A stretch of 61,942 bases of DNA from a virus. How positions within the stretch are numbered: position 1 is the stretch's first letter; the number at the start of each line of letters is the position of its first letter. Under the pieces are notes generated by a model, which ran no database searches, was not told where the DNA came from, and worked only from the letters and a program-made list of their open reading frames with translations. This document shows, in pieces, positions 1 to 61,942 of this stretch. Both the position numbers and the translations under genes were made by a program. The DNA lies in IMG/VR virus record IMGVR_UViG_3300044533_000356, positions 1 through 61,942 of that record; one strand, given 5' to 3'.

Positions 1-990
<990 letters not shown>

Positions 991-994
<4 letters not shown>

Positions 995-1488
995 ACACCC
1001 CTGAATTTGATCGCCTTAACAAGCACGTTCCGCTCTTTCAGCAGTTTCTCCAAGGCGACGCTGACGCGGTGCATTTTGTTGTGCGCGTGTTTCGTGCGTT
1101 GCACATCTGGGACGATCTAATCGACAAAGACAAAACAATTGCGGACGATGAAATTCATGCGGTGTTTTGGGACTTGTTGATCGGGCTACCTGCTGACAAG
1201 TTTTACCAAGCGCATCTAGGCCTGCTCAGCAGCACCCTAATCAACTCCGTAGTGAACTGGCATATTGCCAACAAACTGGAACGCGAAGGCGACGAAAAAG
1301 ATCGTTCAATTGCATTCATTTTGCGCGGCGCATACATCGACGTGCTGTCAGCATCTGCTTTGATTGTTGGTGGTTTGGATTGGGCGCGTGAAATTGGTCC
1401 GGCCATTCGTCGTTGGGCGCATGAAGAGACGTTCGACCAATACCTGACAAACTTTGCAAAAGAATGCGAGGCTCGAAATGCTGATTAA
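991..1488 (+). CDS. conserved phage protein of unknown function, 165 aa
   Basis: A predominantly helical, acidic protein with many Trp, Asp and Leu residues, for example HIWDDLIDKDK near the N-terminus. It has no signal peptide or convincing membrane segment. Its ATG overlaps the previous stop by 4 nt and its 3' end overlaps the next gene by 11 nt, so it is translationally coupled within the ejection-protein cluster. It may be a chaperone or minor structural partner of those proteins, but there is no direct evidence for this. Confidence 0.8.
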
Positions 1489-3931
1489 GTCCAAACACGA
1501 AGGCTATCAAGCCGGTATTCGCCTGTACCCATGCGACGACGGGGGCGGTGGTGGGCAACCTGCACAAACAACCCAAACCTCGGATTTGCCAGACTGGGCT
1601 AAAGGGTACGCCAAAGATGTACTTGGCAGAGGGCAGGCCCTTACCAGCGCACCATACCAAGCATACCAAGGCGAACGTCAGGCGCAGTTTACGCCGCTGC
1701 AGCAACAAGCATTTCAAGGCGCTGCAAACTTGCAGCCGTCTGCTGCCACAGGGCAGGGCATCAACATTGCCAACCAAGCCGCACAGCGGGCACTGAACAC
1801 AGGCTACAACCCCGGTCAGTTTCAAAACCAATATTACGGCTTTGATCCCTACCAGTCAGGTGAGTTCCAAAACCAATTCCAAGCTCCGGGTCAATACCAG
1901 TCGGGGCAGTTTGGTGCGCAACAAGTCCAAGCACCAAATCTGCAAAACTACCAGATGCAGGGTCCTGCGGACGTAACTTCGCAGACGTACAACGCACCCT
2001 CCATGGGCGCAGCGCAGACAAACTACAACCCCAACCTGCAGAACTACCAGATGCAGGGTCCTGCCGACGTACGTTCGCAGGGGTACAACGCCGCTTCTAT
2101 GCAAGCTGCGCAGTCTGGCTACAACCCCGAATTGCAGACATTTCAGATGGGCCCCGCCGAGCGCGTAGCCGGGCAAGGCTATGACGCTGCCACAATGCAA
2201 GCCGCGCAGACACGCTTTGCACCTGAGCTTGAGCGGTTTCAAATGGGGCCCGCAGAGCGGGTTGATACACAGTCTTTTGCGCAGCCCGGCTCGGCCGATG
2301 CGTACATGTCGCCGTACATGCAAAGTGTGGTGGGTATCCAGCAACGTGAAGCGCAACGCGCCGCAGACATTGCGGGGACGAAGCGCGGCGCAGAGGCTGT
2401 AAAGTCAGGCGCGTTTGGCGGCAGCCGCCAAGCCATTATGGAGGCCGAAGCGGCCCGTAATCTGGCTCAGCAAAAGGGGGACATCCAAGCCACGGGGCTG
2501 CAAGCGGCATTTCAGCAAGCTCAAGGGCAGTTCAACACAGAGCAGCAAGCACGCCTTGCGGCGCAGCAGGCCAACCAACAAGCGGGCCTCACCGTTGGGC
2601 AGCAAAATCTTGCCGCACAACAAGCAACACAGCAGTTGGGTACACAGACAGGACTGCAAGCTGCTTTGGCCAACCTCAGTTCAGAACAACAAACCAACGT
2701 ACAAAACCAAGCGGCGCAGAACCAAGCACGCGGTATGAACGCGCAGCAAGCAATGCAGGCTGCGCTGGCCAACCAGCAGGCCGGTCTTACAGTGGGGCAG
2801 CAAAACCTTGCCTCGCAGCAAGCAACACAGCAACTTGGTGCAGGTCAAATCGGGCTGCAGACATCGCTGGCCAACCTCTCCTCCGCGCAACAGGCGGCGG
2901 TTCAAAACCAAGCTGCGCAGAACCAAGCAATGGGTATGAATGCTCAACAAGCAATGCAAGCAGCGTTGGCAAACCAACAAGCAGGGCTTACTACGGGCCA
3001 GCAAAACTTGGCTGCAAATCTGAGCACGCAGCAGTTGGGCACGCAGACAGGCCTGCAAACCGCTTTGGCTAACTTAAGTTCGGAACAGCAAGCCAACGTC
3101 CAAAACCAAGCGGCGCAGTTGCAGACACAGGGCATGAATGCTCAGCAGGCGATGCAAGCAGCGTTGGCTAACCAGCAAGCCGGGCTTACTACGGGCCAGC
3201 AAAATCTGGCTGCCAACCTCAGCACGCAGCAGCTTGGCGCTGGGCAGAACCTGCAGGCGCAACTCGCTAACCAGCAGCAGGGCATGGAAGCGCAGCGTTT
3301 GGGCGAGCAGTCTCGGCAGTTTGGTGCAGGTCAAGGCCTGACTGCTGCGCAGTTGCAAGCCCAGTTTGGCCTGTCGGCGCAACAAGCAGAAGAAGCCTCA
3401 CGCCAGTTTTCATCCAGCCAAGCAGCGCAGCAAGCCGCGCAAGGTGCACAGTACGGTCAAGCTGCGCAGCAGTTGGCCGAGCAATCACGCCAGTACGGCG
3501 CAGGGCTTGGGCTGCAGGGCATTCAAGCGGCCATGACCGGTGCGGGTCAGCTTGGCTCTTTGGGCAGCCAGCAGTTCAGTCAAGGCATGGATGCAAACCT
3601 GCGCCAGCAACAGTTTGGTACGCAGCAACAGCAGCAAGTGCAATCTATTCTGGGCAATCAGTACCAAGACTTTTTGAACCAGCAACGCGCTCCGTACCAA
3701 CAGTTGGAGTACATGTCTAACTTGCTGCGCGGCACGCCTTCGGGATCGACACAGCAGTTGTACACAGCAGGTCCAAGCGCAGCGTCTCAACTTCTTGGCG
3801 CAGGCACTGCGCTTGGCGGCGCATACCTGATGGGCGGTAGGAAAGAGGGCGGCGTTATCCGCAGCTACGCCAGAGGTGGTAGAGTCAAAAAAGCTGCTGG
3901 TTTGAACGAGCTGGCTTTGTCAAGAATCTGA
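1478..3931 (+). CDS. Gln/Ala-rich repeat protein, candidate internal virion (ejection) protein, 817 aa
   Basis: The start chosen is the ATG at 1478, inside the 3' end of the previous gene; the frame opens slightly further upstream. Residues about 150-265 carry 32-residue repeats containing NLQNYQMQGPADV or a relative. Residues about 350-605 carry three or more copies of a 66-67-residue repeat with the core GMNAQQAMQAALANQQAGL. The protein is extremely rich in Gln, Ala and Asn and should form long helices. The C-terminus is Gly/Arg-rich (EGGVIRSYARGGRVKK). Position and composition fit an elongated internal or ejected virion protein; a tape-measure-like role is an alternative. No enzyme motif is visible. 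Confidence 0.8.
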   Translation: MLIKSKHEGYQAGIRLYPCDDGGGGGQPAQTTQTSDLPDWAKGYAKDVLGRGQALTSAPYQAYQGERQAQFTPLQQQAFQGAANLQPSAATGQGINIANQAAQRALNTGYNPGQFQNQYYGFDPYQSGEFQNQFQAPGQYQSGQFGAQQVQAPNLQNYQMQGPADVTSQTYNAPSMGAAQTNYNPNLQNYQMQGPADVRSQGYNAASMQAAQSGYNPELQTFQMGPAERVAGQGYDAATMQAAQTRFAPELERFQMGPAERVDTQSFAQPGSADAYMSPYMQSVVGIQQREAQRAADIAGTKRGAEAVKSGAFGGSRQAIMEAEAARNLAQQKGDIQATGLQAAFQQAQGQFNTEQQARLAAQQANQQAGLTVGQQNLAAQQATQQLGTQTGLQAALANLSSEQQTNVQNQAAQNQARGMNAQQAMQAALANQQAGLTVGQQNLASQQATQQLGAGQIGLQTSLANLSSAQQAAVQNQAAQNQAMGMNAQQAMQAALANQQAGLTTGQQNLAANLSTQQLGTQTGLQTALANLSSEQQANVQNQAAQLQTQGMNAQQAMQAALANQQAGLTTGQQNLAANLSTQQLGAGQNLQAQLANQQQGMEAQRLGEQSRQFGAGQGLTAAQLQAQFGLSAQQAEEASRQFSSSQAAQQAAQGAQYGQAAQQLAEQSRQYGAGLGLQGIQAAMTGAGQLGSLGSQQFSQGMDANLRQQQFGTQQQQQVQSILGNQYQDFLNQQRAPYQQLEYMSNLLRGTPSGSTQQLYTAGPSAASQLLGAGTALGGAYLMGGRKEGGVIRSYARGGRVKKAAGLNELALSRI

Positions 3932-3939
3932 GGTAGACC

Positions 3940-5517
3940 ATGATCGATGTCAATAAAATTACCTCCATGCTGGCAAAGCTGGGGGACCCGCAACTGCAGC
4001 AGTACGCGCAGATGCACAAGAACGACCCGTACATCATGTCGCTGGCCATGTCGGAGTCCAACCGCCGCAAAGAAGTGCGTTCTGCTGGCCAAGGCGCTCA
4101 GGGTATGCAGGAGCAACCCAAGGTTGTTGATAGCGAAATTGCCCAGATGGCTCCCCAGCAGTTGCCAGAAGACATGGGCATTGGCCAGCTCCCCGCAGGC
4201 AACATGGACTTTGCAAGCGGCGGCATCATTGCGTTTGCTGACGGCGGCGATGTTGAGCGGTATCAGTCCGGAGGCATGAGCTTTATTGACCGGTTAACTT
4301 ACGGGAACATTACCCCTGCCGAACGTGCACGCCGAGAAAAACTGCAGGCCGAAGCGAACGCAGGCCGCTTGCCCACCCCGTACGAACAAGAACGTGCGGC
4401 CAATATGGCAAAGGTATCAGCCGGTAGTACCTACACGCCAGAAGCCTACGGCGTGACTGCGCCTGCTCCTCTTTACCAAAACCCTCGCCGAATGGACCCA
4501 CCTCCTGCCGTACCTGCGGCAGACAACAAAGCCGCGCCCACTGTCGATCCTACCCGCCGTGCTGGTCCCGGTGCGGGTCCTGCTACCGAGCCTGTTGCTG
4601 GCCCTTCTGCTAAGCCAGATACAGGTGGCCTCGACACGTTGATGGCGGAATACGAACGCAAGCAGGACCTTGCAAAAGGTGCATCCAAAAACGCTGACGT
4701 TCAATACGCCAGCAGCCTTAGAGGCGAAGCTACAAAATTGGTGGCGGATGAGGAAAAACGGATCAAGGACCAGATTGATCCGTACAAAGACCGCGAGATC
4801 CGTTTGCTTAAACAAGAAAAAGGGCTTGAGGGTATGGGCGACAAGTACCTCGGCTTGGCCCTGCTGCAAGCAGGCGCTGCAATGATGACAACGCCGGGGG
4901 GTGTTGGGGTGGCGTTGGGTAAAGGCGTGCAGGTCGGAAGCGAACGCTACATTGCGGGTATTGACAAGATCAACGCAGCCAAGGATAAGTTCGCCGAAGC
5001 CCGTGACCGTCTGGACGACCTGCGCTTGAACCGCAGCGATATGAACGCCCGTGACATAAGAGCCGCTAAAACAGAAGCGCGTACGCTCGAACGGCAGGCC
5101 GAAGCACTGTTCTACACAGGTGCCAAAGAAGACCTAAAAATGACAGACAAGAACCTCACAGCCCTGTTGGGCGTTGCTGCGGATGACCTTAAGACAACTC
5201 GCCAGATTGATGCCGAACGCGCAAACGTACTGACCCGCGAAGGCGGGGCAAATGCCCGTGCTGGGCGCAACCAACAGTTAGAAGTACTGCAAGCCGTTAG
5301 CAAGGACCCCACACTGGCCGCAGCGTACAAGGCGATGCACGGCAAAGGCGAAGATGTCATGGGCCAGTACAACGATTTCTTAAAAGCAAATCCTGCTCTG
5401 GCAATGGACCCTAAAGCCGCGTTTACGCAATTCTTGATGACAAAATCCGCGTTTGCGCAACTAGGCGCTCCCACCGTAACGGATAAAGCTGCTGGACCTG
5501 TTCGCAAACAGCCTTAA
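3940..5517 (+). CDS. candidate internal virion protein, 525 aa
   Basis: A GAGGTAG ribosome-binding site precedes the ATG. The N-terminus (MIDVNKITSMLAKLGDPQLQQ) is helical and is followed by Gln-rich and Gly-rich segments (FASGGIIAFADGG). A Pro/Ala linker spans about residues 185-235, and a long charged helical region covers about 240-500. A short hydrophobic patch (LGLALLQAGAAMM) lies near residue 310. It sits between the repeat protein and the 2253-residue protein, so it probably belongs to the same ejection apparatus. I cannot name a family. Confidence 0.75.
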   Translation: MIDVNKITSMLAKLGDPQLQQYAQMHKNDPYIMSLAMSESNRRKEVRSAGQGAQGMQEQPKVVDSEIAQMAPQQLPEDMGIGQLPAGNMDFASGGIIAFADGGDVERYQSGGMSFIDRLTYGNITPAERARREKLQAEANAGRLPTPYEQERAANMAKVSAGSTYTPEAYGVTAPAPLYQNPRRMDPPPAVPAADNKAAPTVDPTRRAGPGAGPATEPVAGPSAKPDTGGLDTLMAEYERKQDLAKGASKNADVQYASSLRGEATKLVADEEKRIKDQIDPYKDREIRLLKQEKGLEGMGDKYLGLALLQAGAAMMTTPGGVGVALGKGVQVGSERYIAGIDKINAAKDKFAEARDRLDDLRLNRSDMNARDIRAAKTEARTLERQAEALFYTGAKEDLKMTDKNLTALLGVAADDLKTTRQIDAERANVLTREGGANARAGRNQQLEVLQAVSKDPTLAAAYKAMHGKGEDVMGQYNDFLKANPALAMDPKAAFTQFLMTKSAFAQLGAPTVTDKAAGPVRKQP

Positions 5518-5528
5518 AATGCGGGGAC

Positions 5529-5547
5529 GTGCCCACCTTACGGGCAC
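5529..5547 (+). other. small hairpin ahead of the giant gene
   Basis: GTGCCC (5529-5534) and GGGCAC (5542-5547) flank a 7-nt loop in the 53-nt gap before the 2253-residue gene. There is no T-tract, so it is not an intrinsic terminator. It may tune translation of the downstream gene. Confidence 0.35.
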
Positions 5548-5570
5548 ACACACAATTCGGAACACTTGCC

Positions 5571-8500
5571 ATGGCCAAATATCTGACCCTCCCTGACGGT
5601 TCTTCGTTTGAAATGAAGGAGGGGCAGAGTCCCACCGAAGCCATGCAAGTGGCGATCCAGATGTACCCCGATGCTTTCGGCTTTGGGGCAAAAGAACCGT
5701 CTCAAGACACCAAGGGTTTCAAAGCTGCCGCAGCCGCAGGCTTTGAGCGTCTCAAAGGCGAGACTGCCCTGACTGCCGGTAAGTTGGGCCTGATGGACGT
5801 GGCGGAAGCCGAGAAGTACCAGAAGGAAAAAGAAGCCGCTGCTCAAAAGCGCTTCACCCCCACCGAAGAAGGCTGGACCGAAGCCCCGTTCCAGAAGTTC
5901 AAAGAGACGCTTGGCGGCTCCGTGCCGTACATGCTGGCTCCCGTAGCCGCTGGCGCTACTGCGCTGGCGCTCCCCGCCGCTGCCCCTGCTGTTGCTATCG
6001 GCGCAGGTTTGGCAGGCTTGGCTTCCGCTGGGCAGTTTACGGGCACCAACTTGGCCCGTCAGATGGAGACAGGCAAGACGCTTGAGCAGACCGACCTCGG
6101 TAAAGCCGTAGGCGCTGCCATTCCCCAAGCTGCAATAGATACCGCCGCCATGGCCTTGCTGCCCGGTGTTGGTAAGCTGTTTGGTTCCGTGGGGTCAAAG
6201 CTGACAACTGAGCAAGCCAAAGCAATTGCCAGCCAGACGCTGGGTAAAGCTGCTATGGACTACACCGCCAAAACGGGTATGGCCATGGGCCGCGAAGGTT
6301 TGACCGAAGTTGCGCAGCAGTCGCTTGAGCGTTTGCAAGCAGGGCTGGAGATTGCGGACCCAGAAGCCCGCAAAGAGTACATTGACAGCTTCATTGGCGG
6401 TGCCGCCCTTGCTGGCGCTGGCGCACCTATTGGCCGCGCATTTGAGCGCAGCGGTGCCAAGAAACAAGCCGCACAAGCAGAGCAGGACGAGCAGGCCAAG
6501 GCAGCGGCCGCAGCCGAAGAGGCTAAAAACTCTCCTGATGCCCTGCGCCAACTGGACACCGAGTTCCGCACAGCGGATCAACAACTCAAAGCATTGAACG
6601 CGCAGCTCACGGAGAGCAAGCCCAAGAAGGGGGCGACCGATGAGGAAAAGCAAGCCTATGACGCGCTCAAAGCGCAGCGCGATGAGCTGCTGACCACTTA
6701 CAAACCCCTGCGCCAAGAGTTCATGCAGCGCAAGAGCGCCATCGACGATATGCAAACGGCCGAACAGTCGGCAATTGAGGTTGCTGCAGCGCAAGGTCAG
6801 GCTGCGGCAAAGCTGCCACTGCCTTCGGACATCCCAGACGCACAGCCGTTCCAGTTGTCAGACACCTCTCGTTTGATGAACGACTACGACACCATGCGCG
6901 GTCAAGTGGCAACGCTGGAGCAGCAACTGGCCGCAGGCCCTGATCTGGATACCCAGACACAACTGACGCAGCAGCGCGGGCAGCTCATGGCGCGTATGGA
7001 GGAGATGGCTCCGGTCATTGAGGAGCGTGGCGGGGTCACCGACACCGAGCCGGAGTTTGCCAAGAAGATGGCTGCAGCCGAGAAAGAGCGCCTGCGCCTG
7101 CTTGAGATTGGTGACTTTGATGCTGCAGCGCAGCAAGCAGAAAAGGTGCGTGATTTGCAAACACGCGCCCCCTTCCTGCAAGAGCTGAACGACTTCCGCA
7201 CAAAAGCAGGGCAGAACCGTGAGTTGTTTGCAGAAGCTCCGGCCCCAGCAGAAACAAAGACAGACGCCCAACTCAAACAGCAAACGCTGCAAGAAGAGCA
7301 GCAACGTGCGTTGTACGGCCCAGAGTCGAAGAAGGCATCGGCAGAGCAAGCTTTTGGGGAAGCTGAAACGGGGCCTCGCGGTCAACTGGAGCTGGCCACG
7401 CCCATGCCTGAGCCTACCGCACAGACAGGCATCAAGCCAAAGCAGTTGGCGTTGGTGGAGGAGACAAACGAAAAAGTAGCCGCAGCGCAAATTGCTTTGA
7501 CCGACGCGGCCAAGACCAAAGACACGCAAGCTATTTACGCTGCCGCTGACGCGCTCAACCAAGCACAGGGCGAGGGCTCTCGTGCACAAGACGAAGTGGG
7601 CCGGGGGCTGTTTCGTCCCGTGGTGCTGGACTTGTTCAGCCCGTCCAACATCATGAACACCGCCATTCAGAACGGCGACACCAAACTCATCAACGACATC
7701 GCTACCCATGCCGATACTACGGCGCTGCGGGCAGCCCTCAACCAGAACCTCAGTGAGCGCGAGAAGCTGGTCAACGTGTTGGAGAACCGCGCTGGTGTTG
7801 GTGGTGATGAAAAAGCCATCGACCCCCGTACCGGCAAGCCCGGCGAGAGGCTCAAGAGCGTCAAACGCGAACGCGCTGACTTGTTCTCCAAACTGTACGA
7901 CAACGAAGAACGCGCTAAATTTACAAACGGAACCAACTTAGAAGTCATCAAAAAGCCACGCACTGAGCTTGTGCAAGAGTTTCAGAGGGACAAAAAAGGT
8001 GAAGTTGTTTTGGGCGAAGACGGTAAGCCGGTTGTTGTCAAGCAATACGAAAAACCTGTCCTTGATAAAAATGGCCGACCCGTTGTAGACACCGTTCGCT
8101 TGCAAGACATTTATGACCAAGGCGGCCCCGCCGCTGTCGAGTACGAGCGCGTCATGCAAGACGTTGAGGACCTGTCCAAGAAGGTCACGACCAAGCAAGG
8201 CAACGCCAAGAAGTCTCTGTACGAGCAGCTCATTGATTTGGCTGCGCAGCACTCTGCGTTGGTGGCGCAACTGGAGTCTGGTGTTGCTACGCCTAACCTG
8301 CGCGAGAAGACTGCCGCACTGCAAGCCAAGGTTGGTAAGGGCGAAGCCCCCGCTGCGCGTCAGATGGATGCCAAGGAAAAGTTTGACCTCCAGCGCCGCA
8401 TCGACACGCTGGTTAACAAGTACCGCCTGACCGAAGGCCAGATTGCTCCCATCCGCGAGCAAATCACCAAGTTGTACAACAGCTTGTACAAAACCACGCC

Positions 8501-11500
8501 GCTTGAGAAGACCAGCACCATTGCTGAACGCCGCGCCCGTGAGTCTGATGAAGCTGCTAAAGGGCCGAAAGCTAAGTCCCGTACCGCCGCTACTGCTACA
8601 CGTATTGCCAAGGGCGATGTGCGCAAAGAAGCGGAGACCTCGCAGAAGATGCGCGATCTGGCGCGTGATTTGGGCACAGCGGAGGCAGAGTACAAAAAGT
8701 TTGAGAAGGCCCAGACCGATCGTTACACCAAACTCAAAGAGAAGTACGGCAGGTTTGATCCTGCTGTGGCCGAGTTCCAGCGCGGCATGGCGGAACAGTT
8801 GACAGACAAAGCAATCGAGCTGGGTAAGACTACGCCGGAGTACAAGGCCACGCTGAAAGAACAGATCGAGTACGTTAAAGGCGCACTGGCCCAGAGCAAG
8901 CAGACAATTCCAAATAAGCGCACAGGGCCAGTTACGCGCACGCAGTCCGCAGCACCCAAGCGATTGGTCAGTTCCTCCCCCGAAAGCCGCGCACAGACGG
9001 ATATTGAAGACCGCGCAGTGCGCCTGCGTCGTGGTTCACTCAAGGATATGCAGGAGGGTATCGATTCTGAAAAGTACGGCACTGCCTACCGTTTGAAAGA
9101 GAGCGAGTCCGACGTCACTGTTGATGCTGCCGAAGCGCAGAAAGTCATCGACGGCTTAAACCTGCCCAAGAACGTCAAGTTTGTCTACGCTCCTACAGCA
9201 CGGCAAGTACCCGTAAAACTGCTGAACACGTTGGCCAAAGACAAAGTAGACGTAGGCGATGTTCGCGGAGCGGTGTTCCCAGATGGCACGGTGCTGGTGA
9301 TTGGCGAGAACCACGACAGCGTAGCAGCAGTCGAGGAAACGATTGCGCACGAGCTTATCGGCCATTATGGCGTGGATACGCTGATCGGTATGGAGCGCTT
9401 GAACGAGTTTGCCAAGAACACAGACGTGATTGGTCTGGCTGAAAAGCTGGGCGGCAAAGCGCTGGTTTCCGAAATAATGCACACGGTTCGCGCCAATGCC
9501 GACCTTGGCCGCAGTGAAGAAGTGCAAAAACTGCAAGCTCTGCGCGAGATTATTGCGCACACAGAAGAAGCGAAGATCACCGCATCGTTCCGCGACAAGG
9601 CAGCGCAGTGGCTCAAAGAGTTGGTGGGTATGGTGCGTGCAGGGCTGCGCGAAAAAGGTCTTATGAATTTGGCCCAGCTGTCCACATCGGACGTGTTTTA
9701 CATCCTCAAGAAATCCCGCAAAGCGTTTGAGAACAAGACGATCGGGGCGTACCGCGATGGTGCAGGTAAAACGGCTTTCCGCTTGCGCAAGCAAGAAAGC
9801 GAGTACGGTGTCGGCCGTCCTGCCGGGGTCATGGACACTCTGGTGGGTAACATGCTGGGCGTTGCCGGGCGTGTGCAGTTCATCGACCAGTACGCCGCTT
9901 TGGAAACCGCTACTAAGAAGGGTTTGAGCGCAGGCGTCATCAGCAGTCTTGAGGCTACCAACGCCAACTACCTGCTGCGCTTTGGCCAGCAACGCAGCCA
10001 GTTTGCAGGTCAGTTTCTGACCAACGGCCCGGTCAAGGCAGAGATTACGCGCAAGGACGGCGGTACTGAAACGCTGTACCGCAGCACCAAGGGCACATCC
10101 ATGGTGGACGTGGCCAAGAAGCTCAATGAAGCCAAGCTGGGCAACGACACTGAGCAAGAGGACATGTTTACTCTGTATCTGGCGGGTGAGCGTGCAAAGC
10201 AGGTTGGCTGGGACAAGCTGAACTACGAAAACCCAGCGGATGCCAAAGCCAAGTACACCAAGATGCTGGCGCGGTTAAGCACCAGCGAAAAAGCTGAGAC
10301 CGCATTTAAAGAAGCGGCTAAGTTGTATCAACAGTACAACGCAGGCTTGCTGGACTTCCTTGCGCAGACAGGCGCGTTGTCTGACAAGAAAGTAGCGGAG
10401 CTCAAAGCGATAAGCTACGTGCCGTTCTACCGCATCAATGGCAACGGCGAAGTGCAGTTGATGGTGGACAAAGAGCGCCCAGTGCGGATTGCCAACATCA
10501 AGGATCAGCCGCAGCTCAAGGAGTTGGTTGGCGGTAACACAGAGATCATGCCGATCTTTACCAGCGCTGCGCAAAACACGTTCATGATTACCGGCATGGG
10601 CTTGCGCAACCAAGCGGTGAAGGAGACCTCTTTCATGCTGCAAAAGCTCGGCATTGCCAGCCGCGTATCGTCGGGCAACGGGCCCACAGGGGCCAACGTG
10701 GTGCGCTTCTTCAAGAAGGGCGAGCCGTACTACGCGCTGATTGACACCGACGCTTACGGCGTACCCGCTGAGTTGATTGTGCGCGGCATGGAGGGTATCA
10801 AGACCACGCTGCCTGCCGTCATCAAACTTATGGGTATTCCTGCCAACATCTTGCGCTCGTTTGTTGTGCGTAACCCTGCCTACGCTGTGCGCCAGATCAT
10901 CCGCGACCCGCTCAACGCATGGATGACAACGGGTACTGACGCTGTGCCTGTGCTCTCGTCCATGAAAGAGCTGGCCAAAATGGTCGCTGGCCGAAGTGAT
11001 GCCGAGCGCAAACTCATGGAGACAGGTGCGATCAGCAGCAACGTCTACAGCGGCGACGATCAGGACATGGCCAAGTTCCTCAAAGACATGTCGGCAGGCA
11101 AGTCAGGTTGGGACAAAGCCACCGCGATGCTGGACACGTTTGCGCTGCAGGGCGATGCCGCCACACGAGCTGTTATCTACAAGGACTCGCTGGCCAAAGG
11201 CATGTCGGAGCAAGAAGCTCTGCTGCGAACACTGGAGTCGATGAACTTCAGCCGCCGTGGCGTGTCGCCAAGTATGCAGGCGCTGTCTACCCTGATCCCG
11301 TTCTTTAACGCACAGGTGCAGGGTCTGGACGTTATTTACCGCGCCATGAAAGGCGACATGCCTTACAGCCAGCAGCTCGACATCCGGGGCAAAATGGTGC
11401 GCCGTGGTTTGATGCTGGCCGCAGGCACGATTGCCTACGCTGCCATGATGGAGGACGACGAAGCCTACAAACGCGCCAAGCCTGAAGAGCGCCTTGCCAA

Positions 11501-12332
11501 CTGGTTTGTGTATGTGCCCGGTATTGACGAGCCTGTGCGTGTACCAATCCCATTTGAAATGGGCTTCTTGTTCAAGGCGTTGCCTGAAGCCGTGTACGCC
11601 ATGGCCATGCAAGACAACAAAACTGACGCTGCGCTGAGTGGGCTGTCCAAGCTGGCTATGCAGACTGTTCCATTGAGCCTGCCGCAAGCAGTCAAGCCGC
11701 TGACAGAAGCTGTGTTGGGCAAATCGTTCTACAGCGGTGACATTGAGTCCGTCCGCGAGAAAGACGTGCTGGCAACGCAGCGTTACCGCGACACCTCTAC
11801 AGAGCTGGCCAAAACAATTGGCGCTGTGACAGGTAATGTTGGTCTCAGCCCGATCATGATTGACTATCTGATTCGCGGATACACCGGCGGTCTGGGTATT
11901 GCATTGGTGCAGTTGGCCAACCCGATACTGGCTCCCGGCGACAAAGCCGAGGTTGCACAGCCTACGACGAAGATCAGCAAGCAGCCGTTCATCGGCGGTT
12001 TGTTCCAGCCAGTTGAAGGCCGGGGTACGCTGGACGAAGCCTACGACCGCATGAAAGAGATTCAGCAAGTCAAGGGCACGTTCAACGACATGGTTGAGAA
12101 AGGCAAGCGGGCCGAAGCGATGGCGTTTGCACAAGAGTATTCGGATAAGCTGGCAGCAGCGTCCGTCTCAGGCAGTGTGCAAAAACGTCTGGGAGAATTG
12201 GCCAAGCTGGAGCGCCAGATCAAGAGCAGCCCGAACCTGACCACCGAGCAGAAGGATGTGCGGCTGGCACAACTCGACAAACTCAAGACGGCAACAGCAA
12301 CGCAGTTCCTTGCAACAACCGCTCAGCGATAA
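5571..12332 (+). CDS. giant polyvalent virion protein with HEXXGH metallopeptidase-like motif, 2253 aa
   Basis: The ATG at 5571 gives a clean N-terminus (MAKYLTLPDGSSFEMKEGQ) resembling the small domain that starts many phage ejection proteins. A GGAA motif lies 8 nt upstream. Residues about 120-165 are hydrophobic and rich in Ala and Gly. Residues about 300-1150 are Gln/Glu/Lys/Ala-rich helix and coiled coil. HELIGH at 1260-1265 matches HEXXGH, known from M49-type zinc peptidases, and has a helical, Glu-rich segment downstream. The C-terminal third (about 1755-1930) contains VRNPAYAVRQIIRDPLNAW and LIPFFNAQVQGLDVIYRAMKG. These resemble a large-polyvalent-protein-associated domain, possibly LPD38. 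I infer an ejected protein that acts on the host envelope or cytoplasm. The stop overlaps the convergent gene at 12323 by 10 bp. Confidence 0.85.
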   Translation: MAKYLTLPDGSSFEMKEGQSPTEAMQVAIQMYPDAFGFGAKEPSQDTKGFKAAAAAGFERLKGETALTAGKLGLMDVAEAEKYQKEKEAAAQKRFTPTEEGWTEAPFQKFKETLGGSVPYMLAPVAAGATALALPAAAPAVAIGAGLAGLASAGQFTGTNLARQMETGKTLEQTDLGKAVGAAIPQAAIDTAAMALLPGVGKLFGSVGSKLTTEQAKAIASQTLGKAAMDYTAKTGMAMGREGLTEVAQQSLERLQAGLEIADPEARKEYIDSFIGGAALAGAGAPIGRAFERSGAKKQAAQAEQDEQAKAAAAAEEAKNSPDALRQLDTEFRTADQQLKALNAQLTESKPKKGATDEEKQAYDALKAQRDELLTTYKPLRQEFMQRKSAIDDMQTAEQSAIEVAAAQGQAAAKLPLPSDIPDAQPFQLSDTSRLMNDYDTMRGQVATLEQQLAAGPDLDTQTQLTQQRGQLMARMEEMAPVIEERGGVTDTEPEFAKKMAAAEKERLRLLEIGDFDAAAQQAEKVRDLQTRAPFLQELNDFRTKAGQNRELFAEAPAPAETKTDAQLKQQTLQEEQQRALYGPESKKASAEQAFGEAETGPRGQLELATPMPEPTAQTGIKPKQLALVEETNEKVAAAQIALTDAAKTKDTQAIYAAADALNQAQGEGSRAQDEVGRGLFRPVVLDLFSPSNIMNTAIQNGDTKLINDIATHADTTALRAALNQNLSEREKLVNVLENRAGVGGDEKAIDPRTGKPGERLKSVKRERADLFSKLYDNEERAKFTNGTNLEVIKKPRTELVQEFQRDKKGEVVLGEDGKPVVVKQYEKPVLDKNGRPVVDTVRLQDIYDQGGPAAVEYERVMQDVEDLSKKVTTKQGNAKKSLYEQLIDLAAQHSALVAQLESGVATPNLREKTAALQAKVGKGEAPAARQMDAKEKFDLQRRIDTLVNKYRLTEGQIAPIREQITKLYNSLYKTTPLEKTSTIAERRARESDEAAKGPKAKSRTAATATRIAKGDVRKEAETSQKMRDLARDLGTAEAEYKKFEKAQTDRYTKLKEKYGRFDPAVAEFQRGMAEQLTDKAIELGKTTPEYKATLKEQIEYVKGALAQSKQTIPNKRTGPVTRTQSAAPKRLVSSSPESRAQTDIEDRAVRLRRGSLKDMQEGIDSEKYGTAYRLKESESDVTVDAAEAQKVIDGLNLPKNVKFVYAPTARQVPVKLLNTLAKDKVDVGDVRGAVFPDGTVLVIGENHDSVAAVEETIAHELIGHYGVDTLIGMERLNEFAKNTDVIGLAEKLGGKALVSEIMHTVRANADLGRSEEVQKLQALREIIAHTEEAKITASFRDKAAQWLKELVGMVRAGLREKGLMNLAQLSTSDVFYILKKSRKAFENKTIGAYRDGAGKTAFRLRKQESEYGVGRPAGVMDTLVGNMLGVAGRVQFIDQYAALETATKKGLSAGVISSLEATNANYLLRFGQQRSQFAGQFLTNGPVKAEITRKDGGTETLYRSTKGTSMVDVAKKLNEAKLGNDTEQEDMFTLYLAGERAKQVGWDKLNYENPADAKAKYTKMLARLSTSEKAETAFKEAAKLYQQYNAGLLDFLAQTGALSDKKVAELKAISYVPFYRINGNGEVQLMVDKERPVRIANIKDQPQLKELVGGNTEIMPIFTSAAQNTFMITGMGLRNQAVKETSFMLQKLGIASRVSSGNGPTGANVVRFFKKGEPYYALIDTDAYGVPAELIVRGMEGIKTTLPAVIKLMGIPANILRSFVVRNPAYAVRQIIRDPLNAWMTTGTDAVPVLSSMKELAKMVAGRSDAERKLMETGAISSNVYSGDDQDMAKFLKDMSAGKSGWDKATAMLDTFALQGDAATRAVIYKDSLAKGMSEQEALLRTLESMNFSRRGVSPSMQALSTLIPFFNAQVQGLDVIYRAMKGDMPYSQQLDIRGKMVRRGLMLAAGTIAYAAMMEDDEAYKRAKPEERLANWFVYVPGIDEPVRVPIPFEMGFLFKALPEAVYAMAMQDNKTDAALSGLSKLAMQTVPLSLPQAVKPLTEAVLGKSFYSGDIESVREKDVLATQRYRDTSTELAKTIGAVTGNVGLSPIMIDYLIRGYTGGLGIALVQLANPILAPGDKAEVAQPTTKISKQPFIGGLFQPVEGRGTLDEAYDRMKEIQQVKGTFNDMVEKGKRAEAMAFAQEYSDKLAAASVSGSVQKRLGELAKLERQIKSSPNLTTEQKDVRLAQLDKLKTATATQFLATTAQR

Positions 12333-12511
12333 AACCACACCCCGCTAAGTCCCTTGTGGACGGCGGGGTAGGCCTTGGCGTCAAAGATGCGGCAGTGCAG
12401 CGCCTCACTGAGGCCTGCCTTGCGCACTTGCTCGGTGTTGAGGCAGGGAATGAAAAACCCCTGCCCCCGTTCAATTCGCGGCCATGGGAATGCTCTGGAG
12501 TACCGAGTCAT
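12323..12511 (-). CDS. small conserved protein, 62 aa
   Basis: The central segment RGQGFFIPCLNTEQVRKAGL and the end GVWFYR look like a compact beta-alpha domain seen in small phage proteins of this kind, though I cannot name it. The ATG at 12511 lies within the 3' end of the primase gene (41-nt overlap), so translation is probably coupled. It is the last gene of the minus-strand block. Confidence 0.65.
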   Translation of the reverse strand: MTRYSRAFPWPRIERGQGFFIPCLNTEQVRKAGLSEALHCRIFDAKAYPAVHKGLSGVWFYR

Positions 12512-15446
12512 CAAGTGTGCTCATGTTCGCGCTCAGGCGCAGTGTGGATACGCGCATCGGCGGACCGTCCGTCTTGGCCATCATGTCTTTCTTGGGGACC
12601 TGAAGCACGATGAACGACTGGGCAATATCCTGCTTGAACGTGGAGTAGCTGAAACTCATGTTGGAGCAGAACGCACGTAGCAATCGCTCCTCGATGTAGT
12701 AGTCGATGTAGCCCGGATTGACGCCATGCTCGACCCGGCCCATGATCTCTTGCCGTGTGGTGGTCTTGCCCACACTGGTGCCGTCCCCAAACATAGCCGC
12801 AGGCCCCGCCTTCTCGCCGTACTTGACGATGACAAACTTGCCTTGGAACTCTTGGGTGTAGGCGTTGAGCACATCTTCTGCCGTGCGCTTGCCGCCCTTG
12901 ATGGCCTGACGCTGGTGGTCGATCTGGCGGCGGTACGACTCGATGATCTCTTGCAAGGGGATGTTGACGATGCCCGTGTGCTTGTCACTCAGAAGCAGAC
13001 CTGCCGCCACGATTGCGCCCACACCTGCCATCCAGTACCGCTCGTCGTTGGGGGCTTTGTACTCGGTGTACATCCGGCGTACGCACTCAGGCACCAGTTC
13101 CCGCAGCATGCTTGCGTTGTCCACCAGATACTGCGACAAGATTTCGCCTGCTACGCCAAAGTTAAACGGCAGCGTCTTGATGATCTCGATCTCATCTTGC
13201 GTCCATTCCAGCTTCACGTCCATGTTGAACTCAATCATGCGGCGCAGCTCACCTTCGGAGGAGTGCTTGCGCTCACCTGTCATGTAGTCAACGGCCGGGC
13301 GGTTGGAAGACATCAGCGCCAGTGTGGCCCATGTGGACAGGTTCAGTCGTTCCTTGTTGGTGCCCGACTCCATGCGTTCTTTGCCGCGCCCTTCGCTCAT
13401 GCTGAACAAGAAGGCAGGGAACCACTCAAAGTCCTTGCGGTTGTTGGTTGTGATCTCGTCCGTAATCAGCGGCAAGCTGCGCAGGTGGCCAAGGCGTTGC
13501 TGCATGGCAACAGGCGATGTGCCCGAGCCTGTGCGGTAGTGGATCGGATGGCCCCAGATGGACGCTGCTGCGTCGAGCGACAGCGACTTGCCTGTACCTG
13601 ACTCAGTGGACGCTACGTGCACTGTCATGCCCAGCAGGCCAGTGAACTTCATCAAGGGGGCGGCAGCACCCGCCAACACCACGGCCAACTGATCCCACAT
13701 CTTGCGCCGCACCATCATGTTGATGACGGTCCTCCACGCATCCAGCGTGCCAGTGGGCTTGGTGCTGCTCACGATGTTTTGCAGCTCGGACAGCGGGACC
13801 AGCACGGGCGGTTTGTTTGCGCTGTACACACGGCTTGCAAACACAAACGTGCCGTCATCTTGCCAGCCATAGCTTGGCGGCATGTTGATAGGGGACTTCT
13901 CTACGCTGATTTTCTCAACGCTGGCGCGGATGTAGTCGTAGAAATTTTTGTCATTGCCGGAACCAAACGCCGCCATGACGTTCTGGTTGGCCAAGTGCTT
14001 GATCGTCTCATCCTTGCTGGCCAAACATTTCTGTGGCACCAGCACCTCGTGCAACTGCTTATTCTTGATGACGCAAAAGTGCACCTCGTGGCTGCCGTTG
14101 TTGTTCAGTACGTCCACCGGAAAGATGGTGTTGGAGCACAGCAACAGTTGCTTCGTCACCTTGTGGCCGTCAGCGTCTTCCTCGGTACGCTCTAAAAAGA
14201 CACCGCCCCTTGCACCAAAGGCGTAGCCCCGTGGTGGCTCTGGCTGGGCGATGCGTACCGTGTCGGCCTCCGTATCGTCATCGGACGCTGCACTGCTTTC
14301 GACCTCGACCGTAGTCTTGGCGGTGGTCAGCGCCATCTCCCGGCCCCACAGCAGGGGGTTGGTGATCTTGCCCCAGTGCGAACACTTGCGGCACACGCCG
14401 GGGTTCATGTCGTCCATGGCAGCGCATGAGTACGGGCCCTTGATCTCGGCCAGTTTCTGGTGCATGCGCTCGTGTGGGTAGGGGTGCAGGTCACTGAGCC
14501 ACGTAGCAGCCTTCGCGCCATCTGCGCAGACCTTGGCCCAACTGAGCATCCCGCGCCAGATCGGCTCCATGCCATCGTCTGATGCGTTCTCCACGTAGTG
14601 CTGAAGCTGAGCGCAGCCAGTGCCGTGCTTGGTCTTGACCAGAATTTTTTTGAACAACGTCACGCTGTTTTGTGCAAGCGCCGTCAACGTGGACGGTGCA
14701 CTGACACCCGTTGGCCTTTGCCCCGGCAGCGCCAGCGTGGAGCTGGTGGGCTTCTTCACGAAGTCTGGCCCAAACCCCTCGGCCGTCAGGATGGCCTCGA
14801 TGTCAGCCACCTCAAACCTGCCGCCGTCAGCAATGCTGCGCACACGGGTAGCTGCGCGTACGGCCTTGCCGTTCTTCACGCCCGTGTTGGTGCTGTCAGG
14901 TACGCGCAAGACTCTGGAAGCATCGCCTGTGACAGCGGTGTCGATGGCCAGCCCGTGCTTGATGCACAGCTCTTTGAAGCGCTTGGCCAGCGGATACCAG
15001 TCGTCTTTGAACAGCAGCTCGTCCAAAGGCCAGTAGGCGTGGATGCCGCCACCAGAATGCACCAACCATGGGTCGCCCAGCGCAGCTAAGCCCGTGTCCT
15101 CACAGAACTTCTGCAAGGCCTGCGCCGCAGCTTTGGCGCTCGGATATGCCTTGGGCTTGACCACGCCCTCTTCGTTGGGTATGTCCTTGGGGTGGTTGCA
15201 GTCAAGGTCCACGGCCAGCACTTGGCTGGCGTGCATGTTCTCCTTGGTGCGGTCCTTGTCCGTGCCGAACGTCCCCAACGCGAAGTAGGTATCCAGCCCC
15301 GCCTTCGCCCACTTCTCCACCGTGGGCATGAGTTCCTCAATTGTTTGTCCGTAGACGTGTTGTTTTTTCTTTGTAAGCTCTACCGCGCAGTAATAGCCAT
15401 TTCCCGGAGACGGCAAAACCGCCGCCATCAGATCGAGCGGAGTCAT
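12471..15446 (-). CDS. primase-helicase fusion, 991 aa
   Basis: The N-terminal half looks like an archaeo-eukaryotic-type primase: DLD (residues 80-82) follows VLAV, and HSGGGIHAYW (130-139) fits the catalytic His/Gly motif. C341, C352 and C355 with upstream His and Cys form a likely zinc site (NPGVCRKC). The C-terminal half is a P-loop ATPase with Walker A ESGTGKS (615-621) and Walker B LPLITDE (658-664), resembling DUF927-type helicases. It would prime and unwind at the phage fork together with the polymerase at 21360 and the helicase at 18415. It is the largest gene of the early block. Confidence 0.88.
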   Translation of the reverse strand: MTPLDLMAAVLPSPGNGYYCAVELTKKKQHVYGQTIEELMPTVEKWAKAGLDTYFALGTFGTDKDRTKENMHASQVLAVDLDCNHPKDIPNEEGVVKPKAYPSAKAAAQALQKFCEDTGLAALGDPWLVHSGGGIHAYWPLDELLFKDDWYPLAKRFKELCIKHGLAIDTAVTGDASRVLRVPDSTNTGVKNGKAVRAATRVRSIADGGRFEVADIEAILTAEGFGPDFVKKPTSSTLALPGQRPTGVSAPSTLTALAQNSVTLFKKILVKTKHGTGCAQLQHYVENASDDGMEPIWRGMLSWAKVCADGAKAATWLSDLHPYPHERMHQKLAEIKGPYSCAAMDDMNPGVCRKCSHWGKITNPLLWGREMALTTAKTTVEVESSAASDDDTEADTVRIAQPEPPRGYAFGARGGVFLERTEEDADGHKVTKQLLLCSNTIFPVDVLNNNGSHEVHFCVIKNKQLHEVLVPQKCLASKDETIKHLANQNVMAAFGSGNDKNFYDYIRASVEKISVEKSPINMPPSYGWQDDGTFVFASRVYSANKPPVLVPLSELQNIVSSTKPTGTLDAWRTVINMMVRRKMWDQLAVVLAGAAAPLMKFTGLLGMTVHVASTESGTGKSLSLDAAASIWGHPIHYRTGSGTSPVAMQQRLGHLRSLPLITDEITTNNRKDFEWFPAFLFSMSEGRGKERMESGTNKERLNLSTWATLALMSSNRPAVDYMTGERKHSSEGELRRMIEFNMDVKLEWTQDEIEIIKTLPFNFGVAGEILSQYLVDNASMLRELVPECVRRMYTEYKAPNDERYWMAGVGAIVAAGLLLSDKHTGIVNIPLQEIIESYRRQIDHQRQAIKGGKRTAEDVLNAYTQEFQGKFVIVKYGEKAGPAAMFGDGTSVGKTTTRQEIMGRVEHGVNPGYIDYYIEERLLRAFCSNMSFSYSTFKQDIAQSFIVLQVPKKDMMAKTDGPPMRVSTLRLSANMSTLDDSVLQSIPMAAN

Positions 15447-15465
15447 GGATGTCCTTGGGGATGGG

Positions 15466-15642
15466 TTACAGGGGTAGCTCTAACTGGCGTGGGTCTTTGG
15501 TGGGGAACCCTTCAAAATGCACCAGTGCACTAAACCGCTCGTACAGCTCTTTCACGACTTCGGCAGGCACGTTGTAGTTGGCCATGTAGATGTGCGTCAG
15601 CAGTTCTTCGTTGCTCAGGGTTTCAGGTTGTACTCGTGACAT
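15466..15642 (-). CDS. small protein of unknown function, 58 aa
   Basis: The second ATG (15642) is preferred over that at 15654 because a GGAGA motif lies just upstream of it. The sequence MSRVQPETLSNEELLTHIYM is helical and ends in Leu-rich QLELPL. It overlaps the HTH gene by 28 nt and sits 19 nt before the primase-helicase, so it is co-expressed with both. Confidence 0.65.
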   Translation of the reverse strand: MSRVQPETLSNEELLTHIYMANYNVPAEVVKELYERFSALVHFEGFPTKDPRQLELPL

Positions 15643-15893
15643 ATACGTCTCCATGCCTCGTCAGCGTGCTGCGAGGACTGCATAATTGTTAAAAGGGTTT
15701 CCACGCGGTGGCGGTACGCGACAAAGACTTCTGATCCGTTGAACCAGTTGTAGACGGTCTGCCGTGTGACGCCGAGGGCGTAGGCAATTTTAGTGACGGG
15801 AAAATCCAAGTGGATAGCCCAACGCCCAAGCTGGTTGCCCAGAGACTTGGGAGTATTCATCACGTCGTCAATGATTTTCTGCGAGTAAGCCAT
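15615..15893 (-). CDS. helix-turn-helix DNA-binding protein, 92 aa
   Basis: Residues about 30-53 (FPVTKIAYALGVTRQTVYNW) form a clear HTH with a typical recognition helix. The rest is helical and Trp-rich. It is small enough to act as a dimeric regulator or a replication accessory factor. It is one of the candidates to bind the palindromes at 28-34 kb, but nothing in the sequence ties it to them. Confidence 0.75.
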   Translation of the reverse strand: MAYSQKIIDDVMNTPKSLGNQLGRWAIHLDFPVTKIAYALGVTRQTVYNWFNGSEVFVAYRHRVETLLTIMQSSQHADEAWRRICHEYNLKP

Positions 15894-15894
15894 A

Positions 15895-16374
15895 TCACTT
15901 GGCCATGGCCTTCATCACTTTGTCCAACACGCCTGATGCTTCCAGCGCAGCCAAGCGCTCCAGACTTGTGACAAGCGACTCAGCCTGTTTGGCGGTCTCC
16001 GCAAAGTTTGTATTACCCGCTACCTTGTTGAACTTCTCAATAGCCAGCCCAAGTTTTTCTGCGCCATCACGCAGTTTGCCGTTGATGTCGCTCAATTGTT
16101 TGTGAGCCTCTTTGGCTTGCTCAACCATAGCGGTTGTGTTTTTGAGAAGCGCCTCCGTCATCTCCTTGGCGTCTTCTTTTGCTTGCGCTAGTGCTGTCAT
16201 GTACTTCCCCAGTGGTTCGCGTTGATTTAAGTAGATGCCGGTATCAGCGGCAAGTTCGTACAGGGTGTCCATCGAGTGCCACCCACCGGCAGCAGTCGTG
16301 GAACCGTGCTGCTTGATCTGACGCATAGCGCCAGCAGTCAGGCCTTTTGTGTTGGCTGGAAAGATGATTGCCAT
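15895..16374 (-). CDS. coiled-coil protein of unknown function, 159 aa
   Basis: The ATG at 16374 is preferred to a GTG 18 nt upstream; neither has a good ribosome-binding site. Residues about 55-150 are continuous charged/Ala-rich helix (AKEDAKEMTEALLKNTTAM), which suggests an oligomeric coiled coil. It lies between the SSB-like gene and the HTH gene in the replication operon. Function is not recognised. Confidence 0.65.
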   Translation of the reverse strand: MAIIFPANTKGLTAGAMRQIKQHGSTTAAGGWHSMDTLYELAADTGIYLNQREPLGKYMTALAQAKEDAKEMTEALLKNTTAMVEQAKEAHKQLSDINGKLRDGAEKLGLAIEKFNKVAGNTNFAETAKQAESLVTSLERLAALEASGVLDKVMKAMAK

Positions 16375-16420
16375 GGTGTTTAGGTGGGGCACCGTTACTG
16401 CGACGCGCAGTTGCCTGCGC

Positions 16421-16437
16421 CGCTGGCCACGCCAGCG
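16421..16437 (-). other. intergenic hairpin
   Basis: CGCTGGC and GCCAGCG pair around CAC in the gap after the SSB-like gene. There is no T-tract, so it is not an intrinsic terminator. It may affect mRNA stability or translation of the coiled-coil gene, which lacks a strong ribosome-binding site. Confidence 0.35.
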
Positions 16438-16449
16438 CCCCGATTCTTT

Positions 16450-17436
16450 TTACTCGTCGTCCCAATCGGACACGATGTCAGCCAGCTTGGACTTCTTGGC
16501 GGGCACGGCGGCAGCCTTGGCTGTCTCCTTGCGCACTTCGGGTTCGTCTTCAGCTTCTGCAACGGGCTCAGCTTTGGCTTTGGCCTTGGGCTTGGCCGCT
16601 TTGACTGCGGCCATCGCGGCAGTGTCGTCCTCGTCCATCATCTCGCCCATGGGCTTGGCAACGGGCTTGGGAGCAGCGCCGGGGATGGTCATCGGTGGGG
16701 CCTTCACGCCGTCAGCTTGAGCCACGGTGAGGGTCACAGCCTTCTTGGCATCGTCAGAGTCGCCTTGCGACACAGCGATCGGGTACTCGTCGTCTGTCAG
16801 CCAGCGCGTAGGCGCGAAGAACAGTTTGGGAGCCTCGGCCTTGGTGTCGAACTTCATGCGCGTGACGATCTGCTCGGGATTAACCGGAGGTGTCTGCGCT
16901 GCCAAGAAGCGGGCGTAGGCTTGCAGGGGACGCTTGTCGCCATCTTCCTTGCCGAAGATGCTGGTAGCGGGGAGTGTCAGTTGCAGCACATCGCCTTCAG
17001 GGTTGTTGGCCAGCACAACAGCAAGGCGCTGTTGGAAGCGGCAGGCACGGCTGTTGCCGTTACCGGAACCGGCTTCGTTCTGTGGGCAACCCATGCAAGT
17101 AGCGCCTTGTGGGGCTGTGATGCTTGCATCAGGCTTCTCGCCGTCGTTGCTCCAGCAGTCAGGGCGCACGATCGCGTCAGCGTTGTAAGCGCCAGCGTAG
17201 AAGATGCGGCTGACCTTGGGGGCAGCGCGAACGATGATGATGTCAAGGTGACGGTCTTCGATGGCGGCGACTTCCTTGCCACCTGCCACCAGACGGAACA
17301 CGCCGCCTTTGATGGAGATGCGCTTGGTCGATACACCAGCACCGCCGCCCGTCAGGGCCTTGGCTGTGTCAGACAACTCGTTGTTACGAGCAAATGCGGG
17401 GACGTTGGACGAATTGAAAAGCGTAATGTTACTCAT
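16450..17436 (-). CDS. candidate single-stranded DNA-binding protein, 328 aa
   Basis: C94, C114, C117 and C132 form a plausible zinc site within an N-terminal domain rich in beta-strand residues. Residues about 225-315 are a Lys/Ala/Pro/Glu linker. The last residues (DIVSDWDDE) form the acidic, aromatic-containing tip typical of phage SSBs. Placement between helicase and primase genes supports an ssDNA-binding role. This assignment rests on architecture, not recognised homology; a recombination mediator or other accessory protein is possible. Confidence 0.6.
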   Translation of the reverse strand: MSNITLFNSSNVPAFARNNELSDTAKALTGGGAGVSTKRISIKGGVFRLVAGGKEVAAIEDRHLDIIIVRAAPKVSRIFYAGAYNADAIVRPDCWSNDGEKPDASITAPQGATCMGCPQNEAGSGNGNSRACRFQQRLAVVLANNPEGDVLQLTLPATSIFGKEDGDKRPLQAYARFLAAQTPPVNPEQIVTRMKFDTKAEAPKLFFAPTRWLTDDEYPIAVSQGDSDDAKKAVTLTVAQADGVKAPPMTIPGAAPKPVAKPMGEMMDEDDTAAMAAVKAAKPKAKAKAEPVAEAEDEPEVRKETAKAAAVPAKKSKLADIVSDWDDE

Positions 17437-17443
17437 GATTGCG

Positions 17444-17860
17444 TTACTTTCGGATGGGGGTTACACGAATGTCGAACCCAGTGACTGAGTTCAAACCCGG
17501 CGGCAGAACGCCGGGGTTTTCTTCCAAGAACTGCGCCATGTTGGATTGGGCGATGCGCTTTTCCAACAGGTCTACGACTTGATGCTCAAGCACGAATGCT
17601 TTGAACGAGTCCCAGTCCTGCGTGTTGTAGCGCGTCGATTTCATCAACGACACGGTTCCAGAGGAAGTCTTGACCGATGTCAGGCCGAGGGCCTTCATCT
17701 GGTCTTTGATGGCTAGGCGAATTGCTTCGCGCTGTTCTTCAAGGTCAGCCAGCGCTTTGTCGAGCTGGGCTTGCTTGGCCTTGATCTTGGCGTGGATGGC
17801 GACCAGCTTGTCGAGCGGAATTGCTTCGACTTCCGGTGCTTCTTCGATGTCTTCAGTCAT
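17444..17860 (-). CDS. coiled-coil protein of unknown function, 138 aa
   Basis: Residues about 18-58 form a charged coiled coil (KIKAKQAQLDKALADLEEQR). A compact domain with KTSSGTVSLMKSTRYN and a Trp-containing helix follows. It is 7 nt upstream of the SSB-like gene and preceded by an AGGAGA ribosome-binding site. The layout resembles small phage recombination or replication accessory proteins, but I cannot assign it. Confidence 0.7.
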   Translation of the reverse strand: MTEDIEEAPEVEAIPLDKLVAIHAKIKAKQAQLDKALADLEEQREAIRLAIKDQMKALGLTSVKTSSGTVSLMKSTRYNTQDWDSFKAFVLEHQVVDLLEKRIAQSNMAQFLEENPGVLPPGLNSVTGFDIRVTPIRK

Positions 17861-17929
17861 TGCTTTCTCCTGTGTTTTTTGTCAAGCGTTATACAGTTTA
17901 CATGGCTTTTTTCTTGGCGCAACCCCCTT

Positions 17930-18418
17930 TCAAGAATTTATTTCAAAAAATTTTTTGCGGGCCTCTAGGTATGCCGCGTGTGCCAGTTCGGGCGTAGGGA
18001 AATACCCCAACGCTTTTATTTTTCCGTTGTGCCCAATGAACGCACGCCACTTCTGCGTGGCTTTTGAAAAGCCAACGCCCTTGAAACCCGAGCTGTTGCG
18101 TGTGTTTGTGCCGGTGTTCTCCATGTTTGTTTTTCGAGACACCAAACGAAGGTTGTCTATTTGGTTATTACCGCGCACACGATCTCGGTGGTCGATCTCT
18201 TGTGTGGGGAATTCACCGTGCTCGACAAGCCACACCAAACGGTGTTCTGCATAGAAGCGACCACTTACTTTTATTCGTCTGTAGCCGTTCCAGTTGGTGT
18301 TGCCCGCACGCATGCCTGCACGCGCACGCCCCTTGGTTTCGCGCCATGTGAAGAATCCTGTGCTGCGGTCATACGCCAACTTTGTTAGCAGGTACTCACG
18401 TGTAAGTTCTTCCGTCAC
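17930..18418 (-). CDS. HNH endonuclease with AP2-like DNA-binding domain, 162 aa
   Basis: Residues about 58-97 contain the HNH core: HRLVWLVEHG, EIDHRDRVRGNNQIDNLR. Residues about 108-150 (SGFKGVGFSKATQKWRAFIG) match the AP2-type domain that follows HNH in many mobile homing enzymes. The start is GTG, overlapping the helicase stop (GTGA), with GGAG 8 nt upstream. It is probably a free-standing homing endonuclease inserted in the replication operon. The next gene begins after a 69-nt gap. Confidence 0.88.
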   Translation of the reverse strand: MTEELTREYLLTKLAYDRSTGFFTWRETKGRARAGMRAGNTNWNGYRRIKVSGRFYAEHRLVWLVEHGEFPTQEIDHRDRVRGNNQIDNLRLVSRKTNMENTGTNTRNSSGFKGVGFSKATQKWRAFIGHNGKIKALGYFPTPELAHAAYLEARKKFFEINS

Positions 18419-19974
18419 GAGTTAATCTCCAAAGTGAACATCTCGGTCAACAAACTGCTATCGCTTACTTTCGCACCGAGGGCTTTGAACATCTTGGACT
18501 CCACGGGGGAGCTCTGGATGTGGATAACTGTCACTTTGTCGGAGTCCTGCCCCTTGCGATCGGCACGGGCAATACACTGGATGTACTGCTCAACGCTCAT
18601 CAACGGGCCGTAGAACACCACGGTGTCAGCGGCAGTCAGCGTGATGCCGTGCGCTGTGGCCTGTGGCTGCATCACCAGCACCCTTGGGGTAAGGTCGGTC
18701 TGGAAGCGGTGGATGATGTCGCCGCGCTTGTTCGCAGACACGCCGCCGTGGATGCACTCGTTGGTGATTCCCTTGGATGTCAGGTGCTTCTGGATGGTCT
18801 CGATGCTGGCGCGGAACAACGCGAAGATGATGACCTTGCGGGAGGTCTCTTCCAGAATTTCTTCCAGCACGCCAAGCCGTGGGCCCGCGTCAAACTCCAC
18901 CACCTCCTTGGTGTCCGTGAGCGCCGCGCCGCAACTGACTTGCAGCAACTTGCTCAGCATAGCAGCGGCATTGACCGCTGTGATGACCTCTCCTGCGGCT
19001 TGCACCAGCATCTGGTCCTTGAGCAGGTTGTAGTACTTGGCTTGCTGCGGAGTCAGCGGCACCTCACGGGTAAGCGTCATCACTGGCGGCAAGTCAAGGC
19101 ACTGGTCTTTGGAGTACCGGATCGCTGGCTGCAGCGCATTGAACACCCGGTCACGCGCATCAGGCTTGGGGGCCCACTTGTACAGCGTGATCTTGTTCAT
19201 CACCGAGTCACGCCATCCTGTGTAGAAAAGCGGCACGTTGTCGGGGTTGACCAGCTTGGCCAGCCCGTACGCATCAGCAGGTGACTGCGAGGCGGGTGTG
19301 CCCGTCATCATCCACAGGTGGGTCTTGGGCGTGAGGATCGACTTGAGCGTCTTCCAGCGCTTGGTGGTCACGGTCTTGTAGGCGTTGGCCTCATCGACAA
19401 TCACCAGATCAAAGCGGCCGTCGTTGATGACCTCATCGGCAATCAGGTTCAGCCCGTCATAGTTGCAGATCACGAACTCGTAGTCCTGCTGGATCATCTC
19501 GATGCGGCGTGATGACTTGGTGTGATGCGCCACGATGGCCGAGCGGTGGATGATGCTGTTGTTCAGATCACTGAGCCATGCTGAGTGCATGATCGACAGT
19601 GGGCACAGTATCAACACACGCCGCACAAAGCCCAGCTTCATCAAGTAGTCAGCGGCCCACAGCGCCGCAAGCGTCTTGCCTGTGCCGGGATCGTTGAAGC
19701 AGAACGCACGCTTGTGCATCGTCAGAAACGATGCGGTGTCCACTTGGTGGGCCATCGGCTTGTAACGCCCCGGCCAGTCATAGCGCCGAGTGATGGGCGA
19801 CTGAATGTCTTTCACGCCGAGGTTCTTCAGAACACGCGCTTCGTCCAAGCCCCAGTACACAGCAACATCGAAGCTGCCATCATCACGCTCGATGACTTTG
19901 TGCTTGGGGATGATGCGGTACTTGTCGGGATTGCGCGTTCTGAAGACAACGGCCTTGTTGTCGATGATGTCCAT
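18415..19974 (-). CDS. SNF2/DEAD-type superfamily 2 helicase, 519 aa
   Basis: Motif I is DPGTGKT (95-101), motif II is DEAN (194-197), motif III is TGTPA, and the C-terminal helicase lobe carries motif VI as CIARADRKGQ. The Q-rich N-terminus and full length fit phage SNF2-like DNA translocases. It likely remodels or unwinds DNA in replication or recombination next to the polymerase and nuclease genes. Its stop overlaps the HNH gene start. Confidence 0.9.
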   Translation of the reverse strand: MDIIDNKAVVFRTRNPDKYRIIPKHKVIERDDGSFDVAVYWGLDEARVLKNLGVKDIQSPITRRYDWPGRYKPMAHQVDTASFLTMHKRAFCFNDPGTGKTLAALWAADYLMKLGFVRRVLILCPLSIMHSAWLSDLNNSIIHRSAIVAHHTKSSRRIEMIQQDYEFVICNYDGLNLIADEVINDGRFDLVIVDEANAYKTVTTKRWKTLKSILTPKTHLWMMTGTPASQSPADAYGLAKLVNPDNVPLFYTGWRDSVMNKITLYKWAPKPDARDRVFNALQPAIRYSKDQCLDLPPVMTLTREVPLTPQQAKYYNLLKDQMLVQAAGEVITAVNAAAMLSKLLQVSCGAALTDTKEVVEFDAGPRLGVLEEILEETSRKVIIFALFRASIETIQKHLTSKGITNECIHGGVSANKRGDIIHRFQTDLTPRVLVMQPQATAHGITLTAADTVVFYGPLMSVEQYIQCIARADRKGQDSDKVTVIHIQSSPVESKMFKALGAKVSDSSLLTEMFTLEINS

Positions 19975-19989
19975 TACTTCTCCGTGTAA

Positions 19990-20235
19990 TTATTTTGAAC
20001 TGGCGCGGTTCTTTGCAACACTGCGCATTCGCAAGTTGCCACGGGCGGATGTACCGCCACTCTTGAGCGGCTTGATGTGATCCACATCCTTGCCATCGCC
20101 TTTGCTGGCTGTGCCCTCGGCCTCCATGATGCGGCGGGCTTTCACTCGCGCACCTCGTTTGGCCACTTGGTCGGGCTTGCCGTGGAACTCGGCGTATTCT
20201 TTTTTGTAGTTCCGTTTGCTGGGGTCTTGTGCCAT
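19990..20235 (-). CDS. small HNH-type nuclease, 81 aa
   Basis: The start MAQDPSKRNYKKEY at 20235 is chosen over a longer frame because it lies 2 nt after the nuclease gene stop region. The C-terminus DVDHIKPLKSGGTSARGNLR is a minimal HNH core. It is basic throughout. It may be a nicking enzyme used by the phage or a reduced mobile endonuclease. Confidence 0.8.
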   Translation of the reverse strand: MAQDPSKRNYKKEYAEFHGKPDQVAKRGARVKARRIMEAEGTASKGDGKDVDHIKPLKSGGTSARGNLRMRSVAKNRASSK

Positions 20236-20236
20236 A

Positions 20237-20902
20237 TCAATCTCTCTTTCGGTTGTGTTCACAGGTTTTAACAACGCACCACCCGCATAGCGGTGTGGGC
20301 TTGGGGTTCCATACCCCGGTCTCATGCGCCTTTTCAATGCGGGCGACGCGTGTCCGGTAATCCCACCAGTACTCCTCGGCTTCACCGCGCAAGAAGCTGG
20401 CCTTGACCAAGTCATTCTTGACCACGAACAGCAAACCACCGCTGACTTTGCGGATGTGCGGGAAGTGCACGAACACCATCAAAGCCATCAGCCGTAGCTG
20501 CTCCCGATCAGGGTACTTGTTGTTGCCCGTTTTATAGTCCACCACGCGAGCTGTCAAGTTGTCATCGTCGATGATGAGCAAGTCGGCAATGCCGCGCACC
20601 CACACATCTTTGTCCATGAACCCGCAAGGGCGCAGGTCGGACGTGACGCCCATCTCGTGCTCACACAGCTTGCGACCGGGCTTGGCCTTGAGCGCATCGA
20701 GCATGTCCTTGACGAACTCAAACTGAGGCGGCAGTGGCGTGTCGTCCTTGATGTAGTGCTCGGCGGCCGAGTGCAGCTCCTTGCCGTACAGCGTAGCTTG
20801 TGTGTCAGTGAACGGGAAGTTCTTGAGCACCTTCACTTCGTTGTACCGCCGGGGACAACCTTCGTAGTCCTTGAGCGCAGAGTGTGACCATTTGACTGTC
20901 AT
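20237..20902 (-). CDS. PD-(D/E)XK nuclease, Cas4/RecB-like, 221 aa
   Basis: The N-terminal SALKDYEGCPRRY matches the S..Y..CP motif of RecB/Cas4 nucleases. The active site is GIADLLI followed by VVDYKTG (D and K residues). C-terminal cysteines (CGWCVVKTC), with the early CP cysteine, could bind an iron-sulfur cluster. It probably acts as a 5'-3' exonuclease in replication or recombination. It follows the metallopeptidase-like gene with touching ends. Confidence 0.88.
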   Translation of the reverse strand: MTVKWSHSALKDYEGCPRRYNEVKVLKNFPFTDTQATLYGKELHSAAEHYIKDDTPLPPQFEFVKDMLDALKAKPGRKLCEHEMGVTSDLRPCGFMDKDVWVRGIADLLIIDDDNLTARVVDYKTGNNKYPDREQLRLMALMVFVHFPHIRKVSGGLLFVVKNDLVKASFLRGEAEEYWWDYRTRVARIEKAHETGVWNPKPTPLCGWCVVKTCEHNRKRD

Positions 20903-21210
20903 CAGAACCTCGCAGATTGAATTGCTTTGCTGAGCCTGTTGCTGAACTCTTCGACGAAGTTCTCGTCGTTGTTCAGGTCAGGGCGGTCCATGCTCTCAAG
21001 GATGGCGTGCGTCAGCTCATGCCAGAACGTCTCCTGTAGGGCCGAGAGTTTGAGCGGTATGCCGTGGTACGACTTACGCGCCAAGGTAATGGTGCGCTTG
21101 GCGTAGTGCACCTCACCCATGTACAGACGCTCACGCATCGCTTCCGCGATCTCCACGCTGTACCAGTTGTCCCCCACTTTGATCTTCTTGGGTAGTGTCA
21201 GTTGCTTCAT
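20902..21210 (-). CDS. small HExxH metallopeptidase-like protein, 102 aa
   Basis: The start at 21210 (MKQLTLPKKIKVG) has the GGAGAAAGCAA leader. Residues about 62-75 read ETFWHELTHAILES, a zinc HExxH motif on a helix, with acidic residues downstream (NDENFVEEF). It resembles compact ImmA/SprT-like putative proteases found in phages. The target is unknown. Confidence 0.78.
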   Translation of the reverse strand: MKQLTLPKKIKVGDNWYSVEIAEAMRERLYMGEVHYAKRTITLARKSYHGIPLKLSALQETFWHELTHAILESMDRPDLNNDENFVEEFSNRLSKAIQSARF

Positions 21211-21358
21211 TTGCTTTCTCCTTCTGTTTAAATTTGTTGGCCAGACCCCAAAGGTCCAGCATCCGGATGACAACGATGGCGCGTCCATCGGAGTCGTCGT
21301 ATATGGTTTCGTACATGCACTCGTCATATACAAACCCCCAAAACTCTGCGTAAGTCAT
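21131..21358 (-). CDS. small protein of unknown function, 75 aa
   Basis: A strong AAGGGGTG ribosome-binding site lies just before the ATG at 21358, immediately after the polymerase stop. The first part (MTYAEFWGFVYDECMYET) looks like a folded, acidic/aromatic domain. The last 27 codons overlap the start of the HExxH gene in another frame and encode a polar tail, so the true 3' end may be extended by a frameshift. Confidence 0.55.
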   Translation of the reverse strand: MTYAEFWGFVYDECMYETIYDDSDGRAIVVIRMLDLWGLANKFKQKEKANEATDTTQEDQSGGQLVQRGDRGSDA

Positions 21359-21359
21359 A

Positions 21360-23339
21360 TCACCCCTTTGCCAGTCCATAACGGCGGTGTGCACCGACCT
21401 CTGAGTTCAGCGGGATGCCGGGCATGTACTTGGGCTGTGCAATCATCTGCTCCAGCACCCAGTCCTTGGCTCCCTCGACCTCAGCGTCAGGCACGACACA
21501 GAGCAACTCATCATGCACTGTGCCCACCACGGGGTACTTCTTGTCCACCCGTAGCATGCCGTCTGTCATCACCACACGCGCAGTTCCCTGCACAATGTTG
21601 TTTGTTATCTTCCCCGCGTACAGCTTGGTAGGCTTGACGCCTGCTTCCCCGTACACCCAATTGCGTTGCTTTGTTTCTTTGTCGTATTCGTTACGTAAGT
21701 TCGGATACTTGAGGGTCATGCCCGAGGGCAAGACGATCTCTTCTTTTCTGAACGTAACGCATTTATACACCACCTCTTCGCCGCCGTAAAGCGACTTCTC
21801 CATCAGCTTGCTGCACATATCCCAGAAGCTCACCACCGGGTGCGCTGTGCTGCGGTAGATGTCGATGATCTTCTTGGCCGCGACGCAGTGGATCAGCAAC
21901 TCACGTTCCGTACAGGTGTGGGGAATCTCCCGGAGCTTCTTAACATTCTCGTCCCACCCAACGAAACGGTCGATGTAGGCGGCGTCCACACCGAGCTTCT
22001 TCGCAAACGATTTATCGTAGCGTACGGGAGGAGCGCCAAGGAATCCAACGAGAAGCTGGGCAGCGAAAGACGCCCAACCAAGCCCGTACCCACAGCCAAG
22101 CAGTGCCGACTTTGCAGATTGTCTAAGGTCTGGATGACTTTCTTTTGAAAGGCCGGGTATGTTGAACATCTGAGCACCGAAAGCGGCATAAGCGTCACTG
22201 CCAGACCGGAAGATGTCGAGCATATCTTCGTAATCCGCCAACCACGCGAGGACTCGCGGTTCAATTTGTGAAAGGTCCCCGACCACAAGCTGGCTCCCCA
22301 GCGGTGCCATGATTGCTTTGCGTAAGAACGAACCTCGCTTGAGGTTTTGCATGTTGATGGCGCTGCCCTTGGCCGCAGTCCAGCGGCCCGTAGCTGCACC
22401 GTAGTAGCTAAGCGGTACCGGGAGCGGACCCCTGCCCGATATGTCCAAGAACCGCTGCGCACGCGTGCGCTCGGTTGTAGACTTGACCCTAAGACGCGCC
22501 TCACAAAGAAGGGCAACGTCTTCACGCCCACCGTTGAGCAGCGCTTGAAATAGCGCGTCATTCTTTGCGAAAGCAAACGCCTCCTTGCCTGTTGTTTTAC
22601 TGACTTTCGTAGGGGGATTGACGCCCATGAGCGTGAGTACCTCCGCAAACTTAGGGTTCGACGCAAGCGCAGATTCCTCGATGCCGAGTTGTTTAAGTAA
22701 GCCTTCACGTTTTTCTCCTTCTTCTGATAGCGCCTTGATGAGCATCTCCCGGTCGAGCTCAAGGCAGGCGTTGGTGTACATGCGCAAGGTCATGTCGATC
22801 AGGCGCAGTTCTTTGGCGGGGTAGCCGGGGATCAGTCTCTCGAAGATTTCTTCGCACAAGAACACGTCGTGCTTGCAGTATTCCGCAAGTTCAAACTCCA
22901 CGTCAGGTGATAGTTTGATGAGACCGTTCGTGTTATGTACGGCTCTCCCTTTTTCGGGAAGACCAAAATCTGTTGCAAGTCTGGCGAGACTGTTGCCAAC
23001 TTCAACGCCGCGCATAGCTCGCGCCATCGATAGCGTGTCGAAGATGAAGGCGGGGGCAATTCCGTACCGCCAGCATAAAATTGAAACATCGAATTGTGCG
23101 TTGTGGGCAAGCACTGCGGTTCGGCTCCAGTCCACTCCATCAACGTACTCAGGTAGGTCGCGTCCTCCAACCCACACGATTGGATCAGAACTTCCATACT
23201 CGTGGAAGCAACACCCAAATGCTTTGAATCTAACATCACGTATGTACTCCTCTGTTGTCATCTTCGACAACGTGTAGTCCTTGCTGTCCCACCGTGTCTC
23301 AAAGTCCACGGCAATGATGCGGTTGTATGGTGCGCTCAA
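21360..23339 (-). CDS. polA: family A DNA polymerase with 3'-5' exonuclease, 659 aa
   Basis: The start is TTG at 23339 with AAGGAG upstream; it is needed to include exonuclease motif I (VDFET, D12/E14). HNAQFD (D84) and YCKHD (D158) complete the proofreading site. Polymerase motif A is DLSQIEPR (D355), motif B RQSAKSALLGCGYG (R406, K410), motif C VHDELL (H609, D610). The position equal to E. coli Phe762 is Leu414. No 5'-3' exonuclease domain is present. It is the phage replicative polymerase. Confidence 0.95.
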   Translation of the reverse strand: MSAPYNRIIAVDFETRWDSKDYTLSKMTTEEYIRDVRFKAFGCCFHEYGSSDPIVWVGGRDLPEYVDGVDWSRTAVLAHNAQFDVSILCWRYGIAPAFIFDTLSMARAMRGVEVGNSLARLATDFGLPEKGRAVHNTNGLIKLSPDVEFELAEYCKHDVFLCEEIFERLIPGYPAKELRLIDMTLRMYTNACLELDREMLIKALSEEGEKREGLLKQLGIEESALASNPKFAEVLTLMGVNPPTKVSKTTGKEAFAFAKNDALFQALLNGGREDVALLCEARLRVKSTTERTRAQRFLDISGRGPLPVPLSYYGAATGRWTAAKGSAINMQNLKRGSFLRKAIMAPLGSQLVVGDLSQIEPRVLAWLADYEDMLDIFRSGSDAYAAFGAQMFNIPGLSKESHPDLRQSAKSALLGCGYGLGWASFAAQLLVGFLGAPPVRYDKSFAKKLGVDAAYIDRFVGWDENVKKLREIPHTCTERELLIHCVAAKKIIDIYRSTAHPVVSFWDMCSKLMEKSLYGGEEVVYKCVTFRKEEIVLPSGMTLKYPNLRNEYDKETKQRNWVYGEAGVKPTKLYAGKITNNIVQGTARVVMTDGMLRVDKKYPVVGTVHDELLCVVPDAEVEGAKDWVLEQMIAQPKYMPGIPLNSEVGAHRRYGLAKG

Positions 23340-23620
23340 TTAAACATCTCCTTGGGTGGTGCATCGCGCAGCAGCATTGCTTGCGCCATATCGTGTGCGT
23401 GACCGACCATCTCGGTCCACTCCATCTCGTCAGCGCCAGCGCAGAACGTCATCAGTGACTCCCCAGTGTCGATGATCACAACGGCTTTGTGGGGGGTGTT
23501 TTCGTTGTAGCACTTGGCCAGCAGCAGGATCAACTTCCCGAAGTGATCGCGCAGCCCCTCATCGCTGTTGCTCAAGGCCGCTATTGTTTTGTCCCACGAG
23601 TCTTGTGTCAGCTTATCCAT
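23336..23620 (-). CDS. protein of unknown function, 94 aa
   Basis: A helical, acidic protein with a beta-like central part (KAVVIIDTGESLMTFCAG). Its 3' end contains the polymerase ribosome-binding site and overlaps the polymerase start by 4 nt, so it probably sets polymerase translation by coupling. Confidence 0.72.
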   Translation of the reverse strand: MDKLTQDSWDKTIAALSNSDEGLRDHFGKLILLLAKCYNENTPHKAVVIIDTGESLMTFCAGADEMEWTEMVGHAHDMAQAMLLRDAPPKEMFN

Positions 23621-23904
23621 AGCAGTATCCTCATTTCAAGTTCATCAAGGCAGGTCTCGTTCACCACGAACGTGAACCCGCCAGCGTTACAGATTGCGAG
23701 CAACTCACGCTCTTGCAGCGCAGTTACCTTGCCCTTACCGGCTTTGCACTCGATGGCAATGAACTTGCCGTTCTTGCAACCGATGATGTCGGGTATCCCC
23801 GAGCGCCCAAGCCCCATGCCCGGAGGCATGAAGTAGTAGATGCCCAAGCGGTCCAGCATCTTGCGCACTGCGTTCTTGACCTTCTTCTCGGGGGTATCAG
23901 CCAT
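23608..23904 (-). CDS. VRR-NUC domain nuclease, 98 aa
   Basis: The start MADTPEKKVKNAVRKML at 23904 is chosen over the longer frame. The core GRSGIPDIIGCKNGKFIAIECK is the PD...ExK active site of stand-alone VRR-NUC enzymes, followed by ALQERELLAICNAGG. Such proteins resolve branched DNA or act as structure-specific nucleases. It overlaps its neighbours on both sides by a few bases. Confidence 0.9.
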   Translation of the reverse strand: MADTPEKKVKNAVRKMLDRLGIYYFMPPGMGLGRSGIPDIIGCKNGKFIAIECKAGKGKVTALQERELLAICNAGGFTFVVNETCLDELEMRILLWIS

Positions 23905-24139
23905 GCTGCACCTCCTTGAGTTTTTGCATGTAGTGCTTGGCCTTGCCAGCGTCATCGCTGCCGTCCTTGCGCCCAGCACGCAGGCTGTACTTAATCACGT
24001 TGCCCTTGAGGAAACCGATGAACTCCTCGTGCGTCAGCACGGCCTCCATGATGTGCCACGGCTGGATCGGCATGTCCTTGTAGTGGTTGCCGCTGACTTG
24101 GATGTCATCAGCAGTTACTCCGTTTACGTTTTGTTCCAT
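23897..24139 (-). CDS. DUF3310-like protein, 80 aa
   Basis: SGNHYKDMPIQPWHIMEA and FLKGNVIKYSLRAGRKDG, followed by AKHYMQKL, are the recognisable pattern of the small phage family annotated as DUF3310 or nucleotide-kinase-like. The ATG at 24139 is preferred, with an AAGGAGAAAG leader. Biochemical function of the family is not settled. Confidence 0.82.
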   Translation of the reverse strand: MEQNVNGVTADDIQVSGNHYKDMPIQPWHIMEAVLTHEEFIGFLKGNVIKYSLRAGRKDGSDDAGKAKHYMQKLKEVQHG

Positions 24140-24140
24140 T

Positions 24141-24479
24141 TCACTTTCTCCTTCTTTGGTTTTCGGGTTTGGGGCAATTCTCTGGTGGTACAACGACACA
24201 CCAGACGGCTGTCGGCGGGTTACCTCTTTGGCGCACCCATCTGTCGATGTATGCGTCAGGCATTGTGCTGAGTAGTTTACGAATGTTGCTGGGCTCACGC
24301 TCAAGATGGTTGGCCATTGTGCCAACATCCAGCCCGTCAGGGTTGACTCTTAGCAGTGTGCGCAGTGAAGCCGTGGTGTTGGTTCTCATAGTTTGTGTTT
24401 TAGTGGTTGCAGATACGGCTTTCATACGCATGGTAGCTTCACGCTCAATGCGATTGAATTCTTCGTCTTCTTCAGTCAT
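24141..24479 (-). CDS. putative winged-helix protein, 112 aa
   Basis: Residues about 40-85 (LLRVNPDGLDVGTMANHLE, then IRKLLSTMPDAYIDRW) look like a winged helix. The N-terminus is acidic and the C-terminus is Pro/Lys/Arg-rich. It could be a local regulator. It sits in the chain of tiny overlapping genes upstream of the nuclease and polymerase genes. Confidence 0.6.
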   Translation of the reverse strand: MTEEDEEFNRIEREATMRMKAVSATTKTQTMRTNTTASLRTLLRVNPDGLDVGTMANHLEREPSNIRKLLSTMPDAYIDRWVRQRGNPPTAVWCVVVPPENCPKPENQRRRK

Positions 24480-24655
24480 GGCTTCTCCTCTTTTTCTTCT
24501 GCCTCCACTGGCACATCGCGCCAGTCACCAATTTCCACGTCTTCAAACAGCTCATCAAAAGCCCACCATTGCTGGAGGATGCGAACCCGTTTTCCTGTGG
24601 TCTCGGTTATTGGCTCAGTGCGCTCAACAAAGCGCAGTTTGTTTGTTGGTTTCAT
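24476..24655 (-). CDS. small acidic protein, 59 aa
   Basis: The start MKPTNKLRFVER at 24655 is preferred; the upstream codons overlap the preceding gene. The centre (RVRILQQWWAFDELFED) is aromatic and the tail is Glu/Lys-rich. It overlaps both neighbours by 4 nt. Function is not recognised. Confidence 0.62.
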   Translation of the reverse strand: MKPTNKLRFVERTEPITETTGKRVRILQQWWAFDELFEDVEIGDWRDVPVEAEEKEEKP

Positions 24656-24984
24656 GCTTCCCTCGCTTTCAGCATTGCTTGGCGGCAGTCGTTCCAACCC
24701 GCTGCATATGCAGGAAGTTCGTCCTCGTTTGGCCCAATGGCATCTGGTACGGCTGGCTGTGCCATTGCACGGGTCATCTCATCCGTGTAGTCCGCCTCGG
24801 CTTCTTGCCACGCTTCAACTAAAGCGTCAGACCATACCAACCCATGCTGGCCGATAAAGTCGCTGACTGCCACGCCCAACTTCTCAATTGAAATCATCTC
24901 GTTGCCCTGCCTCCAGCACAGGCAAGGGCTTCCCACGATTTGCGGTCTACCGCAGTGTCCACAGTTGTATAAAGATGCAGTCAT
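24652..24984 (-). CDS. zinc-ribbon protein of unknown function, 110 aa
   Basis: The N-terminus YNCGHCGRPQIVGSPCLCW has a CxxC...CxC pattern consistent with a zinc ribbon. A helical acidic region follows. The start overlaps the upstream stop by 4 nt. It might bind nucleic acid, but no family is recognised. Confidence 0.65.
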   Translation of the reverse strand: MTASLYNCGHCGRPQIVGSPCLCWRQGNEMISIEKLGVAVSDFIGQHGLVWSDALVEAWQEAEADYTDEMTRAMAQPAVPDAIGPNEDELPAYAAGWNDCRQAMLKAREA

Positions 24985-25190
24985 ACTAATTCTCCTTCAC
25001 CAGTTTTACGGTTCAATTCAATCGCCGCGTGCTTGTAATAGTTGTGATACGCAGCAGCTTTGTTGTGCATATACAGCAACATGTTGGTTACTCGTTTGCG
25101 CTCGTCTTCACGCACCAGCTCGGCAAAGTGTTCAATGTCGCCATGCAGGGTCAGCCCGTTGGCTTCAATCAGTTCAAATACAGTCATCAT
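24981..25190 (-). CDS. small protein of unknown function, 69 aa
   Basis: Two adjacent ATG codons follow a GGAGAAC motif, which lies in the end of the zinc-finger gene. The protein is helical with many His, Asn and Arg residues (HFAELVREDERKRVTNML). It is coupled to zinc-finger copy 1 through an ATGATGA junction. Confidence 0.65.
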   Translation of the reverse strand: MMTVFELIEANGLTLHGDIEHFAELVREDERKRVTNMLLYMHNKAAAYHNYYKHAAIELNRKTGEGELV

Positions 25191-25378
25191 CTGTTCTCCG
25201 AGGGTACGAATTTAAACGCCTTGTTTGCGTTGATAAGCCCATACGGGCTGGCGGTAAAGTTATGACCCTTGTAGCAGTCATAGCAGTATTGAGTTGGCGA
25301 CTTGATGTCGCACTTGCACTTGCGGCAGAACTTCCACGGCTTGCGCTTAATAGCCTTTTCGCGCTCTTCAGGGGTCAT
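25185..25378. repeat. direct duplication, copy 1 (194 bp)
   Basis: This segment matches 26294-26487 with six differences in my base-by-base comparison, all silent in the encoded zinc-finger protein. A second short block of homology (around 25579-25605 and 26501-26525) shows that the duplication once extended into the upstream gene and then lost its middle. Confidence 0.9.
25187..25378 (-). CDS. zinc-finger protein, copy 1, 63 aa
   Basis: CRKCKC and CYDC form a likely treble-cysteine zinc site. The N-terminus is basic (REKAIKRKPWKF). The protein is identical, residue for residue, to that encoded at 26296-26487, while the genes differ at several bases. Both copies end in the same ATGATGA junction with the next gene. 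A nucleic-acid or host-protein binding role is inferred. Confidence 0.78.
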   Translation of the reverse strand: MTPEEREKAIKRKPWKFCRKCKCDIKSPTQYCYDCYKGHNFTASPYGLINANKAFKFVPSENR

Positions 25379-25611
25379 GTGTTTTTGGCTTTTAAAATAG
25401 CTTCGGTCATGTCAAAGATGCTGCTCTCTGATCTCAAAATCGTATCGCGCTCATCCTCAGTTAGCCCTCGCCAATCACGTTTCGGCTGTGCAAGTTCTTC
25501 TTTTGCAAATGTCATGGCTTGCCCCAGTTTCTTGGTCAGCACATCTTCAATCAGCGGCACGACAGCCTCACGCAAATAATCTCGCAACGCTTCTTCCTGT
25601 TTGGGGGTCAT
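25375..25611 (-). CDS. helical protein of unknown function, 78 aa
   Basis: MTPKQEEALRDYLREAVVPL begins an all-helical, charged protein with a central WRGLTEDERD. A truncated relative of its first 12 residues is found at 26456-26533 next to zinc-finger copy 2, so this gene and the zinc-finger gene were duplicated together. Confidence 0.7.
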   Translation of the reverse strand: MTPKQEEALRDYLREAVVPLIEDVLTKKLGQAMTFAKEELAQPKRDWRGLTEDERDTILRSESSIFDMTEAILKAKNT

Positions 25612-25820
25612 GTGTTCTTCTCCTTGAGTTTGACTTTCGGCTCATGCGTGCAGGCTACTTCATAATCCAACACATCTTGAATGCGGTAACGAATCAGACC
25701 GCCCAGCTTGAGGTATCGACATCCCTGCTTGAGTGATCTGTCGCGCTCCAAGGTAGCCTCGCTAATCTTCCAACGTAAGGCGAGTTCTTCTTGCGTCATC
25801 AGTTGCTCTGGTGTTGTCAT
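25608..25820 (-). CDS. excisionase-type helix-turn-helix protein, 70 aa
   Basis: MTQEELALRWKISEATLERDRSL followed by YLKLGGLIRYRIQDVLDY is the HTH_17 (MerR-like winged helix) pattern used by excisionases and small regulators. The start at 25820 overlaps the previous stop. No integrase is visible in the genome, so a regulatory role is more likely than excision. Confidence 0.82.
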   Translation of the reverse strand: MTTPEQLMTQEELALRWKISEATLERDRSLKQGCRYLKLGGLIRYRIQDVLDYEVACTHEPKVKLKEKNT

Positions 25821-26299
25821 TGCGGCCCCTTGTGAACAATCACAGACGCGCCTGTCTCTGGGTCTGTGTAGATGGTTTCTGGTTCGCACCAACAAAGAGA
25901 GCCGTCTGTCACGTGCTGCCGCTGTGCTGCGGGTGGGGTGGTGTAGAGCGGCTGCGTGTGAAAGTGCCCCGGCGTCCACGACAATCCTTTATCTTCGCCG
26001 CGAACATCCATGTCAGCCCACGCCACCGGCTCCTGCTGTGCTGCGGGTGGGGTGGTGTAGAGGGGAAGAATGTGGTTTCCTCCCCACGCCTCTGCTTCAG
26101 CTTTTGTTTTTGTAAACAACGGAATGGGGCCGTTGTAATGCACCGCCCAAGCCACAGGCTCCTGCACTAGTGCTGGCGTAGCCAGCGCCAAGCCGCCCAC
26201 AACGTCAATCAGCCTGTGTATCTCAGCCACCAGCGCGGCTGTCGTTTCAACATCCACCGGAACTACTGCTCCGGGGAATAGCCATTTTTCTTTCATCAT
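25817..26299 (-). CDS. repeat-containing protein of unknown function, 160 aa
   Basis: Two copies of PLYTTPPAAQ with preceding QEPVAWA segments form an imperfect repeat of about 38 residues; the DNA has a matching 28-nt direct repeat (25921-25948 and 26035-26062). This kind of PVAW/LYTTPP repeat occurs in many phage hypothetical proteins. The start ATGATG overlaps the stop of zinc-finger copy 2. No function can be assigned. Confidence 0.7.
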   Translation of the reverse strand: MMKEKWLFPGAVVPVDVETTAALVAEIHRLIDVVGGLALATPALVQEPVAWAVHYNGPIPLFTKTKAEAEAWGGNHILPLYTTPPAAQQEPVAWADMDVRGEDKGLSWTPGHFHTQPLYTTPPAAQRQHVTDGSLCWCEPETIYTDPETGASVIVHKGPQ

Positions 26300-26487
26300 C
26301 TGTTCTCCGAAGGTACGAATTTAAACGCCTTGTTTGCGTTGATAAGCCCATACGGGCTGGCGGTAAAGTTATGACCCTTGTAGCAGTCATAACAGTATTG
26401 AGTTGGCGACTTGATGTCGCACTTGCACTTGCGGCAGAACTTCCACGGCTTGCGCTTAATGGCCTTCTCGCGTTCTTCGGGGGTCAT
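26294..26487. repeat. direct duplication, copy 2 (194 bp)
   Basis: This is the partner of 25185-25378, with start points 1109 bp apart in the same orientation. Flanks differ except for a short block upstream that encodes the truncated gene fragment at 26456-26533. Confidence 0.9.
26296..26487 (-). CDS. zinc-finger protein, copy 2, 63 aa
   Basis: This protein is identical to the one at 25187-25378, with the same CRKCKC and CYDC zinc ligands. It is preceded by a short frame that overlaps its start. Because all base differences from copy 1 are silent, both copies appear to be under selection or kept alike by conversion. Confidence 0.78.
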   Translation of the reverse strand: MTPEEREKAIKRKPWKFCRKCKCDIKSPTQYCYDCYKGHNFTASPYGLINANKAFKFVPSENR

Positions 26488-26533
26488 GGCTTCTCCAGTA
26501 ATCTCGCAACGCCTCTTCCTGTTTGTCAGTCAT
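26456..26533 (-). pseudogene. truncated duplicate of the 78-aa gene (25 codons)
   Basis: The frame begins MTDKQEEALRDY, almost the same as the start of the gene at 25375-25611, then changes to unrelated residues and stops inside zinc-finger copy 2. It looks like the remnant of a tandem duplication with an internal deletion. It may still serve to couple translation. Confidence 0.7.
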
Positions 26534-26625
26534 TTGATGATCCTCAGAAAAGCACCGCATCGGGCGCACTTGTACAAAGGTTGGCCCTCAACAGGCTCCC
26601 ACATGTGTTGCTTGCAGTTGGTCAT
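26530..26625 (-). CDS. 31-residue zinc-knuckle peptide
   Basis: The ATG at 26625 starts MTNCKQHMWE and the peptide continues to YKCARCGAFLRIIK. Cys, His and a CxxC pair make a minimal zinc-binding fold. The stop overlaps the next start (ATGA). It is too short for routine gene finders, but the spacing and coupling support it. Confidence 0.55.
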   Translation of the reverse strand: MTNCKQHMWEPVEGQPLYKCARCGAFLRIIK

Positions 26626-26628
26626 GCT

Positions 26629-27132
26629 TCACCCCACCAAGACGTTACGCAATGCTTTGAACAGTGCGATGGCTTGATGCACAGTCAGCTTGTCGATGAC
26701 ATCGTCCGGTGACCACTGTTTAACCTCCGGGGTAGGCTCGGCAACGGGCGCTGCTTTGCGAGTGATGGTGACGATCTTGCGCTGCTGTGCTTGTGGCTTC
26801 GAAGCCTGCGCCTTGAGTGCCCTAGCTGACTTGAGCGGCGTGTACTCGTTGGTTGTAACGTACAGCAGGTGTGCGCTCTCGCGCATCAGGCCTTGCTTGA
26901 GCATCTGCCCAAGCAGTGAGGACACAGAACCGGCCTTGTAGCCTTGCTTGGCCAACGCAAGAGCGACCTCTTTGCGGGTCATACCGGGGTTGTCCCGCAC
27001 GAAGTTGAACGTGATGCGGGTCACGTTGTTGGTCACAGTGAAGTAGGGCTTGGCAGGCTCGGGCACAGGGGGCGAGGCAGGCGGCTCCCAATCGTCGAGG
27101 GCTTGGCGTAAAGCAGTTGCAATATCAGGCAT
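26629..27132 (-). CDS. putative winged-helix protein, 167 aa
   Basis: The start MPDIATALRQAL at 27132 has an AAGGAGAA leader. Residues about 50-98 (NPGMTRKEVALALAKQGY, SVSSLLGQMLKQGLM) form a winged-helix domain. The rest is a basic linker and an acidic C-terminal helix. It is a candidate early transcription regulator, but no family is named. Confidence 0.68.
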   Translation of the reverse strand: MPDIATALRQALDDWEPPASPPVPEPAKPYFTVTNNVTRITFNFVRDNPGMTRKEVALALAKQGYKAGSVSSLLGQMLKQGLMRESAHLLYVTTNEYTPLKSARALKAQASKPQAQQRKIVTITRKAAPVAEPTPEVKQWSPDDVIDKLTVHQAIALFKALRNVLVG

Positions 27133-27161
27133 GAGATTCTCCTTTTGTTGATAGGGAAAGA

Positions 27162-27377
27162 TTACTTGCGGCGATGGATGCGAGGCACAGCGAACCACGG
27201 CTCAGTGGTGTTGGCAATGACAGGGGGTTTCTCCGGGGGCAGTGGGGCCAGCTTCTCCGAGGGTGGAGCCCATCCGTACTTGCGCCACAGCGCCTGCACG
27301 TCAGCCCCACTGTTCCACTTAAAGTCGGGATGCCCTACCGGTATCCACGGCATGGTTTTTGTTGCTGCGATGTTCAT
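27162..27377 (-). CDS. small Pro/Trp-rich protein, 71 aa
   Basis: PWIPVGHPDFKWNSGADVQ and a YGWAPPSE motif suggest a small fold followed by a Pro-rich linker and a basic end. An AAGGAGAAA ribosome-binding site precedes it. Function is not recognised. Confidence 0.62.
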   Translation of the reverse strand: MNIAATKTMPWIPVGHPDFKWNSGADVQALWRKYGWAPPSEKLAPLPPEKPPVIANTTEPWFAVPRIHRRK

Positions 27378-27414
27378 AGTTTTCTCCTTGGGAATGGTTA
27401 TTGTTTGTCAAGTG

Positions 27415-27603
27415 CTAGACATTTGTCAACATCTTTTTTAGCTGTTGTATTTGGTACTCTATGTTCTGCCTACGCCGCCATGCTTGGGTCTCGTCTTGCA
27501 GGTCAGAGGGGCAGTTGCGCACCTGATGTGCGGGTCTAGCGTAGCGGTCGCAGTCCTTGATAGCCTGCTCAAGCTCCGCGTGTAGTTGCTCTAGTGTTTT
27601 CAT
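27415..27603 (-). CDS. small helical protein, 62 aa
   Basis: MKTLEQLHAELEQAIKDCDR and a second charged helix (RRRQNIEYQIQQLKKML) predict a helical hairpin. The stop is TAG within TTGACA-rich DNA before the next gene. Function is unknown. Confidence 0.6.
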   Translation of the reverse strand: MKTLEQLHAELEQAIKDCDRYARPAHQVRNCPSDLQDETQAWRRRQNIEYQIQQLKKMLTNV

Positions 27604-27732
27604 TCAGTTCTCCAAGTAAAGGAACACGGCCAAGAAGATGGCCAGCAGTAGAAAAATGATGCGCTCACCTTTGTCGGTGATGGGCTCACGGTATGTGGGG
27701 ATAGGCTTTGCAGGGCCTTTGTATTTGGGCAT
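27604..27732 (-). CDS. small membrane peptide, 42 aa
   Basis: The frame begins MPKYKGPAKPIPTYREP and ends with a hydrophobic stretch (residues about 25-40, IIFLLLAIFLAVFLYL) that would span the membrane once. It directly abuts the next gene, with the stop adjacent to the following ATG. It is an early membrane peptide, perhaps acting on the host envelope or superinfection; the role is not shown. Confidence 0.6.
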   Translation of the reverse strand: MPKYKGPAKPIPTYREPITDKGERIIFLLLAIFLAVFLYLEN

Positions 27733-27734
27733 GG

Positions 27735-28013
27735 TCAAAACTCCTGTGGTGGAAACTCAAAGTAGTCGAACATGGCGTCGATGACATGCGCCAGCAACTC
27801 AAGCTGCTCCCACCACTCAGCGTCGCTCACATTGTCGTACCTACTCCAGCGCGTCATTTCGTACTTGTCTAGCACGTCATTGATCGGGCCGAAGGTCTGG
27901 CCCAACTCGTTGAACAACTCCACCGCCATCTCTGGCGTGAGGGCCGTGTTTCCGCTGTCAGATACAAAGTGCATCACAGCAGCGGCTTTGGCCGAGTCAC
28001 TTACTTTTTTCAT
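27735..28013 (-). CDS. acidic protein of unknown function, 92 aa
   Basis: Helical, acidic and Trp/Phe-rich (DAEWWEQLELLAHVIDAMF). A GAAGGAGAA ribosome-binding site precedes it, and palindrome 1 lies 23-47 nt upstream of the ATG. No family is recognised. Confidence 0.65.
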   Translation of the reverse strand: MKKVSDSAKAAAVMHFVSDSGNTALTPEMAVELFNELGQTFGPINDVLDKYEMTRWSRYDNVSDAEWWEQLELLAHVIDAMFDYFEFPPQEF

Positions 28014-28035
28014 TTACGTTCTCCTTCGGGTTGTG

Positions 28036-28060
28036 CTGGTGATACACCACGTATCACCAG
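28036..28060. repeat. dispersed palindrome, copy 1
   Basis: Arms CTGGTGATAC and GTATCACCAG pair perfectly over 10 bp around ACCAC. It is 8 nt downstream of the stop of the peptidase-like gene (minus strand) and upstream of the 92-residue gene. Within the 21-bp consensus it carries one change in the right arm. Confidence 0.85.
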
Positions 28061-28068
28061 CGGGTTGA

Positions 28069-29190
28069 TTACACGGCGTAGGACTGGTCGAATATCTCGG
28101 CCAGCACTGCTGTGGGGTCATACGTTGCGCTGTTCTTGAGCGCAGTGGCAAGCACCTGCTCGTCGATCTTGTTGCGGTCAATCAGGCGCTCGGCCATCTC
28201 TGGGTCTTCGGGCCACACGGACTCACACATCATCTCAATGAGCCACTGCTTACTGCCAGCTTGCGCATCGTACAAAGCCTCCTGAAGCTCGATGGTGTAA
28301 GAGTCATGGTCATAGTCGGCATCATCAAGGTGATGCCACTTAGTCCAGTCGCTTGCATAGGCAGAACTGACACCCGTCAGGGGAGTCCCTGCGTATGCGC
28401 CGTACCCCCAGTCCATGTACTCCACCACAGTTGGGTCACGGTCAGTGGGCAGGGAGTCCCAGTCGATGAGCGCCACACGATCGGCCAGTGCTTGGAAGTG
28501 GACGATGTCGAGCGACTCCTTGTCACTGTGCTCAGAGTAGTAGCCCACGCTGATGTTGGTGCACTCGGGTATGACCTCGATGAACTCGGCCGTGTCGGTA
28601 TACACCCCTGTGTTGTCGGGCAGGTACATCAGCGTCATGTCCTCGTTGAGCGCGGCACTGAGGGCATCGGCAAACGCATCAGAGCAGCAGCGCCCACGGC
28701 CTTGGTGTGTGATGACACTGTCGATACCCCTGCGGTCAAACGCAATCGCCCGGTCGAACTCAGCCAGTAGCTTGGCGTCATGCTTGGCCAGATGCGTAGC
28801 ACCGATACCGCCGCACTCCTCACCTTGCGTGAAGATGTAGTAGGCAGGCACACCGCTGTGCATCAAGTGCATGAGCATCGCCACACCCGCGCCATCATCG
28901 GCCCCCAAAGCTGCACCGTCAGCGTACCAGTAGGTAGGCGTCTGCTTGATCTTGTTGGGGCCCTCCTTGCGGTGCACAGTGTCAACGTGCGCAACGAACA
29001 GCGTCCGGTTGGATGAGTTGAGCCGCGTGTCAACGTGCAGGTTGCCAGCAGCATCGCGCTTGATGCGAGCATCAGCAGGGACACGTTGCTCAAGCCAGTC
29101 AGTCAAGCGGCGTGTACCCTCGCTGTTGTGTGGGCGCATCATCGAGAGCGCACGGGCAAGAGTCTTGTACAGGATAGTGTGTTTGTTCAT
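28069..29190 (-). CDS. M20/M28/M42-like zinc peptidase homologue, 373 aa
   Basis: The motif order follows di-zinc aminopeptidase-like enzymes. LFVAHVDTVHR supplies the first His/Asp, ALGADDGAGVAML the bridging Asp, FTQGEECGG the catalytic Glu pair, AIAFDRRG another Asp, and YYSEHSDKESL the last His. The first 250 residues cover that fold; the C-terminal ~110 residues are acidic and unrecognised. Such a gene is unusual in a phage early operon. It could process host peptides or act on a host defence or regulatory target. Its ATG overlaps the previous stop by 4 nt. Confidence 0.8.
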   Translation of the reverse strand: MNKHTILYKTLARALSMMRPHNSEGTRRLTDWLEQRVPADARIKRDAAGNLHVDTRLNSSNRTLFVAHVDTVHRKEGPNKIKQTPTYWYADGAALGADDGAGVAMLMHLMHSGVPAYYIFTQGEECGGIGATHLAKHDAKLLAEFDRAIAFDRRGIDSVITHQGRGRCCSDAFADALSAALNEDMTLMYLPDNTGVYTDTAEFIEVIPECTNISVGYYSEHSDKESLDIVHFQALADRVALIDWDSLPTDRDPTVVEYMDWGYGAYAGTPLTGVSSAYASDWTKWHHLDDADYDHDSYTIELQEALYDAQAGSKQWLIEMMCESVWPEDPEMAERLIDRNKIDEQVLATALKNSATYDPTAVLAEIFDQSYAV

Positions 29191-30629
29191 TTGGTTTCTC
29201 CATCAGTTTCGTTGGTTGTTGTCTCAAGGTCTAGCTCGGCTTGCTCTGGCTCAGGCGCATGGTCGGGGTGGTACAGGGAGCCATCCACCTCTACGCTGTC
29301 GGTGTCATCGGTGTACCAGTTGTATGAGTCCTGACACTGCCAGCAGTCATCTTTGAGCTCGTACTGATTGCTGTCCTCGGTGTAGCAGATGTCATCGTCA
29401 TCGGTATGGTAGTACGCATCACAGGACTCGACATACACAGCGTTGTCACTGTGCGTGTAGTCACCGTCATGCAGCTCCACGATGTCGTTGTCGCTAAGCC
29501 AGTCGCTGTCGTACCAGTCACCTTCTTGCGTCTGCACTGCGTTCTCGTTGTGCACGTAATACTCGTGACGCCTGCGGCCATTCACCCTCGTGTAGTTGTC
29601 GATGCAACACGGGCCGACTGTACTGTCGCCGCCATAGCCGATCGAGTAACTGTCGTCCTCGTCCATGCCCTCGCCGCAGTCATCGCAGGTACAGGTGTGG
29701 CCGTTGATGTGCCCACTTGTGCTGCACGCCTCGTACCCGTTGTAGTCGGAGATGTGGAAGGTGTCGTCCTCCTCGACAACGTGCTGGTTGCCGCCGTCGA
29801 TGTATGGCATGAGGAACCCGTCACGCCGTAGCGGGTAGCGCATGATGTGGATGTGGTCAGGCCAGCCGCGCCACTTGGCATAACCCAAGCCCTTGAGATA
29901 CGCCTCGATAGCCTCGTCAGCACCTGAGTGCGAGCTGTACTCACGCTCTCGTTTGTATGAGCGCACGAACCCCTTGTCACCATCCTCGCTCTCGTGCACA
30001 AGGCAGCGACCCAGCACCATGCCGTCAGTGTCAGTCCGCACAGCCATGCCCCAGCCAAGCGATGGGTCGTACACCTCGTAAGGGTGGCGCTCTTGCTTGT
30101 CATGGCACATGATGTCGAAGCTCGAACTCATACATGAGCGAGGCCCGTGTATCACAGCGTGAACCATCTTGTCCATCTCCTTGGTGAGTATGGTCGAGCC
30201 ACCATACGTGTACTTGGCACCGATGTCCCGGATCAGGTTCGATGGTGCGTCAGGGAAGTGACGCGTCAAGTACTTACCGATGGTGGTCACGACAGCCTTG
30301 GCATCGCTGTCGCCGTTGTGCATAGCGGACTGCTCGTTGCGTGTGTAGGCTATGCGGTTGGGGTCAGTCAGCGCCTTGTGTGGCCACTCAAGCAACAGTT
30401 GCTGCCAGTCCTCGGCACGATACTTGTGCTCGGTCATCATGTCGAACACAGCAGGGTGCAGGCTGTGGCGTGTGCGCTGTTGGTTGAACCACTCGCGACC
30501 CGGTGTAACGAGGCGGTAGTTGCCGTAGCTGATGCGCTCATGCACACCGTCAGAGACGATGCGTGCGGCGGCGAAGAATACGTAGTCCATGAAGTGGTGT
30601 GCTTCAACTCTGTCTTTCCATGTAGGCAT
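29187..30629 (-). CDS. large Cys/Asp-rich early protein, 480 aa
   Basis: The start MPTWKDRVEAHHF at 30629 has the GGAGAAAGCAAA leader. The N-terminal ~270 residues are mixed alpha/beta without a known motif. From about 320 on come cysteine pairs (CTCDDCG, CWQC) and very acidic, Tyr-rich segments such as YYHTDDDDICYTEDSNQYE. These look like several degenerate zinc-knuckle repeats, which could mimic nucleic acid by charge. It is coupled to the peptidase gene. The family is not recognised. Confidence 0.75.
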   Translation of the reverse strand: MPTWKDRVEAHHFMDYVFFAAARIVSDGVHERISYGNYRLVTPGREWFNQQRTRHSLHPAVFDMMTEHKYRAEDWQQLLLEWPHKALTDPNRIAYTRNEQSAMHNGDSDAKAVVTTIGKYLTRHFPDAPSNLIRDIGAKYTYGGSTILTKEMDKMVHAVIHGPRSCMSSSFDIMCHDKQERHPYEVYDPSLGWGMAVRTDTDGMVLGRCLVHESEDGDKGFVRSYKREREYSSHSGADEAIEAYLKGLGYAKWRGWPDHIHIMRYPLRRDGFLMPYIDGGNQHVVEEDDTFHISDYNGYEACSTSGHINGHTCTCDDCGEGMDEDDSYSIGYGGDSTVGPCCIDNYTRVNGRRRHEYYVHNENAVQTQEGDWYDSDWLSDNDIVELHDGDYTHSDNAVYVESCDAYYHTDDDDICYTEDSNQYELKDDCWQCQDSYNWYTDDTDSVEVDGSLYHPDHAPEPEQAELDLETTTNETDGETK

Positions 30630-30692
30630 TTTGCTTTCTCCAGTTTCAGATTTTAGGAAGTGATGGGTATGGTCGCCACCCATCAAGGCGCT

Positions 30693-30711
30693 GTGATACA
30701 CCCTGTATCAC
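30693..30711. repeat. dispersed palindrome, copy 2
   Basis: GTGATACA and TGTATCAC surround CCC. It ends 4 nt after the stop of the 30716-30943 gene on the minus strand and precedes the Cys/Asp-rich gene by 64 nt. Confidence 0.88.
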
Positions 30712-30715
30712 GGAT

Positions 30716-30943
30716 TCACTCAACGACAACAGTCCAGCCCATCGCCTCGATGACGCGTTTGAGGGATGGGTCTGGCGTCATGCCAACGACAATCGTTGCA
30801 GTCTTGTCGGTGTGGTTGATACGCACCATCGTCATTGATCGAGGCACCATCCATATACCGCCATCCTTGACGGTGTCGAACATGTTGCGTGTCCACTTGA
30901 CTGCGTTGCTCATGCCCGCTTTGGTGTTGAGGTCGTAGTTCAT
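30716..30943 (-). CDS. small protein of unknown function, 75 aa
   Basis: The start MNYDLNTKAGMSNAV at 30943 overlaps the previous stop by 4 nt. The protein is a compact alpha/beta type (MTMVRINHTDKTATIVVGM). It is followed directly by palindrome 2. Function is unknown. Confidence 0.65.
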   Translation of the reverse strand: MNYDLNTKAGMSNAVKWTRNMFDTVKDGGIWMVPRSMTMVRINHTDKTATIVVGMTPDPSLKRVIEAMGWTVVVE

Positions 30944-31173
30944 TTGCGTCCTTTCTTCTTTGGTACTGTGAATGTGCCAAGCCACTCAGTGCCCGGCACT
31001 TGGGGCTGGAACATATTGATGTCGTACTCAGTGGTGTGCGGTACGGGCACACTGAACAGGTTGTAGGTGTACCCGTCCTCGTTCATAAGATCGAGCAGTG
31101 CGGGCAAGTCTCGCGTCTCGTTGGTTGTGGCCCATGTCGCTACGCTTGCGGCAAAAAAGTGTTGGTCTTTCAT
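30940..31173 (-). CDS. small protein of unknown function, 77 aa
   Basis: Begins MKDQHFFAASVATWATTN and ends with basic VPKKKGRK. Its start touches the stop of the upstream gene. No domain is recognised. Confidence 0.62.
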   Translation of the reverse strand: MKDQHFFAASVATWATTNETRDLPALLDLMNEDGYTYNLFSVPVPHTTEYDINMFQPQVPGTEWLGTFTVPKKKGRK

Positions 31174-31382
31174 TACATTTCTCCTTTGATGAGCTGATCC
31201 ATGCGGTGTTGGCGGTAGAACTTGCAGAACAAGTCCCCGAACGCCGTGAGTAGGCGCTCTCTGTTGGTGGTGTCCGCTACGTAGAACGCACGGGCTATGT
31301 GCCCTGCAAAGCTACCGCCCTCACGCTCCATCAGTAGTGCCGCTGATAACAGCATGTCGTGGTCTAAGTCCATTGCTTTCAT
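31173..31382 (-). CDS. small helical protein, 69 aa
   Basis: The start MKAMDLDHDMLLSAALLM at 31382 follows an AAGGAGAAAGCAA leader; the longer frame upstream is non-coding-looking. The protein is helical with an amphipathic FYVADTTNRERLL. Function is unknown. Confidence 0.62.
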   Translation of the reverse strand: MKAMDLDHDMLLSAALLMEREGGSFAGHIARAFYVADTTNRERLLTAFGDLFCKFYRQHRMDQLIKGEM

Positions 31383-31399
31383 TTGCTTTCTCCTTGTGA

Positions 31400-31672
31400 T
31401 TAAAGTGTGCAGTACCAGCGATGGGCGCTGATACGTTTGGTTTTTAGGCGTACGTTTAGCGTCTGGTGCAGGTACGTGTTGAAACTCTTGACTGGCACAG
31501 ACTCGGTGACGCCAGTGGAAGTCTTGCGTATCTGATCGCTCTCTATGATCACAAAGCCTTGTGCTTGCATCGTCTGGTACAGCGCAGGCCAGTCGTGCGT
31601 TACCACAACCTTGGTCGGTACAGGCGTGGGCGGTAGTGTCCATGCCTCGGCGGGTATGTCTTCGATCCTCAT
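31400..31672 (-). CDS. protein of unknown function, 90 aa
   Basis: Contains a Pro-rich start (WTLPPTPVPTKVVV), then an alpha/beta segment and a basic C-terminus. The leader is again GGAGAAAGCAA. Not recognised. Confidence 0.62.
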   Translation of the reverse strand: MRIEDIPAEAWTLPPTPVPTKVVVTHDWPALYQTMQAQGFVIIESDQIRKTSTGVTESVPVKSFNTYLHQTLNVRLKTKRISAHRWYCTL

Positions 31673-31881
31673 TTGCTTTCTCCTTGGTTAAGTAAGTTGT
31701 CACGCCATGCGTCAAGCTGGGCGAGCACACTCTTGCGTGTGCCCTCGTACCCCATCATCTTGAGCGTTGAGTAGGCCGTTGGCCCACGGGACTTACTCAT
31801 GCCTAGCATCTCCAGCTTGAGCATCTGGCGCAGAATTAAGAGGCGAGCCGCTTCGATCTGGTGTCCGGTCAGTGTTGTCAT
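31669..31881 (-). CDS. small helical protein, 70 aa
   Basis: MTTLTGHQIEAARLLILRQML starts a helical protein with a possible HTH-like centre (GPTAYSTLKMMGYEGTR). Palindrome 3 lies 71-91 nt upstream. Function is unknown. Confidence 0.6.
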   Translation of the reverse strand: MTTLTGHQIEAARLLILRQMLKLEMLGMSKSRGPTAYSTLKMMGYEGTRKSVLAQLDAWRDNLLNQGESK

Positions 31882-31951
31882 GGATGTTTCTCCTTGCCGC
31901 CCCGTTGAGGTAGGCTCCACCATGCGGGCGGCGTTGCATGGTTGAGTGGTT

Positions 31952-31972
31952 GGTGATACACCGTGTATCACC
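31952..31972. repeat. dispersed palindrome, copy 3
   Basis: A perfect 9-bp copy: GGTGATACA and TGTATCACC around CCG. It begins 4 nt after the stop of the 31977-32717 gene on the minus strand. Confidence 0.9.
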
Positions 31973-31976
31973 GTGG

Positions 31977-32717
31977 TTATTTGATAAGGCCGTGCCATGT
32001 GCGTGGTAGGACTGCGGGTGGGTTGCTGTCCAGTACGTGTTGCGCCCTGTACATATCATCAAGCTGGCGGTCTAGCTTGGCTTTGGTGTCCGGGTCTTGC
32101 GTCACCTCGTACTCACGCTCGGCACTGGCGATGGCGTTGACCAGTTCCGTAGCCAGTGCAAAACTTTGCGCCTTGTGTTGGGGCTTGGTCATGCGGCGCT
32201 CAAACGGGGTCTTGCGTTTGCCTCGGGGCGGTTGGGGCAGGGAGTCGAACACAGCGGTGATGCGTTGCCTGTCGCTTGCCTTCACGTAGTCCGTCCAGTG
32301 CTCTCCGTTGTGGGGTATGACACGACCCGTCTCCTCCTTGAGATAGGCCACGAACTGTTTAGGCGTGTGCTCCGAACTGTCGCGCACCTTGACCAAGCGT
32401 TCGATCACGCCGGTGATCGCTGTCTCGTAGGCACACAAGGCGTCCCACTTGCGCTGATCGTCCGGCGTTAGCTTCTTGGTCTGGGTCTTGCGAACGTACA
32501 CAGTCTGGCGCTCGGCTCTTGCCGCCGCGAGTAGTGCCTCCCAACTGTTGGCCACGGTGGTGGCTTTGATGCGGGCTTTTCGGCGCTCGGATTTCATCTC
32601 TTGCACACGGGCCACGATCTGCCCAACGAACACAGACGGTAGCTTTTTCTCAGTTAAGAGATCACGCAAGCGGGCTTCGCTTACGTCAAGCCACCATGAT
32701 TTGATGGTTTCATCCAT
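31977..32717 (-). CDS. charged protein of unknown function, 246 aa
   Basis: The start MDETIKSWWLDV at 32717 has an AAGGAG site. The protein is highly charged and helical, with many Arg/Lys and Glu residues and no recognised motif. It is the first gene downstream of the candidate origin, and the TTAACT/TATATA promoter could drive it. It could be an origin-linked initiator or a DNA-binding protein, but only position suggests this. Confidence 0.68.
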   Translation of the reverse strand: MDETIKSWWLDVSEARLRDLLTEKKLPSVFVGQIVARVQEMKSERRKARIKATTVANSWEALLAAARAERQTVYVRKTQTKKLTPDDQRKWDALCAYETAITGVIERLVKVRDSSEHTPKQFVAYLKEETGRVIPHNGEHWTDYVKASDRQRITAVFDSLPQPPRGKRKTPFERRMTKPQHKAQSFALATELVNAIASAEREYEVTQDPDTKAKLDRQLDDMYRAQHVLDSNPPAVLPRTWHGLIK

Positions 32718-32858
32718 GAAAAACTCCTTAAATAATGGGTTGGTCAGAAAACTGTCCGATTTGGTTAGTCGTATGTCGCCCGGTTTGGACGGTCGCAAAC
32801 CCGCATGGGCATTGGGTTTGCGCTGTTTTTGTCCAGCTATCTATCTTTTTTAAAAACA

Positions 32859-32887
32859 TATATAGCCTGAACCTTTCTTTAAGTTAA
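32859..32887 (-). promoter_or_regulatory. possible sigma70-type promoter
   Basis: On the minus strand, TTAACT and TATATA are separated by 17 nt, about 140 nt ahead of the 246-residue gene. The match is moderate, and the surroundings are AT-rich, so chance occurrence is possible. Confidence 0.38.
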
Positions 32888-33076
32888 TTGAACAAACTGA
32901 GCTTCTGAGTTTACACCTACTACTAACACCTATTCTTCTATACTATAAAGTTTTTTTATAGATAGATAGATAGACAGTTTTGAGCGGGGCCACGCAACCA
33001 TGCGGGTTTGCGGCCGTCCGTACTGCAAAACTTGGACTAATCTTTTTGGACACTATTTTTTGGGTTATTTTAAGGT

Positions 33077-33097
33077 GGTGATACAAACTGTATCACC
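33077..33097. repeat. dispersed palindrome, copy 4
   Basis: GGTGATACA and TGTATCACC flank AAC. It begins 2 nt after the stop of the 33100-33324 gene on the minus strand and borders the candidate origin. Confidence 0.9.
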
Positions 33098-33099
33098 GA

Positions 33100-33324
33100 T
33101 CAGAAGCCGTCCAAGGGGCGTTGCTGGCGTATGTTGATCTCATGCCAGAGCTGGGACATGGATGCACAGGGTATCGAGACGGTCGTGCCTACCATCGCCA
33201 CGCTTGCGACCCAGTAGGGGTCACGCTTACCCTTGGGGTAGTGGATTTGAGCGCACCAAAGTGCGCCAGCTTGGTCACGCCATTGGGCGATTGTTTCGGT
33301 GGTGGGTTGCTTGAGGTTACGCAT
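33100..33324 (-). CDS. small protein of unknown function, 74 aa
   Basis: MRNLKQPTTETIAQWRDQAG begins a mixed fold with GALWCAQIHYPKGKRDPY. A GGAGAAACTTCC-type leader precedes it. Not recognised. Confidence 0.62.
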   Translation of the reverse strand: MRNLKQPTTETIAQWRDQAGALWCAQIHYPKGKRDPYWVASVAMVGTTVSIPCASMSQLWHEINIRQQRPLDGF

Positions 33325-33356
33325 GGAAGTTTCTCCTTGTCGGGCAGGATTGCCCC

Positions 33357-33383
33357 TTCAGCCCACGCTAGGAATGGGCTGAA
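33357..33383 (-). other. intergenic hairpin after a stop codon
   Basis: TTCAGCCCA and TGGGCTGAA pair perfectly over 9 bp around a 9-nt loop, 9 nt after the stop of the 47-residue gene. There is no T-tract. It occupies the same position relative to a gene end as the palindromes, but has another sequence. Confidence 0.6.
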
Positions 33384-33392
33384 AGAGTTTCC

Positions 33393-33536
33393 TTACCAGT
33401 CGCGTGTATCAGGGTTGTCGATGCGGTACTCCCGCAAGGCTTGGCCAAGGGCTGTAGCCCATCGCTTTTTGCCGGTACGCCAGCAGTAGGCTTGTAATTC
33501 GAGTAGGCGGGCGAAGTAATCTATATTGGTTTTCAT
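33393..33536 (-). CDS. small protein of unknown function, 47 aa
   Basis: MKTNIDYFARLLELQAYCWR starts a short helical, basic protein. The longer frame upstream is rejected because this ATG has a GGAGAAACTTCC leader. Not recognised. Confidence 0.58.
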   Translation of the reverse strand: MKTNIDYFARLLELQAYCWRTGKKRWATALGQALREYRIDNPDTRDW

Positions 33537-33638
33537 GGAAGTTTCTCCAAAGGACACGCATGGCCAGTGCGTTTGACACGGGGAGGAACAACGGGCCAGC
33601 CGCGCCCGTTGAAGGTTATGCAAGAAACGCATAAAGTT

Positions 33639-33659
33639 GGTGATACGCCGTGTATCACC
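33639..33659. repeat. dispersed palindrome, copy 5
   Basis: GGTGATACG and TGTATCACC flank CCG, with one change in the left arm. It begins 2 nt after the stop of the 33662-34099 gene on the minus strand. Confidence 0.88.
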
Positions 33660-33661
33660 GA

Positions 33662-34099
33662 TTACTTCAGGGCGTTGAGCAAAGCGATGGCCGCTTTGAT
33701 TTTCGCCGCACGATCTTTGCCCTCGAAGTTGCCAAGGAACTCCATCGCCATAGCCTTGGCCGCCGTGCTGATGCGCTGTTGCTTGGCAGGGGCTTTGGCT
33801 TTCTCAGGGGTGAACCACACCATGACGTTGCGTCTCCACGATTGGAACGCCGCACCGTGGCGTGACTCACGGGTGGATTCATCGCCGGTGTAGAACACGG
33901 CAGTCCCCGCCGTGTTCCATGTGTAGTTGCATCCGTACTTCGTAGCATGGACTTTTGCAAGCTCCTCAAGGAGCGTGATACACGGTGTATCACCAAGGGA
34001 TTGGGCCGCTTTGCTCATAGCATCCCCGTATGAGATGCCTGCAGTCAGGAAGTCAGAGTAGGCTTTGACGGCGGTTTCGATTGTGGTCAGTTTTTTCAT
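33662..34099 (-). CDS. first early gene, protein of unknown function, 145 aa
   Basis: The start MKKLTTIETAVKAYSDFL at 34099 has a GGAGAAAATCC leader. The N-terminal half is helical; a segment YNTW-like region and HGAAFQSWRRNVMVWF follow, then a Lys/Ala-rich helix. Palindrome 6 lies inside its coding sequence, encoding GDTPCIT. As the promoter-proximal early gene it is a natural candidate regulator, but no HTH is obvious. Confidence 0.68.
   Translation of the reverse strand: MKKLTTIETAVKAYSDFLTAGISYGDAMSKAAQSLGDTPCITLLEELAKVHATKYGCNYTWNTAGTAVFYTGDESTRESRHGAAFQSWRRNVMVWFTPEKAKAPAKQQRISTAAKAMAMEFLGNFEGKDRAAKIKAAIALLNALK
33975..33993. repeat. dispersed palindrome, copy 6 (inside a gene)
   Basis: GTGATACA and TGTATCAC flank CGG. 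Unlike the others it is within a coding region (codons for GDTPCIT of the 145-residue protein). Confidence 0.85.
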
Positions 34100-34326
34100 G
34101 GATTTTCTCCGTTGGGTTGTTGTCTTGCAGGGCCATTCCCTACTCGACAAACCCTAGTTTCCGGCAACCCCCATTCGATAGCCCATGAGCCCCCTGTTTT
34201 CGAGGCAGAAAGGCCACTTTCCAGACCCCACCGTACCCCCATGGGCCTATATTAGAGCTTGACACAGCCGCATAGTACAACACTGTTCCCCACCCGCTTC
34301 CAGCATCTTTGTAATACCTAATACTT

Positions 34327-34356
34327 ATTTTAAAAATACAGCCACCATTTTGTAAA
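34327..34356 (-). promoter_or_regulatory. candidate early promoter
   Basis: On the minus strand TTTACA and TAAAAT are separated by 18 nt. It would start transcription about 220 nt upstream of the first early gene. It is moderate by sequence; location is the stronger argument. Confidence 0.42.
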
Positions 34357-34440
34357 ACACTAGACAACCAACACCCACCCCCTGTATAAAAATACAGCCC
34401 TTGCAAAAAATTTTAAAAAAATTTCAAAAAACTCAGGCGT

Positions 34441-34471
34441 AAAAAAACCCCCCGTGTTGCCAAGGAGGGTT
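34441..34471 (-). terminator. intrinsic terminator facing the early block
   Basis: Read on the minus strand, AACCCTCC pairs with GGGGGGTT around a 10-nt loop and is followed by a T run. It would stop leftward transcripts arising in or antisense to the late genes before they reach the early region. It has no terminator character on the plus strand. Confidence 0.6.
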
Positions 34472-34514
34472 AAAGGGTTTCTCAACCCAAGGAGAAGCAA
34501 AGGACCAACCGAAG

Positions 34515-34544
34515 TTGCACCCAAGCCGGATGTGAGTATATACT
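34515..34544 (+). promoter_or_regulatory. late operon promoter
   Basis: TTGCAC and TATACT are separated by 18 nt (a TATATA with 16 nt is an alternative). It precedes the small terminase gene by about 52 nt and no other strong match is nearby. Regular sigma70 recognition fits the lack of a phage RNA polymerase. Confidence 0.6.
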
Positions 34545-34595
34545 ACGGCCATCGGGACAGCAACCCGCAACTCCGGCTTTAGCCGTCAGGACCAA

Positions 34596-35216
34596 ATGTT
34601 AGATCACCTCATTGACTTCGACCCCGAAGTTTTACCCAAGTCACAAGCGCCCTCCCCAGCGGAGAAGGCCGCGCCCGTTGAGTTGCTGAACGGCAAGATC
34701 AGTACCAACGACTGGCTCAAGGAAATGGGAGTGCCTGACGCCGAAACGACCGTCTCCGAGTTGGAAAAGCAGCAAGCGCGGCAAACTTTCTCCGCGCTGA
34801 CAACCGCCTCTCCCATCACCACCCAGCATGAGATGGTCTCCAAGATAGAGACCCCAGCAGCCGTGCGCCATCTGGTAGGTATGCTGACCGCCTACGACTG
34901 GGAGTTTGTGCACCAAGCGCAAGAGCTGCGTGGGTACGCGGTGGCCAAGATTTTGGAGGAGTGCGAAAACCCCAATTCCAACATCCGGCTCAAAGCGCTG
35001 GGCCTGTTGGGCAAAGTCACGGAAATCGGCCTGTTCACCGAGAAGATCGAGGTCAAGAAGACTGATATGACCGAAGCGGAGATCGACCAGCGCCTTAAAG
35101 AGAAGCTGGCCAAGTTCATGGACGTGTCAGATGCCGACGTTACGGACCTTGTGGACATCACGCAAGTCACGCCAACCCCCATCCAAAATGACAACCAACC
35201 CACCGCTGACGCCTGA
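34596..35216 (+). CDS. putative small terminase subunit, 206 aa
   Basis: It lies directly upstream of the large subunit and overlaps it by 29 nt. The N-terminus is acidic, the middle helical (YDWEFVHQAQELRGYAV), and NSNIRLKALGLLGKVTEIG with FTEKIEVKK resembles TerS-like proteins. An AGGA motif 4 nt before the ATG provides a ribosome-binding site. It would recognise the packaging site; no separate pac sequence is recognised. Confidence 0.75.
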   Translation: MLDHLIDFDPEVLPKSQAPSPAEKAAPVELLNGKISTNDWLKEMGVPDAETTVSELEKQQARQTFSALTTASPITTQHEMVSKIETPAAVRHLVGMLTAYDWEFVHQAQELRGYAVAKILEECENPNSNIRLKALGLLGKVTEIGLFTEKIEVKKTDMTEAEIDQRLKEKLAKFMDVSDADVTDLVDITQVTPTPIQNDNQPTADA

Positions 35217-36720
35217 ACAAGCCTCAGCGCTGTTCAAAAACCTCGGCAAGCTTACTGCAGCCGAGAAGTTGGAGGCATTGGACCTTTTGGACAAGGCGCA
35301 AGAGCATAAACAGAAAAATCTGTCCCGATCGAACATGCTTGAGTTTGCCAAGGCGGTGTATCCGGGGTTCAAAATCGGGCCGCACCACAGGAAGCTGGCC
35401 AAAATCTTCTCAGACGTGATTGCCGGAACGAAAAAGCGGGTCATCATCAACATTGCGCCTCGTATGGGCAAGTCCGAGTTCAGCTCGTACCTGTTCCCGG
35501 CCTTCTTTCTAGGTAATTTCCCTGAGAAGAAGATCATCATGGGCACGCACACTGCTGGTCTGTCCGAAGACTTCGGCCGACGCGTGCGAAATTTGCTGGC
35601 TGATGAGGATTACCATGGCCTTTTCCCCCAAACGCTGGTGGCCGACGATCAAAAAGCTGCCGGTAAGTGGTCTACAAGTCTTGGTGGTCAGTACTATGCT
35701 GCTGGTGTCGGCGGCGCTCTTGCTGGTCGTGGTGCTGATCTGTTCGTTATTGACGACCCTCACTCGGAGCAGGACGTTAAGGCCAACTCACGGCTGGCTT
35801 TCGACACTGCATGGTCTTGGTTCCAGACCGGGCCGCTCCAGCGACTGATGCCGGGCGGGGCGATCATCATCGTGATGACGCGCTGGGGCAAGCTGGACCT
35901 GACGGGACGCCTGATCGACTACCAAGCCAAGAACCCCGACGCCGAACCGTGGGAGATCGTGGAGCTTCCAGCCATTTTGAACGAGGGCACGGACAACGAG
36001 AAGTCGCTCTGGCCCGACCAGTGGCCACTGGCCACCCTCAAGTCCACCAAGGCCAGCATTGACCCCCAGTACTGGAACGCCCAGTACATGCAGCAGCCCA
36101 CCAGCAACAACGCGGCCATCATCTCGCGCAAGTCTTGGCGCATTTGGGCGGGCGACGATCCGCCGCGCTGCGACTACGTTATCCAGAGCTGGGACACGGC
36201 TTTTGAGACCAAGACCACGGCCGACTATTCCGCGTGCACCACATGGGGCGTGTTCTACAACGAGGAAGAGGGCGACAAGGCGCAGGTGATCCTGCTCGAT
36301 GCGTTCAAAGACCGGATGGCCTTCCCCGAGCTCAAGGCGATCGCCCTCAAGCACTACAAGGAGTGGTCCCCCGACGCGTTCATTGTGGAGAAGAAAGCCG
36401 CTGGTGCGCCGTTGATCCAAGAGCTGCGGGCCACGGGCATCCCGGTGGAAGAGTTTAGCCCCAGCCGCGGTAACGATAAAATTGTACGGCTAAACGCGGT
36501 GTCCGACCTTTTTTCGTCGGGCACGGTCTGGGCCCCAGACACACGCTGGGCCCGTGAGGTGATAGAAGAGGTTGCGTCGTTCCCCAACGGAGAGAACGAT
36601 GACTACGTTGACACCACCTCTCAGGCGCTGTTACGCTTCCGAAAGGGGGGGTTTATCCCCCTTGACTCGGACGAGCAAGAAGACCGCACATTCATGCGCC
36701 GCAGGGCGGCGTACTACTAG
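35188..36720 (+). CDS. large terminase subunit, 510 aa
   Basis: The start MTTNPPLTPEQASALFKNL at 35188 is preferred over an earlier ATG that would extend further into the small subunit. The ATPase has Walker A APRMGKSE (residues 90-97) and Walker B LFVIDDP (185-191). The nuclease domain begins SWDTAFETKTTADYSA (D336) and includes FIVEKKAAG and DDYVDTTSQAL acidic residues. It cuts and translocates concatemeric DNA into proheads together with the portal. Confidence 0.95.
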   Translation: MTTNPPLTPEQASALFKNLGKLTAAEKLEALDLLDKAQEHKQKNLSRSNMLEFAKAVYPGFKIGPHHRKLAKIFSDVIAGTKKRVIINIAPRMGKSEFSSYLFPAFFLGNFPEKKIIMGTHTAGLSEDFGRRVRNLLADEDYHGLFPQTLVADDQKAAGKWSTSLGGQYYAAGVGGALAGRGADLFVIDDPHSEQDVKANSRLAFDTAWSWFQTGPLQRLMPGGAIIIVMTRWGKLDLTGRLIDYQAKNPDAEPWEIVELPAILNEGTDNEKSLWPDQWPLATLKSTKASIDPQYWNAQYMQQPTSNNAAIISRKSWRIWAGDDPPRCDYVIQSWDTAFETKTTADYSACTTWGVFYNEEEGDKAQVILLDAFKDRMAFPELKAIALKHYKEWSPDAFIVEKKAAGAPLIQELRATGIPVEEFSPSRGNDKIVRLNAVSDLFSSGTVWAPDTRWAREVIEEVASFPNGENDDYVDTTSQALLRFRKGGFIPLDSDEQEDRTFMRRRAAYY

Positions 36721-36728
36721 GAACACAC

Positions 36729-39263
36729 ATGGCGACCAACATTGACAAAGCCCTTTATCAGCAGCCCACGGGCATTGACGCCGCAGGCGACATGGAAGAG
36801 CCGATCGAGATCGAGATTGTTGACCCGGAGGCGGTCAACATTGACATGGGGGACGTAGAGATCAGCATCGAGCCGGGCGAGCCCAGCGTCGATGACTTTG
36901 ATGCCAACTTGGCCGAGTACCTGTCCGAAGGCGAGTTGTCGTCAATAGTCAGCGACCTCGACAGCGACATCGACAACGACCGCAACTCCCGCAAGGAGTG
37001 GGAAAAAGCCTACGTCACGGGTTTAAAACTGCTGGGCTTGCAGATTGAAGAGCGCACCGAGCCTTGGGATGGTGCGTCCGGCGTGTTCCACCCGATGATT
37101 ACCGAGGCCGTTGTCAGGTTCCAGTCAGAGACGATCACCGAGACGTTCCCGGCCATGGGCCCCGTGCGCACAAAAATCGTGGGTAAAGAGACCCCCGAGA
37201 AGAAAGACGCCGCCATGCGCGTCCAAGAGGACATGAACTTCCAGCTGACTGAGGTCATGCAGGAGTTCCGCCCAGAGCATGAGCGCATGTTGTGGAGCTT
37301 GCCAGCTACGGGTTCAGCGTTCAAAAAGGTCTACTTCGACCCCAATATCGGCCGTCAAACGTCTGTATTTATTCCTGCCGAAGACATCTTGCTGCCCTAC
37401 GGCACCTCGGACATCCAGAGCTGCTATCGCGTCACGCACGTCATGCGCAAGACCGAGAACGAGATCAAAAAGCTCCAGCAAGCAGGCTTTTACCGGGACG
37501 TGGACATCGGTTCTCCCGACAAGGCGATCGACGAGATCAACAAGGCCAAGGACAAAGAGACCGGCTTTGCTGATCTGAACGACGAGCGCTTCACGCTGTA
37601 TGAGTCCCATGTGGAACTGATCGTCAAAGGCGACCCCCGAGCCGAAGCGGACGAAGACGGGGAAGAAGTCAAGATCGCTCTGCCGTACGTCTTGACCTAC
37701 ATTCGCGGCTCAAACACCGTTCTGGCGCTGCGCCGCAACTGGGAAGAAGACGACGACCTTCACTTAAAGCGCCAGCACTTCGTGCACTACCAGTACATCC
37801 CCGGCTTTGGTGCCTACGGCTTCGGTCTGTTCCACCTGATCGGCGGGTTTGCAAACTCGGCCACCAGCTTGATGCGCCAGTTGATCGACGCGGGCACGCT
37901 GTCCAACTTGCCCGGTGGTTTGAAGTCCCGGGGTCTGCGGATCAAGGGAGACGATACGCCGATCGCTCCGGGCGAGTTCCGCGACGTTGATGTGGGTTCG
38001 GGCACGATCCGCGACAACATCTTGCCCCTACCGTACAAAGAGCCGTCCCAGACGCTGTACCAGTTGCTCAACACCGTGGTGGAAGAAGGTCGTCGGTTTG
38101 CCGCGACGGCCGACATGAAGATTAGCGACATGGGGGCCAATGCGCCTGTGGGCTCGACCCTTGCTTTGCTGGAGCGCCAACTTAAAGTGATGACGGCCGT
38201 GCAGGCGCGGGTGCACTTCACCTTGAAACAAGAACTCCAGTTATTGGCTGCCATCATCCGCGACTACACAGACGACGCGTACACCTACGAGCCGGACGGC
38301 GAGAAAGGCCCACGGGCCAAGAAGAGCGACTACCGCCATGTGGACATCCTGCCCGTGAGCGACCCCAACGCGGCCACCCTGTCCCAGCGTGTGGTGCAGT
38401 ATCAAGCCGTGATCCAGTTGGCGCAGTCAGCACCTGACATCTATGACTTGCCCAAGCTGCACCGGGGCATGCTGGAGGTGCTGGGCATCAAGAACGCCGA
38501 CAAACTTGTGCCGTTGGAGGAAGACCAAAAACCGACCGATCCCGTGTCTGAAAACCAAAACATTTTGAAGGGTAAACCCGTCAAGGCGTTCCAGTACCAA
38601 GACCATAAGGCCCACATTCAGGTGCACACGGCCATGGTGCAGGACCCAATCATGCAGCAGTTAGTAGGGCAGAACCCACGGGCCCCCGCCATGCAAGCGG
38701 CCATGATGGCGCACATTTCAGAACATGTAGGGTTTGCCTACCGCCAGAAAATTGAGCAACAGTTGGGCATGCCCCTGCCGCCCGAAGGCGAGCAGTTGCC
38801 GCCGCAAATCGAGATCGCATTGTCCGGAATGATGGCGCAAGCTGCGCAGCAGGTTCTGCAGCAAAGCCAAGCGCAGACCGCGCAAAAGCAAGCCCAGCAG
38901 CAACAGCAAGACCCCGTTGTGCAGATGCAACAGCAAGAACTCCAGATCAAGCAGGGCGAGCTCCAGCTCAAACAGCAAAAGCTTCAGGCTGAGCAGCAAC
39001 TCGCTGCACAAGAGTTGGCGCTCAAGGAAAAGCAGGTGCAGATCAGCGCGGCTACTAAAGCAGACGAAATGGACCTTAAGCAACAAGCGTTGGATGCCAA
39101 AATGGAGCTGGATGGTTACAAAGCCGGACAGCAAGTTCAACAAAACGATTCGCGCATGCAGGCTGAACAAGAGCGCGAAGGTGTCCGCATGGGCATCGAC
39201 ATTGCAAAGAGCAAGCAGCAATTGGCTGCGCAAAACCAAAGGAAAGGTCCCGGTAACAAATGA
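36729..39263 (+). CDS. portal protein, 844 aa
   Basis: Size, position after TerL, and segments such as EPWDGASGVFHPMITEAV and GFGLFHLIGGFANSATSLM fit the large portal (head-to-tail connector) proteins of podovirus-like phages. Residues about 690-840 are Gln-rich coiled coil (QQQDPVVQMQQQELQIKQG). The dodecameric portal would nucleate the head and gate DNA. The C-terminal coil is longer than in many portals and might form an internal barrel. Confidence 0.88.
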   Translation: MATNIDKALYQQPTGIDAAGDMEEPIEIEIVDPEAVNIDMGDVEISIEPGEPSVDDFDANLAEYLSEGELSSIVSDLDSDIDNDRNSRKEWEKAYVTGLKLLGLQIEERTEPWDGASGVFHPMITEAVVRFQSETITETFPAMGPVRTKIVGKETPEKKDAAMRVQEDMNFQLTEVMQEFRPEHERMLWSLPATGSAFKKVYFDPNIGRQTSVFIPAEDILLPYGTSDIQSCYRVTHVMRKTENEIKKLQQAGFYRDVDIGSPDKAIDEINKAKDKETGFADLNDERFTLYESHVELIVKGDPRAEADEDGEEVKIALPYVLTYIRGSNTVLALRRNWEEDDDLHLKRQHFVHYQYIPGFGAYGFGLFHLIGGFANSATSLMRQLIDAGTLSNLPGGLKSRGLRIKGDDTPIAPGEFRDVDVGSGTIRDNILPLPYKEPSQTLYQLLNTVVEEGRRFAATADMKISDMGANAPVGSTLALLERQLKVMTAVQARVHFTLKQELQLLAAIIRDYTDDAYTYEPDGEKGPRAKKSDYRHVDILPVSDPNAATLSQRVVQYQAVIQLAQSAPDIYDLPKLHRGMLEVLGIKNADKLVPLEEDQKPTDPVSENQNILKGKPVKAFQYQDHKAHIQVHTAMVQDPIMQQLVGQNPRAPAMQAAMMAHISEHVGFAYRQKIEQQLGMPLPPEGEQLPPQIEIALSGMMAQAAQQVLQQSQAQTAQKQAQQQQQDPVVQMQQQELQIKQGELQLKQQKLQAEQQLAAQELALKEKQVQISAATKADEMDLKQQALDAKMELDGYKAGQQVQQNDSRMQAEQEREGVRMGIDIAKSKQQLAAQNQRKGPGNK

Positions 39264-39454
39264 TTGATAACTTCGCACGCGTATTGCGCGAAAAATTACG
39301 CACCGACATGAACAACTACGCCGATGACTTGGCGGGGGGTGCATGCCGCTCTTATGACGAATACCAAAAACTCTGCGGAATCATTCAAGGTCTTGCGACC
39401 GCAGAGCGTCATCTCCTAGACCTTGCAGAGAAAGTAGAGCAATCAGATGAGTGA
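39260..39454 (+). CDS. small protein of unknown function, 64 aa
   Basis: MIDNFARVLREKLRTDMNNY begins a helical protein that overlaps the portal stop (ATGA) and the following GroES-like gene by 8 nt. Genes of this size are common between portal and scaffold in related genomes. Role unknown. Confidence 0.7.
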   Translation: MIDNFARVLREKLRTDMNNYADDLAGGACRSYDEYQKLCGIIQGLATAERHLLDLAEKVEQSDE

Positions 39455-39881
39455 AATCATTCTGCCTCCGGGCATCACACTGCCCAAACACATTCAGCCG
39501 CTTGAAGCCCCAGAGGCCGAAGCGGATAGCGAAACCAGAGCCTCAGCGCTACCCATCCCTACGGGATACAAGCTGCTGTGCATCGTGCCAGAGGTCGATG
39601 AAAAGATCGCCGGTACGAGTCTTGATTTAATTCGAGATGCTGCGACCATGCGTGCGGAAGAACATGCCACCACAGTGCTGTTTGTCATGCGGGTCGGACC
39701 AGACGCGTACAAAGACGCCACCAAGTTCCCTTCGGGTGCATGGTGCAAAGAAGGCGACTTTGTGCTTGTGCGCACCTACACAGGTACGCGTTTCAAGGTG
39801 TTTGGTAAGGAGTTCAGGGTTCTGAACGACGACCAAATTGAGTGTGTTGTACAAGACCCACGCGGTTACACCCGCGCATAA
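39447..39881 (+). CDS. GroES-like co-chaperonin, 144 aa
   Basis: After a 45-residue N-terminal extension (residues 1-45), PTGYKLLCIVPEVDEKIAG begins a chaperonin-10-like beta domain, and VGPDAYKD, GDFVLVRTYTGTRFKVFG and NDDQIECVV follow the order of GroES beta strands. The mobile loop is replaced by a segment containing TSLDLIRDAATMR. Encoded in the head cluster, it may substitute host GroES in capsid folding. Confidence 0.75.
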   Translation: MSEIILPPGITLPKHIQPLEAPEAEADSETRASALPIPTGYKLLCIVPEVDEKIAGTSLDLIRDAATMRAEEHATTVLFVMRVGPDAYKDATKFPSGAWCKEGDFVLVRTYTGTRFKVFGKEFRVLNDDQIECVVQDPRGYTRA

Positions 39882-39890
39882 GGAGCAGAA

Positions 39891-40838
39891 ATGAACGAAT
39901 ACAAGTTCCCGGACGAACTGGACGACAAAAACGTCGCGCTGGAAGTCTCTACCGACAACGATGTCGAAGTTGAGATCGTTGACGACACCCCCGAACGTGA
40001 CCGTGGCCGCAAACCGCTCGGCCGTGATGTGGCTGACCCCACGGACGACGAGATTGAGACCTACTCTGATGGCGTCAAGAAGCGCATCAAGGAGCTCACC
40101 CATGCACGTCACGACGAACGACGCGCTAAAGAGGCGCTGTTGCGTGAAAAGCAAGAGCTTGAACGCCTTGCCCACCACATGGTGTCGGAAAACAACCGCC
40201 TCAAGCAGTACGTCAACACCGGCACGGAGCACTACGCCGCTTCTCAGCTATCACTGGCTGAAACGGAAGTGGAGAAAGCCAAGCGGCAGCTCAAGGAAGC
40301 CACCGAATCTTTTGACACCGACGGCGTCGTTGCAGCGCAAGATGCGTTGATGGACGCCAAGATGAAAGTGAATGCTGCAAAAAATTTCAGACCCACTCCT
40401 TTACAGGTGGATGAAATTAATGTACAAACACAGCAAACGGAAGTACCCCGTCAAGAATTGGACGAAAAGACTGTTCGCTGGCAGGCAAAAAACCAGTGGT
40501 TCGGGAACGCGGGGTACGAGGAAGTCACCAGCTTTGCACTAGGGCTGCACCAAAAACTAGTGAACTCCGGGGTTGATCCCCGCTCTGACAGTTACTTCGA
40601 GCAAATTGATGCTCGCCTGAAGTCTACGTTCCCCGAAGTTTTCGGTGGTACGGAAGACCGGCCGAAATCCGGCGATGGCTCCCGACGACCTACCTCGGTT
40701 GTTGCGCCAGCGACTCGTTCGACTGGAGCAAGAAAAATCCAACTGACCCCTACGCAAGTTGCGTTGGCAAAAAAGTACGGACTGACCCCGCAGCAATACG
40801 CTGCTGAAGTAGCAAAACTGGAGAAATCAAATGGCTGA
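39891..40838 (+). CDS. putative scaffolding protein, 315 aa
   Basis: An acidic N-terminus (FPDELDDKNVALEV) is followed by a long charged coiled coil (about residues 60-160) and a C-terminal basic domain with LTPTQVALAKKYGLTPQQY. This architecture and its place before the capsid gene are typical of scaffold proteins. AAGGAG precedes the ATG. Confidence 0.75.
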   Translation: MNEYKFPDELDDKNVALEVSTDNDVEVEIVDDTPERDRGRKPLGRDVADPTDDEIETYSDGVKKRIKELTHARHDERRAKEALLREKQELERLAHHMVSENNRLKQYVNTGTEHYAASQLSLAETEVEKAKRQLKEATESFDTDGVVAAQDALMDAKMKVNAAKNFRPTPLQVDEINVQTQQTEVPRQELDEKTVRWQAKNQWFGNAGYEEVTSFALGLHQKLVNSGVDPRSDSYFEQIDARLKSTFPEVFGGTEDRPKSGDGSRRPTSVVAPATRSTGARKIQLTPTQVALAKKYGLTPQQYAAEVAKLEKSNG

Positions 40839-41289
40839 AACAATCAACCGGAACCCTCGTGACCTTGTGTCACGCGATAAAACGACTCGGTACGTGTATA
40901 CACCCCCGAGTGCACTGCCTGATCCTACCCCTGAACCCGGTATGGTGTATCGCTGGATTGCGACACACGTACTTGGCGAAGCACAAAACACGAACGTGTC
41001 TACCAAGATGCGGGAAGGTTGGGAACCGGTCAAAGCAGTCGATCATCCGGAACTGATGCTGGAGGGTAATGCGAAGACTGGCAACGTCGAAATCGGTGGC
41101 CTCATGCTCTGCAAGATGCCCCGTGAACGTGCGCAAGCCCGTGATGAGTATTACGCCAAACAAGCTCAGGCCCAGATGGAGTCTGTTGATAACAGTTTCA
41201 TGCGAAACAATGACCCCCGCATGCCGCTTTTCGCTGACCGCAAGTCATCGACCAGTCGCGGTGGTGGTTTTGGTTCTGGTTCTAAATAA
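40831..41289 (+). CDS. head-cluster protein of unknown function, 152 aa
   Basis: MAETINRNPRDLVSRDKTTR begins a polar protein with a compact RWIATHVLGEAQNTNVSTK segment. The end is Gly/Ser-rich and flexible. It overlaps the scaffold gene by 8 nt. Conserved position suggests a minor head protein. Confidence 0.68.
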   Translation: MAETINRNPRDLVSRDKTTRYVYTPPSALPDPTPEPGMVYRWIATHVLGEAQNTNVSTKMREGWEPVKAVDHPELMLEGNAKTGNVEIGGLMLCKMPRERAQARDEYYAKQAQAQMESVDNSFMRNNDPRMPLFADRKSSTSRGGGFGSGSK

Positions 41290-41305
41290 ACTTAGGAGTC
41301 CTTAA

Positions 41306-41932
41306 ATGGCATCTACTGCTTCTCCCTACGGCCTGCGTGCCGTAAACGAGATCGGCGGTCTTCCATACGCTGGAAGCACTCGCACTTTCTTGATCGACCC
41401 AGCTGGTACAGCTGCGAACATTTACAACGGCTCGCCCGTGTATGTGAACGCAAACGGCTATCTGGCCGTGGCTACTGCTACTGGCGCTGACGCGACTACA
41501 AACGGTTTTCCTGTTGGTACGGCCAACACCGGTATCGTTGGTATTTTCGTTGGTTGCTCGTATGTCAACGCTCAAGGTCAGCAAATCTTTGCTCAGTACT
41601 ACCCCACCGGCACAACCGGCGTGGTGACTGCACAAGTGATTGATGATCCAGATGTCGTGTTCCAAGTCCAGTCCGCTGGCTCGGTGACACAAGCCGCTCT
41701 CGGTGCAAACTTGTTCTTCTCAACTGGCGCTGTGGCAACTGGTAGCACAACTACCGGTAACTCCACTGCTTCCGTTGTGGCGGGCTCTTCTGCCGTGACA
41801 ACTACGGCTGCTTTCCGTGTTGTGGGTTTCCCCAACTCGGTCGGCTTCTCAGTTGTTGGCGACGCATTCACTGACGTGTTTGTGAAGATCAACCCCGGCT
41901 ATCACAGCTACACCAACGCCGTTGGCCTGTAA
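41306..41932 (+). CDS. putative head decoration/structural protein, 208 aa
   Basis: MASTASPYGLRAVNEIGGLP begins a Gly/Thr/Val-rich beta protein containing GSPVYVNANGYLAVATATGA, without Cys clusters or membrane spans. It immediately precedes the capsid gene. A decoration or stabilising role on the capsid is inferred. Confidence 0.7.
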   Translation: MASTASPYGLRAVNEIGGLPYAGSTRTFLIDPAGTAANIYNGSPVYVNANGYLAVATATGADATTNGFPVGTANTGIVGIFVGCSYVNAQGQQIFAQYYPTGTTGVVTAQVIDDPDVVFQVQSAGSVTQAALGANLFFSTGAVATGSTTTGNSTASVVAGSSAVTTTAAFRVVGFPNSVGFSVVGDAFTDVFVKINPGYHSYTNAVGL

Positions 41933-41945
41933 GGAGTAACTCACC

Positions 41946-42878
41946 ATGGCAATTTCACGCGCACAACTGCTCAAAGAGCTGCTCCCCGGTCTGAACGCTT
42001 TGTTCGGTTTGGAATATGCACGCTACGGCGAGCAACACAAAGAACTCTACGAAACAGAGAAATCTGAGCGTTCGTTCGAAGAAGAAACCAAGCTGTCCGG
42101 TTTTGGCGCTGCTCCTGTCAAGAACGAAGGCTCCGCCATCGCTTACGACAACGCGCAGGAAGCCTTCACTGCACGCTACACCCACGAAACCATTGCTCTG
42201 GGCTTCTCCATCACGGAAGAAGCTGTGGAAGACAACCTGTACGACAGTCTGTCTGCCCGCTACACCAAGGCTTTGGCTCGCGGTATGGCTTACACCAAGC
42301 AAGTTAAAGGTGCTTCCACTTTGAACAACGGCTTTAGCGGTTCCTACCTCGGTGGTGACGGCGTTTCCTTGTTCGGTAACAACTCCAGCGGCACTCGCGT
42401 TGGTCACCCACTCGTGGGCGGCGGTGTTAACTTCAACAGCCCAACCACTGGTGTTGATTTGAACGAGACTTCGCTGGAAAACGCAACGATCCAGATTGCT
42501 GCTTGGACTGATGAACGCGGTCTGTTGATTGCTGCCAAGCCAGTCAAGTTGGTGATCCCACCAGCACTGATGTTCGTTGCCAAGCGTCTGCTTGACACTG
42601 AGCTGCGTGTTGGCACTGCTGACAACGATATCAACGCGTTGAAGCAGATGGGCACCATCTCTGGTGGTTACACCGTCAACAACTTCTTGACCGACAACAA
42701 CGCTTGGTTCCTTTGCACCGACGTTCCAAACGGCATGAAGCACTTCGAGCGTACCGCCTTGACAACGTCAATGGATGGTGATTTCGATACCGGCAACGTC
42801 CGTTACAAGGCCCGCGAGCGTTACAGTTTCGGCTGGTCGGACCCCCTCGGCATGTGGGGCAGCTCCGGTTCGTCCTGA
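41946..42878 (+). CDS. major capsid protein, 310 aa
   Basis: MAISRAQLLKELLPGLNALF starts an HK97-fold-type protein: an N-arm, a helix-rich spine (ARYTKALARGMAYTKQVKGA), an A-domain segment (KPVKLVIPPALMFVAKRLL) and the end ARERYSFGWSDPLGMWG. Length, location after scaffold and the terminator right after it fit a highly expressed capsid gene. Confidence 0.9.
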   Translation: MAISRAQLLKELLPGLNALFGLEYARYGEQHKELYETEKSERSFEEETKLSGFGAAPVKNEGSAIAYDNAQEAFTARYTHETIALGFSITEEAVEDNLYDSLSARYTKALARGMAYTKQVKGASTLNNGFSGSYLGGDGVSLFGNNSSGTRVGHPLVGGGVNFNSPTTGVDLNETSLENATIQIAAWTDERGLLIAAKPVKLVIPPALMFVAKRLLDTELRVGTADNDINALKQMGTISGGYTVNNFLTDNNAWFLCTDVPNGMKHFERTALTTSMDGDFDTGNVRYKARERYSFGWSDPLGMWGSSGSS

Positions 42879-42899
42879 ACCTAGTACGTAAAGTACTCC

Positions 42900-42926
42900 A
42901 AAAAGGCCCTTCGGGGCCTTTTTTCT
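42900..42926 (+). terminator. intrinsic terminator after the capsid gene
   Basis: AAAAAGGCCC, TTCG-containing loop, GGGGCC and a TTTTTTC tail form a short GC-rich hairpin with a T-tract. It closes the head transcript. Confidence 0.85.
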
Positions 42927-42933
42927 TGCCTGT

Positions 42934-42961
42934 TTGACTTTTGCGGTGTGTCTGGTATATT
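42934..42961 (+). promoter_or_regulatory. candidate promoter for HNH gene
   Basis: TTGACT and TATATT are separated by 16 nt, directly after the capsid terminator and 27 nt upstream of the HNH start. Confidence 0.55.
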
Positions 42962-42988
42962 ACCTGTTACTAAGTCACAGGAGTCAGC

Positions 42989-43591
42989 ATGGATACAGAA
43001 ACACTTCCAAAAACTCGGGCCGAGGCTAAAGCCGTTGGCGCTTCACACTATTTCACCGGAGAGCCGTGCAAGCACGGACACGTTGCCCCCCGCAAGACCA
43101 AGGGTGCGTGTATAGAGTGCCTGAAGGTCGAATGGCAGGCCGCAGCGGAAACCCGCGCAGAGTACTTCCGGGAGTACAACAAGCGGGAGGACATCAAAGA
43201 CCGTAAGAACGAGTGGTATCAAGAAAACCGCGAGGCCGTCATTGCTGCTGCGGCAACACGACCTGCCGCCGTTTTGCGGGAGTACCGCAATGCGTGGAAG
43301 GCAAACAACAAAACGCAGGTTCGGGCAGACACCAAGGCACGCAGGCGGAAGCACCGAGACGCCACCCCGCTGTGGTTGACGCGGAAGCAGAAGTCAGAAA
43401 TTCGCCAGCTCTACCAAATCGCCATCACCATGACGCAGACGACGGGGGAGCAGTACGTTGTCGATCACATCGTGCCCCTGCGCGGAGAGTCCGTTTGCGG
43501 CCTGCACGTGCCATGGAACCTGCGGGTCATCACGCAAGAAGAAAACTTGAAAAAGTCCAACAAGCACGTTGACCACGCTACAGACCAGTGA
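42989..43591 (+). CDS. HNH endonuclease, 200 aa
   Basis: The N-terminus has HYFTGEPCKHGHVAPRKTK with CIECL, a zinc knuckle typical of these enzymes. The C-terminus YVVDHIVPLRGE and NLRVITQEENLKKSNK is the HNH core. It sits as an independent unit, with its own promoter, between capsid and tail genes, a common homing location. Confidence 0.88.
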   Translation: MDTETLPKTRAEAKAVGASHYFTGEPCKHGHVAPRKTKGACIECLKVEWQAAAETRAEYFREYNKREDIKDRKNEWYQENREAVIAAAATRPAAVLREYRNAWKANNKTQVRADTKARRRKHRDATPLWLTRKQKSEIRQLYQIAITMTQTTGEQYVVDHIVPLRGESVCGLHVPWNLRVITQEENLKKSNKHVDHATDQ

Positions 43592-43597
43592 TATAGT
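43569..43597 (+). promoter_or_regulatory. strong sigma70-type promoter
   Basis: TTGACC and TATAGT are separated by 17 nt. The -35 and spacer lie in the end of the HNH gene. It would drive the 43690 gene and the tail cluster. Confidence 0.75.
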
Positions 43598-43619
43598 GCA
43601 AACACTCCCGGACTTTTCC

Positions 43620-43665
43620 GGTGTATCTGACGGCTCCGGGCCGACGACATGCAGACAGATACACC
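43620..43665 (+). promoter_or_regulatory. structured leader hairpin
   Basis: GGTGTATCTG (43620-43629) and CAGATACACC (43656-43665) form a perfect 10-bp stem in the leader RNA of the 43690 gene. The 26-nt apical part is GC-rich. There is no T-tract, so an mRNA-stabilising or regulatory leader is likely. Confidence 0.62.
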
Positions 43666-43689
43666 TCAACTCGCATGTGAGGAATCATC

Positions 43690-44223
43690 ATGAGCAATAC
43701 TACATTCTCCGGCCCAGTTCGTTCCGAGAACGGCTTTCAAGACATCACCGTCAACGCCACTACTGGTGCTGTTACCGTCGATGCCACCTTTGGCGCGACC
43801 ACTAGCGTGACCAATCTGACAACCACCAATCTGACAACCACCAATCTGGTCTTCACTGATCAAAACCACCCAACAACTGCGGCAATCAACGCTACTGCAA
43901 CAGCCACAGCGGCAGAAGTTATTACCGGCTACATCACATCCACATCCGCAGCAGCTACAACCATCACTTTGCCCACCGGCACTTTGTTGGGCGCAGCTCT
44001 TGGCGCAGTTCGCGGCACTGTAATGGACTTGTACATTGACAACACCGCTGGCGCGAACACTGTGACCATCGCGGTTGCAGTCAACGGCATCTTGTCCAGC
44101 GCTGCTGCTGACACCCCGGGCAGCTTCGGTGACTTGACAATTCCCAGTGGCGCTACTGGTTTGGCACGATTCACCATCATGTTCTCCAGCGCCACTGCAT
44201 ACGTGTTTACCCGCACTGCTTAA
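43690..44223 (+). CDS. putative structural protein, 177 aa
   Basis: A Thr/Ala-rich beta protein with short repeats (NLTTTNLTTTNL) and a C-terminal domain (GAVRGTVMDLYIDNTAGANT). It has its own promoter, structured leader and terminator, so it is likely highly expressed. A capsid decoration or fibre-like role is inferred. Confidence 0.7.
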   Translation: MSNTTFSGPVRSENGFQDITVNATTGAVTVDATFGATTSVTNLTTTNLTTTNLVFTDQNHPTTAAINATATATAAEVITGYITSTSAAATTITLPTGTLLGAALGAVRGTVMDLYIDNTAGANTVTIAVAVNGILSSAAADTPGSFGDLTIPSGATGLARFTIMFSSATAYVFTRTA

Positions 44224-44232
44224 TCAACCCAA

Positions 44233-44252
44233 GGGGCTTCGGCCCCTGTTTT
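44233..44252 (+). terminator. intrinsic terminator
   Basis: GGGGC and GCCCC pair around TTCG-type loop bases and are followed by TGTTTT. It closes the 43690 unit; some readthrough would feed the next genes. Confidence 0.75.
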
Positions 44253-44266
44253 ACAGGAGATTGATT

Positions 44267-44782
44267 ATGGGCATGCAAACTGACGTAAAACAAGGACATC
44301 TAAACCAAAGTGGTTTTTTTGTTCTTGGAAGAAACCGCGTTAAAGGCGTTTCTTTTTTTGGTGGTAGTGGAACCTTGGTTTTGTTTGATTCAACCTCAGC
44401 CCCAGTAACTTCAAGCGTTACATATGGTCGCTCTGGAACCACGGTAACAATATCCAAAACAGCTCACGGTCTTGCTACCGGAAACATTGTAGGCATTCAC
44501 TTTGCCGCTGGCACTGGCGGTTCCGCCACCGATGGGAACTACAGCATTACCAGAGTAGATGCTGACACATTTACACTCACAGACATCAACACTGGAAATA
44601 TCACAGCTTCTCCAGCAGCAATTTATGTTAGTGGTGCAAATCGTTGGCTGTTGACCTATGAAACCCACTCTTCCGACGAGTTTCAAAATGCTCCGCTTAT
44701 CCCCGGCGAAGGTGTGTTGGCGGTAAATGGAATTTATTCCTACATGAGCGGCATTGACGCAGCGCAGATTTACTATGGCTAA
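44267..44782 (+). CDS. putative structural protein, 171 aa
   Basis: The start MGMQTDVKQGHLNQSGF at 44267 has CAGGAG upstream; an earlier in-frame codon inside the preceding gene is rejected. Beta-rich with SVTYGRSGTTVTISKTAHGL and DGNYSITRVDADTFTLTD, similar to Ig-like or fibre-associated repeats. A related segment (TVTDTAHGCVTGDFVTFSG) is present in the 58097-59992 protein. Confidence 0.7.
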   Translation: MGMQTDVKQGHLNQSGFFVLGRNRVKGVSFFGGSGTLVLFDSTSAPVTSSVTYGRSGTTVTISKTAHGLATGNIVGIHFAAGTGGSATDGNYSITRVDADTFTLTDINTGNITASPAAIYVSGANRWLLTYETHSSDEFQNAPLIPGEGVLAVNGIYSYMSGIDAAQIYYG

Positions 44783-45029
44783 GACCCCAGCATGGACACG
44801 CAAAGAAGGCAAGTCCGAGAAGGGCGGCTTGAACGCCAAGGGGCGGGCGTCTTACAACAAGGCGAACCCCGGCAAACCCGGCCTGAAGGCTCCCCAGCCC
44901 GAGGGCGGCAAACGCCGCGACTCTTTCTGCGCCCGGATGGAAGGCATGAAAAAGAAGTTGACCGGAGAGAAGGCCAAGAAAGACCCGGACTCGCGGATCA
45001 ACAAAAGCTTGCGGGCTTGGAAGTGCTGA
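44775..45029 (+). CDS. DUF6321-like basic protein, 84 aa
   Basis: MAKTPAWTRKEGKSEKGGLN and ASYNKANPGKPGLKAP followed by SFCARMEGMKKKL and DPDSRINKSLRAWKC match a widespread small phage family, which I recall as DUF6321. It is strongly basic. It overlaps its upstream gene by 8 nt. It may bind DNA in the head. Confidence 0.75.
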   Translation: MAKTPAWTRKEGKSEKGGLNAKGRASYNKANPGKPGLKAPQPEGGKRRDSFCARMEGMKKKLTGEKAKKDPDSRINKSLRAWKC

Positions 45030-45030
45030 C

Positions 45031-45276
45031 ATGGAAATGATGCTTTGGAACGCAGCCCTGAGTGCAATTGTTGCAGTCATGGGCTTCTTGCTTAAAGGCA
45101 AGTTTGATGAATTGGATCGGCTTAGCATTTTGCTGAACAAGACCCGAGAGGAAGTTGCTCGTGACCACATTACTCGTTCAGAGTTCCGTGCGGACATGCA
45201 GCAGTTGCTAGACCGGTTTGACAGGCTTGAGCGCAAGATTGACAACCTGCGAGGCAACAATGCCCAGTACGAGTAA
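45031..45276 (+). CDS. membrane-anchored coiled-coil peptide, 81 aa
   Basis: A hydrophobic helix (residues 4-22, MLWNAALSAIVAVMGFLL) is followed by a charged coiled coil (LDRFDRLERKIDNL). It resembles small phage lysis or head accessory peptides, but it is not next to the lysis genes. Role unknown. Confidence 0.62.
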   Translation: MEMMLWNAALSAIVAVMGFLLKGKFDELDRLSILLNKTREEVARDHITRSEFRADMQQLLDRFDRLERKIDNLRGNNAQYE

Positions 45277-45607
45277 AAAGCAAGCGGACTTCATGGCGGC
45301 GGTGGCTAACAACCCATCGTTTGCCAAGAAGGTAGGCGTCCCACAATCCGTGGGTAAAGATTTTTCAACGGCGGATAAAAACCGCAAATTTAAAGAAGGT
45401 GGTGACACTATGGCTTCTAAAATGAACCCCGGCTTCATGGCAATGATGGCCAAGAAAAAAGGCGCTCCTGCCAAGAAAATGGCTATGGGCGGCATGACCA
45501 AAATGGGCTCGGTCAAGACCGCTGCTCCAAGCAAAGATGGTATCGCCGTCAAGGGCAAAACCAAGGGCAAGATGGTCACGATGAAGTCCGGCGGTCGGAC
45601 TTGCTAA
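45260..45607 (+). CDS. basic protein of unknown function, 115 aa
   Basis: The start MPSTSKKQADFMAAVANNP at 45260 lies inside the previous gene. The N-terminal helix and VGVPQSVGKDF segment are recurrent in phage head clusters. The remainder is Lys/Met/Gly-rich (KKKGAPAKKMAMGG). Possibly DNA-associated in the virion. Confidence 0.65.
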   Translation: MPSTSKKQADFMAAVANNPSFAKKVGVPQSVGKDFSTADKNRKFKEGGDTMASKMNPGFMAMMAKKKGAPAKKMAMGGMTKMGSVKTAAPSKDGIAVKGKTKGKMVTMKSGGRTC

Positions 45608-45610
45608 GCC

Positions 45611-45886
45611 ATGATGGCCAGTCGCGGCATGGGGGATATCGCCCCCTCTAAGATGCCCAAAGGTGTGCGTAAAGCCCGCCGGGATGACACCGACTTCACG
45701 CAGTACGCTGAGGGCGGCAAGGTCAATGCGGCTGGCAATTACACCAAGCCAAGTTTGCGCAAGCGGATCGTGAGCCAAGTCAAGGCTGCTGCAACGCAGG
45801 GCACCGGAGCAGGGCAATGGTCGGCCCGCAAGGCCCAGCTCGTGGCCAAGAAATACAAGGCCGCTGGCGGCGGGTACAGGGACTGA
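45611..45886 (+). CDS. basic protein, first half of a DUF5872-like pair, 91 aa
   Basis: SLRKRIVSQVKAAATQGTGAGQW followed by ARKAQLVAKKYKAAGGGY is a recognisable phage pattern. In some phages and bacteria a similar block is joined to the one encoded next. It is Lys/Arg-rich. Confidence 0.68.
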   Translation: MMASRGMGDIAPSKMPKGVRKARRDDTDFTQYAEGGKVNAAGNYTKPSLRKRIVSQVKAAATQGTGAGQWSARKAQLVAKKYKAAGGGYRD

Positions 45887-45887
45887 T

Positions 45888-46121
45888 GTGAAGGCCCCGC
45901 AAAAGTCCCTCAAAGACTGGGGCGACCAGAAGTGGCGCACCAAGAGCGGGAAGCCGTCTTCAAAAACAGGTGAGCGTTACCTGCCGGAGAAGGCGATAAA
46001 ATCGCTCAGCCCCGCAGAGTATGCGGCCACCACAAAAGCCAAGCGTGCTGGTAAAGCGGCGGGCAAACAGTTCGTAGCTCAGCCCAAGACCATCGCAAAG
46101 AAAACAGCAGGTTTTAGATAA
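45888..46121 (+). CDS. basic protein, second half of a DUF5872-like pair, 77 aa
   Basis: It starts with GTG at 45888, just after the previous stop. KSLKDWGDQKWRTKSGKPS and ERYLPEKAIKSLSPAEYAAT match the C-terminal block of the family I recall as DUF5872. It may form a complex with the preceding protein. Confidence 0.66.
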   Translation: MKAPQKSLKDWGDQKWRTKSGKPSSKTGERYLPEKAIKSLSPAEYAATTKAKRAGKAAGKQFVAQPKTIAKKTAGFR

Positions 46122-46819
46122 TGGCAACATCCGGCGTCGCTAATTTCAACCTCGACTTGACGGAAATCGTCGAGGAGGCGTTCGAGCGCGTGGGCTCGGA
46201 GATGCGGACCGGCTACGACCTGCGCACTGCCCGTCGGTCGATGAACTTGATGTTTGCCGATTGGGCCAACCGTGGGCTGAACATGTTCACCTACGAGCAG
46301 GGCTCGATTGCGTTGGTGCCGGGTACGGCTACCTACAACTTACCCGAAGACACCGTGGACCTGCTTGAGCACGTCATCCGAACGGGCGCGGGGAGCGCAT
46401 CGACACAAGCGGACCTGACCATCACGCGTATCAGCGTTTCTACCTACGCCACAATCCCAAACAAACTGCAGCAAGCCCGGCCAATCCAAGTGTGGATTGA
46501 GCGTTTGAACACACCACGCATCACCGTTTGGCCTGTGCCAGACAACACCCAGACCTACACGTTTGTGTACTGGCGCTTGCGCCGCATCCAGAATGCGGGT
46601 GATGGGGTTAACACAATGGACATGCCGTTTAGGTTCCTTCCCTGCATGGTGGCCGGTTTGGCCTACTACTTGGCCCTGAAAGTGCCCGGCGGAGCTGAGC
46701 GTTTGGGTGTCTTGAAAGAACAATACGACGAAGCATGGCAACTGGCCTCGGAAGAGGACCGCGAAAAAGCGGCTATCCGGTTTGTTCCCCGTCGCCAGTA
46801 TCTGGGGAGCGGCACATAA
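46121..46819 (+). CDS. putative head-tail adaptor, 232 aa
   Basis: A helical N-terminus (LTEIVEEAFERVGSEMRTGY, SMNLMFADWANRGLN) and beta region (TATYNLPEDTVDLLEHV) with a final helix bundle look like podoviral adaptor or P22 gp4-like accessory proteins. It overlaps the previous stop by one base. It would bind under the portal. Confidence 0.65.
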   Translation: MATSGVANFNLDLTEIVEEAFERVGSEMRTGYDLRTARRSMNLMFADWANRGLNMFTYEQGSIALVPGTATYNLPEDTVDLLEHVIRTGAGSASTQADLTITRISVSTYATIPNKLQQARPIQVWIERLNTPRITVWPVPDNTQTYTFVYWRLRRIQNAGDGVNTMDMPFRFLPCMVAGLAYYLALKVPGGAERLGVLKEQYDEAWQLASEEDREKAAIRFVPRRQYLGSGT

Positions 46820-47209
46820 ATGGGCAATCGGTTCGCCAGTGCCAAGAACTCGATCGCCCAGTGCGATCGTTGTGGTTTCCGCTTCAAGCTCACAGAGCTG
46901 CGCAAGGAAATCATCAAGACCAAACAGGTTAATATTCTTGTATGTGATTCCTGTTTTGACCCCGATCAGCCGCAGCTTCAATTGGGCATGTACCCTGTGG
47001 ACGATCCACAAGCGGTGCGCAACCCCCGCAGGGATACGACATACGTGACGGCAGGCCCCAACGTGGCAGGCTTTCCAACAGGCGGCAGCCGGGACATTCA
47101 GTGGGGCTGGGCCCCGGTTGGGGGCTCCCGATTCTTCGATGATGCGTTGACGCCAAACACTTTGGTATTGACGGCTGCAGTCGGTCAAGTGACAATCTCA
47201 ACATCTTAA
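46820..47209 (+). CDS. zinc-ribbon protein, 129 aa
   Basis: CDRCGFRFKLTELRKE and VCDSCFDPDQPQ give a CxxC...CxxC zinc site. A Pro/Gly-rich tail follows. It is between adaptor-like genes and is likely a minor connector protein. Confidence 0.68.
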   Translation: MGNRFASAKNSIAQCDRCGFRFKLTELRKEIIKTKQVNILVCDSCFDPDQPQLQLGMYPVDDPQAVRNPRRDTTYVTAGPNVAGFPTGGSRDIQWGWAPVGGSRFFDDALTPNTLVLTAAVGQVTISTS

Positions 47210-47219
47210 GGAGTTCATC

Positions 47220-47384
47220 ATGGACGCAAAGAAAGCAGTGCGCAAGCACGAAGCAAATATGCACCCCGGTGCAAAGCCCACCAAGCTGCGTGCTGGCGGC
47301 AAGACCAACAGCGACATGCTGAAAATGGGGCGTGGTTTGGCCAAGATTGCCAACCAAAAATCTCCCGGCCGCAAAGGAGCCTGA
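47220..47384 (+). CDS. 54-residue basic peptide
   Basis: MDAKKAVRKHEANMHPGAK begins a Lys/Arg-rich peptide ending NQKSPGRKGA. An AAGGAG site precedes it and the next gene starts one base after its stop. It is below the usual length cut-off. Confidence 0.65.
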   Translation: MDAKKAVRKHEANMHPGAKPTKLRAGGKTNSDMLKMGRGLAKIANQKSPGRKGA

Positions 47385-47385
47385 T

Positions 47386-47589
47386 ATGGCAACGTACCGC
47401 TCCCCCAAGCCTGCTGCCACGCAGGCCGTTTTGCCCGACACGGACAACAAGAAGTACATGAAAGACATGAATGTCTCCGTGGGCACCAACCACAGCAACG
47501 CCTACAAGCCGACCAAAACCTCGGGCATCAAAATTCGTGGCACTGGCTGCGCCACGAAGGGCGTCATGGCCCGTGGCCCAATGGCGTGA
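47386..47589 (+). CDS. small protein of unknown function, 67 aa
   Basis: The start MATYRSPKPAATQAVLPD at 47386 follows AAAGGAG. A polar, Lys-rich protein with KIRGTGCATKGVMARGPMA at its end, a pattern common to small phage head proteins. Function unknown. Confidence 0.66.
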   Translation: MATYRSPKPAATQAVLPDTDNKKYMKDMNVSVGTNHSNAYKPTKTSGIKIRGTGCATKGVMARGPMA

Positions 47590-47597
47590 GGTAAGGC

Positions 47598-48278
47598 ATG
47601 ACCTACACCGAGTTGCAAGCTGCTATCTGCGATTACACGCAGAACTTTGATCAGGACTTTGTCTCAAACATCCCGGTGTTTGTGCAACAGGCTGAGCAGC
47701 GTATTTTCAACACGGTGCAGTTCCCGTCTATTCGCAAAAACGTGATGGGCGTGACCTCGACCAACAACAAGTACCTGTCGTGCCCTGACGACTTCTTGGC
47801 GGTGTACTCACTGGCGGTGGTTGACGCCCTTGGCAACTACGAGTTCTTGCTTAACAAGGATGTGAACTTCATTCGGCAAGCGTACCCAAACCCTACCTCG
47901 ACCGCGATTCCCAAGTACTACGCATTGTTTGGCCCAACGACAACAAATGCGGCTCCCCCGGTAATCACGGACGAGCTGACGTTTATCCTTGGCCCAACGC
48001 CAAACGCGGTGTACAACGTCGAGCTGCACTATTATTACTACCCCGAGTCGCTTTCAGTCGCGGCCGATGGCCGCACTTGGCTGGGTGACAACTTTGATAC
48101 TGTGCTGCTGTACGGCTCTTTGGTCGAAGCGATCACGTTCATGAAGGGTGAGGCCGATATGGTTGCTCTGTACGACGGCAAGTACAAAGAAGCACTGGGC
48201 ATGGCCAAGCGTCTGGGCGATGGTATGGAGCGTCAGGACGCGTACCGTTCTGGCCAATACCGACAGGCGGTGACTTGA
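47598..48278 (+). CDS. SU10-type adaptor protein, 226 aa
   Basis: MTYTELQAAICDYTQN, IPVFVQQAEQRIFNTVQFP and a central beta part, then a helical C-terminus (SLVEAITFMKGEADMVALY) fit adaptor proteins of SU10/P22-like podoviruses. The gene is preceded by GAGGTAAGG. It likely extends the portal and connects to tail proteins. Confidence 0.8.
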   Translation: MTYTELQAAICDYTQNFDQDFVSNIPVFVQQAEQRIFNTVQFPSIRKNVMGVTSTNNKYLSCPDDFLAVYSLAVVDALGNYEFLLNKDVNFIRQAYPNPTSTAIPKYYALFGPTTTNAAPPVITDELTFILGPTPNAVYNVELHYYYYPESLSVAADGRTWLGDNFDTVLLYGSLVEAITFMKGEADMVALYDGKYKEALGMAKRLGDGMERQDAYRSGQYRQAVT

Positions 48279-48279
48279 T

Positions 48280-48687
48280 ATGGCGTTTGACCAAACACTC
48301 ACCACGCAGGCCAAGCTGGTTGCGTTGCAGGCACTGGCTACAGGCACGCTCAAGATGGCTTTGTACACAGCCAATGCGGACCTCGGCGCTGGCACGCTGG
48401 TGTACACCACAACCAGTGAGGTTGTCGGTACGGGGTACACCGCTGGGGGCAATGTGCTTACCGGTGTGACGGTGCTGGTCTCGGGCACAACCGCGTACCT
48501 TGATTTTGCTGATGTGGTCTGGAACCCCGCCAACTTCACTGCTCGCGGCGCACTTATCTACAATACGAGCCTTAGCAACCTTGCTGTGGCTGTGTTGGAT
48601 TTTGGGTCAGACAAAACGGCCACTACAACTTTCACTGTGCAGACACCGGTTAACACGGCTGATGCCGCGCTTATCCGTTTTTCATAA
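48280..48687 (+). CDS. putative tail structural protein, 135 aa
   Basis: MAFDQTLTTQAKLVALQALA starts a beta-rich protein with repeated TGTLKMALYTANADLG and a final QTPVNTADAALIRFS. It is typical of small tail or fibre-base proteins that precede fibres. Confidence 0.7.
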   Translation: MAFDQTLTTQAKLVALQALATGTLKMALYTANADLGAGTLVYTTTSEVVGTGYTAGGNVLTGVTVLVSGTTAYLDFADVVWNPANFTARGALIYNTSLSNLAVAVLDFGSDKTATTTFTVQTPVNTADAALIRFS

Positions 48688-48696
48688 GGAGCAAGC

Positions 48697-49302
48697 ATGC
48701 AACGCGAACTGTCAAACTTTGGCGATAACGCCCAAATCACCCTGCAGACCCACGCTTCCGGCTCCGAGTCCGTTGGCATTGAAGGTTGCTACCATGTGGT
48801 GTGCCGCGATGCTGAGGGCAACATTAAATGGGAAGATTCGTTCCCTAACTTGGTCAACGCCGTAGGCAAGCAGTTGATGTTGGACACGTTGCTGTCTGGC
48901 TCTTCGTACACTACTGTGGGCCCATTCCTTGGTTTGATTTCCGGGGCCAGCCCGACCTTTGCTGCAGCGGACACCATGGTCACTCACGCGGGCTGGACTG
49001 AGTTTGTCAACTACACCGTTGGCGGCTCTGCTGTGCGAGGCACGGCATCGTTTGGCTCCGCGACATCTTCGGGCACTACCCCAACTAACGTGACCACAAA
49101 GACGGCAACAGCCATTACCTACACCATCACAGGTGCTGGCGGAACAGTTGGCGGTTGCTTCTTGGTAACTGGTGCTGGCGCGGTCAGCACGCAAAGCAAC
49201 ACTTCGGGCACGTTGTACAGTGCGGGAGCGTTTGCAACAGCCAAGGTCACTACCGCAGGCGACACCGTAAGCGTCACTTACAGCACAACCGCAACCTCTT
49301 AA
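48697..49302 (+). CDS. putative tail structural protein, 201 aa
   Basis: MQRELSNFGDNAQITLQTHA begins a protein with CYHVVCRDAEGNIKWEDSFPN and a Gly/Thr/Ser-rich beta C-terminus. It probably participates in fibre attachment. AAGGAG precedes the ATG. Confidence 0.7.
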   Translation: MQRELSNFGDNAQITLQTHASGSESVGIEGCYHVVCRDAEGNIKWEDSFPNLVNAVGKQLMLDTLLSGSSYTTVGPFLGLISGASPTFAAADTMVTHAGWTEFVNYTVGGSAVRGTASFGSATSSGTTPTNVTTKTATAITYTITGAGGTVGGCFLVTGAGAVSTQSNTSGTLYSAGAFATAKVTTAGDTVSVTYSTTATS

Positions 49303-49315
49303 AAGGGAGGCTTGA

Positions 49316-52282
49316 ATGCCTTTAGTCCTCTTAAACCGCGTCCAAGAAACGGCCACGGCAAATACCACTGTAAGTTTTACTCTTACGGGTGCGGTGACGG
49401 GGTTTCAGACTTTTGCCGCCATTGGAAATACCAACACTACCTACTACGCAGCTACCGACAACGGAGGCGGTTGGGAGGTCGGTCTTGGTACATACTCAAC
49501 TACCGGGCCAACACTAACCCGAACTACAGTCTACGCATCTAGCAATGCGGGCAGCGCGGTTACTTTTGCGGGAACGGTCAACGTATTCTTGACCTACCCC
49601 GCTGATCGCTCCGTTAACTTAGATGCAAGCGGCAACGCCTCTGCGCTGGGAACGCCCGTCAGCGCCACTTTGACCAACGCTACAGGCTTGCCAGTATCTA
49701 CAGGCATCTCAGGCTTGGGCTCTGGTGTTGCCACCTTCTTAGCCACTCCAAGCTCTGCCAACCTTGCGGCTGCGGTAACAGACGAAACAGGGACAGGCGC
49801 TTTGGTGTTTGCAACCAGCCCCACTTTGGTTACTCCTGCTCTTGGCACACCCTCAAGCGGCACAGTGACAAACCTGACAGGCACAGCCTCCATCAACATC
49901 AACGGAACTGTAGGCGCTACAACAGCCACCACAGGCGCATTCACTACGCTGACCACCTCAAGTGATGTCACCCTCTCAGGCGGCACAGCCAACGGTGTCA
50001 CCTACCTCAACGGCTCCAAAGTCCTTACCTCTGGTAGTGCGCTGACGTTTGATGGGACGAATTTGGGGGTTGGCGGTGCAGCTTCGCAACGTCTACACGT
50101 TCAAAATGCTGGCGCTCTGATTGGTCTTTTGCAAAATACAGCCTCAAATGCTGATGCTCGTTATCGAATCCAAAACACTAGCGGGTCTTCTGATTGGGGT
50201 GTTGACGGAACAGGCACTTATTTTCAAGACAACAACAGCCGACCGTTTCTGTGGTTTACCGCTGGCTTTGAACAAATGCGCCTGACCAGCAGCTTGCTGT
50301 CTGTCGTACCCGGCGCAACCATCCAAGGACTTACCGTGGGCCTTGGTGCAGGTGCTGTGGCTACCAACACTGCGGTGGGCGCGAGTGCTTTAGCGGCTAA
50401 TACGAGTGGTTATCAAAACGCCGCTTTTGGTTATGTGGCGTTGCAAGCGAACACAACAGGATATAACAATGCCGCTTTTGGTGAGGAGGCTTTAGCCGCA
50501 AACACAACTGGCGCACTCAACACAGGTATTGGTCAAGAAGCACTGAGGCTCAACACTACTGGCGGCAATAACGTAGCAGTTGGTGAGGCTGCTTTGCGCT
50601 CCAACACCACAGCATCAGAAAACACCGCTGTAGGTTATCAAGCAGGATACAACAATACAGGCGGTGAAAATACATTTGTTGGGCATCAATCAGGCTTAAA
50701 CAACACAACTGCTACTAGAAATTTAATGGTTGGTCGCCGTGCGGGTTACACAAACTCTACTGGTGAATCTAATTCTTTCCTTGGATGGGCATCTGGTTTT
50801 TCAACAACAACAGGTTCATACAATGTAGCGTTAGGCACATCTTCATTATTTTCTAACACCACCGCCTCCAACAACACTGCTGTGGGTTATCAGGCGGGGT
50901 ACAGCAATACGACTGGCAACGTAAACGTATTTGTCGGTGGTCTTGCGGGGTATGGAACAACCACTGGTGTTGCAAATACAATGCTTGGGTATCGTGCAGG
51001 ATACACAAACAGCACAGGTCAGATTACAGCGTTGGGCTATGCCGCCCTTGAAAACAGTACAACTGCCTCAAGCAACACTGGCGTAGGTGTAGCGGCATTA
51101 CGTCAGAATACTTCAGGTAGTGGCAACACAGCGGTTGGGGATAGTTCCCTTCAATCTAACACCACCGCCTCCAACAACACTGCTGTTGGTTATCAGGCGG
51201 GTTATAGCAATGCTGGCGGTTTTTATCAAACCTTTGTCGGGACTCAGGCAGGTTATTCAACTACTACTGGCGACAATTCTGCTTTTGGTTATAGAGCGTT
51301 ATATGCCAACACATCTGGTACTTTAAACTCAGCTATTGGCGAATTGTCACTTACAGCAAACACAACAGGCTCGAGCAACACTGCCGTGGGAGTGCAGGCA
51401 CTTGCGGCAAACACCACCGCCCCCAACAACACTGCTGTTGGTTATCAGGCTGGTTATAGCAATACCACAGGCTCGGGTCGCAACGCTCTTTTAGGATACC
51501 AAGCTGGGTATACAAATACAACTGGTTCCTACAACACATTTGTTGGTTTTCAAGCTGGATACACATCAAATACAGGCAATGACATAGGCAATACTTGTAT
51601 TGGTTCATCTGCTGGTTACAATTTAACAACAGGAAATTTAAACATATTTATTGGTGCGGCTAATGGTTCTGGTTATTTAATGACCACAGGTTCTAAGAAC
51701 ACAATTGTTGGTTCTTACTCAGGCAACCAAAACAGCGTAGACATTCGCACATTAAGCAACTACATCGTGCTGTCTGATGGCGATGGCTATCCTGCTTTCT
51801 GGGGTCAGGGCGGTTCCGGCGGATACATGAGACTTGAGGCGGGCCGTTTGGAGTTCCCCGCAACTCAGAACGCATCGTCCAACGCCAACACGCTGGATGA
51901 CTATGAGGAAGGGACTTTTACTCCCGCTGTTACTTATTCAGGAACAAATACTCCAACATATTTAACTCAATCAGCAAGATATACAAAGATTGGTCGAATT
52001 GTAACAGTACAAATTTATTTGTCTTGGAATGAAAACGGCTCTACTGGAAATGTAACTTTTACTGGTTTGCCTTTTACAAGTGTTAACTCAACTGTACGAG
52101 CAGTAACTTCAATTTTTTCATTTGGTTTACTAGTAGTTACAAGCTCTATAACAGGCTTTGTTAATCTTAACGCTACTTCAATAGATCCATTTATTAATGA
52201 CAATGCAGGCTCAGCGGTTACAGCGACAAATACAGATTCTGACCAAGATGTTTACATTACTGTTACCTATGAAGCTGCTTAA
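49316..52282 (+). CDS. tail fibre/adhesin with 17-residue repeats, 988 aa
   Basis: Residues about 1-150 form an N-terminal attachment domain. Residues about 345-805 are tandem 17-residue repeats, of the type NTAVGxxALxxNTTGxx, reminiscent of trimeric adhesin beta-rolls. The last ~150 residues (DDYEEGTFTPAVTYSG, GRIVTVQIYLSW) form a C-terminal domain common to phage fibres. A module near 49849-49960 is shared with the 53536 gene. It is the likely main receptor-binding fibre. Confidence 0.88.
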   Translation: MPLVLLNRVQETATANTTVSFTLTGAVTGFQTFAAIGNTNTTYYAATDNGGGWEVGLGTYSTTGPTLTRTTVYASSNAGSAVTFAGTVNVFLTYPADRSVNLDASGNASALGTPVSATLTNATGLPVSTGISGLGSGVATFLATPSSANLAAAVTDETGTGALVFATSPTLVTPALGTPSSGTVTNLTGTASININGTVGATTATTGAFTTLTTSSDVTLSGGTANGVTYLNGSKVLTSGSALTFDGTNLGVGGAASQRLHVQNAGALIGLLQNTASNADARYRIQNTSGSSDWGVDGTGTYFQDNNSRPFLWFTAGFEQMRLTSSLLSVVPGATIQGLTVGLGAGAVATNTAVGASALAANTSGYQNAAFGYVALQANTTGYNNAAFGEEALAANTTGALNTGIGQEALRLNTTGGNNVAVGEAALRSNTTASENTAVGYQAGYNNTGGENTFVGHQSGLNNTTATRNLMVGRRAGYTNSTGESNSFLGWASGFSTTTGSYNVALGTSSLFSNTTASNNTAVGYQAGYSNTTGNVNVFVGGLAGYGTTTGVANTMLGYRAGYTNSTGQITALGYAALENSTTASSNTGVGVAALRQNTSGSGNTAVGDSSLQSNTTASNNTAVGYQAGYSNAGGFYQTFVGTQAGYSTTTGDNSAFGYRALYANTSGTLNSAIGELSLTANTTGSSNTAVGVQALAANTTAPNNTAVGYQAGYSNTTGSGRNALLGYQAGYTNTTGSYNTFVGFQAGYTSNTGNDIGNTCIGSSAGYNLTTGNLNIFIGAANGSGYLMTTGSKNTIVGSYSGNQNSVDIRTLSNYIVLSDGDGYPAFWGQGGSGGYMRLEAGRLEFPATQNASSNANTLDDYEEGTFTPAVTYSGTNTPTYLTQSARYTKIGRIVTVQIYLSWNENGSTGNVTFTGLPFTSVNSTVRAVTSIFSFGLLVVTSSITGFVNLNATSIDPFINDNAGSAVTATNTDSDQDVYITVTYEAA

Positions 52283-52332
52283 TTAACTACATTAGATTGA
52301 TGTAGTCAGACACTTAACCAAAGGAAGTCAAA

Positions 52333-52584
52333 ATGTCTTTAACCAAAACCACAACTGTTGACCAAATCACAGTATCCGAAAACGGCATCGTTCTCTATCG
52401 TGAAGCAACTCGCATCATGGAAGATGGCAATCAAATCAGCCAAACCTACCATCGTTCAAGTCTCACACCGGGGCAAGACCTGACGGGTGTTCCAGCCAAT
52501 GTCGTTGCAATTTGCAACGTGGCTTGGACACCTGAAGTTATTGCTGCGTATCAGGCAGCGCAAGCGGCACAAACCACCCCTTAA
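52333..52584 (+). CDS. small structural protein, 83 aa
   Basis: MSLTKTTTVDQITVSENGIV begins a beta-strand protein with a helical C-terminus (TPEVIAAYQAAQAAQ). Such proteins often follow fibre genes. AAAGGAAG precedes it. Confidence 0.68.
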   Translation: MSLTKTTTVDQITVSENGIVLYREATRIMEDGNQISQTYHRSSLTPGQDLTGVPANVVAICNVAWTPEVIAAYQAAQAAQTTP

Positions 52585-52596
52585 GGAGCCTAAACC

Positions 52597-52917
52597 ATGA
52601 CCACCTTCACCACCACCATCAACTCGATGTACACCTTGCAAGCTCCTGATCCAGATTACGTTGTAAACGTACTGTGGACAGTGACCGGGGTAGACGGCGA
52701 CCACACTGCCTCCATTGGCGGCAACACGCAGTTTAGTTCTGCTGACCAAGAGGGTGCTTTCGTGCCTTACGAATCGCTGACTCAGGCTCAAGTGATTGGC
52801 TGGATTCCCGCCAACCAGATCGAGAGCGCACAAGCCTGCGTGCAGGGCCAACTGGAATCACTTGCCAACCCTCCTGTCAGTCCTGAGAACACACCATTGC
52901 CTTGGAGCGCAGCATGA
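52597..52917 (+). CDS. small structural protein, 106 aa
   Basis: A beta-rich domain (YVVNVLWTVTGVDGDHTAS) is followed by SLTQAQVIGWIPANQIESAQA. The stop overlaps the next ATG (ATGA). It is probably a fibre-associated or decoration protein. Confidence 0.68.
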   Translation: MTTFTTTINSMYTLQAPDPDYVVNVLWTVTGVDGDHTASIGGNTQFSSADQEGAFVPYESLTQAQVIGWIPANQIESAQACVQGQLESLANPPVSPENTPLPWSAA

Positions 52918-53078
52918 ACTTGAACCTTGAACCCAATGAAGTGCAATTCATCTTGCAGGTCTTGGGTGAGATGCCAGCCAAGTCAGGTGTGTGGCCCTTG
53001 ATCGTCAAGATTCAAGAACAAGCAGCGCCGCAGGTCAAGATGGCTGAGCAGGCCGATCAACCCCAGTTGACGCAGTAA
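52914..53078 (+). CDS. 54-residue peptide
   Basis: MNLNLEPNEVQFILQVLGEM begins a short helical, acidic peptide. Its start overlaps the upstream stop. It might be an assembly chaperone for fibres; no direct evidence. Confidence 0.6.
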   Translation: MNLNLEPNEVQFILQVLGEMPAKSGVWPLIVKIQEQAAPQVKMAEQADQPQLTQ

Positions 53079-53085
53079 TAAACTC

Positions 53086-53472
53086 ATGTTCGGCCTAACA
53101 AGTTTTTCAGAAGCGCCTTTTGCCTCGCTTGCAAAAGCAAATATCTTTTTGTCGCTTTCTGAAAACTTTGGTGCGGCTGATATTTGCGCCGTTTTAGCCA
53201 CGTTCCAGCTAAGCATAGTGGAGCCAATCACGCTGGATGACTCCAGCACGCAGCAATCAAACTTTTTTGCGCAAGCCACGGAAAACTTCAACAGTGCGGA
53301 CCTTCAAACTGTTGTTGCTGCGTTCCAAGCCGCTATCACAGAAAACGTAGTGTTGGCGGATGGCTTTAGCGTTACGGGCTGGATCAAAATTATCAACGTG
53401 CAGGCTGCGGACTGGGTAAACGTAAATGATGCACAGACCCCATCGTGGACCAACATCAACAATAGTCAGTAG
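53086..53472 (+). CDS. putative tail structural protein, 128 aa
   Basis: Two related segments (SLSENFGAADICAVLATFQ, and ENFNSADLQTVVAAFQAA) form an internal repeat. The end contains a Trp/Asn-rich repeat (VQAADWVNVNDAQTPSWTN). It sits between fibre genes and probably joins them. Confidence 0.65.
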   Translation: MFGLTSFSEAPFASLAKANIFLSLSENFGAADICAVLATFQLSIVEPITLDDSSTQQSNFFAQATENFNSADLQTVVAAFQAAITENVVLADGFSVTGWIKIINVQAADWVNVNDAQTPSWTNINNSQ

Positions 53473-53490
53473 CGTCACACTGACGCTACT
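53468..53490 (+). other. perfect hairpin at gene end
   Basis: AGTAGCGTCA and TGACGCTACT pair over 10 bp with a 3-nt loop, covering the stop codon of the 128-residue gene. There is no T-tract, so it is likely a processing, attenuation or operator site ahead of the second fibre gene. Confidence 0.65.
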
Positions 53491-53535
53491 GTGTACAATG
53501 AAAAACAACCAAACCCTTTTCCATAAGGACTAACC

Positions 53536-55350
53536 ATGCCAACAGCAAACACCCCCCTCCTTGGTCTGGCCCTTCCGATCACGGGCGACCTTTCAGGAAG
53601 TTGGGGAGATGAAGTTAACAACGCCATCACTTCGCTGTTGGACGACGCTGTTGCGGGCACAACCAGCATCACCGTTGATGCGGACATCACGCTGACGACC
53701 ACCGTGCTTGCCGCCAATCAAGCCCGACAAGCGATCATTCGGTGGAACCCGGCAGCAGGCACAACCACTCGCAACATTACGGCTCCTGCGCAGTCCAAGA
53801 TTTACACGGTGATCAACGCCTCGGGCGGCACGCAGTCCATTGTGTTTCGCGGCGTAGGCCCGACAACGGGTGTCACCATTGTCAAGGGCGAGTCTGCGGT
53901 TGTTGCATGGAACGGCACGGACTTCATCAAGGTGAGCAACACTGGCGGCTCTGCCTCGTTCACCAACGTCACTGTCAGCGGCACAACCACCCTGTCCAAC
54001 CTAACAGCCTCCACAGCCTTGGCGCTTGATGCCAGCAAGAACGTGGTCAGCGTAACCAACACTGGCACGGGCAATAACGTCCTCGCCACCTCCCCCACGT
54101 TGGTGACCCCTGCTCTGGGAACGCCGTCATCTGTCACGTTGACAAACGCCACCGGTCTACCCATCAGCACGGGTGTATCAGGCCTTGGAACGGACGTAGC
54201 AACAGCGCTTGCGGTAAACGTAGGCACAGCAGGCTCCCCTGTAGTTAACGGCGGGGTTTTGGGTACTCCGTCATCTGGAACCTTGACCAACGCTACGGGG
54301 CTTCCGGTTTCTACAGGCATCTCCGGCTTGGGTACAGGTGTCGCCACTGCTTTGGCGGTCAACGTAGGTTCTGCTGGCGCTCCCGTAATCAACGGCGGCG
54401 TACTTGGAACACCCTCAAGCGGCACAGTGACAAACCTGACAGGCACTGCCTCCATTAACATCAACGGAACTGTGGGCGCTACAACAGCTAATACAGGTGC
54501 TTTTACTACGCTAACCTCTTCATCGGGTGCAACCATTCAAGGACTCACCGTTGGCCGTGGCGCGGGGGCTGTAGCTGGCAACACTACAGTAGGCGCAAGT
54601 GCGTTGGCATCAAACACAACTGGGGACTCCAACGCCGCAATTGGTTTTGCATCTCTTTTTTCAAATATTGACGGAAATTACAATACTGGAGTTGGAGCAA
54701 ATTCTGGAGTAGGTAACGTCAGCGGCGACCAAAACACTTCAGTTGGCTACTTCTCGTTGTACGCCAATGCTTCTGGCAACAATAATACCGTCATTGGTTA
54801 TTCGGCTGGTGCTTCGGCCTTGGGTAGTGGCAATGTGATGTTTGGGAACCGGGCTGGGTTGTATGAAACTGGATCAAACAGCTTTTACGTTGACAACCAA
54901 GACCGCACAAACACCGCAGGGGATAAAGCAGGCGCATTGCTGTACGGCACGTTTAACGCAACTCCCGCATCGCAAACGCTTACCACCAATGCAAAGCTAA
55001 CAGCTACATACGGTGTTGTTGCCCGTGTTAATTCCCAAACCACAATCGCATCGCCTTGGGCATGGGACAGCACTCTATACGACCAGCAAGAGATTACCGC
55101 GCTGGCAAATGCGCTGACCATCAATGCTGATGCAGGCACTCCATCAAACGGCCAACAAACTGTTTTCCGTTTTACCGACGATGGTACGGCAAGGGCTTTG
55201 ACATGGACAACAGGCACCAGCAAATCATTTAGATCAGTTGGCACTCCACTGCCAACAACAACTGTGGCAAGCAAAACACTGTATGTAGCTTGCATATACA
55301 ACTCAACTGCCGCTCGCTGGGATGTGGTCGCTGTTGCACAGGAGACTTAA
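53536..55350 (+). CDS. second tail fibre, 604 aa
   Basis: The N-terminus (MPTANTPLLGLALPITGDLS) differs from the first fibre. Residues about 180-330 contain repeated GTPSSGTLTNATGLPVSTG segments, and VTNLTGTASININGTVGATT matches the first fibre almost exactly. Three or four 17-residue repeats follow, then a C-terminal domain. AAGGAC precedes the ATG. Confidence 0.82.
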   Translation: MPTANTPLLGLALPITGDLSGSWGDEVNNAITSLLDDAVAGTTSITVDADITLTTTVLAANQARQAIIRWNPAAGTTTRNITAPAQSKIYTVINASGGTQSIVFRGVGPTTGVTIVKGESAVVAWNGTDFIKVSNTGGSASFTNVTVSGTTTLSNLTASTALALDASKNVVSVTNTGTGNNVLATSPTLVTPALGTPSSVTLTNATGLPISTGVSGLGTDVATALAVNVGTAGSPVVNGGVLGTPSSGTLTNATGLPVSTGISGLGTGVATALAVNVGSAGAPVINGGVLGTPSSGTVTNLTGTASININGTVGATTANTGAFTTLTSSSGATIQGLTVGRGAGAVAGNTTVGASALASNTTGDSNAAIGFASLFSNIDGNYNTGVGANSGVGNVSGDQNTSVGYFSLYANASGNNNTVIGYSAGASALGSGNVMFGNRAGLYETGSNSFYVDNQDRTNTAGDKAGALLYGTFNATPASQTLTTNAKLTATYGVVARVNSQTTIASPWAWDSTLYDQQEITALANALTINADAGTPSNGQQTVFRFTDDGTARALTWTTGTSKSFRSVGTPLPTTTVASKTLYVACIYNSTAARWDVVAVAQET

Positions 55351-56604
55351 ATGGCTGATAGATATTGGGTGGGCTCTGGTAGTTGGAGTTCGACTAACAC
55401 AACCAACTGGTCCACTTCGTCAGGGGGCTCTGGAGGCGCATCAGTTCCCACGTCTGCGGACAATGTATTTTTTACCGGTAGCTCCGGTACTTGCAATAAC
55501 AGCATCGGGTATGTTGCTCAATGTCTTACTATTAGTTTTTCAAGTTTTGCGAATAGTTTTGGTGTAAACAGTACACAGATTGCAGCAACTTCTGGAACCG
55601 TTTTTGTTGGTGGATCAACTGCAGCGTTTTTCTCGGCTACTTTTGAAATAACCAGCACTGGCTCATCCGACATTACCGTAACCAACTCTGTTAGCAGCAA
55701 CCCCCCAAGTTTTTCATTTACCGGTGGAACGTACACCTTAAATTTGCCCGGCAGAGCGTTAAATTTAAACTTTACGGGTTTTAGTGGGCTCGTAAATAAT
55801 AGCGCTGTTTTTATTCACGGTAACTTGACCGCATCTACCGGAATGACTTTTGGCTCCGGAGGGAATACTTGGACGTTTGCTGGTAGTTCTACACAAAGTA
55901 TTACCTCTAATGGGAAGACAATGGACTTTCCCATAACCATTAGCCCCAGCTTCGGAGTAACGATTCAATTGCTGGATGCGTTAACGCTTGGTTCTACAAG
56001 AACATTAACGTTGTCTGGGGGTACTTTTAACGCCAATAACTTTAATGTAACTGTGGGGATATTCTCATCTAGCAATACCAACACACGCACGTTGACTATG
56101 GGTTCCGGAACTTGGACTCTTGCAGCCGGAGGACTGACAGTCTGGGATACAAATACATCTACCAACCTTACGCTCAATGCAAACACTTCAACAATAAGTG
56201 TAACGTCAGCCAGTGGTAAAACTTTTAATGGTGGTGGTAAGACCTACTACAACCTTAATCAAGGTGGTACAGGAAATTTGACGATTAATGGTTCTAACAC
56301 GTTTAACAACATTACAAACAGTGTGCAACCAGCCACAATTATATTCGCCTCAAGTACCACAACCACGGTATCAAACTTTGGGCTTTCGGGAACATTGAAC
56401 AACTTAATCACGTTGCAAACTAATTCACCCGGAAATAGGTTTACGATTTCAAAATCATCCGGTACTGTTACCCCGCAGTATTTGTCAATCAAAGACAGCG
56501 CCGCGACAGGGGGTGCAACGTGGATAGCCCAGAACAGCACCAATGCAGGCAATAATACAGGATGGTCAATTATTCCAGCCGCCGGATTTTTTATGTTATT
56601 TTGA
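55351..56604 (+). CDS. third adhesin, beta-helical, 417 aa
   Basis: MADRYWVGSGSWSSTNTTNW starts a protein almost wholly of Thr/Ser/Asn/Gly beta-helix turns (ITNSV-, TLTLSGGTFNANNFNVTV-type repeats). Codon use is more AT-rich than neighbours. It starts right after the previous stop, so it is coupled to the second fibre. It may be a spike or an accessory receptor-binding protein. Confidence 0.75.
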   Translation: MADRYWVGSGSWSSTNTTNWSTSSGGSGGASVPTSADNVFFTGSSGTCNNSIGYVAQCLTISFSSFANSFGVNSTQIAATSGTVFVGGSTAAFFSATFEITSTGSSDITVTNSVSSNPPSFSFTGGTYTLNLPGRALNLNFTGFSGLVNNSAVFIHGNLTASTGMTFGSGGNTWTFAGSSTQSITSNGKTMDFPITISPSFGVTIQLLDALTLGSTRTLTLSGGTFNANNFNVTVGIFSSSNTNTRTLTMGSGTWTLAAGGLTVWDTNTSTNLTLNANTSTISVTSASGKTFNGGGKTYYNLNQGGTGNLTINGSNTFNNITNSVQPATIIFASSTTTTVSNFGLSGTLNNLITLQTNSPGNRFTISKSSGTVTPQYLSIKDSAATGGATWIAQNSTNAGNNTGWSIIPAAGFFMLF

Positions 56605-56629
56605 TTTGTTTTTACGCCAAGGAGTAGCC

Positions 56630-57085
56630 GTGGTTGACATCACCAAAGCAATTGGAGCCGTTGCCGCTAGTGTTGCCGCATTAGGGGGCAGTTACACGCT
56701 TGTCGATAAATTTGGCTGGTTTGACCGGGCCATCATCGAGTGGTCGCCTGAGAATTTCAAGATTGTGGCCGAGGCAGGGAAGCCAATCAACGTCACGGTT
56801 GCGCGGATTAAGAAGCGTGATGACTGTTCTGTCGAGAGCTTTACACCAAGCATTCGCGATGCAGCAGGGATGGTGCATGCAGCGACTACTACGGCCAGCA
56901 AGTTCAGCGGCCCAGCGGGCCCAGAGATTGACACCTTCACGTACCAGCTCACTATGGTGCAGAAAGAGAAGATTGCTGATGGCAAGGCAACCTTGCTGGC
57001 AACTATCAAATACAAGTGCCCAGAGGGGGAGCGCGTTGTGCAGTACCCGCGCCATCCCAATTTAAGTTTTGATCTGAAGGGGTAA
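56630..57085 (+). CDS. membrane-anchored protein near lysis genes, 151 aa
   Basis: The GTG at 56630 with AAGGAG is preferred over an in-frame ATG inside the previous gene. Residues about 6-24 (AIGAVAASVAALGGSYTLV) can span the membrane; the remainder is a soluble, beta-rich domain with DDCSVESFTPSIRD. It is directly upstream of the holin. A lysis accessory function is possible, but no spanin motif is visible. Confidence 0.68.
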   Translation: MVDITKAIGAVAASVAALGGSYTLVDKFGWFDRAIIEWSPENFKIVAEAGKPINVTVARIKKRDDCSVESFTPSIRDAAGMVHAATTTASKFSGPAGPEIDTFTYQLTMVQKEKIADGKATLLATIKYKCPEGERVVQYPRHPNLSFDLKG

Positions 57086-57087
57086 TC

Positions 57088-57579
57088 ATGGACTGGCTCA
57101 AACAAATTGCACCCACCATAGCCACAGCGATGGGTGGCCCACTGGCAGGCATGGCTGTCTCGGCCATCTCCAAGGCCATCGGTGTGGACCCCGACAAAGT
57201 GGGCGACATGATCTCCAACAACAAGCTGTCAGCAGAGCAGATCGCCCAAGTCAAGATCGCAGAGATCGAATTACAAAAGCAAGCCCAAGAACTTGGCCTC
57301 AATTTTGAAAAGCTGGAAGTGGAAGACCGCAAGTCAGCACGGGACATGCAGGCCACCACTAGAAGCTTGATGCCTCCATTGCTGGCTGGCGCTGTGACCA
57401 TTGGCTTCTTCGGCATCATGGTGATGATGTTCTTCAACCAGATCGACAGCAGCAACCCGGCCATCTTGATGATGCTCGGCAGCTTGGGCACGGCTTGGAC
57501 GGGCATCATCGCTTATTACTTTGGCTCGTCTGCTGGCTCCCAGGCCAAGACTGACATTCTCTCAAGGACAGCAAAATGA
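57088..57579 (+). CDS. holin, GTA/3TM type, 163 aa
   Basis: Hydrophobic segments at about 8-30, 93-117 and 125-148, with a charged helix between, match holins of the gene-transfer-agent three-transmembrane family. It forms inner-membrane holes for the endolysin, whose gene overlaps it by 4 nt. Confidence 0.88.
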   Translation: MDWLKQIAPTIATAMGGPLAGMAVSAISKAIGVDPDKVGDMISNNKLSAEQIAQVKIAEIELQKQAQELGLNFEKLEVEDRKSARDMQATTRSLMPPLLAGAVTIGFFGIMVMMFFNQIDSSNPAILMMLGSLGTAWTGIIAYYFGSSAGSQAKTDILSRTAK

Positions 57580-58088
57580 AGGACAACTTCGAATCCGCAC
57601 TTGAAGCCGTCCTCCACCATGAAGGTGGGTTTGTAAATCACCCTGCTGATCCGGGCGGCATGACCAACCTTGGCGTGACCAAGAGGGTCTGGGAGGAGTG
57701 GGTTGGACATGATGTGGACGAGGCTGCCATGCGGGCGTTGACCCCTGAGGTTGTTGGCCCAATGTACAAAGCCAAGTACTGGGACAAGATCAAAGGCGAC
57801 GACCTGCCGACGGGTGTGGACTACGCCGTGTTTGACGCTGCTGTAAACAGCGGTCCGGGCCGTGCCGCCAAATGGTTGCAGTCCTGCGTGGGCGTTGAGC
57901 CTGATGGCGGCATTGGCCCCAAGACACTGGCTGCTGTGGCTGCGTTTGATCCTGCTGAGCTGGTTGAGGACTACGCTAAACGCCGCCTGTCCTTCTTGAT
58001 GGATTTGCCGCATTGGGGTACATTTGGCAAAGGCTGGGGACGCCGCGTGGCTGCCGTTCAGACCGTCGCTACTTTCATGACTGCGTGA
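57576..58088 (+). CDS. endolysin, GH108 family, 170 aa
   Basis: VLHHEGGFVNHPADPGGMTN contains the catalytic Glu of glycoside hydrolase family 108, followed by LGVTK and a helical peptidoglycan-binding-like C-terminal part (GVEPDGGIGPKTLAAVA). It cleaves peptidoglycan glycan strands. No signal peptide is visible, so it depends on the holin. Confidence 0.92.
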   Translation: MKDNFESALEAVLHHEGGFVNHPADPGGMTNLGVTKRVWEEWVGHDVDEAAMRALTPEVVGPMYKAKYWDKIKGDDLPTGVDYAVFDAAVNSGPGRAAKWLQSCVGVEPDGGIGPKTLAAVAAFDPAELVEDYAKRRLSFLMDLPHWGTFGKGWGRRVAAVQTVATFMTA

Positions 58089-58096
58089 GGTAAAAA

Positions 58097-59992
58097 GTGC
58101 CACTGCAAAAACTACTACTGCGTCCCGGAATAAACCGGGAATCGACAACACTGGCCAATGAGGGCACTTGGTTTGAGATGGACAAGGTGCGCTTTCGCTC
58201 TGGGTACCCCGAGAAGATTGGCGGCTGGGTGCGGTTGTCGGCCAGTAGTTTTTTAGGCGTTTGCCGTTCTATTTTTAATTGGCTGACTTTGAACGGGGCC
58301 AACTTAATGGGGGTTGGCACAAACATAAAATTTTATATTGAAAACGGCGGGGTTTACTACGACGTTACGCCTTTGCGGGCAACAGTAACCATCAACAACA
58401 ACCCGTTTGTGGCTACAAACGGCTCCGCAATTCTCACTGTTACTGATACGGCACATGGGTGCGTAACGGGGGATTTTGTAACTTTTAGCGGAGCCACGGG
58501 GCTGGGGGGCAATATCACCGCCACTGTTTTGAACGCAGAGTACGAAGTCACGGTAGTAACTGTAAACACGTACCAAATAACAGCTCCGGTTGCTGCAAAC
58601 GCTACCGATACGGCGGGTTCTCCCGGAGGAGGCGCGGCTGTAGTTGCCGCCTACCAAATCAATGTCGGTACTGAAATCTCTACACCCTTAAGCGGTTGGG
58701 GCGCAGGGGCTTGGGGCTCAGGTACTTGGGGGGTAGGCACTTCTTCGCAAAATTTGCTTCGACTGTGGTCGCAAGACAATTACGGGGAGAACCTCATCAT
58801 AAACCCGCGAGGCGGCGCACTGTATCTGTGGATTCCCAACCCAAGCCCGATTGTCTACAACCGAGCGGGTCTCCTGTCCTCCACAAGCCCTGCACCATAC
58901 ACAACGGACGTTGACTGCCCTACCGTATGCAATGCGGTTGCGGTGTCCGATTCTTCTCGTTTTGTACTTGCGTTTGGATGTAACGACTACGGCTCCGCCA
59001 CCATTGACCCTTTGTTGGTGCGGTGGTCAGATCAGGAAAATTACGCTGTATGGTCTCCGTTAATTACCAACCAAGCGGGTAGCTTTCGGCTAAGCATAGG
59101 CTCAACCCTTGTTGCGCAACAACAAACCCGGCAAGAAATTTTGGTCTGGACAGATGCCGCGATCTACTCCATGCAGTACCTTGGGCCTCCGTTTGTTTGG
59201 GGCTTTCAACTTCTGGCCGACAACATCTCAATTGCAGGGCCAAACGCCATGGCAACGGCCACCAGCATCACATACTGGATGGGGGTGGACAAGTTTTATA
59301 CGTACTCGGGTCGTGTGGAAACGCTTTACTGCCCGCTACGCCAGTACATTTTTGGGGACATTAACCTTGAACAGCAACCACAATTTTTTGCGGGGACAAA
59401 CGAAGGGTTTAACGAAGTGTGGTGGTTCTATTGTTCTGCCAACTCCAATACGGTAGACCGTTACGTCATCTACAACTATTTGGAACAGGTATGGTCTTAC
59501 GGCAACCTTGCAAGAACGGCATGGTTAGACACGCCTTTGCGGAGCTCCCCAACTGCGGCAGATTACAACAACCAGTTGGTGTACCACGAGCAAGGGGTAG
59601 ACGACGGGTCGGTTTCCCCTGCTGCGCCAATTACAGCCTTCTGCCAGTCTGCCGACTTCAATATCGGTGACGGGCACAACTACGGCTTTGCGTGGCGCAT
59701 GATTCCCGACATTACGTTTAACGGCTCAACTGCAAACACACCGGCCGTGACCATGACACTAAAACCTCGCCAAAACCCCGGCGCAAACTACAGCGCAGCG
59801 GCAACGCCTTCAGTAACCAGCACGCAGAACTACCAAGCGGTTCGCAATTACGAGGTACAGCAGTTTACTGAGATCGTCTACGTACGGGTTCGTGGTCGCC
59901 AGATGGCGTTTCGTGTCAGCTCCAATGGGTTGGGTGTACAGTGGCAACTTGGGGTTCCGTCACTCGATTTGCGCCCTGATGGCCGGAGATAA
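58097..59992 (+). CDS. large tail protein, putative hub/nozzle or stabilisation protein, 631 aa
   Basis: The start is GTG at 58097 with GAGGTAA upstream. MPLQKLLLRPGINRESTTLA and WFEMDKVRFRSGYPEKIGGW begin a long beta-rich protein whose middle includes AHGCVTGDFVTFSG and whose C-terminal half resembles a beta-propeller or tail-stabilisation protein (for example ENLIINPRGGALYLWIPN). It probably forms the tail tip or nozzle of a podovirus. Assignment is by pattern only. Confidence 0.72.
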   Translation: MPLQKLLLRPGINRESTTLANEGTWFEMDKVRFRSGYPEKIGGWVRLSASSFLGVCRSIFNWLTLNGANLMGVGTNIKFYIENGGVYYDVTPLRATVTINNNPFVATNGSAILTVTDTAHGCVTGDFVTFSGATGLGGNITATVLNAEYEVTVVTVNTYQITAPVAANATDTAGSPGGGAAVVAAYQINVGTEISTPLSGWGAGAWGSGTWGVGTSSQNLLRLWSQDNYGENLIINPRGGALYLWIPNPSPIVYNRAGLLSSTSPAPYTTDVDCPTVCNAVAVSDSSRFVLAFGCNDYGSATIDPLLVRWSDQENYAVWSPLITNQAGSFRLSIGSTLVAQQQTRQEILVWTDAAIYSMQYLGPPFVWGFQLLADNISIAGPNAMATATSITYWMGVDKFYTYSGRVETLYCPLRQYIFGDINLEQQPQFFAGTNEGFNEVWWFYCSANSNTVDRYVIYNYLEQVWSYGNLARTAWLDTPLRSSPTAADYNNQLVYHEQGVDDGSVSPAAPITAFCQSADFNIGDGHNYGFAWRMIPDITFNGSTANTPAVTMTLKPRQNPGANYSAAATPSVTSTQNYQAVRNYEVQQFTEIVYVRVRGRQMAFRVSSNGLGVQWQLGVPSLDLRPDGRR

Positions 59993-59994
59993 AG

Positions 59995-60302
59995 ATGAGC
60001 CAGAAAAATGTTCGCGCCCCAATGCTGCCGGTTGCTCCGGTAGAATACAACGCACAGTTTATGCAGGAGTTGCTGCGGATTTTGCGTTTGTATTTCAACC
60101 AGTTGGACAACGCAGGCCCGATGTCGGCAGCAACGCAGCGTGTGAACGGGCAAATTATTGCAGCGTTGAGTTTCACACAGCCCGACCCCGCAAACCCAAA
60201 TACGGTTGCGCTTAGCTTGCCAAGTCAAGCGGATTTGGGTAACCTCCGGGTGGGCGATGTCTATTACGACAGCACTGCGGGAAACGTCTTGAAAGTTAAA
60301 AC

Positions 60303-60306
<4 letters not shown>
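59995..60306 (+). CDS. small virion protein, 103 aa
   Basis: MSQKNVRAPMLPVAPVEYNA and a helix (MQELLRILRLYFNQLDNA) precede a short beta region (VGDVYYDSTAGNVLKVKT). It overlaps the following gene by 4 nt. It may be a tail-tip or ejection accessory protein. Confidence 0.68.

Positions 60307-61942
<1,636 letters not shown>

Follow-up and report, generated by a model that had tools for sequence, protein, structure and literature searches.

Palindromes past early stop codons and a proposed self-regulating roadblock in uncultured aquatic phages

Why should a phage carry the same palindrome six times in its early region, mostly directly behind genes? The question is raised by a viral record of 61,942 bp, analysed at full length and called the window here, in which the palindrome GTGATACA-N3-TGTATCAC is present in 6 copies. 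An earlier note had taken the set as the best candidate for an undescribed control system, and offered three explanations: binding sites (operators or stoperator-like) of a protein that reads DNA as a dimer, RNA punctuation or processing, and a mobile palindromic element. The first of these is largely supported by covariation between sites and protein, as we discuss below, whereas the helix-turn-helix (HTH) partners named for it are not. Our reading of the whole, to which we give a probability of about 0.7 on the evidence of comparative sequence analysis, is that a dimeric autoregulator acts as a stoperator-like roadblock on the early operon. No description of such a system was found in the literature searched.

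Palindromic sites in the window and in related phages

That the copies are confined to these six places was confirmed. A scan of the window for GGTGATACANNNTGTATCACC, allowing up to three mismatches, returned exactly 6 matches, against about 0.01 expected from shuffles; all six are within one mismatch of GTGATACANNNTGTATCAC, and a reversed-pattern control gave 0 matches. Equal matches elsewhere in the genome were not found, apart from a further look-alike with three mismatches at position 27959, which is left out of the site count. Five of the sites, which as features are unstranded, follow stop codons, with gaps measured using the 21-mer as the unit. Site 1 (GGTGATACACCACGTATCACC, 28038-28058) lies 10 nt past the TAA stop of the ORF at 28069-29190, which resembles phage peptidase genes; site 2 (TGTGATACACCCTGTATCACG, 30692-30712) is 3 nt past the TGA stop of 30716-30943; site 3 (GGTGATACACCGTGTATCACC, 31952-31972) is 4 nt past the TAA stop of 31977-32717; site 4 (GGTGATACAAACTGTATCACC, 33077-33097) is 2 nt past the TGA stop of 33100-33324; and site 5 (GGTGATACGCCGTGTATCACC, 33639-33659) is 2 nt past the TAA stop of 33662-34099. 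The post-stop position of these five had been noted before with gaps of 2-8 nt, a range that is right to within 2 nt. The remaining copy, site 6 (CGTGATACACGGTGTATCACC, 33974-33994), was correctly assigned to the inside of the first early gene (33662-34099), the proposed regulator gene, where it stands in frame 105 nt downstream of the gene start and is translated as G-D-T-P-C-I-T. Other GC-rich inverted repeats, which are not copies of the palindrome, occur in early intergenic gaps at 33340-33385, 33590-33615 and 31890-31935, and a gap between early genes at 32850-32990 is AT-rich with GATA microsatellite-like repeats.

Palindromes are present in related phages in two forms. Close relatives carry the same set at corresponding places (pattern scan of viral contigs), and dozens of others have a palindrome of their own at the matching junctions. 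Among 80 relatives collected by a terminase search, de novo detection showed that many have a repeated palindrome in the corresponding early region, mostly different from that of the window. The classes include GTGAGACA, GTGGGACA, GTGGCACA, AGAGAGA, AGATAGA, GCAGACA, GCTGACA, GGGGACA, GGGACAA, GTGGTCA, CGGGTCA, GGGGAAA and others, with an arm spacing that varies between classes; many of the relatives are fragments, and motif calls for short loci rest on 2 or 3 sites. The system is not confined to the window: it is seen in dozens of genomes from a large group of uncultured water phages. Flanks that are about 75-83% identical between the window and the relative L024 adjoin GTGATACA sites in the former and AGATAGA sites in the latter, which indicates that the sites are inherited by position and have changed in concert. 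A phage of the AGAGAGA class, L062, retains one orphan GTGAGACATGGTGTCTCAC site (L062:2276) at the edge of a 2.3-kb block that is 95.6% identical to the GTGAGACA-class phage L061. This orphan is a snapshot of a mismatched site following recombination.

Placement past stops extends to the relatives. Sites outside the regulator gene number 142, and with gene ends called from ORF length only, 66% of them have their start at -4 to +12 nt from an ORF stop, compared to 6.8% for random positions; about one third of distal sites lie more than 12 nt from any called stop. The classes that lack an in-gene site mostly have one site about 36-47 nt upstream of the regulator start codon, past a conserved leader. 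Palindromes of the phage's own class are also found at a winged-helix gene (26629-27132 in the window), 66 nt inside it in L204, L209 and L216 and about 20-30 nt before its start in L225, L233 and L234.

The first early gene and a putative binding code

The candidate reader of the palindromes that fits the comparison with relatives is the first early gene itself (33662-34099, minus strand; 145 aa), which was absent from the earlier list of partners. It is found in nearly every relative with enough sequence, starting about 830-1,550 nt upstream of the terminase gene on the opposite strand, and it follows the palindrome class. Across 43 genomes, motif similarity is correlated with first-gene similarity (Mantel 0.368, 0/2000 permutations) but not with that of the terminase (0.10, 140/2000 permutations). 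Mean first-gene similarity is 0.48 for same-motif pairs and 0.05 for different-motif pairs, compared to 0.86 and 0.83 for the terminase in the same genomes. In the pairs L061/L062, L072/L075 and L069/L085, the terminases are nearly identical, the palindromes differ and the first genes are dissimilar. The first early protein is therefore proposed as a cognate DNA-binding autoregulator. Very probably it is the binding partner of the palindromes, and protein and matching site set appear to change together, phage by phage.

The family had no significant match in Pfam, PHROGs, NCBIfam or PDB, and the protein of the window had none among 50,697 named phage records; a search of genome contigs for the regulator family also found none. 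With the predicted fold, neither Foldseek (E<=0.001) nor VIA-align (Z>=5) returned a match; designed proteins made up most of the highest rows of the structure search, from which neither novelty nor kinship can be read. The label "DNA-binding" rests on covariation, because nothing in PDB clearly matches the predicted fold. A BEN domain (PF10523) was considered and set aside as a weak lead rather than evidence, having been hit in 1 of 53 family members at 18.4 bits, below the curated cut-off of 23.2. C-terminal tails are exchanged between otherwise similar proteins of the family (L007/L013, L044/L061), so that the tail looks like a separate module.

A search with the GTG-class protein yielded 64 loci, in which the distal sites were called with the in-gene copy left aside, and 41 non-redundant proteins were compared with distal sites only. 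A correlation of the motif with residues 36-43 was dropped as trivial, since this stretch is encoded by the in-gene palindrome. Well clear of that stretch, in the predicted recognition helix (residues 80-91; 33827-33862, minus strand), residues 82, 85 and 86 covary with bases 4 and 5 of the half-site. Base 5 tracks residue 86 (z=13.4), and base 4 tracks residue 85 (z=8.8) and residue 82 (z=7.7), the z values coming from column shuffles that ignore shared ancestry. When base 5 is G, residue 86 is K in 27 of 28 proteins and Q in the other; when it is A, M in 4/5 and R in 1/5; when it is C, M in both proteins; and all six proteins with T at base 5 have Q, V or T. With G at base 4, residue 82 is D or E in 22/27 proteins; with A it is H, Q, V or G, and with T it is G. 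The three residues share one face of the helix predicted by AlphaFold, and K gives way to M at residue 86 in several different sequence backgrounds (L245/L263, L259, L283, L247/L277).

Proposed mechanism and alternative readings

The six sites would be 10-bp inverted half-sites around one central base, each bound by a dimer of the 33662-34099 protein. As the protein accumulates, it would bind the site in its own gene (in sister classes, the one in the leader) and the post-stop sites, and would block RNA polymerase transcribing the early operon. The block would limit synthesis of the regulator and shut off successive early genes. A roadblock directly past a stop codon would leave the upstream message translatable, with no ribosome to push the stalled polymerase. 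The pattern of one copy at the regulator gene and post-stop copies along one operon fits a block of elongation or early initiation, and we consider repression by roadblock the somewhat favoured outcome of binding. The system looks like a self-regulating off-switch in phages that gave no sign of lysogeny when ten records were searched for a tyrosine integrase. Site classes are diverse and have been exchanged between phages that are otherwise nearly identical, which suggests that phages are under selection to evade a co-infecting phage's regulator. A more tentative extension is superinfection immunity without lysogeny, through a DNA-binding family not described before: within a specificity group, an infecting phage might silence the early operon of its co-infecting partner, and escape would take a swap of the first early gene and conversion of all sites.

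The same protein and sites could have another outcome, the protein being a positive factor (in antitermination or activation) or one that organises or protects phage DNA. The evidence for binding is neutral on effect, and a protein that activates, antiterminates or organises DNA could equally give rise to this sequence pattern. A genome with a palindrome of its own throughout both early and late arms is known: Pag-Yong1 (OL906435, 65,014 bp) has 37 copies of GGTTCAG-N-CTGAACC, where shuffles give 0-2. Repression is nevertheless the better fit to the copies that lie within the regulator gene or shortly before it and to the dense post-stop placement within one operon, and promoter-like sequences across the palindrome region are not in excess of chance. 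We regard a non-repressive outcome as a real but distinctly less probable alternative.

Pag-Yong1 may be a distant parallel. Of its 37 palindromes, 19 are in non-coding DNA, which makes up 8.7% of the genome, and one is 56 nt upstream of the first early gene, whose product matches in the C-terminal tail only (hhalign 60%). Unlike those of the window, its palindromes are genome-wide and often 19-20 nt before start codons. The records of Pag-Yong1, Pra-JY27 (PP438419) and MinM2 (OQ594354) are all 65,014 bp long, 100% identical over the 2,001 bases compared and about 68% GC. Three different cyanobacterial hosts are recorded for them, and the phage is possibly that of a shared contaminating bacterium. 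In HTVC027P, 023Pt_psg01, Caulobacter RW and DSL-LC04, no repeated palindrome above shuffles was found in the regions read.

Sites directly past stop codons that could fold as RNA might instead be hairpins on the early mRNA that punctuate its 3' ends, are cut by an RNase or are bound by a protein. In 166 sites outside the regulator gene, mismatched palindrome pairs are G-U on the mRNA in 19 cases and A-C in 25, and deviations from the genome consensus affect one half only in 67 cases, against 1 that is compensatory in both halves. Gap-0 classes are perfectly symmetric up to the centre, where an RNA would need a loop. On the early-gene strand of the window, no intrinsic terminator was predicted at the sites and no T-tract terminator was found; the pattern is not that of intrinsic terminators or RNA hairpins, with their compensatory stem changes and T-tract. 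The one-sided deviations and the lack of G-U preference indicate that the palindromes are DNA operators, not RNA hairpins, and that the sites behave as two DNA half-sites; the punctuation or processing proposed earlier is very unlikely. The codons of the in-gene site are fixed in relatives (GGT 32/32, ACA 34/34, TGT 34/34, ACG 32/32), whereas at other conserved regulator residues the commonest third base has a mean share of 0.62, and the in-gene spacer codon varies. By this measure of codon usage, the in-gene site is under DNA-level constraint.

The four HTH proteins proposed as partners (at 15615, 24141, 25608 and 26629) failed in the comparison with relatives. The first is 97-99% identical, and the second about 80% identical, in phages with other palindromes; the third was not found in G001, a relative with the same palindrome. 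The winged-helix protein at 26629-27132, whose fold is predicted and whose family has no Pfam entry, looked promising against 20 relatives, being 88% identical in G001 and 25-39% in phages with other palindromes, and its similarity is correlated with the motif (Mantel 0.20, 10/2000 permutations). In the larger set it was refuted by near-identical recognition helices in phages with other palindromes: L172 (AGAGAGA), L171 (CTTTTAA) and L184 (AGATAGA) have the helix in common with GTGATAC phages, and L242 and L172, both AGAGAGA, differ in it. As the cognate factor it is very unlikely. A mobile palindromic element or recombination boundary sequence is very unlikely too: post-stop placement would suit insertion and L062 has one GTGAGACA-type orphan among AGAGAGA-type sites, but orthologous junctions hold different palindromes in L024 and the window, and site sets follow the first gene of their own phage.

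Relation to known systems and significance

A stoperator-like roadblock invites comparison with cluster A mycobacteriophages, in which repressors silence transcription at dispersed stoperators and diversify along with them; the stoperators of L5 and Bxb1, both temperate, are asymmetric 13-mers bound by a monomer and oriented with transcription (PMC6550527, PMC9283540). As in L5 and Bxb1, many dispersed sites are presumably read by a single phage protein and lie chiefly in small gaps between genes, some of them close to the gene of the protein itself, and motif and protein have diversified in step into specificity groups. Like L5 stoperators, the multiple sites are mostly off promoters, here 5 of 6 directly post-stop. 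Unlike those of L5 and Bxb1, the palindromes are symmetric and directly past stop codons, the regulator is the first early gene, and its protein has no detected relative, remote homology being possible. The system works like L5 stoperators; it is not filed as a member of the L5 family because of the symmetric sites, the first-early-gene position, the lack of convincing homology and the lack of a tyrosine integrase hit (PF00589) in ten records (G000-G009), which may be incomplete.

The lambda-type operators of CI and Cro are palindromic, are read by dimers and fall into specificity groups. The present sites resemble them in symmetry, in specificity groups and in probable dimer reading, but are not clustered at promoters, most being in the transcribed region past stops. 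The Kpn2I controller protein is described as a transcription roadblock (PMC6237814). The first early protein would likewise be a small autoregulator blocking elongation of its own transcript, whereas the Kpn2I controller, as described there, is a restriction-modification regulator without an operon-wide set of post-stop sites.

These comparisons turn an odd repeat into a readable regulator-operator pairing. A previously unannotated protein family, which occupies one and the same position in the genomes of dozens of aquatic phages, gains a likely function and a binding code. The many palindrome classes with their own proteins are a natural experiment in how DNA-binding specificity evolves along with all of its target sites. 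Should the sites be roadblocks, a shut-off of early genes, and perhaps a superinfection immunity independent of lysogeny, would be open to direct test.
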